Shown here: in pieces, positions 1 to 60,527 of the stretch | How the letters are laid out: every line of letters starts with the position of its first letter | How positions within the stretch are numbered: position 1 is the first letter of the stretch | Assembly: GCA_027451445.1 (NCBI GenBank) | Contig: DAIDJG010000324.1 | Span: 1 to 60,527 of the forward strand | Direction of reading: 5' to 3' | DNA length: 60,527 nt | From: Singulisphaera sp. | GTDB lineage: Bacteria; Planctomycetota; Planctomycetia; Isosphaerales; Isosphaeraceae | The notes under the pieces: generated by a model | What the model was told of the DNA's origin: nothing | What the model saw: only the letters and a program-made list of their open reading frames with translations | Database searches by the model: none | Translations under genes and position numbers: made by a program

Positions 1-19
1 GAAAGGGGCTAAGCCGCCG

Positions 20-1984
20 ATGCACGCCGATGCTGTGTACCCTTTTTCCGCGATCGTCGGCCAGGACGGCATGAAGCGGGCGCTGATCCTCGCGGCGATC
101 CACCCTGGGCTCGGGGGCGTTTTGATCCAGGGGTCGAAGGGAGCGGCCAAGAGCACCGCCGTGCGGGCTCTCGCCTCGCTGCTGCCCGAGATCGAAGTCT
201 GTCTCACCGACCCGTTCCACCGCGCTCCGGGCGAAGACGTGACTGGCTGGCCTCTGCCCGAAAACACACGTTTCGAGCGCCGACCGGTTTCGCTGGTCAA
301 TCTACCGGTGGGCGCAACCGACGACCGGGTCACCGGCAGTTTGAATCTCGAGCGGGCGCTCTCCACGGGGCAACGCGACTTTGAGCCGGGTCTCCTCGCC
401 GCAGCGCATCGGGGAATTCTCTACATCGACGAGGTCAACCTGCTGGGCGATCATCTGGTCGACTTGCTTCTCGACGCGGCCGCCATGGGCGTAAACCACG
501 TCGAACGCGAAGGCATGACGTTTCGCCACCCTGCACGGTTCGTCCTCATCGGCACGATGAATCCCGAGGAAGGCGACCTTCGACCACAGCTCCTCGACCG
601 CTTCGGACTTGCCGTGGAGGTCGAGCCCATGCTCGACCCCACCGCGCGCGCCGAGATCGTCCGACGTCGGCTCGCATTCGAGAGCGATCCGCACGCCTTC
701 CGCGCCCGTTGGGCTGACGCCGACCGCCGGGAGGGCGAACGGATCGTCGCCGCCCAGCAACTCCTGCCGTCTGTGGTCGTCCCGGAGCCAGTCCTGAACG
801 ATCTGTGCGCGTTGTGCGCCCGAGCCGGTGCCGACGGTCTGCGCGCCGACCTCACCATTTACAAAGCGGCTTCGGCGTTAGCGGCGTACGAAGGACGCAC
901 GACGGTGACGGCTGCCGACGTCGAGGCCGTGGCCGAACTGGCGCTGGCGCATCGCCGCACCTCGCCGCGTTCCCCGACAACGCCGCCCCCCTCGGGAAAT
1001 GGCTCGACAAACCCACACGCCGAGAATCCTGGTCAACCCGAACGAGATCATTCCGAGCGTCCAAGGTCGCCAATGTCCGACGCGAGAAACGAGGGAGGAT
1101 GTGACACGCAACAGTCTCTCGAAAATGACCCGCTGCACATTGCTCCCGGGGAGCCCCTCGCCTCATCGCGTGACCTCGTGTTCAACGCGAGGCGCCGGTC
1201 ACAAAAAGTCGCCGGGAGACGAGGTAAGCTCGTCGTGAGCGATCGTCGCGGGGTGTACGTGCGCGCCGCCCTTCCGAAGGGCCGCGCGATCGATCCCGCA
1301 CTCGTTGCGACGCTCCGGGCCGCGGCCCTCTGGCAAAGGACGCGAGGCCGCGTCGATGGTGCGGCGTTGATCGTGCGAGGTCACGACCTTCGTGAGAAGG
1401 TCCGGCTCCGACCCGCGCGGCGGCTGATCCTGTTCGTCGTCGATGCGAGCCGTTCGATGGGTGCGCGGCGGCGCATGGCAGAAACGAAAGCGGCCGTTCT
1501 GTCCTTGCTCGTCAATGCGTACCAACAGCGCGATCGCGTTGGCTTGATCACGTTCGGCGGATCGGGCGCCCGGCTGGTGCTTGCCCCCACCCGAAGCGTC
1601 CGCGTGGCAGCACGTGAGCTTCATTCCCTGCCCGTTGGTGGCACGACGCCGTTGCCGCATGGACTCGAGCTCGCGGCACGGGTCGTAAACACGGTCCGCA
1701 AACGCGAACCGGGAGTGGCGCCGCTTGTCGTGCTCTTAACGGATGGGCGCGCTAACGTTGCGCTCGTTCCAGGAAACAACCCGGAGAACGAGTCAGTGGC
1801 GCAGGCGCGCAGGCTCGCCCAATCCCAGGTCGCAGGCCTCGTGATCGACACCGAGACCGGGCCCGTTCGGCTCGGGCTCGCGTTCCGGCTCGCCCGGGTG
1901 TGGAACGCGGACTTTCAGGCCCTCGATGACCTCGCCGGCAAGCGTTTGCCCGAGGCCGTCCGGCGTGCGCTCCTGGCCGGTTGA
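20..1984 (+). CDS. Putative cobaltochelatase subunit, ChlI/ChlD-type AAA+ plus VWA fusion
   Basis: A 654-aa protein joining a magnesium-chelatase-type AAA+ ATPase to a von Willebrand A domain. Seen: Walker A GSKGAAKST (38-46), Walker B YIDEVN (135-140), sensor region IGTMNPEEGDLRPQLLDRFG (about 177-196), a low-complexity linker (about 320-400) and a VWA domain whose MIDAS motif DASRS begins at Asp475. Known: such I/D fusions replace CobS/CobT as the ATPase partner of CobN in aerobic cobalt insertion in several bacteria. Inferred: cobalt rather than magnesium chelation, because cobO follows after 33 bp and no bacteriochlorophyll genes are near. A cobN gene would be expected just outside the left edge. 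The ATG at 20 lies close to the window edge, so the true start could be further upstream. Confidence 0.85.
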   Translation: MHADAVYPFSAIVGQDGMKRALILAAIHPGLGGVLIQGSKGAAKSTAVRALASLLPEIEVCLTDPFHRAPGEDVTGWPLPENTRFERRPVSLVNLPVGATDDRVTGSLNLERALSTGQRDFEPGLLAAAHRGILYIDEVNLLGDHLVDLLLDAAAMGVNHVEREGMTFRHPARFVLIGTMNPEEGDLRPQLLDRFGLAVEVEPMLDPTARAEIVRRRLAFESDPHAFRARWADADRREGERIVAAQQLLPSVVVPEPVLNDLCALCARAGADGLRADLTIYKAASALAAYEGRTTVTAADVEAVAELALAHRRTSPRSPTTPPPSGNGSTNPHAENPGQPERDHSERPRSPMSDARNEGGCDTQQSLENDPLHIAPGEPLASSRDLVFNARRRSQKVAGRRGKLVVSDRRGVYVRAALPKGRAIDPALVATLRAAALWQRTRGRVDGAALIVRGHDLREKVRLRPARRLILFVVDASRSMGARRRMAETKAAVLSLLVNAYQQRDRVGLITFGGSGARLVLAPTRSVRVAARELHSLPVGGTTPLPHGLELAARVVNTVRKREPGVAPLVVLLTDGRANVALVPGNNPENESVAQARRLAQSQVAGLVIDTETGPVRLGLAFRLARVWNADFQALDDLAGKRLPEAVRRALLAG

Positions 1985-2017
1985 CGCAATCCTCTACGAA
2001 CACGGAGTTGCCCCACA

Positions 2018-2581
2018 ATGAGCGACGATACCCCGGAACCGCCTCGCCCCGATCCCAAACGCAGGCACGGTCTCATCATCGTCAACACCGGCGATGGCAA
2101 GGGAAAAACCACCGCCGCCCTCGGCCTGGCGTTTCGCGCCCTCGGATGCGGTTTCAAGGTCTTCATGGTCCAGTACATCAAGGGCAAGTGGAAGACGGGC
2201 GAGAAGAAGCTCGCCGACCGCCTCGCCCCCGATATCGAAATTCGGCCCATGGGAGACGGATTCACCTGGGACACCAAGAACCCCGCCCAGGACATTGCCA
2301 CCACCCTCTCCATCTGGGACGTTAGCAAAGAAGCCATTAGTTCCGGCAAATATGACATCGTGATCCTGGACGAGATAAACGTCGTGATGAAGCTGGGCTA
2401 CCTCGATCCCCAGGTCGTCGTCGACTTCCTCAAGGCACGCGACCCGCGCCAGCATGTCGTCCTCACTGGCCGAGGAGCCCCGCCGCTCGTGATCGAAGCT
2501 GCGGATGTCGTCTCCGAAGTGGTGCCCGTCAAGCACCCCTACCGATCGGGGATCAAGGCCCAGTTGGGGATCGAGTTTTGA
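2018..2581 (+). CDS. cobO: Cob(I)yrinic acid a,c-diamide adenosyltransferase
   Basis: A 187-aa CobO/BtuR-type enzyme, a normal family length. It transfers the 5'-deoxyadenosyl group of ATP to Co(I) corrinoids in the cytoplasm. Seen: a P-loop GDGKGKTT (about 25-32), the CobO-typical stretch VFMVQYIKGKW, Walker-B-like DIVILDEINVV and the C-terminal signature PYRSGIKAQLGIEF. It sits 33 bp after the chelatase fusion and its stop codon overlaps the next gene's TTG start by 4 nt, so the three genes look like one transcript for late cobalamin synthesis. Nothing is truncated. Confidence 0.93.
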   Translation: MSDDTPEPPRPDPKRRHGLIIVNTGDGKGKTTAALGLAFRALGCGFKVFMVQYIKGKWKTGEKKLADRLAPDIEIRPMGDGFTWDTKNPAQDIATTLSIWDVSKEAISSGKYDIVILDEINVVMKLGYLDPQVVVDFLKARDPRQHVVLTGRGAPPLVIEAADVVSEVVPVKHPYRSGIKAQLGIEF

Positions 2582-3048
2582 ACGAACAAACCGCATGCCC
2601 TGATGCACCTTTAACGACGAAGATCAAGTCGTCCGCCCAGCTCTTGTTCTGCCTCGGCTGTTGCTGCGGACGGACCGATCGCGGGCTACCCGCTGTGCCC
2701 GTCGAGCGCATCAAAGCGATCTGGAAAGCGGAGAAGCTCAACCGAGACGTGCAATTGACCATCTCCGGCTGCCTCGGACCGTGTGACTTACCGAACGTCG
2801 CCGTCGTCATGACCGGCCAGGAAATGCACTGGTACGGGCACCTCAACAGCGATGCCCACTACGATGCCTTCATCGCATGGGCGCGCGCGTGCGTCCTGGA
2901 GAGTCGAGTCCTTCCGCTCCCGCAGTCGCTCGACGCCTTTCGTCTCGATCGTTTTGCCAACTCCGCACTCGTCAGCGACGAACGCAAGACTCCAGTGGTC
3001 CCAACAAGATCCGACTCCGGCAGCTCGGACGAACGCCCACCGTCCTGA
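2578..3048 (+). CDS. Thioredoxin-like (2Fe-2S) ferredoxin domain protein of the cobalamin cluster
   Basis: A 156-aa protein starting at a TTG that overlaps the cobO stop (TTGA), which implies translational coupling. Seen: a first cysteine cluster CLGCCCGR (Cys25, 28, 29, 30) and a second, SGCLGPCDLPN (Cys65, Cys69); the C-x3-C second pair is typical of thioredoxin-fold 2Fe-2S ferredoxins. The region after about residue 125 shows no recognisable domain. Known: small ferredoxins of this fold often accompany corrin-ring genes. Inferred: it supplies electrons for Co(II) to Co(I) reduction before adenosylation. It could instead be a metal-binding accessory of the chelatase. The function is not proven by the sequence. 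Confidence 0.75.
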   Translation: MNEQTACPDAPLTTKIKSSAQLLFCLGCCCGRTDRGLPAVPVERIKAIWKAEKLNRDVQLTISGCLGPCDLPNVAVVMTGQEMHWYGHLNSDAHYDAFIAWARACVLESRVLPLPQSLDAFRLDRFANSALVSDERKTPVVPTRSDSGSSDERPPS

Positions 3049-3479
3049 CGGATTCGCAGGGTGGGTGCGGAACTCAGGCTTGCCTCACCGACGACCCCCA
3101 CTTTCCTCACGTGGAAACGCTCGGCGCGAATGCCCGGTGCGCGATCGAGCCCAGGTTCCGAAGTCTACCTCCGACCTAGGGGTCGGACAGGCCGCGAGGG
3201 AGCCATCTTGCGGAATCTGAAGCGGTGGGGTATGAGAATTGCTAAGTCAGAGAAATTTAATCGTCGGCCATCGTCCTATTCCCCTCGCTCCGTCCCGCGC
3301 ATCACCTGTTCAAATTTCGAGAGCAGTGATGCGAGAGAACCGAGCACCGGACCGTTGTCGACGAGCGTGGTGACCGACGCTGGTCGTGTATCGCCTGATC
3401 GAAAATTGACGTCGGCAACCAGGGACATGGCGGGTAAAGTTTCGCGCAACCTCGCTGAACCTGCTAGACTGAGCGTGTT
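3049..3479. other. Intergenic region between cobalamin genes and ptsI
   Basis: About 430 bp without a convincing gene. A 7-bp perfect stem with a 4-nt loop (TCCGACC at 3170-3176, GGTCGGA at 3181-3187) could end or process the cobalamin transcript, but no T-tract follows. A TAGACT box at 3465-3470 lies only 9 nt before the ptsI ATG and could give a nearly leaderless ptsI mRNA; its -35 match is poor. The open frame over 3061-3588 has no protein-like features and overlaps ptsI, so it is not called. Confidence 0.5.
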
Positions 3480-5243
3480 ATGCACAAGGGAATCGCGGTC
3501 AGTCCGGGCGTTGTTGTCGGCATCGCGTATCGCGTTGAGTCCGTTTTTGGGACCAGCGATCCGCAGACGCTTGCCGATCCCAAGCTGATTCCCACGGAGA
3601 TCGAGCGGTTTAATAACGCGGTCTCGACGTCGGCCCACGAACTGGAAGCGATCGTCACAAAGGTTGCCCAGCAGTTAGGCAACGCTGAGGCCGACATATT
3701 CAAGAGCCATCTCCAGATTGTCAACGACCACGGGCTGCTCGATCGCGTCCGCGCCCTCATCGAGAAGCAGCAACTCACCGCGCTGTCCGCACTGCAAATT
3801 GTTCTCCAGGGCTACGCGGCAAGTTTTGCGCGCATCGAACACGACTACTACCGTGAACGCCTGGCGGACGTACGCGATGTGATCTCCCGCATTGGCTCGC
3901 ACCTCACCGCCCCGCCGCTTTCCCAGCCATCGGCAAATTCCGAGAACGGCGAGGAGCCGGTGATTCTCGTTGCGCACGAGATCATGCCGAGCCAGGCGAT
4001 GAGCCTGGGAAACATCCCGATCGCCGGGATCGTCACCGAAACCGGAGGAGGGACGAGTCACGCCGCGATCCTCTCGCGCAGTCGCGGGATTCCTGCCGTG
4101 TCCGGTGTCGTCGGCATCACCAACGATGTCCACTCCGGAGACCTCATGGTCGTGGACGGCCGCGATGGCGTCGTGATCGTCCGGCCGGATCGCGAGGCCA
4201 CCGCGGCCTATCGCAAAATGCAGCGCGAGTTCTTCGATCTCAAAGACAAGCTCGTCCTGAACCGCGACCAGCCCGCGATGAGCGCGGACGGCGCCCAGAT
4301 CGAACTACTCGCCAACATCAACAACGTGGCGGATGCCCAGGCTGCCGAAAAAGTCGGAGCCACGGGTGTCGGCCTCTTTCGAACCGAGTATCTCTTCCTC
4401 AGTCACGCCGACGTCCCCGACGAGGAAGAGCAATACCAGCACTACCGCCAGATCATCGAGGACTCGCCAAACCGCGCTGTCACGATCCGTACGCTCGACC
4501 TCGGCGGCGACAAGACCGTGCCCTATCTCGGCCGGCGCAGCGAGGCCAATCCCTTCATGGGCTGGCGCTCGATCCGGCTGTCGTTCGAACATCCTCGGCT
4601 GTTCGAGCGCCAGATTCGCGCGATCCTGCGCGCGGGGCGTCACGGCAAAGTGAACATGCTCTTCCCCATGATCACCACCCTGGAAGAGCTCCGGGTCGTC
4701 AACCGCATCGTGGAAGAAACGCGCCGGAACCTCCGGCGCGAGGGGGTTCCGTTCGGCGAAGACGTGAAGACCGGCGTCATGGTCGAAGTTCCCGCCGCCG
4801 CCGTCTGCGTCGACGCCATCCTGCGCGAAACCGACTTCATCTCCATCGGCTCGAACGACCTGATTCAGTACCTCGTCGCGGCCGACCGCGACAACCCGAA
4901 GGTCGCTCACCTGTGCGAGCCCTTGAGCCCTGCCATTTTCAAGGTGTTGCAAATGGTGCTCGACGCCTGCCAGCGCACCGGTACGCCAGTGACGCTCTGC
5001 GGCGAAATGGCGGGCCAACCGCGCTCCGTCCTCGTGCTCTTCGGGATGGGACTGCGACGCTTCAGCATGAGCCCTGCGTTCGTACCGACGATCAAGGCGC
5101 TCCTCGCATCAGTCACGACCGCGCAGGCCGAACGCTTCGCCCACCAGGTGCTCCAACTCAAGACGAACGAGGAGATCCGTTCGTACTTGAACGCGCGCCT
5201 CCATGAGGTATCAAGCGCCCTTGAAGTCTTCGATTCAGCCTGA
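3480..5243 (+). CDS. ptsI: Phosphoenolpyruvate-protein phosphotransferase (PTS enzyme I)
   Basis: A 587-aa cytoplasmic enzyme I that moves phosphate from PEP to HPr. Domains in order: N-terminal HPr-binding/swivelling region, phospho-histidine domain with GGGTSHAAILSRSRGIPAV (catalytic His194), and a C-terminal PEP-binding TIM barrel with the TLCGEMAG loop (catalytic Cys near 507) and SIGSNDLIQYL. Length is normal and all key residues are present. No HPr, enzyme II or HPr kinase gene is adjacent, so the window does not show whether it feeds sugar uptake or only regulation. No clear ribosome-binding site precedes the ATG. Confidence 0.95.
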   Translation: MHKGIAVSPGVVVGIAYRVESVFGTSDPQTLADPKLIPTEIERFNNAVSTSAHELEAIVTKVAQQLGNAEADIFKSHLQIVNDHGLLDRVRALIEKQQLTALSALQIVLQGYAASFARIEHDYYRERLADVRDVISRIGSHLTAPPLSQPSANSENGEEPVILVAHEIMPSQAMSLGNIPIAGIVTETGGGTSHAAILSRSRGIPAVSGVVGITNDVHSGDLMVVDGRDGVVIVRPDREATAAYRKMQREFFDLKDKLVLNRDQPAMSADGAQIELLANINNVADAQAAEKVGATGVGLFRTEYLFLSHADVPDEEEQYQHYRQIIEDSPNRAVTIRTLDLGGDKTVPYLGRRSEANPFMGWRSIRLSFEHPRLFERQIRAILRAGRHGKVNMLFPMITTLEELRVVNRIVEETRRNLRREGVPFGEDVKTGVMVEVPAAAVCVDAILRETDFISIGSNDLIQYLVAADRDNPKVAHLCEPLSPAIFKVLQMVLDACQRTGTPVTLCGEMAGQPRSVLVLFGMGLRRFSMSPAFVPTIKALLASVTTAQAERFAHQVLQLKTNEEIRSYLNARLHEVSSALEVFDSA

Positions 5244-5660
5244 GCCGGCAGACGTGCTTCGCAAAAAGACCGGGCAGCACTAGGTTGCTCTCGGCAACGT
5301 CGCTTGCTACTCTATCCCCCACTTCGGCGGAAGCACCTGGATCCCTATTGGGATTCCAACTCTCCCCCGTGCACAGCCGAATCCGACAATCTCACAAGAT
5401 GTTGTTCTCATTGTTGGGAATGGCTCCAGGCGAGGTTTCTCGACCGCGAGAATGCCGGGGCAGGTTCTCGACGGCTCCGAAACGGCTAAGCCTTTATCGT
5501 GCTTGCGGTTGAGCGAAATCGTCGAGCACCCGACAAACCACGGCACTGGCTTTGCTTCTGAGCCCCGGCTTGCGATCCCAAGCTTGCAATTCGTGCGTCC
5601 ATCCATGGCAGAATCGCTGAGCTTTTGAATTGCGGTTCCCCGAGAGGCTGGGACTGACCG
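5244..5660. other. Intergenic region before the respiratory locus
   Basis: About 415 bp with no convincing gene on either strand. It contains a perfect 6-bp inverted repeat, TTCTCG at 5439-5444 and CGAGAA at 5449-5454. The promoter of the Rieske operon is presumably here, but I found no good -35/-10 pair; CAGAAT at 5609-5614 is the best -10-like hexamer. A long open frame on the minus strand across this region and the Rieske gene is a codon-bias shadow. Confidence 0.45.
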
Positions 5661-6899
5661 ATGGCAAAACGTCCGAGCGTCAAAGAAATACTGGAATTGG
5701 CACGTAAAGGGGGCGCGGCTCAGCCCTCCGGCGGAAGCGCCGAGGAAGTGCCCGCGGAGGAGTCGGCCCCGGAGCCGGCAGCGGCGATGGAAGCAGCGCC
5801 CGCGCCGGCCGCGGACGTGCCCACGCCCTCCAGTTTGGGCCGTCCTCTGACCCTGAAGGAAAAGCTCGCCGCGGCACGTGCAGGCGGTGCGGGCGCACCA
5901 CCCGCCGCGGCCAAGCCCGCGGCGGCGGCTCCTCCAGTCACGGAGGAAGCCGGGGCCGAGGCGCCTGCGGAGGCCCCGCGTGCCGTCCCCGCGCCGGCCG
6001 CACCACTCGGGCGTCCGATGACGCTCAAGGAAAAACTCGCAGCCGCTCGGTCCGGCGGTGGCGGGGCCGCTCCCGCCGCAGGGGCGAAGCCGGCGGCAGG
6101 AGCCGCCAAACCGGCGGCAAAACCCGCAGCCGCTGCGGGCGCAAAAGCGGCGCCGCGTGCCCTGCCGCCGCTGGAAAAGATCACGGATCCCAAGGATCTC
6201 GCCGAAGCCGCGCGTCAAACGGCAGCCAAGAAAGAGAAGGAAGTTGCGGCCAAGCTCGCCGAAGCCACTCCTCCCAAGGCGAAGGCGGCTTCCAAAGAAG
6301 TCAAGCCGTCGACCGTCTTGCCCAAACCCGGCCGGGCGACCCCAGGTGCGACTGCGGCCGCCACCACAGCGCCCGTCTCCCGGCGCCGGCAGTTCTTCAA
6401 GGCGGCCGCTGAAGTCTGCTTGTCGTGGCTGTTCATTGCCTGGGCGACGTTCGCGGCCGGCTGCGCGATCTTCACGGCGATGATGGGACGCTTCATGTTC
6501 CCGAACGTCCTCGCCGAGCCGCCGAGCACCATCAAGATCGGGCTCCCCTCGAACTTCGACCCCGAGGACGTCAACGAACGCTTCAAGGCGGAGTGGGGCT
6601 TCTGGGTCGTGCGCTCGACCCGCTACAACGGACAGGACATCATTTACGCCTTGCAGTCCGTGTGCACACACCTCGGCTGCCCGCCCAACTGGCTGGCCGG
6701 CGAGCAGAAGTTCAAATGCCCGTGCCACGGCAGCGGCTTCTACATCAGCGGCATCAACTTCGAAGGCCCCGCGCCCCGGCCGCTCGAGCGGTTCAAGGTG
6801 ACCGTGGCCGACGACGGACAGATCATCGTTGACAAGAGCCAGAAGTTCCAGCAAGAGCTCGGGCAGTGGTCCGACACGGACAGCTACATCCAGGCTTGA
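5661..6899 (+). CDS. Rieske iron-sulfur protein with repeated Ala/Pro-rich N-terminal extension
   Basis: A 412-aa Rieske subunit of a cytochrome bc/b6f-type complex, more than twice the usual length. Seen: a disordered Ala/Pro/Lys-rich first 240 residues holding three copies of a short motif (RPSVKEILELARKGG at 4-18, RPLTLKEKLAAARAGG at 61-76, RPMTLKEKLAAARSGG at 118-133); a twin-arginine-like RRRQFF before one membrane helix (about 248-275); and the cluster site CTHLGC (Cys335, His337, Cys340) with CPCHGSG (Cys353, Cys355, His356). Thus both Cys/His ligand pairs and the disulfide cysteines are present. It is followed by cytochrome b and subunit IV. The long N-terminus should face the cytoplasm; its role is unknown. 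Confidence 0.93.
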   Translation: MAKRPSVKEILELARKGGAAQPSGGSAEEVPAEESAPEPAAAMEAAPAPAADVPTPSSLGRPLTLKEKLAAARAGGAGAPPAAAKPAAAAPPVTEEAGAEAPAEAPRAVPAPAAPLGRPMTLKEKLAAARSGGGGAAPAAGAKPAAGAAKPAAKPAAAAGAKAAPRALPPLEKITDPKDLAEAARQTAAKKEKEVAAKLAEATPPKAKAASKEVKPSTVLPKPGRATPGATAAATTAPVSRRRQFFKAAAEVCLSWLFIAWATFAAGCAIFTAMMGRFMFPNVLAEPPSTIKIGLPSNFDPEDVNERFKAEWGFWVVRSTRYNGQDIIYALQSVCTHLGCPPNWLAGEQKFKCPCHGSGFYISGINFEGPAPRPLERFKVTVADDGQIIVDKSQKFQQELGQWSDTDSYIQA

Positions 6900-7014
6900 T
6901 CGCTCATGCCTCGAACCGAGGCTCCCCGGGAAAGTCTCGGTTCGAGGAACCGCATAACGCACGGAATTCCGAGGAAACCTCGATCGGGTTCGATCCGTCA
7001 CCATAGGGACGATC

Positions 7015-7788
7015 ATGGGTATCGCTGACAAGATCTACGAATCGCAACTCTGGAAGAGCATCTTCCGCCACCCCATGCCGACCGATCGTCGCAACCGGGT
7101 GGTGGTGATGTTGACGAACTTTTTCCTGCACCTGCACCCGGTCAGCGTCCGCAAGCAGGGGATCGCCCTCAGCTACACCTGGTGCATGGGGGGAACGACG
7201 TTCTTCCTGTTCATCGTCGAAACGGTGACCGGCGTCCTGCTTATGTTCTACTACAGGCCGACGCTCGAACATGCCTACAACGATATCCTGGCTTTACGCG
7301 ACGTGACGACGCTTGGCATCCTCCGCGAGTTACATCGCTGGGGGGCGCACGCGATGGTCATCACAGTCTGGCTGCATATGTACCGTGTGTTCCTCACCGG
7401 CAGCTACAAACCGCCGCGCGAGTTCAACTGGGTCGTCGGCGTGCTGCTCTTGGTGCTCACGTTGCTGCTCTCGTTCACCGGTTACCTGCTGCCGTGGGAC
7501 CAGCTCGCGATCTGGGCCATCACGGTCGGTTCCAACATGGCCCGCGCGACGCCGCTCGCAGGTGTCGAAGGGCCCGGTGCGTCGCTGCTCAAACTCAATG
7601 GCGTCAGTCTGATCACGTCGGGATCGGATGCGAAGTTCGCGCTATTGGGCGGCCGCAGTGTGGGCGAGATGACACTGAACCGGTTCTATGTGTTGCACTG
7701 CGTGGCGATCCCGCTGGCCGCTGCGCTCCTGATCATGATTCACTTCTGGCGCGTCCGTAAGGACGGCGGCATCAGCGGCCCGATGTAG
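7015..7788 (+). CDS. Cytochrome b6-type subunit of a bc complex
   Basis: A 257-aa integral membrane protein holding the N-terminal four-helix half of cytochrome b. Seen: two bis-histidine haem sites, His107/His121 (14 apart) and His228/His243 (15 apart). The 15-residue spacing in the second pair is the b6 type. The stretch YTWCMGG places Cys57 where b6f complexes carry the cysteine that binds haem c(i). The protein oxidises quinol and passes electrons across the membrane together with the Rieske protein upstream (115 bp away) and subunit IV downstream. An ATG with weak upstream purines is used as start. Length fits a b6 with a short N-terminal extension. Confidence 0.94.
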
Positions 7789-7808
7789 GATCGAACTGGA
7801 ATGTGCTG

Positions 7809-7839
7809 CGGGGCCCGATGAGTCGTCGAGGCCCCGTTT
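7809..7839 (+). terminator. GC-rich stem-loop between cytochrome b6 and subunit IV genes
   Basis: A 7-bp stem, CGGGGCC at 7809-7815 and GGCCCCG at 7830-7836, with a 14-nt loop and then TTT. It sits between two genes that must be made together, so partial termination or mRNA processing that sets subunit ratios is more likely than full termination. Confidence 0.4.
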
Positions 7840-7900
7840 CGATCTGGTCCGCGCGCGGCGGAATTGACCTTCAAACCCTACGAGCCACGACGAAACGGCC

Positions 7901-9493
7901 ATGCACCATCCCGACCTGACTCCCGGCGTGATGACCGGGCTCGCTTGGTATTTTCTGCTCGCGTCGGTGCTGAACGCAGCGGCGGCGGCGTACATCGCGT
8001 ACATGGAACTGGTCTCCGAGGGCGCATCGCGCGTCGGGCTCGCCCCGAAGACGCGCAAGCTGCCTAACTGGCTGGTCGGTGCGTTCTTCGCGCTCTACGG
8101 CCTGGCGGTTCTGGTGATCCTGGGCCGCGATCTGCTCCCCAACGCCACGCTCATCGCTTACTCGCTGTGTGCACTCGCAAACGTGGTCGTCGCACTCACG
8201 GCCGGAGCCGACGCCGCCCATTTCGCAGAAGCTCATGATGCGGGGCATGGCCGAGGGTCCGAGGTTCATGGGCCCAGCCTGGATGACCACCAGCCTGCGA
8301 TCGGCCTCGGCAAGCCGATGAACCGGACGCTCTGGACGCTGATCTGGGCGATCATCGCGGTCATGTTCCAGGCCATGGGTATCACCTATGCCCTGGGCGG
8401 TGCCGCGATCCTGCCGCAATTCATCCGCGACGGCGTCGATGCCGTTTCCGGACCGACCACGTTCTTCGTGTTCTCGACGATCGCGTTCATTCTCATGCTG
8501 ATGTTCCGGAAGATCGTGTCCAACGGGATCGTCGCCTGGGCTGGCGTCAACGCCGTCCTGGTCCTGTTCGGATTGAGCATGACGGACTGGGACTTCCGGG
8601 ACATCGTCACCAAGCCCGACAACGTGCCGATCGTCGGTATGATCATCCTCGTCGGCTACTTCACCTGGCTCTCCCTGCGACGCGCGTACATCAACGACTC
8701 GCGCATGGCCCTCGGCCTGCCGAACCTCGAAGAGATGGAGCCCGAAAAGACGCTCACGTGGCCCGACCTGGTGTACACGGAGCTGATCTGCATGGTGGCC
8801 CTGACGATCTTCCTCGTCGTCTGGGGTATCGCCCTTCAGGCTCCCCTCGAGCAGCCCGCCAGCTCGACCGTGGCCCCGAACCCGTCCAAGGCGCCCTGGT
8901 ACTTCCTCGGGCTTCAGGAAATGCTGGTGTACTTCGACCCGTGGATGGCCGGCGTCGTCCTCCCCGGGCTCATCATCGTTGGCTTGATGGCCATCCCCTA
9001 CATCGACACCAACAAGGCAGGGAACGGCTATTACACCATCAGCCAGCGAAAGTTCGCGTACATCACATTCCAGTACGGGTTCTTGATCCTCTGGGTCGTG
9101 CTCATTGTGCTCGGCACGTTCCTGCGAGGTCCCAACTGGAATTTCTTCGGACCCTATGAATACTGGGACCTCCACAAGGTCATCCCGCTCAATAACGTCA
9201 ACCTCTCGGAGATCGTCTGGCTCCAGGTGCTCGGGCTGGCAAAACCGGAGAATATCCTGAAGCGCGAGTCGCCCGGCTTCCTGGTAGTGCTCGCCTACTT
9301 CTTGCTGGTGCCGCCCCTCCTGGCCAAGATCCCGATGTTCAAGAAGATGATCGCGCAGGGCGGCTGGTTGCGCTACTTCGTTCTGGCCGGGCTCATCCTC
9401 TTCATGGCAAGCCTGCCCATCAAGATGGTCCTGCGCTGGACGCTCAACCTCAAGTACATCATCGCGATCCCAGAATACTTCTTCAATATTTGA
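7901..9493 (+). CDS. Enlarged subunit IV-like cytochrome b C-terminal subunit
   Basis: A 530-aa polytopic membrane protein. Its middle and C-terminal part (from about 285) resembles subunit IV/cytochrome b C-terminus: an entry helix, then NPSKAPWYFLGLQEML, where APWY (331-334) takes the place of the Qo-site PEWY motif. Ordinary subunit IV has about 160 residues and three helices. Here about 280 extra N-terminal residues carry six or seven predicted helices (for example about 13-35, 59-78, 145-170, 190-208, 212-230, 246-262), and two more helices follow at the C-terminus. It completes the b-type core with the preceding gene. The catalytic Glu of PEWY is absent at its usual place, so proton exit from quinol may use another residue. 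An ATG at 7901 gives the complete first helix. Confidence 0.85.
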   Translation: MHHPDLTPGVMTGLAWYFLLASVLNAAAAAYIAYMELVSEGASRVGLAPKTRKLPNWLVGAFFALYGLAVLVILGRDLLPNATLIAYSLCALANVVVALTAGADAAHFAEAHDAGHGRGSEVHGPSLDDHQPAIGLGKPMNRTLWTLIWAIIAVMFQAMGITYALGGAAILPQFIRDGVDAVSGPTTFFVFSTIAFILMLMFRKIVSNGIVAWAGVNAVLVLFGLSMTDWDFRDIVTKPDNVPIVGMIILVGYFTWLSLRRAYINDSRMALGLPNLEEMEPEKTLTWPDLVYTELICMVALTIFLVVWGIALQAPLEQPASSTVAPNPSKAPWYFLGLQEMLVYFDPWMAGVVLPGLIIVGLMAIPYIDTNKAGNGYYTISQRKFAYITFQYGFLILWVVLIVLGTFLRGPNWNFFGPYEYWDLHKVIPLNNVNLSEIVWLQVLGLAKPENILKRESPGFLVVLAYFLLVPPLLAKIPMFKKMIAQGGWLRYFVLAGLILFMASLPIKMVLRWTLNLKYIIAIPEYFFNI

Positions 9494-9545
9494 TCGGTCG
9501 CCGGCCGAACTCACCGCTCAGCCAACGATACCCAGGACCGAAGAC

Positions 9546-12500
9546 ATGCCCGCGACAGAAGAAACTTACCGCAAACAGCCATACCTGCATATCGTCTTCG
9601 CGATCAGCTCCGTCGCGATGCTGCTGTCGATCGTCTGGATGGTCATGGCCGATCACCTGCGGCCCTGGAAACAAGTCCAGCGCGAGTTTCACAAGGTCGA
9701 GGAAGCCAAGCTCGAAAAGGCGAAGGCGGATCGGCTCGCGGAGCAGCAGAAGAAATCTCAGGCGCAGATCGACGACCTTAACGCCAAGATCGAGGCGGCC
9801 GAGCAATCGGCGGACGCACACCGAAGCGAGCTCCGGGAAATCGACAACGAGATCCAGCACCTCGAAGGCGAGTTCACGCTGCTCGACAACCAGAAGCGGT
9901 TTCAGAAAGCTGAGCTCGACAGCAAGCGCAGCTTCTACGATGGAATGATCGATCGTGGTGAGGATCGCCAGGCGCGGCTCTACCGGGTTGGGACCATCGA
10001 ACCCGCGGAGGCGGTCTACGACAAGCTTTCGTTGGAGCATGAAGCCGCGCAGAAGAAACTCAACGAGGCGAAGGCCAAGCGCGAAGACGTGCTCGGGCAC
10101 GTGGACGACCTGAAGAAGAAGAAAGATGACCTGACACGCGACGCCGATCGCGTCGCGAAAACGCTGGCCCAAAAGGACCAGCAATACAACGGCATCGCTG
10201 CCTTGATCCGCGGGTTGCCCGGTATCGACCTGATGCCGCCGGAGAAAATCCAGCAGATCAGCCTGCCCGAGCTCACCATCAACTACAACTTCAAGGAAGT
10301 TCCCCGCTACGACCGGTGCACGACGTGCCACCAGGGGATCGACCGCCTCGGCTACGACAAGGATGCTGAGGGGCAAGACATGGTGAAGGTGCACCCCGCG
10401 TTCGCGTCACACCCGCATCTCACCGATGGTGCAACGACCGTCGATCCGACCGGCAAAATCGTCCCCGCGGGCCTCTACCTGGACGGCAACGGGCCGCACC
10501 CCATCAACAGCTTCGGCTGCACGATCTGCCACGGTGGGCAAGGATCCGGCACCGACTTTACCTACGCTTCGCACGAGCCTAACGACCTCGAAGAGAAAGA
10601 GCACTGGGAGTCGAAGTACAACTGGCGCGAGATTCATCACTGGGACGAGCCGATGCTGCCGAGCCGGTTCCAGGAATCAAGCTGCCTGAAGTGCCACCAC
10701 CTCATCACCGACGTCCCCCAGGCCAAGAAGCTTCAGGCGGGGTACGACCGGATCGTGAAGTACGGCTGCACGGGATGTCATAACATTGGTGGCGAAGGGG
10801 TCATTGGCCCCGACCTGAGCGAGGAGCCGCAGGTTGGCCCGAACCTCGCCCACATCGGCTCGAAGGTCTCCAAGGACTGGGTCCTCAAGTGGATCAAGGA
10901 TCCTCACGCCTTCCGCCCCGACAGCCGCATGCCGCGCTTCTATGGGGTCACCAACAACGACAGCCCCAAAGACTGGCCCAAGAACCACGCCGAGATTCAG
11001 GCGATCACCCACTACCTCTTCGCGAAGAGCCAGCCTCCCAAGGAGTTCGTCGATCCCCCGGCCAAGTCCGACGCCAAGCACGGTAAGGAGCTCTTCCTCC
11101 AGAAGGGTTGCCTCGCGTGCCACTCGCACAAGCCCTACACCACGGCCGACGTCCAGCCGCAAGATGTGAAGGACATCAACCCCAAGTACAAGCCCGACGC
11201 GTCGACCATGTTCGACCCCAGTGGCTTTCCCGAGTCCGTTCGGGACTACGCCAAGGCCAACTACGGCCCCAACCTCTCGAACATGGCCGCGAAATTCCAG
11301 TCGCACGATCAGGGTTACAAGTGGCTCGCGAACTGGATCAAGGCCCCCGAGGCCTACCATCCCAAGAGCCTGATGCCCAACCTTCAGCTCTCGATGCAGG
11401 ATGCGGCCGACATCGCAGCCTGGATCCTGTCGGTTCCCGGTGAGTGGCCCGTGAGCGTCACCGTACCAGGAGTCGACACCGATGAGGTGAAGGAAGGGCT
11501 CGATGAGCTCGTGACGCTCTTTGTGAAGAAGGGCAGCTTCACCCTCAACGGCAAGACGCAGACGGTGGCCTTGAGCGAAGTCGACGAGTTCGTCAAGCAC
11601 CTCAAGTCCGAAGAGAAACTGCTCTACATCGGTGAGCGGACCATCAGCCGGCTCGGTTGCTTCGGGTGTCACAACATCCCGGGCTTTGAGAACGCGAAGC
11701 CGATCGGCACCCCGCTCGCTGGCTGGGGCTTCAAGAGCCCGGCCAAGCTCGACTACGGCCATATCGCCGAGTACATCGACGCGCAACCCGAAGACGACTC
11801 GGGCGCACGAGACGGCACCGACCTCTACTATCAGGAAAAACTGGCCGATCATACGCGTGCGGGCTTCCTGTTCCAGAAGCTCCACCGCCCGCGCAGCTAT
11901 GACTACAAGAAGACGAACGAGGACATCAAGGCCTGGGACGAACGCCTGCGCATGCCCCAGTTCGCGTTCGCCAACGACAAGGCCGCGGTCGAGGAAGTGA
12001 TGACGTTCGTCCTCGGCCTCACTGGTGAGAAAATCAACGCGCGTTATCTCCCGAAGACCCGTTACAAAGCCTCGCAGTTCGCCACGGCGCAAGGCGATAA
12101 GAACCTGAGCCGCCACAATTGCGTCGGCTGTCACGTCGTCGAGATGCCGCGTTACACCATTGCGGGGGACAAGCTCGATGAAGCCATCCCTGATCTGAAG
12201 ACCAGCGTTCAGGTCGCCTACAACAACCGGAATAGTGACTATCTCAAAGAATTCTACGGGTCGCTGACCTTCGATCCCAAGACCCCGCCGGTTCTCAAAG
12301 CGGACGACGGCAAGGACGTGACGATTGAAGGAATGCCGATTGGTCTCTTTGAGAACGACCTGACGATCCAGCTCTGGCAGCCGGTGACGATCCGCGGCTT
12401 TACCTTCAACGTGGGCGACAACATCACAGTCAACCAGCTCAAGCTCAAGGAGAAGACCCCTGCTCGCGGCGGTAACTTCGCGTGGCTCTACACCACGACC

Positions 12501-13202
12501 GAAGCGGACCGTACCGGCACGGATTTCGCGTCGTTGTGGAACCGGATGCCTCCACCCCTGGTGCGTGAAGGTCTCAAGGTGCAGACGCCTTGGCTTACGG
12601 CTTTCCTCAAGGATCCGTATCCCATTCGGCCGGCCGTGAACCTCCGGATGCCTCGGTTCCACTTCGGCAAGACGGAGAAGGACGCAGCGACTGAGACCAC
12701 CGATCTGGCGAACTTCTTCGCGGCACGCGACCATGCCGAGTTCCCCTACCAGCAGATTCCCGAACGGACCCAGGAGCACCTCGCGCAAGCGGACAAGAAG
12801 CACCCGGGTTACCTCGAGGCTGGCTGGCAACTGATGACCAAGGGGGCGTGCATTCAGTGCCATGCGATCGGTCAGTTCAAGCCAACCGGTGGGGAGAAAG
12901 TGGTGAACGGGCCTGACCTGCGGCAAGTTGCGCTCCGGTTCCGGCCGGGATACCTTGAGGAATGGCTCGCCAACCCCCGGCGCCTGGTTCCGTACACGGC
13001 CATGCCTCAGAACATCCCGCCCCACGGCCCGCCGCCGCCGTTCGTGCCCAAGACGTTCGAGGACAAGCCGCTCGACATGGTTGAGGCGGTTCGCGACACA
13101 CTGCTCAATTACATCAACGCGGTCGAACAGCAGCTCGCCGGTTCCAAGCCCGAAACGGACAAGTCCGCCACCAGCCCGAAAGCGTCGGGAGCGTCGGACT
13201 GA
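9546..13202 (+). CDS. Membrane-anchored octahaem cytochrome c with long coiled coil
   Basis: A 1218-aa protein. Seen: one N-terminal membrane helix (about 14-35), a long charged coiled coil (about 42-240), then eight CxxCH haem c sites starting at Cys258, 325, 380, 408, 522, 705, 859 and 1102. Several haem segments look like mono-haem class I domains with a distal Met in RMPRF-type contexts (for example after 408). It lies 52 bp after subunit IV and must be the c-type electron acceptor of this bc complex, replacing cytochrome c1/f. Inferred: the coiled coil oligomerises the complex or holds the haem domains away from the membrane. A double hairpin follows the stop codon. I know of no short named family that covers the whole protein. 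Confidence 0.88.
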   Translation: MPATEETYRKQPYLHIVFAISSVAMLLSIVWMVMADHLRPWKQVQREFHKVEEAKLEKAKADRLAEQQKKSQAQIDDLNAKIEAAEQSADAHRSELREIDNEIQHLEGEFTLLDNQKRFQKAELDSKRSFYDGMIDRGEDRQARLYRVGTIEPAEAVYDKLSLEHEAAQKKLNEAKAKREDVLGHVDDLKKKKDDLTRDADRVAKTLAQKDQQYNGIAALIRGLPGIDLMPPEKIQQISLPELTINYNFKEVPRYDRCTTCHQGIDRLGYDKDAEGQDMVKVHPAFASHPHLTDGATTVDPTGKIVPAGLYLDGNGPHPINSFGCTICHGGQGSGTDFTYASHEPNDLEEKEHWESKYNWREIHHWDEPMLPSRFQESSCLKCHHLITDVPQAKKLQAGYDRIVKYGCTGCHNIGGEGVIGPDLSEEPQVGPNLAHIGSKVSKDWVLKWIKDPHAFRPDSRMPRFYGVTNNDSPKDWPKNHAEIQAITHYLFAKSQPPKEFVDPPAKSDAKHGKELFLQKGCLACHSHKPYTTADVQPQDVKDINPKYKPDASTMFDPSGFPESVRDYAKANYGPNLSNMAAKFQSHDQGYKWLANWIKAPEAYHPKSLMPNLQLSMQDAADIAAWILSVPGEWPVSVTVPGVDTDEVKEGLDELVTLFVKKGSFTLNGKTQTVALSEVDEFVKHLKSEEKLLYIGERTISRLGCFGCHNIPGFENAKPIGTPLAGWGFKSPAKLDYGHIAEYIDAQPEDDSGARDGTDLYYQEKLADHTRAGFLFQKLHRPRSYDYKKTNEDIKAWDERLRMPQFAFANDKAAVEEVMTFVLGLTGEKINARYLPKTRYKASQFATAQGDKNLSRHNCVGCHVVEMPRYTIAGDKLDEAIPDLKTSVQVAYNNRNSDYLKEFYGSLTFDPKTPPVLKADDGKDVTIEGMPIGLFENDLTIQLWQPVTIRGFTFNVGDNITVNQLKLKEKTPARGGNFAWLYTTTEADRTGTDFASLWNRMPPPLVREGLKVQTPWLTAFLKDPYPIRPAVNLRMPRFHFGKTEKDAATETTDLANFFAARDHAEFPYQQIPERTQEHLAQADKKHPGYLEAGWQLMTKGACIQCHAIGQFKPTGGEKVVNGPDLRQVALRFRPGYLEEWLANPRRLVPYTAMPQNIPPHGPPPPFVPKTFEDKPLDMVEAVRDTLLNYINAVEQQLAGSKPETDKSATSPKASGASD

Positions 13203-13217
13203 GGGTTGAAGCCAAGG

Positions 13218-13290
13218 GGGAGCCTCGTCGCTCCCTCGTCGACAAACGCCAGGGAGGGGCGGAGGAACGAATCCGCCCCTCCTTTCGTAT
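13218..13290 (+). terminator. Double hairpin terminator after the bc-complex operon
   Basis: First hairpin: GGGAGC at 13218-13223 with GCTCCC at 13230-13235. Second: an 11-bp perfect stem, GGAGGGGCGGA at 13253-13263 with TCCGCCCCTCC at 13272-13282, followed by TTTCGTATT. The second has the form of an intrinsic terminator and separates the cytochrome genes from the cupredoxin genes. Confidence 0.65.
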
Positions 13291-13331
13291 TATGGATGTT
13301 TACCTAGCTCAAGAAGCCTGAGGAGACTGTG

Positions 13332-14291
13332 ATGACGTTCACCTGGATGCGCCGAGGCGCGGTCGTGGGATTGGGGTTCGCCGGACTGTTGACGCTGATC
13401 GTCGCCGGTTGCGGCGGCGATCAAGGCGGAGCGGACAAGGCCGTCGTGTATCCGGAACAGGGCGTGAATATCCCCACCGCCAACAATGCGGGCTCGACCG
13501 CAGGCTCTGCCGGAGGAACCTCCGCAGCGCCCGCACCGGCCGCGTCGACCACGGCGACGCCGAGCAAGTCAGAGCCTGCCGCGGCATCCGGCGGCTGGGG
13601 GACGCTCAAGGGCCAGGTGGTCTTCGAAGGGAATCCGCCCGCTCCGGAGGATCTCGTCGAGAAGGGCAAGGCCCCCAAGGATGAGACCTACTGCGCCAAG
13701 GACGGCCCGATCAAGTCGGAGCGTCTGGTGGTGGACGGCGCCTCGAAGGGTGTCAAGAACGTGCTCGTGTACATCCCCAAGCCCACGGCCGTGAACGAAG
13801 AGGCCAAGTCGGCAGCCACGTCCAAGGATTTCGTGTTCGACCAGAAGGGGTGCGTCTTCGAGCCCCACGTCGTCGCGTTCATGAACGGTGGAAAGCTCAC
13901 TCTCAAGTCGAGCGACCAGGTCAATCACAACGTCGACGCCAAGCTGAAGGCCAACTCGATCTACAACCAGATCCTGGCCTCCGGTCAGTCGATGGTCTAC
14001 TCCCCGAACGCTGGCGAACGCACGCCTTGTGAAGTCATTTGCGACATTCACCCCTGGATGAAGGCCTACTGGCTCATCCTCGACAGCCCGTATTTCGCGG
14101 TGACCGACGACAAAGGCAACTTCGAGATCAAGAACGTGCCCTCGGGCGCCCAGAAAGTGGTCGTCTGGCAAGAAGCGGTCAACAAGGGTTTCGTCACCGC
14201 GCCGTCGGGCGATGAGGTCAACATCAAAGCAGGCGACACCACGACACAGAACTTCAAGATCGACGGTAGCAAAGTCTCTGCGGCAAAATGA
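13332..14291 (+). CDS. Cupredoxin-like lipoprotein with amicyanin-type copper site
   Basis: A 319-aa exported protein. Start: AGGAG at 13321-13325 is best spaced for the ATG at 13332 rather than the GTG at 13329. Seen: a lipoprotein signal with lipobox VAGC (Cys27), a Gly/Ala/Ser-rich linker, then a beta-rich domain with NHN (His199) and CDIHPWM (Cys237, His240, Met243). The His...Cys-x2-His-x2-Met set is the type I copper arrangement of amicyanin. The last ~80 residues resemble a carboxypeptidase-regulatory-like beta sandwich (DDKGNFEIKNVPSG). Inferred: a periplasmic blue-copper electron carrier taking electrons from the bc complex encoded upstream. A related protein lies downstream at 14781. 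Copper binding is deduced, not shown. Confidence 0.78.
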   Translation: MTFTWMRRGAVVGLGFAGLLTLIVAGCGGDQGGADKAVVYPEQGVNIPTANNAGSTAGSAGGTSAAPAPAASTTATPSKSEPAAASGGWGTLKGQVVFEGNPPAPEDLVEKGKAPKDETYCAKDGPIKSERLVVDGASKGVKNVLVYIPKPTAVNEEAKSAATSKDFVFDQKGCVFEPHVVAFMNGGKLTLKSSDQVNHNVDAKLKANSIYNQILASGQSMVYSPNAGERTPCEVICDIHPWMKAYWLILDSPYFAVTDDKGNFEIKNVPSGAQKVVVWQEAVNKGFVTAPSGDEVNIKAGDTTTQNFKIDGSKVSAAK

Positions 14292-14311
14292 CCCCTTGAG
14301 CGCCTCGCAAT

Positions 14312-14563
14312 TGCGTCGCGCACAGTCGGGAGGGCGAGGCTCCGTCCGAGCCAGCCTTGATCCATCGGCGAGTCTTCGAGCCGATGGATCATCGCGCGCC
14401 GCCCAGGGGTCTGCGTCGTCACACGCGATGTTCAGAGGACTCGAAGACTCGTCCTCCGAACAGGGCTGGCTCGGACGGAGCCTCGCCCTCCCACAGGCAT
14501 GTCAATGCCAAACATCAAACGATCGCGTGAGGGCCTGGCGTGCGAAATGCGAGTGAGAACCGT
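14312..14563. repeat. Palindromic dispersed repeat, copy 1
   Basis: A ~250-bp element related to the copy at 59401-59655. The outer arms, 14328-14356 and 14464-14492, are 29 bp and exactly complementary. Inside are two hairpins: stem 14359-14369/14380-14390 with loop GAGTCTTCGA, and stem 14435-14440/14451-14456 with loop TCGAAGACTC. The two 10-nt loops are reverse complements of each other. A more diverged tail runs to about 14563. It starts 20 nt (arms 36 nt) after the preceding stop codon. No transposase is encoded. It could be a MITE/REP-like element or a transcribed structure. Confidence 0.85.
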
Positions 14564-14623
14564 TCTACCTGGACACCACCGCCGGCCCGACCCGTTTCCC
14601 AATGAAGTGATTCGTGTCCACTG

Positions 14624-14660
14624 GGGACTGCCACCTTCGACATCACGAAGGGGCAGTCCC
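14624..14660 (+). other. Strong stem-loop upstream of second cupredoxin gene
   Basis: GGGACTGCC (14624-14632) pairs with GGCAGTCCC (14652-14660) and, after one bulged A, CCTTCG (14634-14639) pairs with CGAAGG (14646-14651) around the loop ACATCA. This gives 15 bp in total. No T-tract follows. It lies just upstream of a putative -35 box, so it may be a regulatory site or the end of an upstream transcript. Confidence 0.5.
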
Positions 14661-14668
14661 TGCTCCGT

Positions 14669-14696
14669 TTCCCACCCTTCGCCCTGATGTTACAAT
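14669..14696 (+). promoter_or_regulatory. Putative promoter of second cupredoxin gene
   Basis: TTCCCA (14669-14674), 16-bp spacer, TACAAT (14691-14696). The -10 box matches five of six consensus bases; the -35 box is weak. The start codon is 84 bp downstream at 14781. Confidence 0.4.
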
Positions 14697-14780
14697 CACA
14701 CTCCCGCCCCCTCCTCGAGAGCGAGGTCGAGGGGAGCATGGCAGCGTAGCGTCGGCGTTCTTACCCGAGGATTGCACCCC

Positions 14781-15659
14781 ATGAAGCGGTTTGCAAATTG
14801 TGGCCTGGCCCTGCGAGGGCTCGTGACATGTCTCGCGGCGTCATTCGTGTTTCTGGGACTGGTGGGTCTTGCCGGTTCTTCTGCCACCGCGACGCCACCG
14901 GTCGCCACCGTCGCGGCCAACCTGGTCACGGCTGATGGTCAGTACGCCACCATCAAGGGCCGTCTCGTCTGGGGCGGAGATAAAGCCCCTGCGCCCGTCG
15001 AGCTCGACCTGACGAGCAAGAAGGATCCGGCTTGCGGCAAGGGCGGAAAGCTTGTCAACCAGGGGTTGATCGTCGATCCCAAGACCAAGGGCGTCAAGTG
15101 GGGGATGGCCTACCTCGTCAAACCGATCGGCACCAATCCCGACAAACCGATCAAGGACCATGTCGGGACACTCCTCAAGTCCCTGGCCGAGAAACACCCG
15201 CAGGTCGAGATTGATCAGGTCAACTGCGAGTACGTTCCGTACGTCGTGGCCGTCACTCCGGAGCAAACGCTTCTGTTGAAGTCGAGCGACGCCACCAACC
15301 ACAATGTGCACCTCTCGTCATTCACGAACGAGGCCTTCAATATCCTGCTCCCCCCGAACGGTCAGATGACCAAAAAATTGGTTCCGGAAAAGCGCCAAAT
15401 GTCGTTGAAGTGCGACATTCACCCCTGGATGCAGGCCTGGATCTTCGCGTTCGACCATCCCTTCTTCGCCGTGACCGGCGATGACGGTTCATTCGAGATC
15501 AAAGGTGTACCTCCCGGTACATATAAGATGGTGATCTGGGAAGCGGCCGTCGGTTACGCGACCTCCGGCGGAGGGGCCGGCATGGAAGTGAAATGCGAGG
15601 CTGGTAAGACGACCGACATCGGTGAGATCAAGCTCGACCCGGCGAAGGTCAAACTGTAA
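14781..15659 (+). CDS. Exported cupredoxin-like protein, paralogue of the 13332 gene
   Basis: A 292-aa secreted protein with the same architecture as the lipoprotein at 13332. ATG at 14781 is preferred to the TTG nine bases upstream because it begins a typical signal peptide (MKRFANCG..., hydrophobic to about 40). Seen: NHN with His174 and CDIHPWM with Cys211, His214, Met217, the amicyanin-like copper set, then a C-terminal DDGSFEIKGVPPG beta-sandwich. It lacks the lipobox, so it may be soluble in the periplasm while its paralogue is membrane-tethered. The two share conserved blocks over much of their length, consistent with tandem duplication followed by divergence. Inferred role: mobile electron carrier. 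A hairpin 17 nt after the stop may end its mRNA. Confidence 0.78.
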   Translation: MKRFANCGLALRGLVTCLAASFVFLGLVGLAGSSATATPPVATVAANLVTADGQYATIKGRLVWGGDKAPAPVELDLTSKKDPACGKGGKLVNQGLIVDPKTKGVKWGMAYLVKPIGTNPDKPIKDHVGTLLKSLAEKHPQVEIDQVNCEYVPYVVAVTPEQTLLLKSSDATNHNVHLSSFTNEAFNILLPPNGQMTKKLVPEKRQMSLKCDIHPWMQAWIFAFDHPFFAVTGDDGSFEIKGVPPGTYKMVIWEAAVGYATSGGGAGMEVKCEAGKTTDIGEIKLDPAKVKL

Positions 15660-15675
15660 CCGATGAACGCCAGAG

Positions 15676-15710
15676 GTGCCCATGTTTGCACTCGTCGCGA
15701 GCATGGGCAC
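15676..15710 (+). terminator. Stem-loop after the second cupredoxin gene
   Basis: GTGCCCATG (15676-15684) is perfectly complementary to CATGGGCAC (15702-15710); an inner CTCG/CGAG pair (15691-15694/15698-15701) extends the structure. It starts 17 nt after the stop. No T-run follows, so termination is possible but not certain. Confidence 0.35.
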
Positions 15711-15738
15711 AGCGTCTATGCACCAACGGGGAGATCCC

Positions 15739-16494
15739 ATGATGCGTCGCCTCGGCCTCGGAATGAGTCACGCCGTGTGTGCCTTGCTTCTGCTCGGTGT
15801 CGCGCTGGTGCGAGCCGAGGACGAGAAGGCGAACTGGATCAACCTGACCGATCAGGGGCTCAAGGCGTGGAAGCTGCCGAACGCCAACTCCACCGCCGAC
15901 TGGGCCGTTGCAGGGCAAGTGCGCCTGAGCGAGAAGAATCCGAAGCGGCTCGAGTACGACGCTGGCGACGGCATTCTCGTGAATGGCCCCAAAGGTAGCA
16001 CGGCGAACATTGTGACGCGGGAGTCGTTTGGGGATGTCGAGCTTCATCTCGAGTTCTTCATTCCCAAAGGCTCCAACTCCGGCGTCAAGCTCGAGGGCCT
16101 GTACGAGGTCCAGATTGCGGACAGCTACGGCAAGCCGCAACCGAAGGCGAGCGACTGCGGCGGGGTCTACCCCCGAGCCGAGCTCCTGCCCAGATACCAC
16201 TATCTCGACGAGGGACACCCTCCCACCCTCAACGCCGCCAGGCCGGCTGGCGAGTGGCAAACGCTCGACATCGTTTTCCACGCGCCTCGCTTCGACGACA
16301 AGGGATCCAAAACCGCCAACGCCCGGTTCGACAAGGTGGTCCTGAACGGCCAGGTCGTTCACGAGTCACTCGAGCTCGCGACTCCGACCGGGCACGCCTG
16401 GAAGAATCGCGAAGTCGCCTCCGCGCCCATTCTTCTCCAGGCGGACCACGGGCCCGTCGCGTTCCGCAATATCCGCGTCCGCCGACTGCCCTGA
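15739..16494 (+). CDS. Secreted DUF1080 (3-keto-disaccharide hydrolase-like) protein
   Basis: A 251-aa protein. The ATG at 15739 follows a GGGGAG ribosome-binding site (about 15728-15733) and begins a clear signal peptide ending near VRAED, so it is preferred to the GTG at 15676. Seen: the DUF1080 jelly-roll pattern, with early WINLTDQGLKAWK, then LEYDAGDGILVNG, FGDVELHLEFFIPKGSNSGVKL, a central YEVQIADS block and the final ILLQADHGPVAFRNIRVRRL. Known: this concanavalin-like family is strongly expanded in planctomycetes, and some members hydrolyse 3-keto-glycosides. The substrate here cannot be told. It is downstream of the cupredoxin genes but has no evident functional link to them. Confidence 0.88.
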   Translation: MMRRLGLGMSHAVCALLLLGVALVRAEDEKANWINLTDQGLKAWKLPNANSTADWAVAGQVRLSEKNPKRLEYDAGDGILVNGPKGSTANIVTRESFGDVELHLEFFIPKGSNSGVKLEGLYEVQIADSYGKPQPKASDCGGVYPRAELLPRYHYLDEGHPPTLNAARPAGEWQTLDIVFHAPRFDDKGSKTANARFDKVVLNGQVVHESLELATPTGHAWKNREVASAPILLQADHGPVAFRNIRVRRLP

Positions 16495-16603
16495 ACGTGA
16501 TCTACGGAGATCGTGCGGCCGCCTGCCACCGAATCCGTATCGAGTCCGCCGTGGGTCGCCTGACCCGTAACGCATTCCTCCTCGCCTGTGGTCGAGTCCT
16601 ACC

Positions 16604-16777
16604 TTGAACCTTCGCCAGCGAATCGGACGCTCCATCCAATTCCTCGGCCTCCTGATCCTCCCGTTTGGAATCGTGTCGGAACTGGAAGGCGCCGTCACGC
16701 TCGGACAATCCATGATAATCGCGATGGCGGGCGGGGGTCTGTTCTATGTGGGATATCTGATGCAGCACCGCGAGTGA
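16604..16777 (+). CDS. Small two-helix membrane protein (57 aa)
   Basis: An open frame starting at TTG 16604 and ending at TGA 16777. The product begins MNLRQRIGRSIQFLGLLILP and contains two hydrophobic segments (about 11-24 and 37-53) separated by a short acidic turn (SELEG), ending in MQHRE. An in-frame stop at 16568-16570 closes the frame upstream. The basic N-terminus, two clean helices and lack of rare stretches support a real gene. It lies 109 bp after the DUF1080 gene and just before a strong promoter. I do not recognise a function. Confidence 0.65.
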   Translation: MNLRQRIGRSIQFLGLLILPFGIVSELEGAVTLGQSMIIAMAGGGLFYVGYLMQHRE

Positions 16778-16799
16778 TTCTCGAGCGCTCGCCGAGCGG

Positions 16800-16828
16800 T
16801 TGACTTCCCTCGGCGCATGGTGTACAAT
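16800..16828 (+). promoter_or_regulatory. Near-consensus sigma70-type promoter with no recognised gene behind it
   Basis: TTGACT (16800-16805), exactly 17 bp, TACAAT (16823-16828); each box matches five of six consensus bases. Transcription would start near 16835 and run right. No convincing coding frame begins within the next 800 bp before the PQQ protein. The same boxes, with TGTACAAT-N-GAACC around the -10, occur on the minus strand at 57696-57724. Confidence 0.7.
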
Positions 16829-17027
16829 CGAACCGTATCGCTGCCGGGCTTTCTCACATCGGGGTCGGCAGTTCTGACGCCGAACCATATGGCGCGCAAG
16901 GGTGCCCCCATGCCGTGCGCCTTCGCCAGCAGTCCTCGTCGGCGCTCAGGCGGCCTACATAGACACGATGAAATCCAGCCGGATCCAGGAAGTGACAGCA
17001 TGGTGAGCGGTCAGCGGAATCCGCAGA

Positions 17028-17155
17028 CAAGTATCCAACAGCAAATTTCGGATATCTCGTAAATCTCGGAGCCCCTTTCTTCGAAGTGCAATCAAGTATC
17101 CAACAGCAAATTTCGGATATCTCGTAAATCTCGGAGCCTTTCTTCGAAGCGCAAT
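17028..17155. repeat. Tandem duplication of a 63-65-bp unit
   Basis: Unit 1 at 17028-17092 (65 bp) and unit 2 at 17093-17155 (63 bp) are nearly identical; the differences are a 2-bp loss in a C-run and one substitution. The core TTCGGATATCTCGTAAATC recurs in a diverged third copy, in reverse orientation, at 57440-57501. The sequence is AT-richer than its surroundings and has no open frame of note. Confidence 0.85.
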
Positions 17156-17657
17156 GCACGCGGCTATGAATAAAATAAGCGTCTTGGACACATTCCTCGC
17201 CTTTGTTCGCTCACCGAGTTGTACCGCTCGAAGCGAGCGAAGAGTTCGCATTATTTAACAACAATGAACCATGGTTCTCGGGTATGCCCGCTTCATTGGC
17301 AGGCACAGCTCACTTTGAGGGCGTGAGCCAGCTCGTGAATGGAGAAATGAAACGGTCGGAGAAGGCTTTCGGGCCTGGGCCGAGCTTGGTACCCGATTTG
17401 CGATTGCACTTTGGCGCTGAAATTGTGTCCAATGTGTGGGGAGGCATCACGAGCTGGCAGGTTTCGTGCCGATCCGTCTTGTCAAAGCCTGCTCTCAATT
17501 CTTTGACCTTGTCGGCTAGTACGGGCTTGGCTTTGCGCCAATGATCTGTTCAGGAAGCGCAGTAGCACGAGGTTGGCGGTGTTTCGCTCCTTTGTGCAGG
17601 ATCCTTCTCCCCGGCTCGTCCGGCCAATCAGGGCCCGCGGGCATGGAGGGTCAGGTT
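17156..17657. other. Intergenic, lower-GC stretch before the PQQ protein
   Basis: About 500 bp of lower-GC sequence. An open frame at 17203-17544 (+) and a minus-strand frame at 17310-17498 translate to peptides without recognisable domains, signal peptides or good start contexts. It may be decayed foreign DNA. No RNA gene was seen. The Shine-Dalgarno-like GGAGGG at 17645-17650 belongs to the next gene. Confidence 0.4.
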
Positions 17658-20600
17658 ATGACGAAGTCCCCAACGACGGTGCAATTCTCCTTCCGGTTCC
17701 CTTCCCGGCTGGTTTTGTTCCTCACTTCGATTGTTCTCGGCCTACCGCTTTCCCAAGGCTGGGCTCAGGTGCCCCCCCGTCTCACAAGCAAGTTCTACCC
17801 CGACTTCAGTGATACGGCCGACGCACTTCTGCGGAACGCAGCCAGCCATGCCAAGGATGGGCAATGGGCGGAAGCGATCGATATCTACCAGCGCGTGATT
17901 CAGCAATACGGCGATAAAGTCGCGAGACTTCCCAAGGATGACCCCGCAGGCGATCCCACCGGGGACTCATTCCTGTATGTGGACCTCCGCCAGTTCTGCC
18001 AGCGAAGGCTGGCCGCCCTCCCTGCCGATGCGCTGGCCATCTACCGCCGCCGGGTCGATACCCAGGCGGAGCGCTGGTACAAGCAGGGTGCCGCCGAGCG
18101 CGACCGGACGTTACTCCGGCGCATCGTGGAGCAAGCGTATTGCAGCTCGTGGGGCGATGATGCGCTGGACCTGCTCGGCGACCTCGCGTTTCAGGAAGGC
18201 CGGTTTGACGAGTCGTTGGCACTCTACCGACAACTCGTCCCCGACGGTGATGCAAACCGCGGGGGCCTTGTGTATCCCGATCCGAGTGTCGAGCTGGCGC
18301 GGGTCGCTGCAAAAAAGCTGCTCAGCCGCGCTGCGTTGGGCGAAAACCCGCCTGGCCCTGCGGATGTCGCGGCCTACGCCAAGGCGTATCCGGACGCTCG
18401 AGGGAACCTTGCCGGACGGACAGGGCTGTACTCCGAGATCGTCGCCGCAGCCATCAAGAGCGACCACCTCACTCCTCCGGCCCAACCCGACGGTCGCTGG
18501 CCGACGTTTGCCGGATCTCCCACGCGCACCAGGGTCGTCCCGGGCCCGATTGACGTCGGGTCGCTTCAGTGGCGCGTTGAGCTTCCCGTGCCGAGCCACT
18601 CGGAGGGCGGCGGCCGCACGCCGTTCGTCCGAGGCATGCGCGGGATGCCCTTTCAACCACCCCAGGTCTCACCGGACCGCCTCCTGGCCTACCACCCCAT
18701 CGTGATTGGCGACCAGGTGCTCGTCTGTGATGAGAACCGGATCCTTGCCTACAATCTGAACGACCGCCCCAGCGGCCCCACCACGGTCGTCGAGCCGGCG
18801 TGGAAGCGCGAGGAGGGCAGCAAGGGGATGGCGCCCGCGATGCGCACCATCCCTCGAGTTCCGCGCTACACGCTTACGGCAGTCGGCGACCGGATCTACG
18901 CTCGTATGGGCGCAAGCACGCTCCCCGTGCTCGGCGGCATGGGCCCCAGAAACCGCGAGGAAAAGAGCTTCCTCATTGCGGTGGACCGGAGCACGGAAGG
19001 GAAGTTGATCTGGAACAAGCCGGCGCCGGACGTCGAGCTCCCCAAGCGCCATGCCGAGGCGCAGAACCGGCCCGCAGGGTTTGAAGGAACCCCGGTGGCG
19101 GACGCCCACAACGTCTATGTTGCCATGACGGACCGAGGCGAGCAAACCGCCACGTACGTCGCTTGCCTCGACGCCGATACCGGCAACAAGCGCTGGGTTC
19201 GCTATCTCGGGGCCGCGTCGCCGGAGATCGACAACAACATGGGGATGGCCTTCGGCATGGCGCCAACGCTGATCCCGAGCGACTTCGGTCATCGCTTGCT
19301 CACACTCGATGGCACATCGCTTTACTACCAGACGAACCTCGGTGCCGTTGTGGCGCTCGACACGGAGAACGGCGCGATCCGCTGGGTGGCCACCTACCCG
19401 CGTCAGGATCGCGTTGGTGGCGCGGACGGACGCGACCGCGACCTCAATCCGGCAATCGTCCACGACGGGCTGGTGATCGTCGCGCCCGACGACGCCACAT
19501 CGCTATTCGCCTTCGACGCCGCAACCGGCCGACTGGTTTGGAAGTCGCCCGCATTCGCCGACGATGTCAAACTCGCGCACGTGCTTGGCGTGGCCAAAGG
19601 GCATGTGGTCGCGACTGGCAACCGCGTCGTGCTGCTCGACGTCAAGAACGGAAACATGGTCCACTCCTGGCCTGACGGAGGCGGTCCCCCCGTGACGGGC
19701 TTCGGCCGTGGACTGCTCGCCGGTGATCGCATCTACTGGCCCACCCAGCGCGAGATCCACATCCTCGACCAGAGCACCGGCCTGCCGACGGATCCCCCGA
19801 TCCAGCTCAAGGAGGCATTCGGTACCGAAGGCGGCAACCTCTGCGTCGGCGACGGCTACCTGATCGTGGCACAATCCAATGCCCTGGTGGTCTTCTGCCA
19901 AAACAGCCGGCTCATTCAGCGTTACAAGGAAGAAATTGCCCGCAATCCCGATCAGGCCACAGGCTACTACCGCCTCGCCCAGGCCGCCGAGGCAACGGGA
20001 CAGGAAGCGCTGGCGCTGGAATCACTCACCAAAGCCCTCCATCGAGCGCGCCCCTCAGAGAACATCGACGGCGTGCCCCTCGTCGAAGCCGCCAAGGTCC
20101 AGGAGTACCGCCTCCTGATGAAGCTCGCCGCACAAGCGAAGGGGGCGAAGAACCTGGCCGAAGCCGCGCGCTACTTTACTGAAGCCGCGGAAGCCGCCCA
20201 GACGGATCGCGACCGTCTCCATGCGCGTCTCACGCTAGCCAGCATCCAACTCGACCGTGGTCAGCCCAAGGACGCTGTGCGCATCCTGCACGCTCTTCTG
20301 AACGACGACCGCCTTGCTTCGACGAATGTCGCCGCCGAGGACGGTCATCGCACGATCCGGGCAAACCTGCTGATCACCGACCGGCTCGCGGGCATCGTGC
20401 GCACCCAGGGTCGTGCGGTTTACGAGGAATTCGACCGCAAGGCGCAGTCGCTTCTCGAACAGGGCCGGAAACAAAAGGATCCGCGACTGCTGGAAGAGGT
20501 CGCACGCGGGTATCCGTTGGCCGAGGTCTTGCCGGATGCACTGCTGGCGCTCGGAGCATTGCAGGAATCCAAGGCCAGACCGGCCGAAGCGTCGCATGCC

Positions 20601-22184
20601 TACAAACGACTCCTCGCGCTCGAACCGGAGAACTCCTACCGCGCACGGGCGCTCTGGGGTCTGGCCCGCGCCTACGAGGGACAGCGGCTCTGGGTCTCCG
20701 CTCGGGATGCCTATTTGCAAGCGCAATCACGATTTGGCGATGTGGTGCTGAACGAATTGGGAACAGACGCCACGGTGAAGCGGCTGGTGGCGGAACGGCT
20801 CTCTCGGGCGCCGTTCGATCGCATGGCCGACGACGACGCCGAGCCCAATCTTCCGGTCCCTTTGTCGCGTCTCTGGTCGCGTACGTTTGAAGGACCACAG
20901 CACCCGCTTTCGGCCGTGGGCATACCACCGGCTTCGGCGTCGAGCCGAATCTTCCTGGTCCAGGGGAGCACGCTCCGCCCCGTTGAACCCGCCACAGGTG
21001 TCGCGGCCTGGACCGCGGAGCTCGGAAGCGCTCCCGTCTGGGCTGGCTATCTGGCCGATAAAGTCCTCGCCGCGACGGAATCGCGGGTCGTGGCGCTAAG
21101 TCTCGACAAAGGCGAGATTGAATGGCAGTACCCGCCGAACGCGCAAGCTCCAAGCGCTCGCGGACCGAATCCATTCGCAAAGAGCACGGCCGAGAATAAC
21201 GAGTCCCAGGAGCCCTCGTTGGGGCGGTTCCACTCGTTCAAGATCGTGGGCGAGCGGCTCTACATTCAGTGTGGAGACCAGAACGGTGATCATAAGCTCC
21301 TGGCGCTCGACGGCGACTCGGGACTCGTCGACTGGACCTATCGGCCGGCGGGAGGCACAATCAACCCGAATCTCCTGATCGGACCCAACCAGATCGTGTT
21401 CCAGGTCCGTAGACCGAACTCGATCCAGGTTCTGGACACGAGCACGGGCCGTCGGCGTGCGGAGTGGCCGCAAACCGATGAGGAGGCATGGCCCCGTCCG
21501 CCGCTGCCAATCGACGACGAGCGAGTCGCTCTTGTCTCCGACGTCCTCACGGTCGCGTTATTCGATACCGTGCGGGGCACGAACTCCTGGGTGTTCCGAG
21601 AGAGCGACAAACTCCCCACGCATGGGCCACCCCGGCTCTTCGGCGACTCCGAGCGTCTGCTGATGCTCCATAACGGAAACGAATTGATCCGGCTCGACCT
21701 GTCCACCGGGGTCAGACTCTGGTCGCTTCCGCTCGGCATCGAAGACCTTTCCGAGCGCCCGGACGCGCTGGTTCGAGACAGTCAGCGCGTGTACTGGACG
21801 AGCGATCGTATGATTCGGGGGGCATCGCTTGCCGACGGCCAGACCGTCTGGAGTGCGCCGCTGCTCGGCCCGGAGTCAGGCTGGTCGCTTGCGTTGACCG
21901 AACAGTGCATTCTCGTCTATCCCCGCGCTTCGAGGTCGCTGGAAAACGAGTCGCAGGGGACGTCGCTCGTGCTTCGGCGCCGCGAGAACGGAGCGTTCGT
22001 GCAACGGCTCTGGTTCCGCGAAGGTTTGGGCCACACGCCGGCGCGGCACCCGGCGCGCGCCGTGCCGAACGAGATCGCGATCCGGCTGTCCCCGAGAGGC
22101 GCCCTGCTGGCGTCGCAGGGGGGCATCTGGGCGCTGGGTGCCGGCAAGAAGCCAACAACCGACATGCGAACTCCCGGACCCTAG
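17658..22184 (+). CDS. Exported PQQ-type beta-propeller / TPR / PQQ-type beta-propeller protein
   Basis: A 1508-aa protein. The ATG at 17658, 7 nt after GGAGGG, starts a signal peptide ending near QGWAQ; the frame is open further upstream but without signal features. Layout: N-terminal helical repeats (about 45-260), a first PQQ-like propeller (about 280-750) with repeat signatures such as VYVAMTDRGEQTATYVACLD and LDADTGNKRW, tetratricopeptide-like helices (about 755-1060), and a second propeller (about 1080-1490) with LDGDSGLVDWTY and LDTSTGRRRAEW. Known: PQQ-like repeats often serve as binding scaffolds without the cofactor, and no catalytic dehydrogenase motif is visible. Inferred: periplasmic scaffold. 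It precedes the MoxR operon by 86 bp and may be co-transcribed. Confidence 0.85.
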   Translation: MTKSPTTVQFSFRFPSRLVLFLTSIVLGLPLSQGWAQVPPRLTSKFYPDFSDTADALLRNAASHAKDGQWAEAIDIYQRVIQQYGDKVARLPKDDPAGDPTGDSFLYVDLRQFCQRRLAALPADALAIYRRRVDTQAERWYKQGAAERDRTLLRRIVEQAYCSSWGDDALDLLGDLAFQEGRFDESLALYRQLVPDGDANRGGLVYPDPSVELARVAAKKLLSRAALGENPPGPADVAAYAKAYPDARGNLAGRTGLYSEIVAAAIKSDHLTPPAQPDGRWPTFAGSPTRTRVVPGPIDVGSLQWRVELPVPSHSEGGGRTPFVRGMRGMPFQPPQVSPDRLLAYHPIVIGDQVLVCDENRILAYNLNDRPSGPTTVVEPAWKREEGSKGMAPAMRTIPRVPRYTLTAVGDRIYARMGASTLPVLGGMGPRNREEKSFLIAVDRSTEGKLIWNKPAPDVELPKRHAEAQNRPAGFEGTPVADAHNVYVAMTDRGEQTATYVACLDADTGNKRWVRYLGAASPEIDNNMGMAFGMAPTLIPSDFGHRLLTLDGTSLYYQTNLGAVVALDTENGAIRWVATYPRQDRVGGADGRDRDLNPAIVHDGLVIVAPDDATSLFAFDAATGRLVWKSPAFADDVKLAHVLGVAKGHVVATGNRVVLLDVKNGNMVHSWPDGGGPPVTGFGRGLLAGDRIYWPTQREIHILDQSTGLPTDPPIQLKEAFGTEGGNLCVGDGYLIVAQSNALVVFCQNSRLIQRYKEEIARNPDQATGYYRLAQAAEATGQEALALESLTKALHRARPSENIDGVPLVEAAKVQEYRLLMKLAAQAKGAKNLAEAARYFTEAAEAAQTDRDRLHARLTLASIQLDRGQPKDAVRILHALLNDDRLASTNVAAEDGHRTIRANLLITDRLAGIVRTQGRAVYEEFDRKAQSLLEQGRKQKDPRLLEEVARGYPLAEVLPDALLALGALQESKARPAEASHAYKRLLALEPENSYRARALWGLARAYEGQRLWVSARDAYLQAQSRFGDVVLNELGTDATVKRLVAERLSRAPFDRMADDDAEPNLPVPLSRLWSRTFEGPQHPLSAVGIPPASASSRIFLVQGSTLRPVEPATGVAAWTAELGSAPVWAGYLADKVLAATESRVVALSLDKGEIEWQYPPNAQAPSARGPNPFAKSTAENNESQEPSLGRFHSFKIVGERLYIQCGDQNGDHKLLALDGDSGLVDWTYRPAGGTINPNLLIGPNQIVFQVRRPNSIQVLDTSTGRRRAEWPQTDEEAWPRPPLPIDDERVALVSDVLTVALFDTVRGTNSWVFRESDKLPTHGPPRLFGDSERLLMLHNGNELIRLDLSTGVRLWSLPLGIEDLSERPDALVRDSQRVYWTSDRMIRGASLADGQTVWSAPLLGPESGWSLALTEQCILVYPRASRSLENESQGTSLVLRRRENGAFVQRLWFREGLGHTPARHPARAVPNEIAIRLSPRGALLASQGGIWALGAGKKPTTDMRTPGP

Positions 22185-22270
22185 CACAGCAGGAGCGTTT
22201 CCCACCGGCCCCGCGTGTGCGATCGGTCGGGCGTAACGCCACCTTTTCTTGACCGACGGAGATCCTCCGC

Positions 22271-23347
22271 GTGAGCGACGAAACACCTGTCGAACCGTTA
22301 CAAGATACGGACCTGGCCGCCGTCGAACGTCTCAAAGATGCCTTCAACAAGCTCAAAGGCGAGCTGGGCAAGGTCATTGTCGGTCAGCAGGCCGTCCTGG
22401 AGGAGTTGCTGATCGCGATCTTTGCGCGCGGACACTGCCTCCTGATCGGCGTCCCGGGCCTGGCCAAGACGTTGATGATCCACACGTTGGCCGACGCCCT
22501 CAACCTCACGTATAACCGGATCCAGTTCACCCCGGACCTGATGCCGTCCGACATTACCGGGACGGAGGTCATCCAGGAGGACAAGGCGACCGGCATCCGT
22601 CAGTTCAAATTTCTGCGCGGGCCGGTGTTCGCGAATATCGTCCTGGCCGATGAGGTCAACCGCACGCCACCCAAGACCCAGGCCGCGCTGCTGGAAGCCA
22701 TGCAGGAGCGCCAGGTGACCGTCGGCGGTGAACGCCACCGGCTGCCTGACCCCTTCTTCGTGCTGGCGACCCAGAACCCGATCGAGCAGGAAGGGACGTA
22801 TCCGCTACCGGAAGCCCAGCTCGACCGCTTCATGCTCAACATCCTGGTTGACTACCCGGAAGAGGAAGAAGAGCTCGACATCGTCCGGCTGACGACCTCG
22901 CTGCGCAAGCCGAATGTCACCAAGGTCCTCTCGGGAACCGACATCCTCGAGCTGCAAGAGATCGTGAGGAAGGTCCCCGTCGCCGATCACGTGGCCCGGT
23001 ACGCGGTACGTCTGACCCGCATGACGCGACGTGAAAAGGGCGAGGTGCCCGACTTCATCCGGGACTACGTAAGCTGGGGTGCCGGCCCCCGGGCGAGCCA
23101 GTACCTCGTCCTCGCCGCCAAGGCACGCGCTGTGCTCTTTGGTCGTTACTACGTTTCGACCGACGACATCCGCGCCGTCGCCGGCCCCGTCCTTCGCCAC
23201 CGGATCATTACCAACTTCAACGCCGAAGCCGAAGGCCTGCGGCCCGACGACATCGTGCAGCGGCTCGTCAAGACCGTCGCCGTCGACGAACACGAGAACG
23301 AAAGTGGAAGACTTCCAAAAATTTTTAAATCCGCAAACGCTGGCTAG
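22271..23347 (+). CDS. MoxR family AAA+ ATPase
   Basis: A 358-aa cytoplasmic AAA+ ATPase with GTG start. Seen: Walker A GVPGLAKT (60-67), Walker B VLADEVNR (124-131), sensor 1 [23 protein letters not shown] and a C-terminal helical lid with [12 protein letters not shown]. These are MoxR hallmarks. Known: MoxR proteins work as chaperones that activate or load metals into VWA-domain partners. The next gene (DUF58) overlaps its 3' end by 44 nt, and two VWA membrane proteins follow, which fits that role. Confidence 0.95.
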
Positions 23348-24203
23348 CCTCGAAGGCATCGACCTCCAGGCGCGCCTGGTGGTCGAAGGCTACGTCGCGG
23401 GCATGCACCCGAGTCCGTACCACGGGTTCTCGGTCGAGTTCGCCGAGCACCGTGAGTACGTGCCGGGTGACGACATTCGCCACGTCGACTGGACGGTCTG
23501 GTCCAAGACCGACAAGCTCTATCTCAAGCAGTACGACGAGGAGACGAACCTGCTCCTCTACCTGCTGCTCGACACGAGCGAGTCGATGGCCTACTCCTCC
23601 GGCGCGAACGTGACGAAGCTCCAGTACGCGCAGTTCATCGCGGCGGCCCTGGCCTACATGACGCTCCAGCAGCAGGACTCGGTCGGCCTGGCTACCTTCG
23701 ATGAGAAGGTGGTGCGCTACATCCGGCCGGCGGGCCAGCCGTCGCACCTGAAGGAGGTGTTCCACCTCATGGACAAGTCTCCGCCGAAGCGGAAGACCGA
23801 CATGGGGCAGGTCTTTCACGACCTGGCCGAACGCTTTCGCAAGCGCGGCGTGGTGGCCGTCTTCTCCGACTTCTTCGACGACGTACCCCGGATCGTCGCC
23901 GGCCTCAAGCACTTCCGGCACCGCCGGCATGAGGTCATCGTGTTTCATATTTTGGACCCGGCGGAGCTGGACTTCCCGTTTCGGGACACGACGCTGTTCA
24001 AAGGCCTGGAAGGCTTGCCGGAAGTGCTCACCGAACCGCATGCCCTGCGTCGCGCGTACCAGGAGGAGATCGGCGCGTTCCTGGATGAATTGAAGAGGAG
24101 CTGCCGGATGGTGGACATTGACTATGTGCCGTTGCGCACCGATGTGGAACTCGACGGGGCGCTGTCGAGCTACCTGGCATCGCGCGCGACGCGGATTCGT
24201 TGA
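23304..24203 (+). CDS. DUF58 domain protein (VWA-like)
   Basis: A 299-aa protein. The GTG at 23304 (encoding [18 protein letters not shown]...) is chosen because DUF58 proteins start at this point; it overlaps moxR by 44 nt, and the longer upstream frame only shadows moxR. Seen: the DUF58 core [40 protein letters not shown], then a VWA-like fold with LLLDTSESM (metal-binding DxSxS) and [11 protein letters not shown]. Known: DUF58 proteins are the usual first client of MoxR ATPases. Soluble, no membrane helix. Role here: part of the MoxR envelope system. Confidence 0.93.
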
Positions 24204-24215
24204 GAATCGTTTCCC

Positions 24216-24710
24216 ATGAGGGTCGATCGGCCGGAACATTATTATCAAGTAGCCCAGGAACGAATCGCGCAGGCCGAGCACCTTTACAATGAAGGGTCAA
24301 GCTATGCGTTAGCAATGTATGTCTCGGGACTTGCGGTAGAATCGTTGATACGAGCGTTTAAACTTCGGCGCGATTCGACCTTCGATGAGAAACACGACTT
24401 GGAACGTCTCTTCAAGGCAAGCGGTATGCTGGACGTAGAACCCGCGATCCTCGCCGCCAACGGCGTGCTCGATCGCGATTCGAAGAATTACGTCAGAGAA
24501 CTTCAATCCGCACTGACTGAAGTTGCCCGCATTTGGTTGAACAGCTTTCGATTCGCTTCGGAGGCAAGGATGCGGGCCTACTTGAAGAGATCGCTGCTTG
24601 ACCGCGGGATTCGCGGTGACTACTTGAAGGCGAACTGCGGATTGCTTCTGAATGCCGCGAAGCGTTTTATTCGCAAAGGGTCGCAGCAATGGAATTCCTC
24701 GAAAAGCTAA
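24216..24710 (+). CDS. HEPN-domain protein
   Basis: A 164-aa all-helical protein. Seen: YALAMYVSGLAVESLIRAF followed by KHDLERLF, the helix-helix pattern of HEPN domains (PF05168 type), starting near residue 8. A catalytic R-x4-6-H RNase motif is not evident; the nearest is R...KH with eight residues between. The gene lies 12 bp after DUF58, and its last 22 nt overlap the next gene. Base composition is visibly lower in GC than its MoxR-operon neighbours, suggesting later insertion. HEPN proteins often act with a small partner as toxin-antitoxin or RNA-processing pairs; here the partner would be the BolA-like protein. Function unknown. Confidence 0.72.
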   Translation: MRVDRPEHYYQVAQERIAQAEHLYNEGSSYALAMYVSGLAVESLIRAFKLRRDSTFDEKHDLERLFKASGMLDVEPAILAANGVLDRDSKNYVRELQSALTEVARIWLNSFRFASEARMRAYLKRSLLDRGIRGDYLKANCGLLLNAAKRFIRKGSQQWNSSKS

Positions 24711-25297
24711 GAACCCTGCTGGAGCGAGAGTTCCCGGCTCCCTCTCAGGTTGAACTCGACGCTGACGACCGGATCACAGCCATCATCGTTTCAGAACGAT
24801 TTATTGGGCTTGAGCCGTTGGAGAGAAGCCAGATCGTTGAAGGTTACCTTAAGACAGTACTAACGAAGGAGGAGCGGGGGCAAATCCTGATCATCGTGTG
24901 CGCGACGCCAGTGGAAGCAATCGCTGACCGAGTGTGCTGGGATCCGGAGGAAGCCGCCGCCGCGAGACGCGGATCGCGAACGCCGGAGGAGTGGGTGCAA
25001 TTCGTCGCTCGATTGAAAGTCCTCCTTGAACGGGAGTTCCCACCTCCCGCCAGAATTGAGTTGGAAGACGATGATGGGATCATTGGCGCCGTGATCACAA
25101 AACGGTTCATCGGACTTCCTTCCCGAGCACGAATCGACATTTTATGGGACTACTTGGACGAGAATCTCACAGCAGAGGAACAGCGCAGGATCGTCACCAT
25201 CGTATGCCTCACTCCTCCCGAGGCCAGGGCGCACAAAAGGTTCAGGAGATCGTCCCGACCGAAGCCGGAGAAGAAGGAGAGCACAACAACTCGCTAG
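24689..25297 (+). CDS. Tandem BolA-like double-domain protein
   Basis: A 202-aa protein made of two copies of one ~72-residue domain (about 5-74 and 109-178). Aligned landmarks: LEREFPAPSQVELD / LEREFPPPARIELE, IVSERFIGLEPLERSQIV / VITKRFIGLPSRARIDIL, IIVCATPVEA / TIVCLTPPEA. The pattern alpha-beta-beta with V(S/T)xRFxG, a following amphipathic helix and a final strand ending TPxEA resembles BolA. The conserved BolA His in the RHR region is not present in either copy, so Fe-S binding with a glutaredoxin is unlikely. The ATG overlaps the HEPN gene by 22 nt. A basic tail follows (RFRRSSRPKPEKKE). The BolA relation is a fold-level inference. Confidence 0.6.
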   Translation: MEFLEKLRTLLEREFPAPSQVELDADDRITAIIVSERFIGLEPLERSQIVEGYLKTVLTKEERGQILIIVCATPVEAIADRVCWDPEEAAAARRGSRTPEEWVQFVARLKVLLEREFPPPARIELEDDDGIIGAVITKRFIGLPSRARIDILWDYLDENLTAEEQRRIVTIVCLTPPEARAHKRFRRSSRPKPEKKESTTTR

Positions 25298-25382
25298 TAC
25301 GGTACCTAGCCGCAATCACCCATGAGTCATTCGCACGATGTGATCGCCTCGTTTTCCTGCGGGCGACGTTGAGGAGATAAGC

Positions 25383-27584
25383 TTGGAACCACCGCTCGTC
25401 TGGGCCCTTGGGTTTGCAAACGGTCCGCTCCTCTGGGGCCTGGGCGCGGCCTCCGTGCCGATCATCATTCACCTGCTCAACCGGCGCAAGTTTCGCGAGA
25501 TGCGCTGGGCGGCGATGCAATTCCTGCTCGCGGCGATTCGCAAGAACTCGCGGCGGATTCGGATCGAGCAATGGATCCTCCTGGCGGTCCGCACACTCCT
25601 CATCATCTGCATCGTCTGCGCGATGGCGAAGCCGTTCCTCGAAAGCGTCGGCGCGCTCCCCGTGCTCGCGGGCCAGCGGACGCACCGCGTCCTGGTTCTC
25701 GACGGCTCCCTCAGCATGGGCTACACGGACGGCGATGTGACTCGCTTCGAGCAGGCCAAGCACCTCGCAGAACAGCTTGTCAAAGATGCCCGCCGCGGTG
25801 ATGCGATCAGCGTCGTGGTGATGGGCGACCCGCCCCGCGTCGTGATCGGCGATCCTTCGCCTAACCACACCGAGGTCCTCAAGGAGATCAACGAGATCAC
25901 CCTCCCGCACGGCGACACCGACCTCACGGCAAGTTTCAACGCCGTCGACAGGGTGCTCGAAGCGTCGACCATCAGCCAGAAGGAGGTCGTCTTCCTCACC
26001 GATCTCCAGGCCGCCAGTTGGCGGAAGCAGGACGCGGCGAAGGATGAAGGTCTCAAACGGGTCCTCGCCCGGCTCGAGTCGCGCAAGCCGCGCTCCGTCG
26101 TCATCGACCTCGGCAAGCAAGGCGGTGAAAACCGAGCCGTCACGAGCCTCCGGCTGACCGAGCCGATCATCACCGTGGGATCGACGGCGCTCGTGCACGC
26201 GGTGATCCACAACTTCGGTCCGGACAAGGTCGAAGGCGCACGCGTGCGGCTGCTCGTGGACGGCCAGCTCGGGCCGGAACAACCACGCGACTTGCCGGTC
26301 GGTGAAGATATCCCCGTCGTCTTCAACCACACGTTCACGTCGCCTGGCGACCACCTCGTTGAAGTGCAGATCGACGACGACCCGCTCAAGCTCGACAACC
26401 ACCGCTGGCTGGCCGTACCTGTGCGCGAGACCCTGAACGTCCTGCTCGTGGACGGCCACTTCAAGAGCGAGCCCTTCCAGGCGGAGACCGACTACCTGGC
26501 CCAGGCACTCAGCCCCGCAGCGGGGTCGGAAGGAACACCGTCGACGATCCACGCCGAGGTCGTTGCCGAATCGCAGCTCTCCCGGCGCGACCTGGCACCG
26601 TACGACGCGGTCATGATCTGCAACATGGCCCAGTTCACCGAGTCGGAGGTCTCCGCGCTCGACGACTATCTCAAACAGGGCGGGGGCATCGTCTTCTTCG
26701 GGGGCGACCAGGTCGTCGCTGATAACTACAACCGCCTCCTCTACGCCGACGGCAAGGGCATCCTTCCCGCGGCCATCGGCCCGTACGTGGGTGACGCGTC
26801 GAAGAAAGAATCCGGTTTCGGGTTCAACGCCCTGGGTTTCAAGCACCCGCTCGTCAAGGCGTTCGCCGGCGAGTCGGACCCCGTCATGGCTGGCCTCACC
26901 AGCACGAAGACCTGGCAGTTCCAGAAGCTGAAACTGCCCAAATCGTCGACCGCGGAAGTCGCGCTCGCGTTCGACAACGGCGACCCCGCAGTGATCCAGA
27001 CCACGCGCTCTCGGGGCACCGTCATCCAGGTCGCCACGTCGGCCGACGCCGGCTGGACGAGCTGGCCGCTGCACCCAAGCTTTCCGCCCGTCATGGAGCA
27101 GCTTGTCCTCCAGGCCGCGGCGGGCCGGCTGGCCGAACGGAATGTGAGGGTCGGCCAACCCCTCGATCAGGCGCTCCCGGCCACGGGCGCCTCCGCGCCG
27201 GTAACGGTGGTCGCGCCCGATGGCCGATCCCTTCCCTCGAAGCTGCAAGGGGCAGGGGGGGTGAGCCAGCTCCACTACGAGGCGACCGACCTGTCCGGAC
27301 CCTACCAGGTCAAGATCGGCCCACCTCTGGCGCTGGACGTAACCTTCGCCGCGAACCCCGACCCGGCCGAGAGCAACCCGTCCAAGCTCGACCGCGCCGG
27401 TCTGGCCGACGCCGTTCCCGGCTGGAGCTTCGCCTATCTCACGAACTGGCGCGAGCTGACGGGAAACGCTGCTGCCGTCAGCCGGCAAGGCGAGCTTCAC
27501 CGCTCTTTACTGTATATGGTCCTCGTACTGCTCATGGTCGAATCGATCCTCGCCTGGCGCTTCGGGCATCACGCGCCTCAATGA
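25383..27584 (+). CDS. BatA-type N-terminal membrane domain plus VWA protein
   Basis: A 733-aa membrane protein, TTG start with GAGGAG 6 nt upstream. Seen: the N-terminal BatA signature GLGAASVPIIIHLLNRRKF and RWAAMQFLLAA, a second helix LLAVRTLLIICIVCAMAKPFL, then a VWA domain with LVLDGSLSMG (DxSxS MIDAS), immunoglobulin-like and class-I glutamine-amidotransferase-like parts (YDAVMICNMAQFTESEV...), and a C-terminal helix (LLYMVLVLLMVESILAWRFG). Two or three helices anchor a large domain on one face. Known: aerotolerance BatA-like proteins are encoded next to MoxR. It follows the HEPN/BolA-like insertion by 85 bp. Likely a partner or client of the MoxR ATPase. Confidence 0.88.
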   Translation: MEPPLVWALGFANGPLLWGLGAASVPIIIHLLNRRKFREMRWAAMQFLLAAIRKNSRRIRIEQWILLAVRTLLIICIVCAMAKPFLESVGALPVLAGQRTHRVLVLDGSLSMGYTDGDVTRFEQAKHLAEQLVKDARRGDAISVVVMGDPPRVVIGDPSPNHTEVLKEINEITLPHGDTDLTASFNAVDRVLEASTISQKEVVFLTDLQAASWRKQDAAKDEGLKRVLARLESRKPRSVVIDLGKQGGENRAVTSLRLTEPIITVGSTALVHAVIHNFGPDKVEGARVRLLVDGQLGPEQPRDLPVGEDIPVVFNHTFTSPGDHLVEVQIDDDPLKLDNHRWLAVPVRETLNVLLVDGHFKSEPFQAETDYLAQALSPAAGSEGTPSTIHAEVVAESQLSRRDLAPYDAVMICNMAQFTESEVSALDDYLKQGGGIVFFGGDQVVADNYNRLLYADGKGILPAAIGPYVGDASKKESGFGFNALGFKHPLVKAFAGESDPVMAGLTSTKTWQFQKLKLPKSSTAEVALAFDNGDPAVIQTTRSRGTVIQVATSADAGWTSWPLHPSFPPVMEQLVLQAAAGRLAERNVRVGQPLDQALPATGASAPVTVVAPDGRSLPSKLQGAGGVSQLHYEATDLSGPYQVKIGPPLALDVTFAANPDPAESNPSKLDRAGLADAVPGWSFAYLTNWRELTGNAAAVSRQGELHRSLLYMVLVLLMVESILAWRFGHHAPQ

Positions 27585-27617
27585 TCAAATCCGCCCAACC
27601 CTTGGGGGCTCTCGCAC

Positions 27618-30023
27618 GTGTGGGACTGGCTGCTAAGACGTCTGGCGGATCGACTCGGAGTGGAACCGGCAAGGGCCGGTGAGGCGATCGTTCCCCATAT
27701 TCGGTTCGAACAACCCTGGCCCCAGGCCGTCACGCTGCTGGTCGTCGCCGGCTGCGCTGCGCTCATCGTCTGGCTCTACCGGCGCGAGGGGTCGGCATCC
27801 CTCGCCTACAAGCTGTGTCTCGCCGCACTGCGGCTCACGCTCGTCGTTCTCACCGTCTTCATGCTGTCGGAAGCCGTACTCTCGGTGGAGCGGACCGGCC
27901 TGCCGTATTTTGTCATCATGGTGGACGACTCGGCGAGCGAGCAGATCGTCGACCAGTTCGAGAACCCCCGCACCAAGGCGGCGGTCGCGGAGCTCGCCAA
28001 GCACTCTTCGCAGCCCGAGCCTAACCGCCTCGCCGTGGCCGAGGGGTTTCTCGTCCAGGACAACGCACGCCTGATCGCGGAGCTGCAGAAGCAGAACAAG
28101 GTGCGCCTTTACCTCGTCTCGGGGACACCGAGGCTCCTCGCCGAAGTCGACAAGCCGGAGGAGATCAAAGCTGCCGTCGAAAAGCTGCGCAAGGTCGCGC
28201 CGACAGGCGGCCAGAGCAAACTTGGCGACGGAGTCCGCGAAATCCTCACCGAGCTGCGCGGGGTACCCCCGTCGGCGTTCGTGCTGTTCAGCGACGGCCA
28301 GACCACCGACGGTGAGTCGCTCGCGAAGGCCGCCGAGCTGGCGGCGAAGAAGGGTGTTCCGATCTACACGGTGGGACTCGGCAGCCCCGAGCCGGCTCGT
28401 GATCTCGAGCTCACCGAGCTGCTCGTCGACGACGTGGTGTTCGTCGACGACATGGTTCGGTTTCAGGCCAAGCTGCTTGCGCGGGGGTTCAATGGACAGG
28501 AGGTCACGATCCGCCTCAAGGAACGCGACGCGAAATCCGCGGACGCCAAGGAGGCACGCGTCATTGAGTCGACAACGGTGACAGCTCCGCCTGACAATCA
28601 GCCCAAACGCGTCGAAATCGGCCACCGCCCAAAGCAAACAGGCGAAGTCATTTACACGTTGGAGATCGACCCACGCCCGCGCGAGCTCCAGACGGAGAAC
28701 AATCGCATCGAGCGCACCGTCAATGTTCGCAAGGAGAAACTCAAGGTTCTCTTCGTCGACAATGAGCCGCGGTATGAATATCGCTACTTGAAAAACTACC
28801 TCGAGCGTGAGGAGACGATCAATCTGAGCGTTGTGCTCCTCTCGTCCGACCAGCAATACAGCGAGCAGGATCGTTCCGCCCTCTCCACGTTCCCGGCGGC
28901 CAAGGATGAGCTCTTTGGCTACGATGTCGTCCTGGTCGGAGACGCCGATCCGAGCTTCATGAGCCAGTCTCAAATGCAGAACCTCGTCGAGTTCGTCACC
29001 CAGAAGGGCGGAGGCATCCTGTTTATCGCGGGTGAGAACTTCGACCCACTGAGCTACAAGGGATCACCGCTCGAGCTCTTGCTTCCCATCGAACTGGCCG
29101 AAGCGCGTAATCCGACGGCTCTCGGCAATGCGCTGAGCGCGTTCAGGCCGGAGCTGACGGTCGAAGGGCGGGGCAGCCCGATCTTCCGGTTCGGCGACGA
29201 CGAGGCATCGAGCAACCAGGTCTGGCAGAATCTGCCCGAGCTCTTTTGGCTCATCGAGTGCCCGCGCAAAAAGCCAGCCGCGGTGGTCCTGGCGGAACAT
29301 CCGACACTGACCGGTTCCGACGGCAAGCTGCCGGTCATGCTTTATCAGTTTGTGGGCGCGGGGAAGTCGATGCTCAACACGATCGACGACACCTGGCGCT
29401 GGCGCTTCCGGGTGGGCGATCGTTATTTCGGGCGTTACTGGATTCAGACGATCCGTTTTCTGGCGCGCTCAAAGCTGCTCGGCCAGAAACAGGCCGAGTT
29501 GCTGACCGACCGCCGGCGCTACCAGCGGAACCAGCCGATTCAGATCCGCGTCCGGTTCCCGAACCCGGCCCTCGCGCCGGCATCGGGCGAGGTGAACGTC
29601 CAGATCGAGCAAAAAGGTCAGGCGCGAACCCTGAAGCTCAAGACAGCGCCGGGCTCGAAGAACATTTTCGAGGGCGCACTGCCGCAGGCGCCCGAGGGCG
29701 AGTATACCGTACGCCTTCTGCCTCCTCCCGTGCTCGAAGGCCCGATCCCAACCTCAACCTTCCGGGTCGATCCGCCCGCCGGTGAGCTCGAACGTCCGCA
29801 AATGAACGAACCGGAGCTCCTGCGCGTGGCGCAGACGACCGGCGGCAAGTTCTACACGCCCGAAACGGTTCAGACGCTTCTGAAAGATCTCCCCAAGCCG
29901 CAGAAGGTACCTCTGGATACCGATCCGCCGATCCCGCTCTGGAACACCTGGCCGGTGCTGGCGCTGTTCCTGGTCGTGCTCACGGGAGAATGGTTGTTGA
30001 GAAAACGCAAGCAGATGGTATGA
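27618..30023 (+). CDS. Large membrane VWA / amidotransferase-like protein
   Basis: An 801-aa protein with GTG start 33 bp after the previous gene. Seen: two N-terminal helices (about 34-54 and 66-88), a VWA domain beginning at IMVDDSASEQ (DxSxS) and continuing to FVLFSDGQTTDGESL, beta-sandwich repeats, a glutamine-amidotransferase-like domain (VLFVDNEPRYEYRYLKNYL... GGGILFIAGE) that lacks a clear catalytic Cys, and a C-terminal helix (WPVLALFLVVLTGEWLLRKRK). The general plan matches the preceding protein, so the two probably pair. It extends the MoxR envelope operon. Confidence 0.85.
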   Translation: MWDWLLRRLADRLGVEPARAGEAIVPHIRFEQPWPQAVTLLVVAGCAALIVWLYRREGSASLAYKLCLAALRLTLVVLTVFMLSEAVLSVERTGLPYFVIMVDDSASEQIVDQFENPRTKAAVAELAKHSSQPEPNRLAVAEGFLVQDNARLIAELQKQNKVRLYLVSGTPRLLAEVDKPEEIKAAVEKLRKVAPTGGQSKLGDGVREILTELRGVPPSAFVLFSDGQTTDGESLAKAAELAAKKGVPIYTVGLGSPEPARDLELTELLVDDVVFVDDMVRFQAKLLARGFNGQEVTIRLKERDAKSADAKEARVIESTTVTAPPDNQPKRVEIGHRPKQTGEVIYTLEIDPRPRELQTENNRIERTVNVRKEKLKVLFVDNEPRYEYRYLKNYLEREETINLSVVLLSSDQQYSEQDRSALSTFPAAKDELFGYDVVLVGDADPSFMSQSQMQNLVEFVTQKGGGILFIAGENFDPLSYKGSPLELLLPIELAEARNPTALGNALSAFRPELTVEGRGSPIFRFGDDEASSNQVWQNLPELFWLIECPRKKPAAVVLAEHPTLTGSDGKLPVMLYQFVGAGKSMLNTIDDTWRWRFRVGDRYFGRYWIQTIRFLARSKLLGQKQAELLTDRRRYQRNQPIQIRVRFPNPALAPASGEVNVQIEQKGQARTLKLKTAPGSKNIFEGALPQAPEGEYTVRLLPPPVLEGPIPTSTFRVDPPAGELERPQMNEPELLRVAQTTGGKFYTPETVQTLLKDLPKPQKVPLDTDPPIPLWNTWPVLALFLVVLTGEWLLRKRKQMV

Positions 30024-30072
30024 TTACCCTTAGAGAGAAGCTCGCCCGGCGCCTGCCGGGCTGGAGGCCACG

Positions 30073-33000
30073 ATGAGCGCCCAACGTCTGGAATCGCGGA
30101 TCGCCCGCCTGCGCGGGCAAGTGCGCAGACTGCTGGCCTTGTACGGGATCGGCTGGGTCGTCGCCCTTCTCATTCCGTTGATCATCGTGGCCGGTCTTGC
30201 CGATTGGGCCATTCATCTTGACCTCGCCGTGCGCCTCATGGTGCTGGCGCTGGTGGTCGGCGTCGCCGTCTGGATGACGCTGAACTACGTGATCACACCG
30301 CTCATCGTGCGGTTTCAGGATCTCGACATCGCATTACGGATCGAGGAACGCTGGCCTGGCCTGAACGACCGGCTGGCGAGCACGGTGCAGTTCCTCCGGA
30401 TGGCGGCCGACGACGAGAGCATGGGCTCGTCATCGATGCGGGCGGCCACGGTCCGGCAGACGCTGGAAGAGACGGAGTTCATCGACTTCCGGAAGGTGAT
30501 CGAGCCCCGGCCGGTGATCCGCGCATTGTCGCTGGCGTCCGGTTCGCTGCTGGTCGCGCTGCTTTTCCTGGCGAGCGCTCCGCAACTGAGCACCATCGCG
30601 ATGCGGCGTCTCTTTATCCCGTTCGGCGGCGATCGTTGGCCGCAGATGACGCACCTCACCTTGCTGGAGAACGAGACTCCCCGCAAGGTGGCCCGGGGCG
30701 ACTCGTTCACGCTGGCCGTCGGCATCGGCAAGAAAGATCGCGTGCCAAGCTCGGCCAAGGTGACCTACCGCTTTGAGGACGGTGAAGTCGCTACGGAGTC
30801 CCTACGGTCGTTCGAGGGAGGAATCTTCCGGGGCCGAATCGAGACGGTCACGAAACCGTTCACGTTCTCGGTGGCCGCCGGAGACGATACGACCTCGATT
30901 CGCAATTTGAGCGTCGCGGTTGTGCCGCCTCCGGCCCTGAAGGATGCGACTCTCACGCTCGTCTCCCCTGAGTACACCGGGCTCGCACCCCAAGTCATGG
31001 CCCCAGGGCGTACCCAGATCCGTGCCGTGGAAGGAACCCGCATCGAGATCAAGGCGCTCGCGAACAAGCCGCTGAAGTCGTCGGTTCTCCAGCTCGGCGA
31101 GACCACCTCCGACGCCAAGATCCTTTTCGACGCGACTCGGACACAGTTCACCACGTACTTCAACGTCAAGGACTCGACCCCGTTCTGGTTCGATCTGAGA
31201 GACACCGAGGGGTTCCGCTCGCGCGAGGCCGTCCGCTTTGACCTGCGAGCGATCCGCGACGAGGCGCCTCGCGTCGTCATCGACGACCCGGCAAACGATC
31301 GCGACGTCCCGGTGCAAGCGACGATTCCGGTGACGTTCACGGTGGACGACGACTTCGGTATTCAGACCGCCCGGCTCCTCTACCAGGTCGCCCGGGGCGA
31401 TTCCGAACCGTCGCAGGACGTCGTGCTGCCGCTCTTCGACGGACAGGATCGGCGCGAAGGACTCGTCAAGCATCGGGAGATCCACTACGAGTGGAACCTT
31501 GCGCCGCTGAAGCTGACCCCCGGCTCGATCATCACCTTCCACGCCGACGCGCGCGACTTCGACAACCTGAAAGGTCCGAACGTCGGCAAGAGCCGTGAGC
31601 TGCGCTTGCGCATCCTTTCCGACGAGGACATCTCGCGACAGCTCGACGACCAGCGACGAGAAATTCGCGAAACCGCAGCGCGCACGCTCGCAATGCAAGA
31701 GCAAGCCAAGACGCCGGTCGACGAAGCCCTCAGGATGCTGTCGAAGTCGGACAAACTGTCGAACCAAAACCGCGACGATCTCAAGAACGCCGAGATGATT
31801 CAGCGCCAGGTGGCGAACCAGATCAACAACCGCACCGACGGCCTGGACCAAAAGGTCAAGAACTTCATCCGCGACCTCAAGAACTTCAAGATCGCCAACC
31901 CCGACGCTCAGAAACAGATGGAGGAGATGCGGGCCGGCATCGAACGGATCCGCGAGAACCACCTCGGTCCGGCCGAACAAGGACTGTCGCGCTCCACGAA
32001 ACGGCTCGACGACGGGGCACAAAACGCCAGGCCCGAGCCTGGGGCCAAACCAGACGGCGCTGACGCCGACGGCGCTCAAGCCAAAGCCAAAAACGCCGGC
32101 GAGCCAGCAGGAGCAAAGCCTCAAGCGGAACCCACGAAAGCGGCGGGTACGCCGTCGGAGAAGGGTACATCAAAGAGCGAGAACGGCGAACAGGGCAAAC
32201 CGTCACCGGACTCCAAGCCGGCGGGCAACGATGCCGAAAAGGGCGCGTCGAAGCCGCAGGGCGGCCAGCCTGACGCGGGATCCCAACCCCAATCCAAAGA
32301 CGCCGCACGCGACGCCGCTCGCAAGAACGACCATCCCGCGCAAAAACCCGCCGATGCGGCCAGGATCGACCTCGCCGAAGCGCAGGAAAACCAGAAGGCC
32401 GTCGTCAACGAACTCCGCCAGATGCTCGAGGGGCTCGGCGAGTTCGAAACCTATCGTGGACTCGTCAAGGACGCACAAAGCCTGGCCAAGGAACACGACC
32501 AGGTCATGAAACAAGCTGCGGACGAGGCGAATAAACCCGAGCTCACCGGCAAGGCGCCGGAGAACCTCACCGGCGAGCAGAAGGGCAATCTCTCGAACCT
32601 CGCAGCGCGGCAGAACCAGGTCTCCAAGGGGCTCCAGGAACTGCTCGAAAAGATGGAAGAGATGGCCAAACGGCTCGACGAAAGCGAGCCGCTCGCCGCC
32701 TCCGCCCTCCGAGGCGCCGCCGAGGACGCCAGGAAACAAGGGACCGCGGCCAAGCTCGGGGAAGCCGCGGACCAGCTCGAAAAGAACCAGATGAGCTCGG
32801 CGCGTTCCAATCAGGAACGGGCCCGTCAGGACCTCAGAGACCTCGTTGACGCGATTCAAAATCGTCGCGAACGCGAGCTCTCTCGACTCGTCAAGGAGCT
32901 GAAAAACGCTGAGGCCGAACTCAAGAAGCTCAACGAGCGCCAGGCCAAGAACCTCAAGAAAACCCAGGAAGCGCAGAAAAACCCGGATGCGAAGGAGCGA

Positions 33001-33927
33001 GCCGAACAGCTCAAGCGACTCGCCAAGGAACAACAAGAGATCCAGGACGAGCTCAAACGGCAGCTCAAACGCCTCTCGAAACTGAACGCCGAGGCCGCCG
33101 CCCGCGCCGGGAACCGCGCGGTCGCCAAGATGGGTAAAGCCCAGCAAGACCTTGACCAGGACGAGGCCGACCAGGCCGGGAAGGACCAGGAAGACGCCCT
33201 CGCCGACCTCGAGGAAGCCGAGGAACGAACTCGCGAAGCGCGCAAGGACGCCGAAGAAATGCTCGCGATGGAACAACTCCAAAAAGTCGGCGATCAACTC
33301 AAATCCGTTGCCGAACGGCAGGCCAAGATGGTCGACGACACCGTCGCGTTTGAGAAACTGCGCGTCAGCACGGGCGACAACCTTTCCATTGCCCAAAAGA
33401 AGGGCATTCGGCGCCTGGGACGCGTCCAGGAGGGCATCAAGGAAGAGACCGACGAGCTGACGGAGAAACTCGAAGGAGCCACCGTCTTCGCGCTGACTTT
33501 GAAGCAAGCCAGCGAGGGAATGGCCACCGCGGCCCAACGTTTGCAGTCGGTGAAAACCGACGAAGACACTCAGCGTGCAACCCGCTCGGCTTCGAAACGC
33601 TTCCAGCAGCTCCTCGAAGCCCTGAAAGCTGATTCGCCCAAGCCGGGCGATCAACAGCAACAAGGAGGCGGGGGCGACCAAGGAGGCGGAGGGGGCGCTG
33701 GTGGAGCAGGGGATGGAATTCCCGCCGCCGCTCAGCTCAAAATGCTCAAAGCCCTTCAGCAAGAAATCAACGACCGGACCGACGTCTTCGACGAACTCCG
33801 GCGCCGAAATAAGACCCTCACTCCCGAGCAAACCGCCGAACTCGAACGCCTCCAAACCGACCAGGGCACCATCGCGGATCTCGCCCGCGACCTGACCCGG
33901 CCCAAGCACGACGACGGGGAGGAATGA
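30073..33927 (+). CDS. Giant DUF4175-like membrane protein with long coiled coils
   Basis: A 1284-aa protein, ATG with GGAGG about 6 nt upstream. Seen: three N-terminal membrane helices (about 25-45, 50-78, 150-172), beta-rich Ig-like repeats (about 190-510), a helical region, a low-complexity Lys/Pro/Gly/Asn-rich linker (about 650-760), long heptad-type coiled coils rich in Lys/Glu/Gln (about 765-1190), and a Gly/Gln-rich segment (about 1197-1217). The plan resembles DUF4175 proteins found with MoxR/VWA genes. Its ATGA overlap with the next gene implies coupling. No enzyme motif is seen; a structural role spanning periplasm or envelope is inferred. Confidence 0.78.
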   Translation: MSAQRLESRIARLRGQVRRLLALYGIGWVVALLIPLIIVAGLADWAIHLDLAVRLMVLALVVGVAVWMTLNYVITPLIVRFQDLDIALRIEERWPGLNDRLASTVQFLRMAADDESMGSSSMRAATVRQTLEETEFIDFRKVIEPRPVIRALSLASGSLLVALLFLASAPQLSTIAMRRLFIPFGGDRWPQMTHLTLLENETPRKVARGDSFTLAVGIGKKDRVPSSAKVTYRFEDGEVATESLRSFEGGIFRGRIETVTKPFTFSVAAGDDTTSIRNLSVAVVPPPALKDATLTLVSPEYTGLAPQVMAPGRTQIRAVEGTRIEIKALANKPLKSSVLQLGETTSDAKILFDATRTQFTTYFNVKDSTPFWFDLRDTEGFRSREAVRFDLRAIRDEAPRVVIDDPANDRDVPVQATIPVTFTVDDDFGIQTARLLYQVARGDSEPSQDVVLPLFDGQDRREGLVKHREIHYEWNLAPLKLTPGSIITFHADARDFDNLKGPNVGKSRELRLRILSDEDISRQLDDQRREIRETAARTLAMQEQAKTPVDEALRMLSKSDKLSNQNRDDLKNAEMIQRQVANQINNRTDGLDQKVKNFIRDLKNFKIANPDAQKQMEEMRAGIERIRENHLGPAEQGLSRSTKRLDDGAQNARPEPGAKPDGADADGAQAKAKNAGEPAGAKPQAEPTKAAGTPSEKGTSKSENGEQGKPSPDSKPAGNDAEKGASKPQGGQPDAGSQPQSKDAARDAARKNDHPAQKPADAARIDLAEAQENQKAVVNELRQMLEGLGEFETYRGLVKDAQSLAKEHDQVMKQAADEANKPELTGKAPENLTGEQKGNLSNLAARQNQVSKGLQELLEKMEEMAKRLDESEPLAASALRGAAEDARKQGTAAKLGEAADQLEKNQMSSARSNQERARQDLRDLVDAIQNRRERELSRLVKELKNAEAELKKLNERQAKNLKKTQEAQKNPDAKERAEQLKRLAKEQQEIQDELKRQLKRLSKLNAEAAARAGNRAVAKMGKAQQDLDQDEADQAGKDQEDALADLEEAEERTREARKDAEEMLAMEQLQKVGDQLKSVAERQAKMVDDTVAFEKLRVSTGDNLSIAQKKGIRRLGRVQEGIKEETDELTEKLEGATVFALTLKQASEGMATAAQRLQSVKTDEDTQRATRSASKRFQQLLEALKADSPKPGDQQQQGGGGDQGGGGGAGGAGDGIPAAAQLKMLKALQQEINDRTDVFDELRRRNKTLTPEQTAELERLQTDQGTIADLARDLTRPKHDDGEE

Positions 33928-34835
33928 TCATGTCCACGAGACTCAAAATATTGCACGTCGCGCTCTTTGCCGGATTCATGCTGGTCGGCGCAGCAGCGCT
34001 GCCTGCGCAGGAGCCATCGAAGGGCAAGGACGATGACCTCGATAGCTTCCTCAAGAAGATCGACAAGTCGGCCAAGCCCGTTCCCCCCGTGAAGCCTCAG
34101 ACCGGTCCCAAAAAGGACGGCGAGCCGTCGAGGGGAAGCGTTTCGGATAAAGACAAGGACATTGATAAATTCCTGGAAAAACTGGGCGTGACGCCAGAAA
34201 CCCCAGCCCCCGAGGACAAACCGTCCGGACCCGGTGGACCCGGCGACAAGCCCGACCCGGGCGATTCCGGCGAAGGCAAGGAGAAGCAGAAGCCGGATGA
34301 ATTGAAAGGCCGCGACAAGCAGACGGACGAGCATCTGGAAGAGCTTACAGGCCGCCGTCGCAAGCCGAAGAACCAAAAACAGGGTGACGGCAACGGCCCC
34401 CTCTCCGATGTGATCAAGGAGATGCGAGACGTCGAGGAGCGGCTTGGGAAACCTGACACCGGGGAAGAGACCCGGAAGAAACAGACCCAGATCGTCAAGC
34501 AGCTCGACCAGGTGATCCAGCAACTGCGCCGCTCCGGCTCATCCGGCAAGCGGAAACTGGCCCTGGTGCGTCAGGCCGGTCAAAAAGGGAACCAGCAACT
34601 ACCGCTCAATGAGAATCCGGGCAACACTGGCGGCAACGCCCCATTCACGAAGCCCGAAAAGCCCACGAGCAAGCGCTCGATGGCCGGTAGTAAAGATGAG
34701 TGGGGCCATCTCCCGCCCGGACTGCGGGAGGAAATGGATAACGTCTTCAAGGAGGAAGGCCTCCCGTCGCGTGAAGACTTGATCCGCCGCTATTACCTGT
34801 CCCTTTCCAAGAAGTCCCTGGCGCGGGAGGAGTGA
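33924..34835 (+). CDS. Exported low-complexity protein of the MoxR operon
   Basis: A 303-aa protein overlapping the previous gene by ATGA; a second ATG at 33930 is equally possible. Seen: a signal peptide (hydrophobic about 10-28, ending PAQEP), two short related acidic motifs DDDLDSFLKKIDKS and DKDIDKFLEKLGV, Pro/Gly/Lys/Asp-rich disorder, a helical part (about 148-185), and a conserved-looking C-terminus WGHLPPGLREEMDNVFKEEG followed by REDLIRRYY. I do not recognise a named family, but the WG.LPP..R..M.....E..P..Y...I..YY pattern is common in planctomycete operons of this kind. Probably a periplasmic partner of the giant protein. Confidence 0.7.
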   Translation: MIMSTRLKILHVALFAGFMLVGAAALPAQEPSKGKDDDLDSFLKKIDKSAKPVPPVKPQTGPKKDGEPSRGSVSDKDKDIDKFLEKLGVTPETPAPEDKPSGPGGPGDKPDPGDSGEGKEKQKPDELKGRDKQTDEHLEELTGRRRKPKNQKQGDGNGPLSDVIKEMRDVEERLGKPDTGEETRKKQTQIVKQLDQVIQQLRRSGSSGKRKLALVRQAGQKGNQQLPLNENPGNTGGNAPFTKPEKPTSKRSMAGSKDEWGHLPPGLREEMDNVFKEEGLPSREDLIRRYYLSLSKKSLAREE

Positions 34836-35947
34836 TGAACATGTCGTGGCGACGATCGTTCACCAGCCAAACGCTCCGAGTGGTGCTGGCAGCCGGACTG
34901 ATCATGACGGTCCCGACCGGCCCTCGGGCCTGGGCGCAAGAGAAGGCAGAAAAGGGGGGCGGAGGGTTTGCCGAGCCTCGGCTCGGCGATGTGCCCGAAG
35001 GTGCCGCCGAGATGGTTACGGAGCAGACCGATCGCGCGATCAAGAACGGTCTGGCATGGCTCGCGCGCAATCAGAACGCCGATGGGTCCTACGGCAACGG
35101 CACCTATCGCGGCAACATCGCAGTCACGAGCCTGGCGGGGCTTGCTTTCATGGCCTCGGGTTCGAGCCCGGGACGCGGGCCCTATGGCGCCCATATCGAC
35201 AAGGCCCTGCTCTACGTGATGGACAACACGTCGCCCTCCGGTTTCATCGCAGTCTCGGCCGCCTCGACCCACGGGCCCATGTATTCGCATGGTTTTGGAA
35301 CTTTGTTCCTCGCCGAAGCCTACGGGATGACCCATCGGCCCGAGATTCGCGAGAAGTTGCAGAAGGCGGTTCGACTCATCATCGACACCCAAAATGTGGA
35401 AGGCGGGTGGCGCTATCAGCCGGTACGTAAGGATGCGGATCTTTCGGTGACCATTTGCCAGATCAATGCGCTCCGAGCCGCGCGCAACGCCGGTCTGTTC
35501 GTACCCAAGGAAACGGTGGACGGCTGTATTCATTATGTCAAGACATCGCAGAACCCTGATGGCGGGTTTCGGTACATGATCCAGGGCGGGGCGAGCTCGT
35601 TCCCGAGGTCAGCCGCCGGGGTCGTGGCTCTGTACAGCGCGGGGGACTATGACAGCAAGGAAATTGATGCGGGCGTTGCATACTTGCGACAGTACATGCC
35701 CGAGATCAAACTGGGGAGTCGCTACAGCCATTACTTCTACGGTCATTACTACGCAGCCCAGGCCATGTGGATCCGTGGAGGGGACGACTGGAACGCCTGG
35801 TATCCCGCGATTCGCGACGAATTGCTCCGCCGTCAGTCGCCTGCGTCGGGGCACTGGACCGACAGCATCTGCAATGAGTACGGCACGGCAATGGCTCTGA
35901 TCATCCTGCAGATGCCGAACAACTATTTGCCGATTTTCCAACGCTAA
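34835..35947 (+). CDS. Exported prenyltransferase/squalene-oxidase-repeat (terpenoid-cyclase fold) protein
   Basis: A 370-aa protein. Start codons at 34832 (GTG), 34835 (ATG) and 34841 (ATG) all lie in frame near GGGAGGAG; the last is best spaced. Seen: a signal peptide (to about PRAWAQ), then alpha/alpha-barrel repeats with NADGSYGNGTYRGNIAVTSLA, TQNVEGGWRY, SQNPDGGFRYM and NEYGTAMALIILQMP. These G-x-(W/Y/F) blocks are squalene-cyclase-type repeats. No DXDD cyclase motif is seen, so enzymatic cyclisation is unlikely; a periplasmic binding role is inferred. Its start overlaps the stop of the preceding gene. Confidence 0.85.
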   Translation: MNMSWRRSFTSQTLRVVLAAGLIMTVPTGPRAWAQEKAEKGGGGFAEPRLGDVPEGAAEMVTEQTDRAIKNGLAWLARNQNADGSYGNGTYRGNIAVTSLAGLAFMASGSSPGRGPYGAHIDKALLYVMDNTSPSGFIAVSAASTHGPMYSHGFGTLFLAEAYGMTHRPEIREKLQKAVRLIIDTQNVEGGWRYQPVRKDADLSVTICQINALRAARNAGLFVPKETVDGCIHYVKTSQNPDGGFRYMIQGGASSFPRSAAGVVALYSAGDYDSKEIDAGVAYLRQYMPEIKLGSRYSHYFYGHYYAAQAMWIRGGDDWNAWYPAIRDELLRRQSPASGHWTDSICNEYGTAMALIILQMPNNYLPIFQR

Positions 35948-35966
35948 GCGAAAGGCTGTCCTTCCG

Positions 35967-37253
35967 ATGGCTGGCACTTCACCCGTCAACCCTTTTTCGC
36001 GGACGGCGCTGGGCGTGCTTCTCTGCCTGGTTACGCTCCCGACCTTGGCTCAGGAGCCGCCACCGGTTGGACTGGCCGTCGCCTCCTCGGACCCGGTCTT
36101 CAACGTCCAACTGTTCGATGGAAAGTCGATTTCGGGTCGCCTCCGCGAGTTAGGGCCGAAGGCCAAGCTGATCCTGGTATCGGCCGAGGGTCAGGAGCAA
36201 GCCTTACCGCTCGCCCAAGTGGTCAAGATCACACGAGACGGCTCCCCCGTGGCCTACGCTCCGGAGGGCTCGGTCGTGCTCCTGCCCGAGGGAGACCGCC
36301 TCTACCGGGCCGTGATCCAGGCAACCAAGGACACGACCCTTGAAGTTCAGCAGTATGCTCTCGGGGACCTCGCCATCCCGCTCGAAAGTCTCGTCGGGGT
36401 GGTTTTTACCTTGCCCACCGATTCGGACGATGCGAGCGTGCTACTCGATCGCGTCCGTTCGGAGAATCGGGCGGCGGAAGTCGTGTGGCTCGCGAATGGC
36501 GACCGATTGTCGGGAAACTTTCTGGGGCTCGAGGAATCCAAAGTCAAGTTCCAAACGGACAATGGCACCATCGCCCTCGATCGGTCGAATGTGAGCGCAC
36601 TCGCCTTTGACCCTGCGTTGGTGTCCTACCCCAAGCCCGACACGCTCTTCCTGGACGTCACGCTGGCCGATGGGTCGCGATTTGGAGTACGCAATGAGCG
36701 GATTGAGGAAGGCCAGTTCGTCGCCACCACTCGGTTCGGCCTGGAAATCCGCGTGCCGCTGACGGAACTTTTGGCCGTCCATCCACGCAGTTCAGCGCTG
36801 GTTTACTTGACGGAACGGCCCGTGGCCGGCGAGCAATATACCCCGTATCTCGGGCCGCCGCGCTCTTACAAACGCGATCGGACCGTGGACGGGCACATCT
36901 TCCGTCTGGGGGGCCAATCGTACGATCGAGGGCTGGGAACACCCAGCCGGAGCTTCCTCGCCTATCGGATTCGACCGGGCGATCAACGTTTTCAGGCCCT
37001 CGTGGGACTGGACGACCGGGCGGGTGCACTTGGTAATGTGGTCTTCAGGGTCCTCGTCGATGGGAAGGAGCGATTTTCTTCTCCGTCGATGTCCGTCCGT
37101 GACACGCCCCGGTCAGTGGACGTAGAGTTAACAGGAGGCAGCGTGCTCATACTGGTGACCGAATTCGGCGAACGCGGGGGGGTTCGTGATCTCGCCGATT
37201 GGGTCGAAGCACGCCTGATCCGAGGCACCGGGGGCGCTCCCTCCGCTCCCTGA
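35967..37253 (+). CDS. Secreted NPCBM-domain protein
   Basis: A 428-aa exported protein. Signal peptide to about TLAQEP. The N-terminal two thirds are beta-rich, with two similar segments about LFDGKSISGRLRELG and WLANGDRLSGNFLGLE that suggest internal repeats. The C-terminal ~135 residues (about 285-425) match NPCBM/NEW2 carbohydrate-binding modules: YDRGLGTPSRSFLAYRI, FQALVGLDDRAG, VVFRVLVDGKE and VLILVTEFGERGGVRDLADWVEARLI. Known: this module binds sugars in exported planctomycete proteins. It follows the cyclase-fold gene by 19 bp. Likely attaches part of the system to a polysaccharide. Confidence 0.85.
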   Translation: MAGTSPVNPFSRTALGVLLCLVTLPTLAQEPPPVGLAVASSDPVFNVQLFDGKSISGRLRELGPKAKLILVSAEGQEQALPLAQVVKITRDGSPVAYAPEGSVVLLPEGDRLYRAVIQATKDTTLEVQQYALGDLAIPLESLVGVVFTLPTDSDDASVLLDRVRSENRAAEVVWLANGDRLSGNFLGLEESKVKFQTDNGTIALDRSNVSALAFDPALVSYPKPDTLFLDVTLADGSRFGVRNERIEEGQFVATTRFGLEIRVPLTELLAVHPRSSALVYLTERPVAGEQYTPYLGPPRSYKRDRTVDGHIFRLGGQSYDRGLGTPSRSFLAYRIRPGDQRFQALVGLDDRAGALGNVVFRVLVDGKERFSSPSMSVRDTPRSVDVELTGGSVLILVTEFGERGGVRDLADWVEARLIRGTGGAPSAP

Positions 37254-37267
37254 GGCAACGGAATACC

Positions 37268-37996
37268 ATGTCGCACAACGAGTTGCCCGAGACCACGGAG
37301 AAGCTCACCGATTTGGGGCACGTCTCTGCGGGAGTCGGTCACCACGTCATCAATGCATTTAGCGCGATTGTCAGTAACGCCGAGTTGTTGCGCCTGAAGG
37401 CGCCCCAGAACGGGGGCACGGAGCAAGACGCGCTGGCGGAGACGATCATCCAATCGGCACTTCGCGCGGCGACCGTCGCCCGTCGCTTGATCGATTACAC
37501 GCGATCGGTCACATCGATCGAGCCGGGACAGGGTGTCTTTACGCCCGCGTCCGTGGCGCTCGACAGTCTGGTGGCCGAGTTCGTCGAACACGAACGGTCC
37601 CAAGCCCCTCCAGGCGTCTCCTGGCTCGCCGACCTAGCTCCGGTCCCGCCGATCCAGGGCCACGACATCCAACTCCGTGCGATGCTCAGCCACCTGGCGC
37701 GCAACTGCTACGAAGCCATGCCCAAGCAAGGCGGTGCCATCGTGGTCTCAACGGCCACGGACGCCCGCGGCTGGGTGGTTCTCGAGATGCGCGACTCCGG
37801 CGAAGGGATGTCCCCCGATACACTGGAGCGCGCGGTCGAGCCGTTCTTCAGCACAAGGCCGGGGCATGTCGGAGTCGGCCTGAGTATCGCAAACGGCATC
37901 TGGCGCAGGCACCGCGGCACTCTTTTCTTACGGAGCCAGCCCGGAGATGGGACCGTCGTCAGGCTCTGTATCGAGCCGATACGGACTGACCGCTAA
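37268..37996 (+). CDS. Orphan histidine kinase core without sensor domain
   Basis: A 242-aa soluble protein. The ATG at 37268 is 14 bp after the previous stop; the open frame upstream only overlaps the NPCBM gene. Seen: H-box LGHVSAGVGHHVINAFSAIV with His25 as likely phosphoacceptor, N-box LSHLARNCYEAMP, G1 DSGEGMS, F-box FFSTRPG and G2 GVGLSIANGIWRRHRGTL. So a full DHp plus HATPase catalytic unit is present, but no sensory, PAS or membrane segment precedes it and no response regulator is adjacent. It ends the long co-directional run from 22271. It may take its signal from an unlinked partner. Confidence 0.85.
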   Translation: MSHNELPETTEKLTDLGHVSAGVGHHVINAFSAIVSNAELLRLKAPQNGGTEQDALAETIIQSALRAATVARRLIDYTRSVTSIEPGQGVFTPASVALDSLVAEFVEHERSQAPPGVSWLADLAPVPPIQGHDIQLRAMLSHLARNCYEAMPKQGGAIVVSTATDARGWVVLEMRDSGEGMSPDTLERAVEPFFSTRPGHVGVGLSIANGIWRRHRGTLFLRSQPGDGTVVRLCIEPIRTDR

Positions 37997-38110
37997 CGAT
38001 CGCGTATATGATTATTTATTAAAAAGCGCGACGAGGTTGCGCAATTCGGCAGATTTCATTCGGGGCATGGGTGCCTTATGCGCGTGTTGGCGAACGCGGA
38101 CGGAAGAACA

Positions 38111-38710
38111 ATGCCCTCTAGCACCCTAAGTGCAACCAATAATCTTTGGGACCGCTACCTGATGGCACTTCAGGATGTGACGAATCGTCTGAACCGCATC
38201 ACGCGCGCTTTGGAGGAAGCTGGAGTTGACTACGCCCTGGTGGGGGGCCAGGCCGTCGCTCTATGGGTCGCGACCAAGGATCCCGAAGCCGTTCGCACGA
38301 CGAAAGATGTCGATCTTCTGTTGCGGCGAGAAGACCTGTCAAGAGCACGAGCCGCCGCGTTGGCTGTCGATTTCGAGTACCTCGAGGTCGTCAGTGTCGG
38401 CATGTTCCTCGAGCGTACTGATCCGAACCCTCGTAAAGGAATCCACCTCCTCTGGGCCGGAGAGAAAGTCCGACCGGACTACCCACTGCCTTCTCCCTCG
38501 ATCGATGAGCGAGAGTTGCTCGCACCGGGAAAGTACGTCGTCTCGCTCGCGGGTCTCATCTGCATGAAGTTGATGTCGAACCGCGATCAAGACCGCGTTC
38601 ACCTGCGCGACATGATCGATGTGGACCTGGTCCAACGCGATATGCTTCCCACGCTCCCGCCTGAGCTCGCGAACCGCCTTGGGACGCTACTGACCGAGGC
38701 GGGTCGCTAA
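38111..38710 (+). CDS. Nucleotidyltransferase-fold protein
   Basis: A 199-aa protein. The ATG at 38111 follows GGAAG; a later ATG at 38162 is also possible, and an upstream in-frame GTG at 38078 looks unlikely. Seen: YALVGGQAVALW then TTKDVDLLLRREDL, the GG...TxDxDL pattern of minimal nucleotidyltransferase-like proteins, followed by VHLRDMIDVDL near the C-terminus. The first catalytic-type motif GG(S/Q) and the DxD carboxylates are present. Known relatives include antitoxin-like MNT proteins and free-standing homologues in planctomycetes. No HEPN partner is adjacent. An AT-rich stretch with CGCG at both ends lies at 38001-38030. Function unknown. Confidence 0.75.
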   Translation: MPSSTLSATNNLWDRYLMALQDVTNRLNRITRALEEAGVDYALVGGQAVALWVATKDPEAVRTTKDVDLLLRREDLSRARAAALAVDFEYLEVVSVGMFLERTDPNPRKGIHLLWAGEKVRPDYPLPSPSIDERELLAPGKYVVSLAGLICMKLMSNRDQDRVHLRDMIDVDLVQRDMLPTLPPELANRLGTLLTEAGR

Positions 38711-38817
38711 TCAGCGACGACTGGCCAAGAACCTACGACGGCGACTCGGCGCTGATCGCCGTACACCATTGGCTGCCTCGGACCAAGCACGTTCCGCCGC
38801 CGTTACCTATCATTTCG

Positions 38818-38846
38818 TTGTGTTGTGCAGCGGTGCCTTTTATGAT
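38818..38846 (+). promoter_or_regulatory. Putative promoter of the Ser/Thr kinase gene
   Basis: TTGTGT (38818-38823), 17-bp spacer, TATGAT (38841-38846, five of six). Transcription would begin near 38853. That excludes the GTG at 38849 as start and favours the GTG at 38894. Confidence 0.45.
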
Positions 38847-38893
38847 GAGTGGCAGCAATTGAGCCCCAGGCATGCGACCGGGAGATTGATACG

Positions 38894-41311
38894 GTGATCG
38901 GGACCACCTTCAATCAGAGGTTTACCCTGGACAAGGAGTTAGGTCGAGGGGGCATGGGCGCGGTCTATCGCGCTACCGACCAGATCCTTGGACGCACGGT
39001 CGCGATCAAGGTCTTAAAGGAACAAAACGGCGAGGAGGTCGCGAAACGCATCCGGCTCGAAGCTCAGATCCTGGCCCGGTTGCTCCATGACAACATCGTG
39101 CGGCTCTACGACTTCGGTGCGGCTGAGGGCACTTATTTCCTCGTCATGGAAGAGGTCGACGGCCCGAGTTTCTCGAAGCGCTGGCGCCAGCTTCCTATCG
39201 TGGAGCGGCTTCGCATCATCGCACAGGTTGGTGAAGCGCTTGATTATGCGCATCATCAGGGCGTGATCCACCGCGATATCAAGCCCGGCAACGTACTCCT
39301 CACCTCGAGCGACCAGGCCAAGCTCTCCGACTTCGGCCTCTCGCTGATCGCCGAGCAATCGGACCATTCGGGCGCGATTCGCGGCACGCCCAGCTACATG
39401 AGTCCCGAGCAAGCGCAGGGCAAACGGGTCGACCATCGAAGCGACCTCTACTCGCTCGGCATCATGCTGTATGAATGCGCCACGGGTGCGCCACCGTTCA
39501 CGGGGCAGTCGCTTGCCGTCATCGCACAACACATCAACGCGAATCCTGAAGCCCCGCGCGCCCGGTGTCCGACGATCTCCGAGAACCTGGAATCGCTCAT
39601 CCTCACCCTGATCGCCAAGAAGCCCGAGTCCCGGCCGGCGTCAGGCACCGCGATCGCGTTGGCACTCCGCGATGAGATTGAACGGATGCGCAACGGAGCA
39701 TCCGGTGGCGGCGTGACTGAACAATCCACGAGCCCAACGATCGCGATACCTAGAGCATTGATTCATCCTCGGACGGTTTCGCCGCCGGCCGAGGTTGCGA
39801 GTTCGGCATCCGTCGCTACGAAAACGCCGGTCCCCGTTCGGACGGCATCCTCGTCACAATTCTTCATCGCTCCCCGAGGGGCCGCACCGTTGGCGAGGGA
39901 ATTGCTCGAGGCCATCCTCCGCGAGCCCATGATTCTCGACCCGAACGAGCGCTACCTGTGCGGGCACTACCTCGCATTTCTTCTGGCGGGGTCGAAACGC
40001 CGAAGCTTCTTCGTACGGCGTCCCCTCGACCCGCCAAACGGAGACCGCGCGCGTCACATTCTCGGACTGTGCGCGGCCATGATGGCCGGTGGCTCCGAGG
40101 AGTCGGTTCGTAAGGCCGTCGAGTTGATCGAGTCGCGGACCGAAGTGCGGTCGGCGCTCAATCCGATCGTGGTCATGAAGTACCTGGCGTGCCGCGACGA
40201 TCCTTCCAAGCGCAAACAATTTCGGCAGTTGCGGAAGCAGGTCCTCGAGGCAAGCCCTTATGCACAAAAACATATGGTCGACTCGAAGGGCATTCTCAAT
40301 CCCGGGATGGTCCCTCAGACGTTCGACGACCTCCGTAAGGTCGCTCCCGTGCGGGCCGAGGTGGACGATCAACTCGTGAGCCGTTGGAACCGCGTTGCCG
40401 ACGTCTGGCGCGACGAACCGAACTTCCGGAAAGCCGTCCTCGAGTACGCAACGCGCGATGCGCACCGCGACCCCGCCAGCGCCGACCTCTGGCCCGAAGT
40501 TGTGTACCCGTTGATCGAACGCGCGCGCTGGCAGCGTCAATTCCGGCCGAAGTACGAGCAGATCTGGGACTACCTCAGCGCGAACGTCTTCCGTGTCCCC
40601 GATGCCGGAGTCGTTCTCGACCGCGCGATTCGACGTGCCGTGCCTGAGCAGGTGGTCGTGCTGCTCGACCAGGACGTGAAGGCCCTGGTCGACGAATCGG
40701 AGATTGTGATGGAACCCGTCGCGGTCACCGCGCCACCCAGGGAGAAAGACCTCGCGGCTCAAGTTGGCGGCAGCGAAGTGAGCCTCGACGAACTCGTTAC
40801 GGATCGCGCACCGGACGGTAAGGATGTCACCTGGCTCGTCAGCCCCGATCCCGTACGGTTCACGCAGGGCGAGTTGCGCGAACTCTGGCAAGAGGCGCTT
40901 TCCACTCTCGGCAAGCCCGGCGCCAAGGGAGGGCATCGGCATATGACCATCGGAGGTCCCTATCGCCTCGCGGTCATCCCTTCGGTGCGAGGGCGCTCGG
41001 CGGGGACCGTCGCGATTCAAGGGATGACCAACAAACAGATCGAGATGCTTACTCCATCGATCCGGCTTGGAGGCTCGGCAAATAAGCCCATCGTCGCCGT
41101 GTGGGTCTACCAGGATAACAGTCTGGCGGTCGCCCACATTGATTTTCAAGGGAGTGAGCGGTTCATCCTCTGGCATGCTCCCAACGCACAGCAGTTCAAC
41201 TTCGGCGATCCCGGCGAGCTGAATCACATGATCTATCATCTCGGCCTCGAAGCCCCCGATCAGCTCGACCGGGCGCTTTCGAAGCGCTTTCGCCCCCGAA
41301 ATCCGGTGTGA
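38894..41311 (+). CDS. Serine/threonine protein kinase with unique C-terminal region
   Basis: An 805-aa Hanks-type kinase. Start: GTG 38894, about 8 nt after GGGAGA, is preferred because the promoter at 38818 would place transcription start beyond the alternative GTG at 38849. Seen (numbering from 38894): glycine loop GRGGMGAVY, VAIK lysine 39, catalytic HRDIKPGN with Asp128, DFG at 146-148, and activation segment GTPSYMSPEQ. The kinase ends near 265. No membrane helix is evident. The remaining ~540 residues contain a helical region and a C-terminal beta-rich part (HMTIGGPYRLAVIPSVRGRS, WVYQDNSLAVAHIDF) that I cannot assign. It is convergent with queA. Confidence 0.88.
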   Translation: MIGTTFNQRFTLDKELGRGGMGAVYRATDQILGRTVAIKVLKEQNGEEVAKRIRLEAQILARLLHDNIVRLYDFGAAEGTYFLVMEEVDGPSFSKRWRQLPIVERLRIIAQVGEALDYAHHQGVIHRDIKPGNVLLTSSDQAKLSDFGLSLIAEQSDHSGAIRGTPSYMSPEQAQGKRVDHRSDLYSLGIMLYECATGAPPFTGQSLAVIAQHINANPEAPRARCPTISENLESLILTLIAKKPESRPASGTAIALALRDEIERMRNGASGGGVTEQSTSPTIAIPRALIHPRTVSPPAEVASSASVATKTPVPVRTASSSQFFIAPRGAAPLARELLEAILREPMILDPNERYLCGHYLAFLLAGSKRRSFFVRRPLDPPNGDRARHILGLCAAMMAGGSEESVRKAVELIESRTEVRSALNPIVVMKYLACRDDPSKRKQFRQLRKQVLEASPYAQKHMVDSKGILNPGMVPQTFDDLRKVAPVRAEVDDQLVSRWNRVADVWRDEPNFRKAVLEYATRDAHRDPASADLWPEVVYPLIERARWQRQFRPKYEQIWDYLSANVFRVPDAGVVLDRAIRRAVPEQVVVLLDQDVKALVDESEIVMEPVAVTAPPREKDLAAQVGGSEVSLDELVTDRAPDGKDVTWLVSPDPVRFTQGELRELWQEALSTLGKPGAKGGHRHMTIGGPYRLAVIPSVRGRSAGTVAIQGMTNKQIEMLTPSIRLGGSANKPIVAVWVYQDNSLAVAHIDFQGSERFILWHAPNAQQFNFGDPGELNHMIYHLGLEAPDQLDRALSKRFRPRNPV

Positions 41312-41330
41312 AGGAACACGACGTCGCGTT

Positions 41331-42383
41331 CTAGAGAATCAGCATCGCATCACCGTAGCTATAGAAACGATAACGTTGCGCAATCGCTTCTGCATACACG
41401 GCCTTGATCAGGTCGACACCGGCGAGCGCACTGACCAGGACGAGTAGGCTGCTGCGCGGAAGATGAAAGTTCGTCAGCAGAGCGTCGACGCCCCGGAAGA
41501 CATGCCCAGGGCGGAGGTACAGCGCCGTCTCGCCGGAAAAGGGAGCGAAGCGGCTGTCGGCTTGCGCGGCGGTTTCGAGGACGCGTGCCGACGTCGTCCC
41601 AACGGCCACGATCCGTCCTGTTCTGCCACGGCGAACCTTATTCAAACGCGTCGCAGCCAACTCGGACAGTTCGGCCCACTCGGCGTGCAGGGTGTGCTCC
41701 TCGATCCGATCGGCCTCGATCGGCCGGAACGTACCGAGACCGACGTGAAGCGTGAGATCGACGATGTCGATGGAGCGTTCCTTGAGGCGATCGAACACAT
41801 CTGCCGTGAAGTGAAGCCCAGCCGTCGGCGCCGCCACAGCACCGGGGACCTGGGCGTAAAGCGTCTGATAGCGGAGGCGATCGGCAGGGCCCTCCTGGCC
41901 TTTGCGGATATAAGGCGGGAGCGGAACACTGCCGTGTTGTTCCAGGAGCCTCGTTGGCGATTCGTCGCTTTCGGGACGCACCGTCCAGCGACCACCCTCG
42001 TCTTTGCTGATCAGGGTCAGCTTCAGACCTCGCCCGACAACAACTTGCTCCCCAGGGCGGGGTCGCCCTCGGGTCGTCGCAAGCAACTCCCAATGGCCAT
42101 CCGCCAAAGCCCTCAAAAACAGCCCTTCCCACTTCCCGCCTGTGCCTACCCGATGCCCGACGAGTCGGGCCGGTACAACACGCGTGTTGTTCCTTACGAG
42201 GATATCGCCCGTCGCGAGCAACTCGGGGAGCGCAGCGAACGGGTGATGTTCCCAACGGTTCTCGCGGCGGTAAACCACCAGGAGGCGCGAGCGGTCCCTC
42301 GGTTCGACGGGTTCCTGCGCAATCAGCTCGTCGGGGAGTTCGAAATCAAAGAGTGACGTCTGCAAGGGGCTATCTCTCTGCAT
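41331..42383 (-). CDS. queA: S-adenosylmethionine:tRNA ribosyltransferase-isomerase
   Basis: A 350-aa enzyme of queuosine synthesis, which adds the cyclopentenediol moiety from SAM to preQ1-tRNA. Start ATG at 42383 gives MQRDSPLQTSLFDFELPDEL, the normal QueA N-terminus; the open frame extends further upstream only by chance. Seen: SLFDFELPDELIAQEPVEPRDRSRLL, NNTRVVPARL, APTAGLHFT, VGLGTFRP and the C-terminal NFHLPRSSLLVLVSA, RYRFYSYGDAMLI. Length fits. A TACAAT-like -10 box on the minus strand (42423-42428) lies about 40 nt upstream, inside the neighbouring glycosyltransferase's first codons; the -35 match is poor. Confidence 0.95.
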   Translation of the reverse strand: MQRDSPLQTSLFDFELPDELIAQEPVEPRDRSRLLVVYRRENRWEHHPFAALPELLATGDILVRNNTRVVPARLVGHRVGTGGKWEGLFLRALADGHWELLATTRGRPRPGEQVVVGRGLKLTLISKDEGGRWTVRPESDESPTRLLEQHGSVPLPPYIRKGQEGPADRLRYQTLYAQVPGAVAAPTAGLHFTADVFDRLKERSIDIVDLTLHVGLGTFRPIEADRIEEHTLHAEWAELSELAATRLNKVRRGRTGRIVAVGTTSARVLETAAQADSRFAPFSGETALYLRPGHVFRGVDALLTNFHLPRSSLLVLVSALAGVDLIKAVYAEAIAQRYRFYSYGDAMLIL

Positions 42384-42398
42384 CGCTTCGAAGGCAAA

Positions 42399-43604
42399 AT
42401 GAGACGATCGGAGCTTCCCTGCATTGTACTCGATCCGTGCCGGACCTTGCCTGAACGCCCAGCGAGTCAAAGGCCGCGTCGCCGGCCTCTCGAGCCAGTC
42501 CCCGTCGCACTGGTGATCACCGACCTCGATGTCGGCGGCGCTGAGCGGATGCTCGTTGCGCTGGCGACGGGTCTCGACCGCCGACGCTGGGACCCCACGG
42601 TGGTTTGCCTCGGACCCGAAGGAAAAATGGCCGATGCACTTCGGGCGTCGGGCCTGAATCCGCTGTGCCTTTGCGTGGATCGGAAGCGTCCCTTGCAAGC
42701 GGTTCTCCGACTCGCTCGCTCGTTTCGTGAGATCAGGCCGGACCTGATCCAAAGTTTCCTGTTCCACGCCAACATCGCCTCGCGTCTAGCGGCTCGGATT
42801 GCACGGGTGCCCTGGGCTCTCAGTGGCGTGCGTGTGGCCGAGCACCAAAAGCACTGGCATCTCACCGTTGACCGGATGACCGGGTGGCTCGCAACGAGGC
42901 ATGTCTGCGTCTCGCAGGGTGTGAGCCGCTTTTGCCAGGAGGTCGGAGGCATCAGTCCGGAGCGCATGGTCGTCATACCGAACGGCGTTGACACCGATCT
43001 GTTTGACCGAGCCACAGCGCTTCCGCGGGCGGACCTCGGGATTCCCGAAGGCTGCCACGTCGCTCTCAGCATCGGGCGGCTCAACGTGCAGAAAGGACTG
43101 CCCTTCCTACTTGACGCGGCCGAGCGAGTCGCAGGTCAGCGCAACGACTGGCGCCTCTTGATCGTCGGTGATGGCCCGGAACGTGAATGGCTCGTGACCC
43201 GAATCGCGAGCACCCCTCTCCTCGCAGGGTGCGTGCAGTGGCTGGGCCGGCGTGATGACGTCCCTCGGCTGTTGAAGACCGCCGATCTGGTTGTGCTCGC
43301 CTCCCTTTGGGAAGGGATGCCGAACGTTGTGCTCGAAGCGATGGCGGCCCGGCGCGCAGTGGTGGCAACGGTTGTGGAAGGGAGTGAAGATCTCGTCGTT
43401 CCCGAGCAAACGGGGTGGCTCGTCCCACCTCGCGACGCTTCCGCGTTGGCGAATGCCCTGCTCGAAGCTGCACACGACCCGGACCGCCTTCGCGCGCTCG
43501 GCGATCGCGGACGCGAACGGGTCGAAGCAAATTATACGCTCCGCGCGATGATCGCAGCGTACGATCGTCTTTGGTCGGGAATCCTGGGTTTTGAGACAGA
43601 GTAG
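42399..43604 (+). CDS. Glycosyltransferase family 4 (GT-B fold)
   Basis: A 401-aa retaining GT-B glycosyltransferase. Seen: N-terminal VITDLDVGGAERMLVALATGL, DLIQSFLFHANIASRLAA, the hinge VIPNGVDTDLF, SIGRLNVQKGL and LLIVGDGPERE; the E-x7-E motif EGMPNVVLE and the nearby GSEDLV fit GT4 (glycogen-synthase-like superfamily). Residues before about 35 are poorly conserved in appearance and lie over the queA promoter region; a TTG at 42447 is a possible alternative start. Its start is only 15 bp from the divergent queA start. Role: probably sugar transfer to a lipid or surface polysaccharide; donor and acceptor are unknown. Confidence 0.88.
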   Translation: MRRSELPCIVLDPCRTLPERPASQRPRRRPLEPVPVALVITDLDVGGAERMLVALATGLDRRRWDPTVVCLGPEGKMADALRASGLNPLCLCVDRKRPLQAVLRLARSFREIRPDLIQSFLFHANIASRLAARIARVPWALSGVRVAEHQKHWHLTVDRMTGWLATRHVCVSQGVSRFCQEVGGISPERMVVIPNGVDTDLFDRATALPRADLGIPEGCHVALSIGRLNVQKGLPFLLDAAERVAGQRNDWRLLIVGDGPEREWLVTRIASTPLLAGCVQWLGRRDDVPRLLKTADLVVLASLWEGMPNVVLEAMAARRAVVATVVEGSEDLVVPEQTGWLVPPRDASALANALLEAAHDPDRLRALGDRGRERVEANYTLRAMIAAYDRLWSGILGFETE

Positions 43605-43639
43605 GGTGGTGAGCCCGATCGCATCGAGCTCACCCTCCC
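43604..43639. terminator. Hairpin between convergent genes
   Basis: GGTGAGC (43608-43614) pairs with GCTCACC (43628-43634), with flanking GGG/CCC able to extend the stem after one mismatch. It lies directly between the stops of the converging glycosyltransferase and TIM-barrel genes. No T-tract is present on either side. Probably a bidirectional terminator. Confidence 0.45.
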
Positions 43640-43646
43640 AGATTGG

Positions 43647-44570
43647 TCAGACGTCGCAGAGACGCACCGCCTGGCGCAACCCCTCGAGCGGATCGCGCGT
43701 GGGGATGAACTCCTGCCCCACGAAACCCTTGTAGCCAACCTCGATGAGCGCTTCCATGATCGGCTTGTAGTTGATCTCTTGTTTGTCGTCGAGTTCGCCA
43801 CGTCCGGGATTTCCGGCAGTATGCACGTGGGCGATGTAATCCTTGTGCTGGCGGATGCGCCGGATGACGTCCCCGTCCATGATCTGCACGTGATAAATGT
43901 CGAAGAGCAGCTTCAGGTTTTCCGAGCCCACGCGCTTGATGATATCGATGCAGTAGTCGGTGTGGTCACCCTGGTAGCCGGGATGGCCCTTCATCGGGTG
44001 GTCGGAGGCACGCGTGTTGAGCATCTCGAGGCAAAGCGTGACGTTCTTCTTCTCGGCGTAGCCGACGACCTTCTTGAACCCCTCGACGCAGTTCGTCGCC
44101 CCGATGTCATCGGGGATGTTCTCGCGGTATCCCGTGAAGGAGATCACATTCTTGAACCCGAACTCCGCACACGCGTCGATCGCATCCTTCGTGGCCTGGA
44201 TGACCTGGTCGTGATATTTGGGGTTATTGAAACCCCGTTCGAACGGAGGCCGGCCGCCCATGTCGATCGGGGCAATGGCGCAGACCAAGCCGTGGTTCTT
44301 GAGAACGGGGAAGTATTTCGGCGGAACGATCTCGACGCTGCCGCACCCGAGATCCTTCGCGATCTTCGCGGTCTGCTCGACGTCCCAGTACTTCTCGAAA
44401 CACCAGTGCACGATCGACTGCTTGATCCGACCGTTGTGCGAGGGGCTTTCCGCCGCCTCAATTTGCTGGGTCGCGCGATCCAGGGCGGCCATGCCCAGGA
44501 CCGCCGCGCCCGCCGTCGTTTCCAGCATGGCGCGCCGGCTGGTCCGCGCGGTTTTGGGCCGTTCGCTCAT
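43647..44570 (-). CDS. Tat-exported hydroxypyruvate-isomerase-like TIM barrel protein
   Basis: A 307-aa protein. The ATG at 44570 is chosen because it begins a Tat signal: TSRRAML followed by a hydrophobic AGAAVLGMAAL run. The frame is open 39 nt further upstream. Seen: sugar-phosphate isomerase/epimerase (AP endonuclease-2) TIM barrel motifs GCGSVEIVPPKYF, NVISFTGYR, LCLEMLNTRASDHPM, LLFDIYHVQIMDGDV, YIAHVHTAGNPGRGELD and GYKGFVGQEF. The carboxylates and histidines that bind the metal (Glu in LEMLN, Asp/His in DIYH, His in HVHTAG, Glu in GQEF) are present. Known: Hyi-type enzymes are cytoplasmic, while planctomycetes export many homologues. Substrate unknown. Confidence 0.88.
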   Translation of the reverse strand: MSERPKTARTSRRAMLETTAGAAVLGMAALDRATQQIEAAESPSHNGRIKQSIVHWCFEKYWDVEQTAKIAKDLGCGSVEIVPPKYFPVLKNHGLVCAIAPIDMGGRPPFERGFNNPKYHDQVIQATKDAIDACAEFGFKNVISFTGYRENIPDDIGATNCVEGFKKVVGYAEKKNVTLCLEMLNTRASDHPMKGHPGYQGDHTDYCIDIIKRVGSENLKLLFDIYHVQIMDGDVIRRIRQHKDYIAHVHTAGNPGRGELDDKQEINYKPIMEALIEVGYKGFVGQEFIPTRDPLEGLRQAVRLCDV

Positions 44571-44620
44571 CGTGTTTTCCTCGGCTCGGAGACCCTTCGA
44601 AGCGATCAATCCATCGAGCG

Positions 44621-44649
44621 AAGATACACGAACACTACGCCGAGGGCAA
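44621..44649 (-). promoter_or_regulatory. Putative promoter of the TIM-barrel gene
   Basis: On the minus strand TTGCCC (44649-44644), 17-bp spacer, TATCTT (44626-44621); each box matches four of six consensus bases. The start codon is about 50 nt downstream at 44570. It lies within the short gap after topA. Confidence 0.45.
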
Positions 44650-44669
44650 ACCCCTCCTCAGAGCGTCCC

Positions 44670-47303
44670 TCAAGGTCCCGCCACTTCGGCGATCTTCTCC
44701 ATCGTCAACGGCCCCGGTTCGCGTGTCCCCTTGCACTTCGGATACTTGGCACACCCGAGGAAGTAACCCCGCTTCCCGCGTCTAACGATCATCGGACCGC
44801 CGCACGTCTCGCACGTCTCCTCGACCACGATCGTCTTCAGGTCGACACCCTTCGAAGCCGTTGTCGCCGATTCGCCGAGTTGGGCCTTCAGGTCGTCGGG
44901 CATGGGGGCGGTGCCCCGGCACTTGGGATAGTTCAAACAGCCAAGGAACTTGCCGCGACGACCTTCTTTGATCCCCATCGGACCGCCGCACTTCTCGCAC
45001 TTCACGTCGACCTTGACGGTTGGGACCGGCTTTCCGGCGTCGTCCACCGGCATCGTATTGCGGCACTTGGGATAACCCGTACAACCCAGGAACGATCCGC
45101 GGGATCCTTGCCGCAGCGCCATGGGACGCCCGCACTTCTCGCACACATGCTCAGTCTCGACAACTGAGGGAACCGGTTTTCCTTCCGCGTCGAAGTTGTA
45201 CGCTTCCTTGCAGGCCGGGTATCCCGAGCACGACAGGAATTGTCCGCGCTTGCTCTCGCGAAGCATGAGCGGTTTCCCGCACTTGAGGCACTTGTGCTCC
45301 GTCTCCACCGCCGCCGGGCGAACCTGTCCGTCCATCGGGCGGGTGGATTTGCACTCAGGGTACTTCGAGCAGCCGAGGAACTGACCGGTCTTCGAGAACT
45401 TCACCACCATGGGCGCGCCGCAGACGTGACAGACCTCAGACGAGGTCACCTGCACGCGCTGCATACGCGTTTGCGCCGTTTTGAGCGCTTCCTGGAACGG
45501 ATGGTAAAAGTCGTCGAGCACCTTGGTCATGTTTTCTTTCGCGGTCGCGATGTCGTCGAGTTCATCCTCCATCTTGGCGGTGAACTTCAGGTCGAGGATC
45601 TTCGGGAAGTGTTCGACCAAGAGGTCGGTGACAATCATTCCCAGGTCGGTCGCGTGGAAGCGCCGCTCTTTCTGCTCGACGTACTTGCGATCCTGGATCG
45701 TCTGGATGATCGGTGCGTACGTGCTGGGCCGGCCGATATCTTCTTTCTCCAGCGCCTTGATCAATGTCGCTTCACTGTATCGAGGAGGCGGCTGCGTAAA
45801 GTGCTGCGTTGGCTCGAGGGCGTGGAGGTCGAGGGCCTGGCCCACCGCCAGATTCGGAAGGAGTTGGTCCTCCTGCTTTCCCGATGGAGCGAGCACACGG
45901 CGATAGCCGTCAAACTTCATCACCTTGCCCTGGGCCTTGAACAGACCGTCTCCGGCGGTGATCGACACGTTGGTGACAGAAAAGATCGCCGCGTTCATCT
46001 GGCTTGCCACAAACCGCTTGTAGATCAGTTGATAGAGCTTGAACTGGTCGTGGGACAGGTTGTTCTTGATCTTGTCTGGTGTCAGGCTGAGGTCCGTCGG
46101 CCTGATCGCCTCGTGCGCTTCCTGAGCGGACTTGCCCGCCGCGTACCGGAACGGTTTCGACGGCAAGTAGGGTTCTCCGTATTCGGCGAGGATCAGGTCG
46201 CGGACCGACTTGATCGCTTCGTCCGAGACGCGAAGGCTATCGGTACGCATATAGGTGATGAGGCCGACGGGGCCGCTGCCGTCGACATCGATGCCTTCGT
46301 ACAGCTCCTGCGCGATCTTCATCGTGCGCTTGCTGGAGAAGCGCAGGCGGATTGCGCCCTGCTGCTGAAGCGTGCTCGTCTTGAAGGGCGGGTCCGCCTT
46401 GTCGGGCTTTTCGCTCTCTTCCACGGCCGAGACCAAGTACGGTGACGACGCCAGCGCATCGCGAATGGCCCGCGCATCGGTCTCGTTCTTGGCCTCGAAC
46501 TTGGCGCCCTTCCAGTCGGACAACAACGCTTCGAACCGATCAGACTCCTGGGCCGAGCCAGCTGGGCTAACCGTCGCCGTGATCTTCCAGAACTCTTCGG
46601 AAACGAACGCACGGATTTCCTTCTCGCGGTCCGCAATCAGCCGAACCGCGACGGACTGAACCCGGCCCGCACTCAAATGCCGGGCGACCTTGCTCCAGAG
46701 CAGCGGACTGAGCTGGTAGCCGACAAAGCGGTCCAGGAAGCGCCTGGCTTGCTGCGCGTTCACCATATCCATGTTGATCGGGCCGACGTGCTTGAAGGCT
46801 TCCTTCACCGCACGCTCGGTGATCTCGTGGAAGGTCACCCGGCGTACTCGCTCATCGGGCAAACCCAGAGCCCCTTGAAGGTGCCAGGCGATTGCCTCCC
46901 CTTCCCGGTCGGGGTCGGTCGCAAGGAAGACGAGGTCCGCCTTCCCCGCCTCCTTCCGAAGGTCGTTGACCGTCACTTTCTTCTTGTCGGGCACGACATA
47001 CGTTGGCCGGTATCCATGTAAGACATCGATCCCCAAATCACGCCCCTTCTCGGGCAAGTCGCGGACGTGCCCCATGCTCGCTTTGACGACGTAACCCGGA
47101 CCCAGGAACTTGTTGATGGACTTGGCTTTCTTTGGACTTTCGACAATCACGAGTGCATGCCCGCCCCGAACTCCCTCCGAACGGGGCACTTCCTCGGTCT
47201 GCGTCTTCTTCGAGCGGGTGGTCTTGGGAGCAGCCGGCTTCTTCGCCGTCTTGGTGTCAGCGGTGCTGCGAGCGGTGGTTGTCTTGGCGGACTTGCGAGC
47301 CAC
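44670..47303 (-). CDS. topA: DNA topoisomerase I with five zinc ribbons
   Basis: An 877-aa type IA topoisomerase that relaxes negative supercoils. Seen: a Lys/Thr/Ala-rich N-terminal tail (1-48), TOPRIM start ALVIVESPKKAKSI with DPDREGEAIAWHL, the catalytic GLITYMRTDSLRVS with Tyr351, and five C-terminal four-cysteine zinc ribbons of the C-x2-C...C-x5-C form (each like CEKCGRPM...CTGYPKC) separated by linkers such as PVPSVVETEH. The E. coli enzyme has three such ribbons, so two are added here. Start ATG at 47303. It is divergent from the PpiD-like gene, with a TTGACA -35 box between them. Confidence 0.95.
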   Translation of the reverse strand: MARKSAKTTTARSTADTKTAKKPAAPKTTRSKKTQTEEVPRSEGVRGGHALVIVESPKKAKSINKFLGPGYVVKASMGHVRDLPEKGRDLGIDVLHGYRPTYVVPDKKKVTVNDLRKEAGKADLVFLATDPDREGEAIAWHLQGALGLPDERVRRVTFHEITERAVKEAFKHVGPINMDMVNAQQARRFLDRFVGYQLSPLLWSKVARHLSAGRVQSVAVRLIADREKEIRAFVSEEFWKITATVSPAGSAQESDRFEALLSDWKGAKFEAKNETDARAIRDALASSPYLVSAVEESEKPDKADPPFKTSTLQQQGAIRLRFSSKRTMKIAQELYEGIDVDGSGPVGLITYMRTDSLRVSDEAIKSVRDLILAEYGEPYLPSKPFRYAAGKSAQEAHEAIRPTDLSLTPDKIKNNLSHDQFKLYQLIYKRFVASQMNAAIFSVTNVSITAGDGLFKAQGKVMKFDGYRRVLAPSGKQEDQLLPNLAVGQALDLHALEPTQHFTQPPPRYSEATLIKALEKEDIGRPSTYAPIIQTIQDRKYVEQKERRFHATDLGMIVTDLLVEHFPKILDLKFTAKMEDELDDIATAKENMTKVLDDFYHPFQEALKTAQTRMQRVQVTSSEVCHVCGAPMVVKFSKTGQFLGCSKYPECKSTRPMDGQVRPAAVETEHKCLKCGKPLMLRESKRGQFLSCSGYPACKEAYNFDAEGKPVPSVVETEHVCEKCGRPMALRQGSRGSFLGCTGYPKCRNTMPVDDAGKPVPTVKVDVKCEKCGGPMGIKEGRRGKFLGCLNYPKCRGTAPMPDDLKAQLGESATTASKGVDLKTIVVEETCETCGGPMIVRRGKRGYFLGCAKYPKCKGTREPGPLTMEKIAEVAGP

Positions 47304-47398
47304 GGTATCTTCCTATCTTCTTCCGCTTGAACTGCTTCGATCGGTCGAACGAGCCGTTATGTCGAGCCGTTCAAGCTGTTGGTGTACACTGTTTGCGA

Positions 47399-47426
47399 TT
47401 GCCCTGGACACGTTTCTTGGTACACT
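47399..47426 (+). promoter_or_regulatory. Putative promoter of the PpiD-like gene
   Basis: TTGCCC (47399-47404), 16-bp spacer, TACACT (47421-47426). The start codon is 125 bp downstream. A second TTGGTGTACACT-like sequence at 47379-47390 resembles it but lacks a -35 box. Confidence 0.35.
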
Positions 47427-47461
47427 ACGGGTTGGGCCGGTTGTTCCAAGCCTGCGCCCTT

Positions 47462-47490
47462 CAAATAGCTAGGGTATCGGGTCGTGTCAA
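47462..47490 (-). promoter_or_regulatory. Putative topA promoter
   Basis: On the minus strand a perfect TTGACA (47490-47485), 17-bp spacer, TATTTG (47467-47462). The -10 box is weak. Transcription toward topA would give a leader of about 150 nt. Confidence 0.5.
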
Positions 47491-47550
47491 GGGGGAGGCG
47501 GGGGCGCCCACCCCGGGACGGCCAGTTTTGAGCCACTTTGAGGAGCCTCA

Positions 47551-49452
47551 ATGCCGTTCGCTGTTTTCCGCCGACACCAGCGTAAGCTGCTCGCGGTCTT
47601 TGGGATCCTCGCCATGATCGCGTTCGTGCTCGATCCCTCGCTGTTCCGATTCTGGAACGGGTCGGGTGGGAACACCGATCCCGTCGTGGCCAAGCTCTAC
47701 GGTAAAAACATCCGCAGGAGCGATCTGTACGAGATGCAGGTTCAGCGGCAGAACGCTAACCGCTTCATGTACGATCTGATCGCCCTGATCAACCCCACGC
47801 GCATGCCGCCCGCCCAGATCTTCGGCGAACTCAACACGCGAGCGCTCGTCGATGCCCTCATACTGGAACATGAGGCCGACAAGCTCAAAATGCCGAAGGA
47901 CAAGAAGGTCGCCGTCGAGTGGCTGCAGAACCGGCTCGGCAGCGTGATGACGACCGAGCTCTTCGAAATCGCACTCAGTCGGTTCAATAGCCAGGCGAAC
48001 CGAGTGAGCGGCGAGACGATCCTCGCCGACATCGCCAGTCAAATCCGAATCGCCAACGCCGGCCAACTGCTCGGTACGCCCCTCGTAACTCCGCTTGATG
48101 TATTCGATGTTTATCGTGACCAGACCGAACGCGTCTCCGTTCGTGCGGTCGCGTTCCCGGTCGAGGACTACGTCACGAAAGTGAAAGATCCGACACCGAC
48201 CGAGTTGCGCGAATTCTACGATCAATACAAGGATGCACTCCCCGATCCCGACCGTGACACTCCGGGATTCAAGATCCCTCGCCTTGTCCAGGTCGAGATC
48301 CTCTCGATCGATGGCGAAGCCCTCGAGCGCCAGTTCCGCGATAAGCTCACGGACGCGGAATTGCGTACGTACTACGAGAATCACCGGGCGGACTATGTCG
48401 TCCGCTCCGAGTTTCCGGCTGACATCTTCGCGAAGGACCCCAACGCGTCACTGACGCCGCCGGTGCATCGGCCGTTCGACGAGGTTAAGCGCTCGGTCGA
48501 GGTGGCGCTGGGCGATGAGAAAGCCAAGGCCGATATCGCGAATCGCTTCTTGAAGATCCGCGAAGGTGTGATGGAACCGTTTGCCGACTCCTACAACGAT
48601 GCGCTCGGCGAGATCGCGGAAGACAAGAAGGAAGGAAAGACGCCGACAGCGACTCTGCCCAAACCGACGGACCTCAAGGAGATCGCCGCCCAGGAAGGCC
48701 TCACGTACGATAAGAGCCCGCTGCTCGATCGCGAACGCGCCGACCACTACGGGCAAGTGGGGGACGCCGAGGTCGGTACGACTCCCTTCAGCGGCGGTAA
48801 GCGGTTTGGTGAGGAGGTCTTTCAACCCAAGTCGACGCTCTTCGAGCCGATCGAGTTAACCGACTCCCGAAAGAACCACTTCCTTGTTCGAAAGGTTCAG
48901 GATGTCCCCCCGCGCGTTCCGTCACTGGATGAAATCCACGCGGACGTGACCCATGCCTGGAAGCTCAACCAGGCGCGGCCGCTCGCCGAAAAAGCCGCCC
49001 AGGAATTGGCCGAGAAAGTCAAGAAAGAAGGGGGCACGATCAAGGGAGACACGATCGACGGCCGCCCTGTGATCACCACCGATCCCGTCCCGAAGACGCA
49101 GATGAACTTCATGACAGGCGAAGCCACTCCCTCGGCGGTCCTCAAGCTGCCTCACGCCGGTGATACGCTCCGACAGGCGATGTTCTCCCTTCAGCCCGAG
49201 AGCGTCACCGTCGCCCCGGACCAACCGAAGGCCGTCTACTACGTCCTGACGCTTAAGGACCGGTTCGAGGCGAAGTTTGCGACACTCTATGCGCCAAACA
49301 GCGAATACTTCCTCTACCGGCAGGAAGCGCTCGTGAGCCGGATGCGTAGCCACGGCGACGAGTGGATGAAGGAACTCCGGACCGATGCGGGCCTACCGCC
49401 GGGATGGTCGCCACCCGGAGAGAACAAGCGGGAATCCGAAGACGCGGAATAG
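47551..49452 (+). CDS. Membrane-anchored PpiD/SurA-like periplasmic chaperone
   Basis: A 633-aa protein. Seen: a short basic N-terminus, one membrane helix (KLLAVFGILAMIAFVLDPSLF, about 11-31), then VVAKLYGKNIRRSDLYEM, which resembles the start of the SurA_N/PpiD chaperone fold, long amphipathic helices (about 60-180) and a region with TELREFYDQYKDAL and DAELRTYYENHRADYV that resembles paired parvulin-linker helices. A classical parvulin active site is not obvious, so it is probably a chaperone without prolyl isomerase activity. The protein should be anchored in the cytoplasmic membrane with its bulk in the periplasm. It is divergent from topA. Confidence 0.75.
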   Translation: MPFAVFRRHQRKLLAVFGILAMIAFVLDPSLFRFWNGSGGNTDPVVAKLYGKNIRRSDLYEMQVQRQNANRFMYDLIALINPTRMPPAQIFGELNTRALVDALILEHEADKLKMPKDKKVAVEWLQNRLGSVMTTELFEIALSRFNSQANRVSGETILADIASQIRIANAGQLLGTPLVTPLDVFDVYRDQTERVSVRAVAFPVEDYVTKVKDPTPTELREFYDQYKDALPDPDRDTPGFKIPRLVQVEILSIDGEALERQFRDKLTDAELRTYYENHRADYVVRSEFPADIFAKDPNASLTPPVHRPFDEVKRSVEVALGDEKAKADIANRFLKIREGVMEPFADSYNDALGEIAEDKKEGKTPTATLPKPTDLKEIAAQEGLTYDKSPLLDRERADHYGQVGDAEVGTTPFSGGKRFGEEVFQPKSTLFEPIELTDSRKNHFLVRKVQDVPPRVPSLDEIHADVTHAWKLNQARPLAEKAAQELAEKVKKEGGTIKGDTIDGRPVITTDPVPKTQMNFMTGEATPSAVLKLPHAGDTLRQAMFSLQPESVTVAPDQPKAVYYVLTLKDRFEAKFATLYAPNSEYFLYRQEALVSRMRSHGDEWMKELRTDAGLPPGWSPPGENKRESEDAE

Positions 49453-49490
49453 CGTTTCTCGGGCCAATCGAGGGCAGGTCGTCCAGTCGC

Positions 49491-50327
49491 TCAGTTCCAC
49501 TGGGCGACTGTTCGCTTGGCCGTCCGGAGGAGCGAGCGCAGGTGCTCCGTGTGTTCGGACTCGGGCGTCGCACTGAGATAAGCCTCGAGTGGATCGATCG
49601 CCTCCCCGGGACGATCCAACTGGAGGCAAAGCATACCGAGGTCGCGTTGCTCCTCGGGTCGGTCAGCCCGCAACGCCGTGAGCCTGCGCTGGACGAGCAA
49701 CGCCGAGGCGAAATCGTCCATCTGAAGGTAGATCGCCTTCAGGTTGCGCAACATACGCGCAACGACCTCATCCGGACGGCAAGGATCAAACTGCTGATCC
49801 GTCAGAGATATCGGTTTCCTCAGCAGGCTACCAATGCGTTCCGCGCAGGCGGCACGGTCCAGGAAACCACCACCGTGAAACGGATCGACGAAGAGCGTTT
49901 CTTGGTCGCTGTCCATGCGAAGCATGAAATGCGCCGGCAGGTTTACGCCGGATAACCCCAGGCCGACCCGGCGCGCGATGGCCTGATACAAGAGCGAGAG
50001 ACTGATCGGAATCCCCTTCTTGCGCTCGATCACCTTATTCACGAAGCTGTTTCGGGGATCGTAATAGTCCTCGGCATTGCCTTCATATTTCTCTTCGACG
50101 TAGAGTACCCAATTGATCTGACCGAGAATCTCCCGCGGCTTATCCAGCCTCGGGCAACGTTCGCGTACCCGGTCTGCCAGGGCGTTCACGGTCGCCACGC
50201 ACGATGCTGCGTCGAGCTGGGGATAGAAGTCGCACGCGATCTCCAGCGCAACCATGAAAAGGTCGACAGACGTGCCACCCCGCAGCAGGCACTGGAACTC
50301 CGGGCTGTCGGCGAAGGGAGTCCGCAT
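49491..50327 (-). CDS. SirB1-type transglutaminase-like / TPR protein
   Basis: A 278-aa cytoplasmic protein. The ATG at 50327 (MRTPFADSPEF...) is preferred; the frame is open 54 nt further upstream. Seen: NWVLYVEEKYEGNAEDYYDPRNSFVN, ERKKGIPISLSLLYQAIARRVGL, VNLPAHFMLRM and LFVDPFHGGGFL, all typical of SirB1 transglutaminase-like domains, then TPR-type helices at the C-terminus (AIYLQMDDFASALLVQRRL, DLGMLCLQLDRPGEAIDPLEAYL). The catalytic Cys of true transglutaminases is not clear. Function of the family is poorly known. It lies downstream of the desaturase and is read in the same direction, separated by a terminator hairpin. Confidence 0.85.
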   Translation of the reverse strand: MRTPFADSPEFQCLLRGGTSVDLFMVALEIACDFYPQLDAASCVATVNALADRVRERCPRLDKPREILGQINWVLYVEEKYEGNAEDYYDPRNSFVNKVIERKKGIPISLSLLYQAIARRVGLGLSGVNLPAHFMLRMDSDQETLFVDPFHGGGFLDRAACAERIGSLLRKPISLTDQQFDPCRPDEVVARMLRNLKAIYLQMDDFASALLVQRRLTALRADRPEEQRDLGMLCLQLDRPGEAIDPLEAYLSATPESEHTEHLRSLLRTAKRTVAQWN

Positions 50328-50434
50328 CGCGTTATGCTCGATCGGAGATTTCCGTTGGTCGTTAAGCGGATGAGCCAACAAATCGATTGTGACCGATCTG
50401 GGATCGACGCGAAGCGTCCCTCTCCCAAAGACGA

Positions 50435-50468
50435 AAGACCGGGTGACGCTCGAGCGTCTCCCGGTCTT
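50435..50468 (-). terminator. Intrinsic terminator after the desaturase gene
   Basis: AAGACCGGG (50435-50443) pairs with CCCGGTCTT (50460-50468); after a T/T mismatch GACGC pairs with GCGTC around a TCGA loop. On the minus strand it follows the desaturase stop by 29 nt and is followed by T-rich TTTCGTCTTT. This is the clearest intrinsic terminator in the window. Confidence 0.6.
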
Positions 50469-50497
50469 CGACTATCGGTCGGAAACGGCCTGTCCAC

Positions 50498-51466
50498 TCA
50501 GTTGACGGCCGGCACCAGCTCGGCTTCTTCCTCGCCGGTCAACCGCTTCACAATCGCGCTCCCCATCGGTGCAAGCGGCGGGATGCTGACCGGACTTGCT
50601 GACGGTGCGGGATCCGGCTTTGCGGGCCGGATCTTGGGCAATTTGATTGCATAGGCCAGGCCGACCCACGACATGACCTTGATCGCCCAGTAGGTCATGT
50701 CGACTTCCCACCACCGAAGTCCATGCCGGGCGGACGTCTGGAACGCGTGATGGTTGTTGTGCCAGCCCTCGCCATAGGTCAGGATCGCGACCCACCAGAG
50801 GTTGGTCGAGTTGTCACGCGAGTCGTGCGACCGATAGCCCCAAATGTGCGTCGCCGAATTGACCAACCAGGTTGTGTGGAGAACCAGGACCGAACGCACG
50901 AAGCAACCCCAAACCAGCCAGGGCATGCCCCCGACGGCGTACAGGCCGACGGCCAGAGCGATCGGGAAAATGAAGTGATACTTGTCGAGCCAGCGATGGA
51001 CCGGATCGCCATTGAGGTCGGGGCACCACTTCTCGTAATATTCGGGAGTGTGGATCGACGTAATATCAGGCGTCATCCACCAGAACATGTGAGCCCAGCC
51101 AAACCCCCGATTCGGACTGTGGGTATCCTCTTCCTGGTCGGAGTGAGCGTGGTGGCGCCGGTGGTCGGCAACCCAACCGATCGCACCGCCTTCCGAGGCC
51201 ATCGCGCCCACCGCGGTCAAAACGTATTCCAGCCACTTCGGACGGGTCGCAAAGCTGCGATGCGTCAGAAGGCGGTGGTAGGTCATGCAGATCCCAATCC
51301 CGCCTGTGAACCAGTGCAACACAAGGCAGACCAGGAGCGCCGACCAGCTAAACCAATGGAGGTTAAATGCCAAGAGCGCCCCGACGTGAAGCCCCATGAT
51401 CCAGATCACAGGCACCCACGCGATCTGCGTCGTGGATGTGGGGCGAGTTGTCGTCGATGTCGTCAT
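50498..51466 (-). CDS. Membrane fatty acid desaturase (acyl-CoA delta-9 type)
   Basis: A 322-aa integral membrane di-iron desaturase. Start ATG 51466 (MTTSTTTRPTSTTQ...) gives a short polar tail before the first helix. Seen: three histidine boxes, HRLLTH, HRRHHAHSDQ and HNNHHAFQTSARHG, and hydrophobic pairs (WVPVIWIMGLHVGALLAFNL, SALLVCLVLHWFTGGIGICM, FIFPIALAVGLYAVGGMPWLVWGCF) in the stearoyl-CoA-desaturase order. Known: it inserts a cis double bond in acyl chains for membrane fluidity. The C-terminal 45 residues are Pro/Ala-rich. The electron donor is not encoded nearby. Confidence 0.92.
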   Translation of the reverse strand: MTTSTTTRPTSTTQIAWVPVIWIMGLHVGALLAFNLHWFSWSALLVCLVLHWFTGGIGICMTYHRLLTHRSFATRPKWLEYVLTAVGAMASEGGAIGWVADHRRHHAHSDQEEDTHSPNRGFGWAHMFWWMTPDITSIHTPEYYEKWCPDLNGDPVHRWLDKYHFIFPIALAVGLYAVGGMPWLVWGCFVRSVLVLHTTWLVNSATHIWGYRSHDSRDNSTNLWWVAILTYGEGWHNNHHAFQTSARHGLRWWEVDMTYWAIKVMSWVGLAYAIKLPKIRPAKPDPAPSASPVSIPPLAPMGSAIVKRLTGEEEAELVPAVN

Positions 51467-51848
51467 ACTGAACCCTTGGATCCTTGAAAACGGTGTGGAC
51501 TCTTTGGAGAGGGGGCGTGCCAATCGCATGATTGTCGGCAATCTTAGGTTGAGAGCGATTGTCGCGCCGAAGTTGGGGAAACGCCGCCTGTTCCGTGTCT
51601 CAAGAAGCCTTGGGCACTTCCCACAAGAACAAAAGGACGTTACGAGCCTGGTGGATCGCTTGCTTTCCGCGAACTTTGGTAGGGAATCGCGTGAGGAACT
51701 CACGACGCAAAGGCGAGATTCCGGCAGAATCGCGGCTAAGTGTACTGTATCTCTGACGGCGGGACCAAGAGAATTTGGAAAAAAAGCCGAACTCCTCAAG
51801 CATTTTCATCGCGTGAGAGAAGCCAGTCCGACCTGAGGCGTAACGACC
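51467..51848. other. Intergenic region between desaturase and dehydrogenase
   Basis: About 380 bp with no convincing gene; the two starts diverge. On the minus strand TTGGTC (51768-51763), 18 bp, TACACT (51744-51739) is a weak promoter candidate for the desaturase with a leader of about 270 nt. The region is AT-richer near 51740-51800. A frame at 51396-51836 (+) overlaps the desaturase and shows no protein features. Confidence 0.4.
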
Positions 51849-52790
51849 ATGAGAGGCGTCTTCTGCGAAAGCGGCACAATCCGATTGCTCCGCGACCTAC
51901 CCGAGCCTATCCCCACGGCGGACGAAGTCGTCCTCAGGGTGCGCTGCGCGGGGATTTGCGATACGGATCTTCAACTGGCTCAAGGCTATATGGGATTTCG
52001 CGGGATCCTGGGCCACGAGTTCGTCGGTCAGAACGACGCCGGAATTCGATTCACGGCGGAGATCAACAACGCTTGCCAGGTTTGCCCCACTTGCCAATCC
52101 GGACGGCCCCAGCACTGCCCGCACCGAACCGTTCTCGGCATCTTGAACCACGAAGGGGCCATGGCCGACTGGGTCACGGTCCCCCAGCGCAACTTGCACG
52201 CCATACCGGATTCCCTGGATGACCGCACCGCTGTCTTCATTGAGCCCCTCGCGGCCGCGTTTCGCATCACCGAACAGGTGGCGATCGGTCCCGAGGTACG
52301 CATCGCCGTGCTCGGCGACGGCAAGCTCGGCACCCTCTGCGCGTGGGTCGCGCGCGCGTTCGGAGCCCGCCCCAGCTTGATCGGCAAACATCCCGAAAAG
52401 CTCGCGCTGGCCGGCGACGGCATCGAAACTCACCTGGCCTCCGAAACCGATTCGCTCGCCCGACACTTTGACATCGTCGTCGACTCCACCGGCTCGAACA
52501 CCGGGCTGCCAGCGGCACTCAAGCTCGTCCGGCCTTGTGGCACAGTGATCTTGAAGACGACCGTGGCGGCGGACTACACCATCAACCTGGCACCCATTGT
52601 CATCGACGAAGTATGTGTGCTCGGTTCGCGTTGCGGTCCGTTTCCCAAGGCCATCGCTGCGCTCGCCAAGGGACAGATCGATGTCCGCCCCCTGATCGGC
52701 GCTGAGTTCAACCTCGACGACGCCGAGGACGCGTTCCGAGCGGCCTCGACGAAGGGTGCGCGAAAGGTTCTTCTGCACGCGATGCATTGA
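51849..52790 (+). CDS. Zinc-dependent medium-chain alcohol dehydrogenase
   Basis: A 313-aa MDR-family NAD(P)-dependent dehydrogenase. Seen: catalytic zinc site GICDTDLQL (Cys37) and GHEFVG (His56, Glu57), a structural-zinc lobe CQVCPTCQSGRPQHC (Cys76, 79, 82, 90), and the nucleotide-binding VAVLGDGKLGTLCAWVARAFGA. The usual third catalytic ligand region is IEPLAAAF. It is about 30 residues shorter than typical members, mainly in loops. The C-terminus ALAKGQIDVRPLI and DAEDAFRAA is family-typical. Substrate: a polyol or alcohol, unspecified. It is convergent with gyrB. Confidence 0.9.
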   Translation: MRGVFCESGTIRLLRDLPEPIPTADEVVLRVRCAGICDTDLQLAQGYMGFRGILGHEFVGQNDAGIRFTAEINNACQVCPTCQSGRPQHCPHRTVLGILNHEGAMADWVTVPQRNLHAIPDSLDDRTAVFIEPLAAAFRITEQVAIGPEVRIAVLGDGKLGTLCAWVARAFGARPSLIGKHPEKLALAGDGIETHLASETDSLARHFDIVVDSTGSNTGLPAALKLVRPCGTVILKTTVAADYTINLAPIVIDEVCVLGSRCGPFPKAIAALAKGQIDVRPLIGAEFNLDDAEDAFRAASTKGARKVLLHAMH

Positions 52791-52817
52791 CATGGATGCG
52801 ACAATTCGTGAAATCTC

Positions 52818-54740
52818 TCAGATATCGATATCTTTCGCCGTATACGCCTCTTCCATGATGAATTTGAAGCGCGCCTCGGGCTCTTTGCCCATGAGGTCCG
52901 AAACCGTTCGCTCCGTATAGGGACGGTCATCATCAGGGACGACCACGCGGAGCAGCCGCCGGCGCGTCGGGTCGAGGGTCGTCTCGAAGAGCAGTTGAGC
53001 GGGCATCTCGCCGAGCCCCTTGAACCGCGTGATGTTGGGCTTTGCGTTCTTGGGCAGCTTGGCCAGGATGCGGTCGCGCGTCGCGTCGTCGGCCGCCCAG
53101 TGCGTCTCCTTGCCCCAGACAATCTTGTAGAGCGGTGGGCACGCAAGGTAGATCCGACCGTCCTCAAACAGGGCGGGGACGTGCCGGTAGAAGAATGTGA
53201 GTAAGAGCGTGGCAATGTGGTGTCCGTCGCTGTCGGCATCGGTGAGGAGGATCACCTTGCCGTAACGGAGCCGGCCCGCGTCGAACTGATCGTCCATCCC
53301 ACAGCCCAGGGCACTTACGATGTCCGTGAGCTCCTTGTTATCGAGGACCTTTGCCTTCCCCGCCTGTTCCGCGTTCAGCACCTTCCCCTTGAGCGGCAGA
53401 ATTGCCTGAATGTCGCGATCGCGCCCTTGTTTCGCCGAGCCTCCCGCGCTGTCGCCTTCGACAATGAACAACTCCGATTCTTCGGGGTTGCTCGAATCAC
53501 AGTCGTGAAGTTTTCCCGGCAGATTGAGCCGGTTGCTGATCGCCGTCTTGCGGCGCACCTGTGAGGCCGCCGCGCGGCTCGCCTCGCGCGCCTTCGCTGC
53601 CTGGATCACGCGGGCCGCGATCGCATCCCCCACACTCTTGTTCTTGACCAGGAAGTTCTCCAGCGCCGGCCGGACCATCGATTCGACCAGGCCCTTCACC
53701 TCCGGATTATTCAGCCGCCCCTTCGTTTGTCCCTGGAACTGCGGCTCGTGAACACACACCGAGAGGACCGCCGTGAGCCCCTCGCGGATGTCCTCCCCCT
53801 TGATCTCCATCCCCTTCTTCACCATGTCGTGCATCGACATGAAACGCATCAAGGCCCCTTTGACCGCGTCGCGCAACCCTTGCTCGTGCGTCCCACCGTC
53901 GCGGGTCGGGATCGTGTTGACGAACGATCGCACGTCCTCCTCGACCGCCTCGGTCCACGCCAGTGCCACATGACAGCGCAGCCCCTCGTCCGCATCTTCA
54001 CGCTCGAGCACAAAGGGCAGGGGGGCCACGCGCACGTCGTTCCGCAGCCGGTTGACCGCGTCGAGAAAGTCGACGACCCCGCCGTCGTGTCGGAACTCGG
54101 TACTCGTCTTGGCCTTCTGATCGACGAACTGAATCGCCAGGCCCTTGTTGAGATACGTTTTGACTTCGAGTCGTTCGGCAATCAACGCCGAATCGTACGT
54201 GGCCTCGTGGAAGATCTCAGGATCAGGCGTAAACGTGACGGTCGTTCCCGAACCCCGCGCGGGCTCACCTGGCTCGACCCCGCCAAGCGGCTTGCCCCGT
54301 CGATAGCGCTGGGAGTACGTCATCCCGTCGCGGCGGACCTGGGCGACCAGGCTTTTGCTCAGCGCATTGACAACGCTCGCGCCCACGCCGTGAAGACCGC
54401 CCGCCACCTTGTAAGCGTCGTTGTCGAACTTGCCGCCGGCGTGCAGCGTCGTGAAGATGACTTCGAGTGCACTCTTTCCGGTCTTCGGATGGGCGTCCAC
54501 GGGAATACCGCGACCGTTGTCAGACACGGAAATCGTCTTCCCGTCACTCTCCAACGTCACCACGATCCGGGACGCATGGCCGTTCATCACTTCGTCGACC
54601 GAGTTATCGACGATCTCCCAAAGCAGGTGGTGGAAACCCGTCTTGTCCACACCACCGATGTACATACCAGGACGACGGCGGACGGCTTCGAGACCCTCGA
54701 GGACGGTGATCGAATCGGCGTTATAAGTTCCCGTGGCCAT
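52818..54740 (-). CDS. gyrB: Type IIA topoisomerase subunit B (GyrB/ParE type)
   Basis: A 640-aa ATPase subunit. Seen: GHKL ATP-binding EIVDNSVDE, DNGRGIP and GGLHGVGASVVNALS; transducer; TOPRIM ELFIVEGDSAGGSAKQGRDR and LLTDADSDGHHIATLLLTFF; and the end EARFKFIMEEAYTAKDIDI. Length fits the ~640-aa GyrB/ParE class. It is 26 bp after the A subunit on the same strand, so the two are co-transcribed. Whether this is gyrase or topoisomerase IV cannot be settled: the partner's C-terminal domain lacks a canonical GyrA box. The gene symbol is given for the family, not for proven supercoiling. Confidence 0.88.
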   Translation of the reverse strand: MATGTYNADSITVLEGLEAVRRRPGMYIGGVDKTGFHHLLWEIVDNSVDEVMNGHASRIVVTLESDGKTISVSDNGRGIPVDAHPKTGKSALEVIFTTLHAGGKFDNDAYKVAGGLHGVGASVVNALSKSLVAQVRRDGMTYSQRYRRGKPLGGVEPGEPARGSGTTVTFTPDPEIFHEATYDSALIAERLEVKTYLNKGLAIQFVDQKAKTSTEFRHDGGVVDFLDAVNRLRNDVRVAPLPFVLEREDADEGLRCHVALAWTEAVEEDVRSFVNTIPTRDGGTHEQGLRDAVKGALMRFMSMHDMVKKGMEIKGEDIREGLTAVLSVCVHEPQFQGQTKGRLNNPEVKGLVESMVRPALENFLVKNKSVGDAIAARVIQAAKAREASRAAASQVRRKTAISNRLNLPGKLHDCDSSNPEESELFIVEGDSAGGSAKQGRDRDIQAILPLKGKVLNAEQAGKAKVLDNKELTDIVSALGCGMDDQFDAGRLRYGKVILLTDADSDGHHIATLLLTFFYRHVPALFEDGRIYLACPPLYKIVWGKETHWAADDATRDRILAKLPKNAKPNITRFKGLGEMPAQLLFETTLDPTRRRLLRVVVPDDDRPYTERTVSDLMGKEPEARFKFIMEEAYTAKDIDI

Positions 54741-54766
54741 GGGAAGGAGATCCTCAATTCGTTGAG

Positions 54767-57220
54767 TTAGGTCTGGTCGGTGATTTGTTCCACCGGAGGC
54801 ACCGGCTGCGCTTCATCGTGGATGATGGAATCCAGCGACCCTCGCTGCAGGATTCCGTAACCCCGGCCGCCTCGGCTCGTGACCGGGTACTTTGTGGCGC
54901 GGATGATCTGGGTGGCACCCCGACTCGTGCGCACCGTCAAGCCTTCGCGCATCTTGTTCGCCAGGGCAAAGCCGAGTACGCGATCGTTGGCGTCGAGCTT
55001 GATCGCGTTGACACCCTTCGCCGCGCTGGCGACCACGTTGGCCTCGGTCACCGGGAAGATCAAAACGCGTGCCGAACGGGTCGCGAGACAGACCGTCTCG
55101 GTCCCGTCCGTCGACTCGACACCAACCACCAGATCTCCTGACACGGCGGGATCGAGCCGGACGACCACTCGTCCTTTCCGCGTGGAGACCGGAGCCAGAC
55201 CCGCGAGTGCAAACCGCAGCACCTTGCCCCCCGCGGTGAGCGCGACCGCGTACGGCGGAGGCGGGAGCGAGGAATGATCGCCGTTTCCGTTCACCTGGGC
55301 GAGCTCACCGTCGAGCATCCCCTGCACGAGCGCGGGGGGCGTTTGCCGCACGTCCCCGACCGCCGGCAAGCAGCGCGGATCGTGACAAATCACGCCCACG
55401 ATGTGCTCGTTGTCCTCGAACGCGAACGACTTTTGGACCGGCTCGCCGTGCCCTGTGGTCATGACGATGTCGTTGACTCGGATCGTGTATCCCACGCCCC
55501 GGTCCGTGAACACCGTCAGCGTCTGACGCGCCCGAGCACGATAGATCCAGCCGACCCGGTCGTCATCACGCACCCGGATACTCGCGACGTCGGTGAACGA
55601 CTTTTGCCGCTTGGCCCAGCCGTCACGCGTCACGATGACCCACGCGTCCTCGTCGACAATGTAATCTTCCTCGCGGAACTCAACCGGCGCACTCGGCCCT
55701 TCGATCTTGGTCCTGCGAGGCTCGCCATAGGCGCTTGCGATCTCCTTGATCTCGCCCCGAATGATCTTCCAGCGCGCTGGCTCGTCCTCGAGCAGCTTCT
55801 GGATCTCCGCAGCCCGCTGACGCTTCTGAGCCAGCTCGTCGAGGATGTCTTTGATTTCGAGCTTACCCAGCCGGTACAGCTTCGTTTCCAGCACCGCATC
55901 CGCCTGCGCCTCGGAGAGCTGGAATCGCGCAATGAGCTTCGGGGCCGCATCGGCCTTGCCATCGCTCGCCCGAATGATCCGGATCGCCTCGTCCAGGTTA
56001 TTGAAGACGATTGCGAACCCTTCGAGGATATGGATCCGCTGAAGCAGATTCGCCAGCTCGTACTGCAGGCGCCGGGTGACGACTTCCAACCGAAAGTCGA
56101 GGAAGTGCTGAAGGATCGTCTTGAGGTCGAGCCGCGCCGGGACCGCGACTTCGGCCCCTGCCGCCGGCAACAGGCACGTCAGGTTGACGTTGAAGTTGGT
56201 CTGGAGCGGCGTGTTCTTGAACAGGTAGGCCAGGGCCGCGTCGGCACTCGCGCCGGGGCGCAACTCGAGCGAAATTCGGATGTCATCGGTGCTCAGGTCC
56301 TTCACGTTCGTGAGTTGCGGAACCTGCCCCTTGCCGATCAGTTCCCCAATTCGCTCGACAAGTGCATCCTTCTCGATTCCGTAGGGAATCGACGTGATGA
56401 TGACCGTGTTCGCCTTCTCGGGGTCGTTCTCGTACGTCCCCCGCAGCTTGATGCTTCCCTGGCCGTTCGCGTAAATCTCGCGGATTTCCTCCGTTTTGTT
56501 CAGGATGACCCCGCCCGTGGGAAAGTCGGGCCCCTGGACGTGCCGGGTCAGCTTCTCGAGCGGCAGTTCCCGATTATCGAGCAACGCCACGAGCGCCGCG
56601 CACACTTCCTTGAGATTGTGGGGCGGGATGTTCGTCGCCATGCCCACGGCGATCCCCGCGGTCCCGTTGACCAGCAGGTTCGGAAACTGCGCGGGCAGGA
56701 CGATCGGCTCGTCTGTGGTTGACGCGTAGTTCGGGCGGAAATCGACGGTCTGCTGGCGCAGTTCGGTCAGCAACTCGAGCGCGATGGGCGTCAGCCGGCA
56801 CTCCGTGTACCGAAACGCCGCCGGCGGATCGCCGTCAATCGAGCCGAAATTGCCGTAACCCTCGATCAACGGCTGCCGCAGGCTGAACGGCTGGGCCATG
56901 CGCACCAGGGCGTCGTAAATCGACTGGTCGCCGTGGGGGTGATAGCTCTTCATCACCTCCCCGACGACCGCCGCGCACTTCATGAAGCGGCTGTCGGCCG
57001 TCAAGTGCAGGTCGTTCCACATCGCATACAAGATACGACGCTGCACCGGCTTAAGACCGTCGCGCACGTCGGGCAAGGCACGCGACGTGATGACGCTCAG
57101 GGCGTAGTTGAGGTATTTTTCGCGCGTCGTCGCTGCGAGTGCGACGTCCTCGATCACCGTCTTCGCCCGAGCGCGTCCCAGGCCCGAATCATCGTTCGAC
57201 CGGCGGTTCCGTTTCGCCAT
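54767..57220 (-). CDS. gyrA: Type IIA topoisomerase subunit A (GyrA/ParC type)
   Basis: An 817-aa DNA-cleaving subunit. Seen: N-terminal Lys/Arg tail, [35 protein letters not shown] segment [19 protein letters not shown], catalytic [10 protein letters not shown] with Tyr138, the coiled coil about 380-510, and a C-terminal beta-pinwheel with repeats ending in RKGRVV and [11 protein letters not shown] strict QRRGGKG GyrA box is missing, so topoisomerase IV activity is possible. The position equal to E. coli Ser83 is Gln99 and the Asp87 equivalent is Asp103. Transcription probably starts from the consensus promoter at 57724-57696, giving a long leader. Confidence 0.88.
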
Positions 57221-57695
57221 CGCTCCGTCTCAATCTTCTGGAATCGTGGTCCGTTGCGGCACAAAGAGAACGGAATCCGCTCCGTCTCAACAATACCAAT
57301 CTGCGTTGGCGGGCTGCAATCGCATACTGTACATAAATTTCGTAACCGCAGCGATAGGCTTTTGTAAACACTCAACAGGAGACACAAGACCCGCCACGGG
57401 ACAACCCACCCAATCCGCTCAAAACCCTCAAACTATCCGCCTTCACCTCGAAAATGCTCCCGAGATTTACGAAATATCCGAATTATGCTCCGTGACACTT
57501 GTTCCGAGATTGCTGACGGTCGATTGCATGCATGTCAAGTATTCCCCGCCGACCGGCTAATTGCGATTATTAAAGCTATTCGGCGCGCGAAGCGTGGTTG
57601 GTGGAGACGGAGGACACATCCGTAACCGCGAATGACGGAGTTCGGTCCCCGGACGGAGTCTCCACGCTGGCAACCATCCAGCTCACTAGGGTTCT
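57221..57695 (-). other. Long leader of the gyrA transcript with third copy of the 63-65-bp repeat
   Basis: About 475 bp between the minus-strand promoter and the gyrA start. Positions 57440-57501 hold a diverged copy of the unit found in tandem at 17028-17155, in reverse orientation, with the core GAGATTTACGAAATATCCGAA on the plus strand. Also seen: GTGGAGAC (57601-57608) complementary to GTCTCCAC (57658-57665). No convincing reading frame is present. It may be a regulatory leader or a small RNA. Confidence 0.55.
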
Positions 57696-57724
57696 ATTGT
57701 ACAGTGATCCTCGAGCAAAGTCAA
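57696..57724 (-). promoter_or_regulatory. Near-consensus promoter reading toward gyrA
   Basis: On the minus strand TTGACT (57724-57719), 17 bp, TACAAT (57701-57696), followed by AGAACC. It shares both boxes, the spacer length and the GAACC downstream of the -10 with the promoter at 16800-16828. The gyrA start is about 470 nt downstream. Confidence 0.7.
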
Positions 57725-58125
57725 CGGGTTTGATCAGAAACCGTTTATCCAGAAGAGGGCACCTGTCCTACATATTCCAGTCCGTACGGCGCACCAACTT
57801 GCGAGCATGCGGCTTTGCGTGACGGTAGAAGGCTGGCGACCTCGAATCCGCATCGAAAGTCTCCAAGGGTCCCTTGGTTAACAAAAATACAGAGTCGAGG
57901 ACTCCGGAGTAAAGCCGTTCGACCCGATTTTCGAAGTTCTGTCCAGAGCCGCGGGTCGATAAGGTGCGGGGAAAGGTGATTCGTTTGCGCTGAATGTCGC
58001 CTTGAGCCAACCCGAACGCTGCTACCCTTGGCGCGACCTCCGGCAGCAACCTAAGATCGCCTGACCAAAACGTGATTGACAGCGTTTCTTGACGATGCGC
58101 GGAGCCCGTGTCGATCCAACCATCA
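57725..58125. other. Intergenic region before the membrane glycosyltransferase
   Basis: About 400 bp. A minus-strand frame covering 57768-58265 overlaps the next gene and has no recognisable domain, so it is not called. Two TTGAC hexamers occur in GATTGACAG (58074-58082) and CTTGACG near 58089-58095 but neither has a -10 box at the right distance. I see nothing else here. Confidence 0.4.
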
Positions 58126-59382
58126 ATGGTAAAAATGAAGTCCTCAACCTTTGTCATACTGATTCTCGTGGTATCGTTTCTGCTTCGGCTAGGGGCTGTT
58201 TTTGCGTTGCGCGACTGGCACGAAGGCCCATCGACGCGCCACGGTGCCGACGGTGTCGAATTCAACCAGCTCGCGGAGCACCTTGCGCGAGGCGAGGGCT
58301 ACGTCAGCGAAGCCGGCAACCCGACGTCGTTCCGGGCGCCAGGGTTCCCCATCGTCCTCGCGGGTGTTTACAAGGTGTGCGGGCACAGTTTCGTCGCAGC
58401 CTACGTCAGCTTTTGCGTCCTCGGAGCGCTGAGTTGTGTGTTGACCTACCTCCTCGCGCGCGAGCTCTTGCCGGAGTCAGGTGGCCGGCTCGCGGCGATC
58501 CTCGCCACGATCTACGTTCCCCATATTTACTTTGCCACGACGTTTAGCTCAGAGACCGTGTGCGTCCCGACGCTGGCCTGCAGCATCTGGTTGTTCTTGT
58601 GCCACCTGCGGACCCAGAAGCTCGGCGTCCTTATGTTGGGCGGCCTTTGCCTCGGCTGGACGGCCTTAACGCGACCGTTCGCACTGCTCGTCTGCCCGTT
58701 TCTGCTCGCGATCCTTGTCGTCGTCCAGCTCCGCCGCCAACAGCTCGACTTCTCGAAGCTGGCGGTGTGGGTGGTCTCGTTTTGTGTCGTCGTGTTTCCG
58801 TGGACCTTCCGAAACTACCGTGTCTTCGGTAAGCCCGTGTTGGTTGCCACGAACGGTGGATCCACGTTTTACGGCGGTAACAACGATCGGGTCGTCTCCG
58901 AGCCGCGCCGGTTCGGAGCGTGGATCACAACGCTCGAGCTCCCGCAGCGCGAGCTGGTTGACGCTGCGCGCGGAGAGGCTGAACATGACAGCGTCGAGTG
59001 GCGACTCGGCCTCGATTGGGTTCGCACCCACCTGAGCGTCATGCCCAAGCTGCTGCTCTTCAAATTTGTCAGGCTCTGGCTCCCTGAGCTCGACTCTCCA
59101 AACAAACGCTACACGCTGATCCAGGTCGTGGGGTACACCCCCTTTCTCCTCCTCTACCTGTTGGGCTTCGTCCACTGCCTTCGTGCGAGGAGCGAGAACC
59201 CGGCAGCCTGGTGGGCACTTCATCTCACCGTGCTGTCGACGGTTTTGACCGCCCTCATCTTTTGGGGTAGTCCTCGATTTCGAGACGCCAACATGCCGTT
59301 GCTCATGGTCTACGCGAGCGTCGGCCTGACGACGTTGCTCTGTCTCATCCAGCGCAGAGAGTTGCAGCCGGCGGTGGCCTGA
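58126..59382 (+). CDS. Polytopic GT39/ArnT-like membrane glycosyltransferase
   Basis: A 418-aa protein with about 8-10 membrane helices. ATG 58126 or 58135 are both possible; the GTG at 58108 looks too early. Seen: the first helix ILILVVSFLLRLGAVFAL, then DWHEGPSTRHGADGVEFNQLAEHLARGEGY with acidic residues in the first extracytoplasmic loop where GT39/PMT-family enzymes keep their catalytic Asp, SFRAPGFPIVLAGVYKV, LGWTALTRPFALLVCPFLLAIL and the later LLYLLGFVHCLRARSENPAAWW. Known: these transfer sugar from a polyprenyl-phosphate donor. Acceptor unknown. It ends 35 nt before the second palindromic repeat. Confidence 0.8.
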   Translation: MVKMKSSTFVILILVVSFLLRLGAVFALRDWHEGPSTRHGADGVEFNQLAEHLARGEGYVSEAGNPTSFRAPGFPIVLAGVYKVCGHSFVAAYVSFCVLGALSCVLTYLLARELLPESGGRLAAILATIYVPHIYFATTFSSETVCVPTLACSIWLFLCHLRTQKLGVLMLGGLCLGWTALTRPFALLVCPFLLAILVVVQLRRQQLDFSKLAVWVVSFCVVVFPWTFRNYRVFGKPVLVATNGGSTFYGGNNDRVVSEPRRFGAWITTLELPQRELVDAARGEAEHDSVEWRLGLDWVRTHLSVMPKLLLFKFVRLWLPELDSPNKRYTLIQVVGYTPFLLLYLLGFVHCLRARSENPAAWWALHLTVLSTVLTALIFWGSPRFRDANMPLLMVYASVGLTTLLCLIQRRELQPAVA

Positions 59383-59400
59383 TCTCGAGCGGTTTTCACG

Positions 59401-59655
59401 TGCGTTGCGCACACCCGCGAGGGCGAGGCTCCGTCCGAGCCAGCCTTGATCCATGGGCGAGTCTTCGAGCCGATGGATCATCGCGTGCCCCACACGGGAC
59501 CGCCTCAGCACACGCGGTGTTCGGAGGACTCGAAGACTCGTCCTCCGAACAAGGCCGGCTCGGACGGAGCCTCGCCCTCCCAAAGACATGCCGAGCCCAT
59601 ACATGAAATGATCTCGGGTGGGTCCGGCATGCGCAACGCGCACGAAAATCGTTCT
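59401..59655. repeat. Palindromic dispersed repeat, copy 2
   Basis: A ~250-bp element matching the copy at 14312-14563 in the same order. Outer arms 59417-59445 and 59553-59581 pair with two mismatches. Inner hairpin 1 (GATCCATGGGC...GCCGATGGATC) has one mismatch; hairpin 2 stem CGGAGGAC (59522-59529) / GTCCTCCG (59540-59547) is perfect. The loops GAGTCTTCGA and TCGAAGACTC are unchanged and complementary. It starts 18 nt after a stop codon, as copy 1 starts 20 nt after one. Confidence 0.85.
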
Positions 59656-59728
59656 CGGCGAGTCGCCGTGTGCGAAAGGTCCTCCCGACGGCTTGCGGTT
59701 GTCGCGAGAGCGCATCCCGCGTGGCTGG

Positions 59729-59757
59729 TTGCCTGCCCACCGAAAGCGTGTTATTGT
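59729..59757 (+). promoter_or_regulatory. Putative promoter of the aquaporin-family gene
   Basis: TTGCCT (59729-59734), 17-bp spacer, TATTGT (59752-59757); four of six matches in each box. The start codon is 91 bp downstream. Confidence 0.4.
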
Positions 59758-59814
59758 CACTTCCCTCATTTCAAGACCCCAGGATCGCCAGCCGAGACTG
59801 CGGCCTGGCCCTAA

Positions 59815-60480
<666 letters not shown>

Positions 60481-60527
60481 GCGGAACGTAAGCAGCAGAC
60501 GCCCGTCTTTCCCTTTTGCCCGGGGTG

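What the first reader, a model, noticed from the sequence alone, without database searches (positions are those of the whole stretch)
14312..14563. Palindromic ~250-bp repeat with two mutually complementary hairpin loops, also present at 59401-59655
Two copies about 45 kb apart share 29-bp outer arms (perfect in copy 1, two mismatches in copy 2), two inner hairpins whose 10-nt loops (GAGTCTTCGA and TCGAAGACTC) are exact reverse complements, and a diverged tail. Loop sequences are unchanged while stems carry mismatches, as expected if loop-loop contact matters. Each copy starts 18-20 nt after a stop codon in the same orientation to the preceding gene. This could be a kissing-loop RNA structure, a mobile REP/MITE-like element, or a protein-binding site.
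Basis: partly seen in the sequence, partly recalled or inferred. Interest (0 to 1): 0.78.

Follow-up and report, generated by a model that had tools for sequence, protein, structure and literature searches.

The report
Mobile repeat with two inverted hairpins
A roughly 270-base repeat present about 100 times in one bacterial genome (probably a planctomycete) looks like a small mobile DNA element made of two inverted hairpins whose 10-letter loop also caps unrelated hairpins in other bacteria; the loop probably matters as a folded single-strand DNA signal and not as an RNA "kissing loop".

Summary
Both window copies belong to a repeat with about 100 copies in this draft genome. In 45 family genomes the loop pair occurs only here (85 exact pairs). 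Copies are about 270 bp and end in degenerate terminal inverted repeats, mostly TA-flanked. They sit between genes and avoid promoters: 22 convergent, 35 tandem, 2 divergent. The core is an inverted pair of ~80-nt units, so the loops are reverse complements by construction.

Local hairpins covary (75 double-change cells versus 24 shuffled). The long-hairpin/loop-loop pairing does not (3 versus 7.6). Wobbles favour the GAGTCTTCGA strand in both units, which lie on opposite strands. That suggests single-strand DNA hairpins, as in REP/REPIN elements, and argues against a single-RNA kissing complex.

The same 10-nt loop pair caps unrelated stems in other planctomycete and a few other genomes. GAG...CGA-capped repeats flank Y1 transposases on both sides in three genomes. 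A cognate transposase for this exact element was not found, so the mobilising mechanism is inferred.

Verdict: new variant of a known kind, a composite MITE/REPIN. The open point is why one apical loop is shared by unrelated stems.

The parts
14296..14567 (+). Copy 1, full element including degenerate terminal inverted repeats
   Evidence: Conservation boundary in an alignment of 74 copies; sequence
14298..14327 (+). Copy 1, 5' terminal inverted repeat (GAGCGCCTCGCAATTGCGTCGCGCACAGTC)
   Evidence: Aligned copies; counterpart at 14534-14567
14328..14356 (+). Copy 1, 5' outer arm (29 nt), pairs with 14464-14492
14359..14390 (+). Copy 1, hairpin A, 11-bp stem with loop GAGTCTTCGA at 14370-14379
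   Evidence: Covariation in 76 copies
14391..14398 (+). Copy 1, central stem 5' arm, pairs with 14422-14429
   Evidence: Helix 3 (90.8% of cells paired, little covariation)
14422..14429 (+). Copy 1, central stem 3' arm
   Evidence: Helix 3
14430..14461 (-). Copy 1, hairpin B = inverted second unit; on the + strand its loop reads TCGAAGACTC at 14441-14450; the favoured fold is on the minus strand
14464..14492 (+). Copy 1, 3' outer arm (29 nt)
14534..14567 (+). Copy 1, 3' terminal inverted repeat ending GAACCGTTC-TA
59385..59656 (+). Copy 2, full element including terminal inverted repeats
59417..59445 (+). Copy 2, 5' outer arm, pairs with 59553-59581 (two mismatches)
59448..59479 (+). Copy 2, hairpin A with loop GAGTCTTCGA at 59459-59468
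59480..59487 (+). Copy 2, central stem 5' arm, pairs with 59511-59518
59519..59550 (-). Copy 2, hairpin B (inverted unit), loop TCGAAGACTC at 59530-59539 on the + strand
59553..59581 (+). Copy 2, 3' outer arm

Best explanation
A non-autonomous mobile element, about 270 bp and about 100 copies: a MITE-like shell (degenerate terminal inverted repeats, mostly TA-flanked) around a REPIN-like core, that is, two inverted copies of an ~80-nt unit. Each unit carries a hairpin that folds as a single strand on its own GAGTCTTCGA strand. The loop probably closes as a cap (tandem G.A pairs, a G-C pair, TCTT) that a DNA-processing protein reads, most likely a Y1/HUH (TnpA-REP type) transposase acting on single-stranded DNA during replication. 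The element spread in this lineage and survives where it harms least, behind stop codons. Shown: copy number, boundaries, intergenic placement, stem covariation, strand bias, loop conservation across unrelated stems, and GAG...CGA-capped repeats flanking Y1 transposases in other genomes. Inferred: the cap geometry, that an HUH enzyme recognises this loop, and which enzyme moved the element. The TIR shell may have been moved by a different (DDE) transposase.
For: About 100 copies, most at 83-94% identity, with sharp boundaries. The shared core occurs inside at least three different outer TIR types. Gene context: convergent 22, tandem 35, divergent 2, although divergent gaps hold more bases than convergent ones in the window. 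Covariation of the four-helix fold: score 0.093 versus 0.057 +/- 0.002 in shuffles; 75 double-change cells versus 24. Loops 99% identical while inner stems are 84-92%. Wobbles in own copies are G.T on the GAG strand: hairpin A 52 versus 11 A.C, hairpin B 49 versus 2. In foreign hairpins 46 G.T versus 3 A.C; 28 versus 3 among 32 distinct hairpins. RNA energies about -20.6 (GAG strand) versus -14.6 kcal/mol (other strand). The same loop pair on unrelated stems in other genomes, some GTAG-tagged (GTAGGGTGGGTC-GAGTCTTCGA-GGCCCACC). GAG...CGA-capped REPs flank both sides of Y1 transposases in three genomes, one of which also carries GAGTCTTCGA elements. Published precedent that some TnpA-REP need the REP loop sequence on one strand (PMC8266576).
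Against: No cognate transposase was shown. Of 9 Y1 genes in this genome only one lies within 1.5 kb of a copy, and that one is flanked by its own different REPs. None of 30 Y1 loci in relatives carries the arm, and two relatives rich in the arms (G003, G022) have no Y1 match. The core lacks a GTAG or CGTC tag. The TIR/TA shell points to a DDE transposase, yet none of the four DDE_3 loci has these ends. Part of the wobble bias in own copies comes from one inherited site per hairpin.
Confidence: 0.6

Rival explanations
1. Kissing-loop RNA: the element is transcribed in 3' UTRs and the two complementary loops pair to make a compact 3' structure that protects or terminates mRNA.
For: Loops are exact complements and 99% conserved; many copies lie just behind stop codons; strong fold.
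Against: Loop-loop and long-hairpin pairing shows no covariation (3 double-change cells versus 7.6 expected). Hairpin B is destabilised on the strand where hairpin A is stable. Complementarity is automatic for an inverted unit. Copies lie in both orientations to genes (19 versus 16), although this is weak because the element is nearly its own inverse.
Confidence: 0.1
2. Plain MITE: a DDE (IS630-like, TA-target) transposase moves the element through its terminal inverted repeats, and the hairpin core is a passenger.
For: TIR pair TA(C/G)AGCGGTTT.../...AAAACCGCTC-TA, TA as the commonest flanking dinucleotide (29 of 38 at the 3' end, 17 of 49 at the 5' end), loss of conservation at the TA; DDE_3 genes exist in the genome.
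Against: The core is better conserved than the TIRs (arms and loops 96-99% versus about 65-75%) and occurs in at least three TIR contexts. No DDE_3 locus carries these TIRs. Target duplication was not tested copy by copy.
Confidence: 0.25
3. Duplex DNA binding site (nucleoid protein, gyrase or replication/termination factor), with the loop sequence as the recognised duplex motif.
For: Loop 10-mers and arms are the most conserved parts; REPs are reported binding sites of several proteins (PMC2817692 abstract).
Against: A duplex site does not explain compensatory stem changes with stem sequence free to vary or the strand-specific wobbles.
Confidence: 0.1
4. Stems are kept complementary by template-switch (quasipalindrome) correction without selection, and all structure signals are by-products of replication.
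For: Such correction produces compensatory changes in hairpin arms (general knowledge); the outer arms also stay matched.
Against: It does not explain why loops, which are not corrected, are the least variable part, nor the same loop on unrelated stems in other genomes.
Confidence: 0.1

Closest known systems
REP / REPIN elements with TnpA-REP (RAYT) transposases, GTAG superfamily (PMC3733652, PMC3116915, PMC8266576)
   Same: Inverted pair of hairpin units, high copy, extragenic; hairpin read on one strand; G.T-tolerant stems; related GAG...CGA-capped hairpins flank Y1 transposases in other genomes
   Different: No GTAG/CGTC tag in this genome's core; unit about 80 nt, not 20-40; enclosed in a TIR shell; 10-nt cap shared across unrelated stems; no cognate RAYT found
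MITEs (TA-target, IS630/Tc1-mariner type)
   Same: Short, non-coding, terminal inverted repeats with TA most often at the ends, high copy
   Different: Core better conserved than the ends; same core in several TIR types; no parent transposon found
Class 3 TnpA-Y1 'REPtron-like' genes of Planctomycetes/Acidobacteria (PMC6006769)
   Same: Phylum in which such Y1 genes are mainly reported; genes flanked by atypical hairpins in high copy
   Different: Those hairpins are described with a CnGA foot; that feature was not matched to this element here
Family-wide GGGAGGGCGAGGCTCC...CCGAGCC inverted pairs seen in relatives of this genome
   Same: Near-identical outer arms, inverted pairing, one case inside TA-ended inverted repeats (L066)
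   Different: Relatives have short unrelated spacers instead of the two capped hairpins

Membership tests
REP/REPIN | High-copy, extragenic palindromic units | tested here: met
   About 100 copies; 2 of 86 cores overlap a called gene
REP/REPIN | Two units in inverted orientation forming one element | tested here: met
   69-nt inverted halves, 81% complementary; alignment of 76 cores
REP/REPIN | GTAG or CGTC tag at the foot of the hairpin | tested here: not met
   Absent in this genome's core; present in some foreign hairpins with the same loop
REP/REPIN | Cognate RAYT (Y1_Tnp) flanked by the same hairpin | tested here: not met
   1 of 9 own and 0 of 30 relatives' Y1 loci near a copy; the one case has its own different REPs. 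Search limited to 1.5 kb and to draft genomes
MITE | Terminal inverted repeats | tested here: met
   Consensus ends
MITE | Target-site duplication | tested here: inconclusive
   TA most frequent at both ends, but per-copy duplication and empty sites not examined
MITE | Autonomous transposon with the same ends | tested here: not met
   Four DDE_3 loci, none with these ends; other transposase families not searched
Kissing-loop RNA | Loop-loop pairing maintained by covariation | tested here: not met
   No compensated loop pairs in 76 copies; the loops hardly vary, so power is low
Kissing-loop RNA | Element is transcribed | not testable with these tools
   No expression data
Rfam RNA families | Match above gathering score | tested here: not met
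   0 matches in the window

The most novel reading that the evidence does not exclude
GAGTCTTCGA is a portable recognition cap: many otherwise unrelated repeat hairpins in several phyla have converged on, or inherited, the same 10-nt strand-specific loop because one class of single-strand DNA transposase (or host factor) reads the loop and not the stem, so that repeats with different stems can share one enzyme.
Probability: 0.3. Interest if true: 0.65.

Novelty: new variant of a known kind. Interest (0 to 1): 0.5.

Why it matters
REP-like repeats are among the most abundant non-coding features of bacterial genomes, yet what selects their hairpins is known for only a few transposases. A strand-specific loop kept letter for letter on unrelated stems gives a direct, cheap test of loop-based recognition, and explains why two loops can be exact complements without ever touching.

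Tried and rejected
Rfam search of the window: no match. Y1/RAYT next to the outer arms in own and related genomes: no association. IS630-type (DDE_3) transposase with the same ends: none; the one next to a copy (C343) has its own ends. TIR-only pattern search for a longer parent element: mostly copies of the same element, one internally deleted remnant, and one place (L172) not resolved. Long single hairpin (loop-loop pairing) as the conserved fold: rejected by pair counts. Alternative cap GAGCGAAGCGA as an equally common inverted pair in the phylum: only 3 of 149 genomes, so it is not a general rule. Literature searches for the loop strings, planctomycete REPINs or MITEs found no description of this element. 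Several hits of the loop-pair scans (L210, L211, L214, L232, L233, L247, L248) have no stems and are taken as chance; about 7 chance hits are expected for the genome collection (own calculation, 257e9 x 31 / 4^20). One script failed on a syntax error.

Full report
WHAT IS THERE. The window is one complete contig (C324) of a 10.88-Mb draft genome in 622 contigs. Names are withheld; the loop-pair hits elsewhere are mostly planctomycetes, and the sizes of the related genomes fit Isosphaeraceae, but that placement is inference. The anatomy of copy 1 is: degenerate 5' inverted repeat 14298-14327; 29-nt outer arm 14328-14356; hairpin A 14359-14390 with loop GAGTCTTCGA; central stem 14391-14398/14422-14429; hairpin B 14430-14461 with loop TCGAAGACTC; outer arm 14464-14492; spacer; 3' inverted repeat ending at 14567. 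An alignment of 74 copies with flanks shows conservation falling to background right outside TA...TA ends.

COPY NUMBER AND SPREAD. A nucleotide search of the genome found 40 scored copies out of 145 candidates. The loop of hairpin B with its neighbours occurs 107 times with up to 2 mismatches and 0 times for the reversed control. Both loops at the right spacing occur 85 times, and the outer arm 101 times on each strand, so about 100 elements. None of 44 other genomes of the family has the loop pair, nor any of 391 other genomes sampled from the phylum. Relatives do carry the outer arms, as short inverted pairs or tandem arrays with unrelated spacers. The core sits inside at least three kinds of outer end: TACAGCGGTTTACGG..., TAGAGCGCCTCACGG..., and GCTCGGGCAGGAATAAAGTC.... 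So the element looks nested: arms known in relatives, a capped hairpin pair between them, and a TIR shell outside.

PLACEMENT. With a simple codon-usage gene caller trained on the window, 59 copies had genes called on both sides: 22 between convergent genes, 19 and 16 in the two tandem orientations, 2 between divergent genes; 2 of 86 cores overlap a gene call. In the window the divergent gaps hold far more bases than the convergent gaps, so copies avoid promoter regions and lie behind stop codons. No orientation preference is seen, but the element is close to its own inverse, so that says little.

WHY THE LOOPS ARE COMPLEMENTARY. The core is an inverted pair of units of the form outer arm - CAGCCTTG - hairpin - ATCGCGTG. 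The second loop is the first one inverted. What needs explaining is that the loops are 99% identical over copies while the inner stem positions are 84-92%, and that the two stems have diverged from each other (GATCYATCGGC versus GTTCGGAGGAC) while each stays complementary to itself: within-hairpin Watson-Crick pairing is 89-90%, between halves 42-44%. Pair counts on 76 cores give covariation 0.093 versus 0.057 +/- 0.002 for shuffles and 75 double-change cells versus 24 for the four-helix fold; the number of pairs with any double change (8) does not exceed the shuffles, and the shuffle control does not remove relatedness. The long hairpin that pairs loop with loop gives 3 versus 7.6. The outer arms are 96-98% identical too, so the loops are not the only conserved part.

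STRAND. In hairpin A deviations are G.T on the plus strand (52 against 11 A.C); in hairpin B they are A.C on the plus strand (49 against 2 G.T), which is G.T on the minus strand. With a neutral loop in place, the stems are more stable on the GAGTCTTCGA strand in 107 cases, less in 11, equal in 34. With the real loop the RNA model gives about -20.6 versus -14.6 kcal/mol and shows an inner G-C pair closed by TCTT below two G.A mismatches. The DNA model does not show this inner pair for hairpin A, so the tandem G.A cap is an inference. The two units therefore favour opposite strands. One transcript cannot carry both in the favoured form; single-strand DNA processing of each unit can. Part of the own-genome bias comes from one inherited site per hairpin, so the foreign hairpins below are the better evidence. 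A strand-biased mutation process acting on an exposed single strand could produce the same bias without selection; it would still point to the same strand.

THE SAME LOOP ELSEWHERE. Of the 109 hairpins tested, 62 had at least six of eight inner positions paired, in 32 distinct forms. Stem types include GTAGGGTGGGYC/GRCCCACC (Gemmataceae, Isosphaera, Schlesneria), GTGCCACGRTCATG/CATGGTCGTG (Schlesneria), GGCCGGGGCT/AGCCCCGGC, GTGGCTGGGGTC/GCCCCCAGT, GTAGGGCAGGTC/GACCTGCC and AAGCCCGCACGC/GCGTGCGGG. Wobbles are 46 G.T versus 3 A.C (28 versus 3 among distinct forms). Other hits (Phycisphaerae GTCATCCTGAGCGGAGC..., Hydrogenedentota GTCATTGCGAG...) carry the loop in a long hairpin without local stems. 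All these were found by searching for the loop, so the loop itself is constant by construction; the surprise is how many unrelated stems carry it.

TRANSPOSASE. Nine Y1_Tnp genes lie in this genome. Only one has a copy nearby (C486, 300 bp downstream) and it is flanked by its own different REP pair. None of 30 Y1 loci in relatives has the arm within 1.5 kb. Over those loci and the Y1 loci of 15 genomes with the loop pair, 13 of 68 showed matching hairpins on both sides, and in three of them (L253, L265, L277) these hairpins are capped GAG...CGA (GAGCGCAGCGA, GAGGCTTTGCGA, GAGCGAAGCGA). L253 comes from the Phycisphaerae genome that also carries GAGTCTTCGA elements. A GAGTCTTCGA hairpin about 250 bp upstream of a Limnoglobus Y1 gene (L268) is nested in that gene's own REP and is not counted as cognate. 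Published work shows that some TnpA-REP tolerate no change at certain loop positions and lose activity when the loop is replaced by its reverse complement (PMC8266576). GT pairing in REP stems has been noted before and was read as a sign of RNA function (PMC3733652); the opposite-strand pattern found here fits single-strand DNA better.

VERDICT. A composite, non-autonomous mobile repeat: REPIN-like core in a MITE-like shell. Membership in REP/REPIN is not claimed in full, since the tag and the cognate RAYT were tested and not met; it works like one, on present evidence. The kissing-loop RNA is unlikely. The open, testable point is the shared one-strand cap.

Noticed in passing
L088 (G000:C486) 1-2497: A Y1 transposase with its own inverted REP pair, plus one copy of the element, sits between what read like cas2 (1-282) and a cas4/cas1-like gene (from 1734); gene names judged by eye.
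   Followed up: partly
window 17023-17138: Two near-identical 51-nt copies 65 nt apart, upstream of the large gene called at 17769.
   Followed up: no
window 13332-14291 and 14847-15659: Neighbouring genes on either side of copy 1 share a 28-nt stretch encoding CDIHPWM and the same weak Pfam matches, so they are likely paralogues.
   Followed up: partly
G003 and G022 (relatives): Many tandem copies of the outer arm but no Y1_Tnp match, so the arms may spread or persist without a RAYT.
   Followed up: partly
L280 (G000:C343) 498-1760: IS630-like transposase gene with its own ends (TCAGGAAAATAATGCC) immediately beside a copy of the element.
   Followed up: partly
L066 (G029:C1 about 137394): An arm pair inside a TA-ended inverted repeat (...AAAACCGCGCTA) similar to this element's shell, suggesting repeated nesting of such pairs in MITE-like palindromes.
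   Followed up: no
L176 (G000:C534 about 17821): Internally deleted remnant: both terminal repeats and the tail remain, the core is gone.
   Followed up: no
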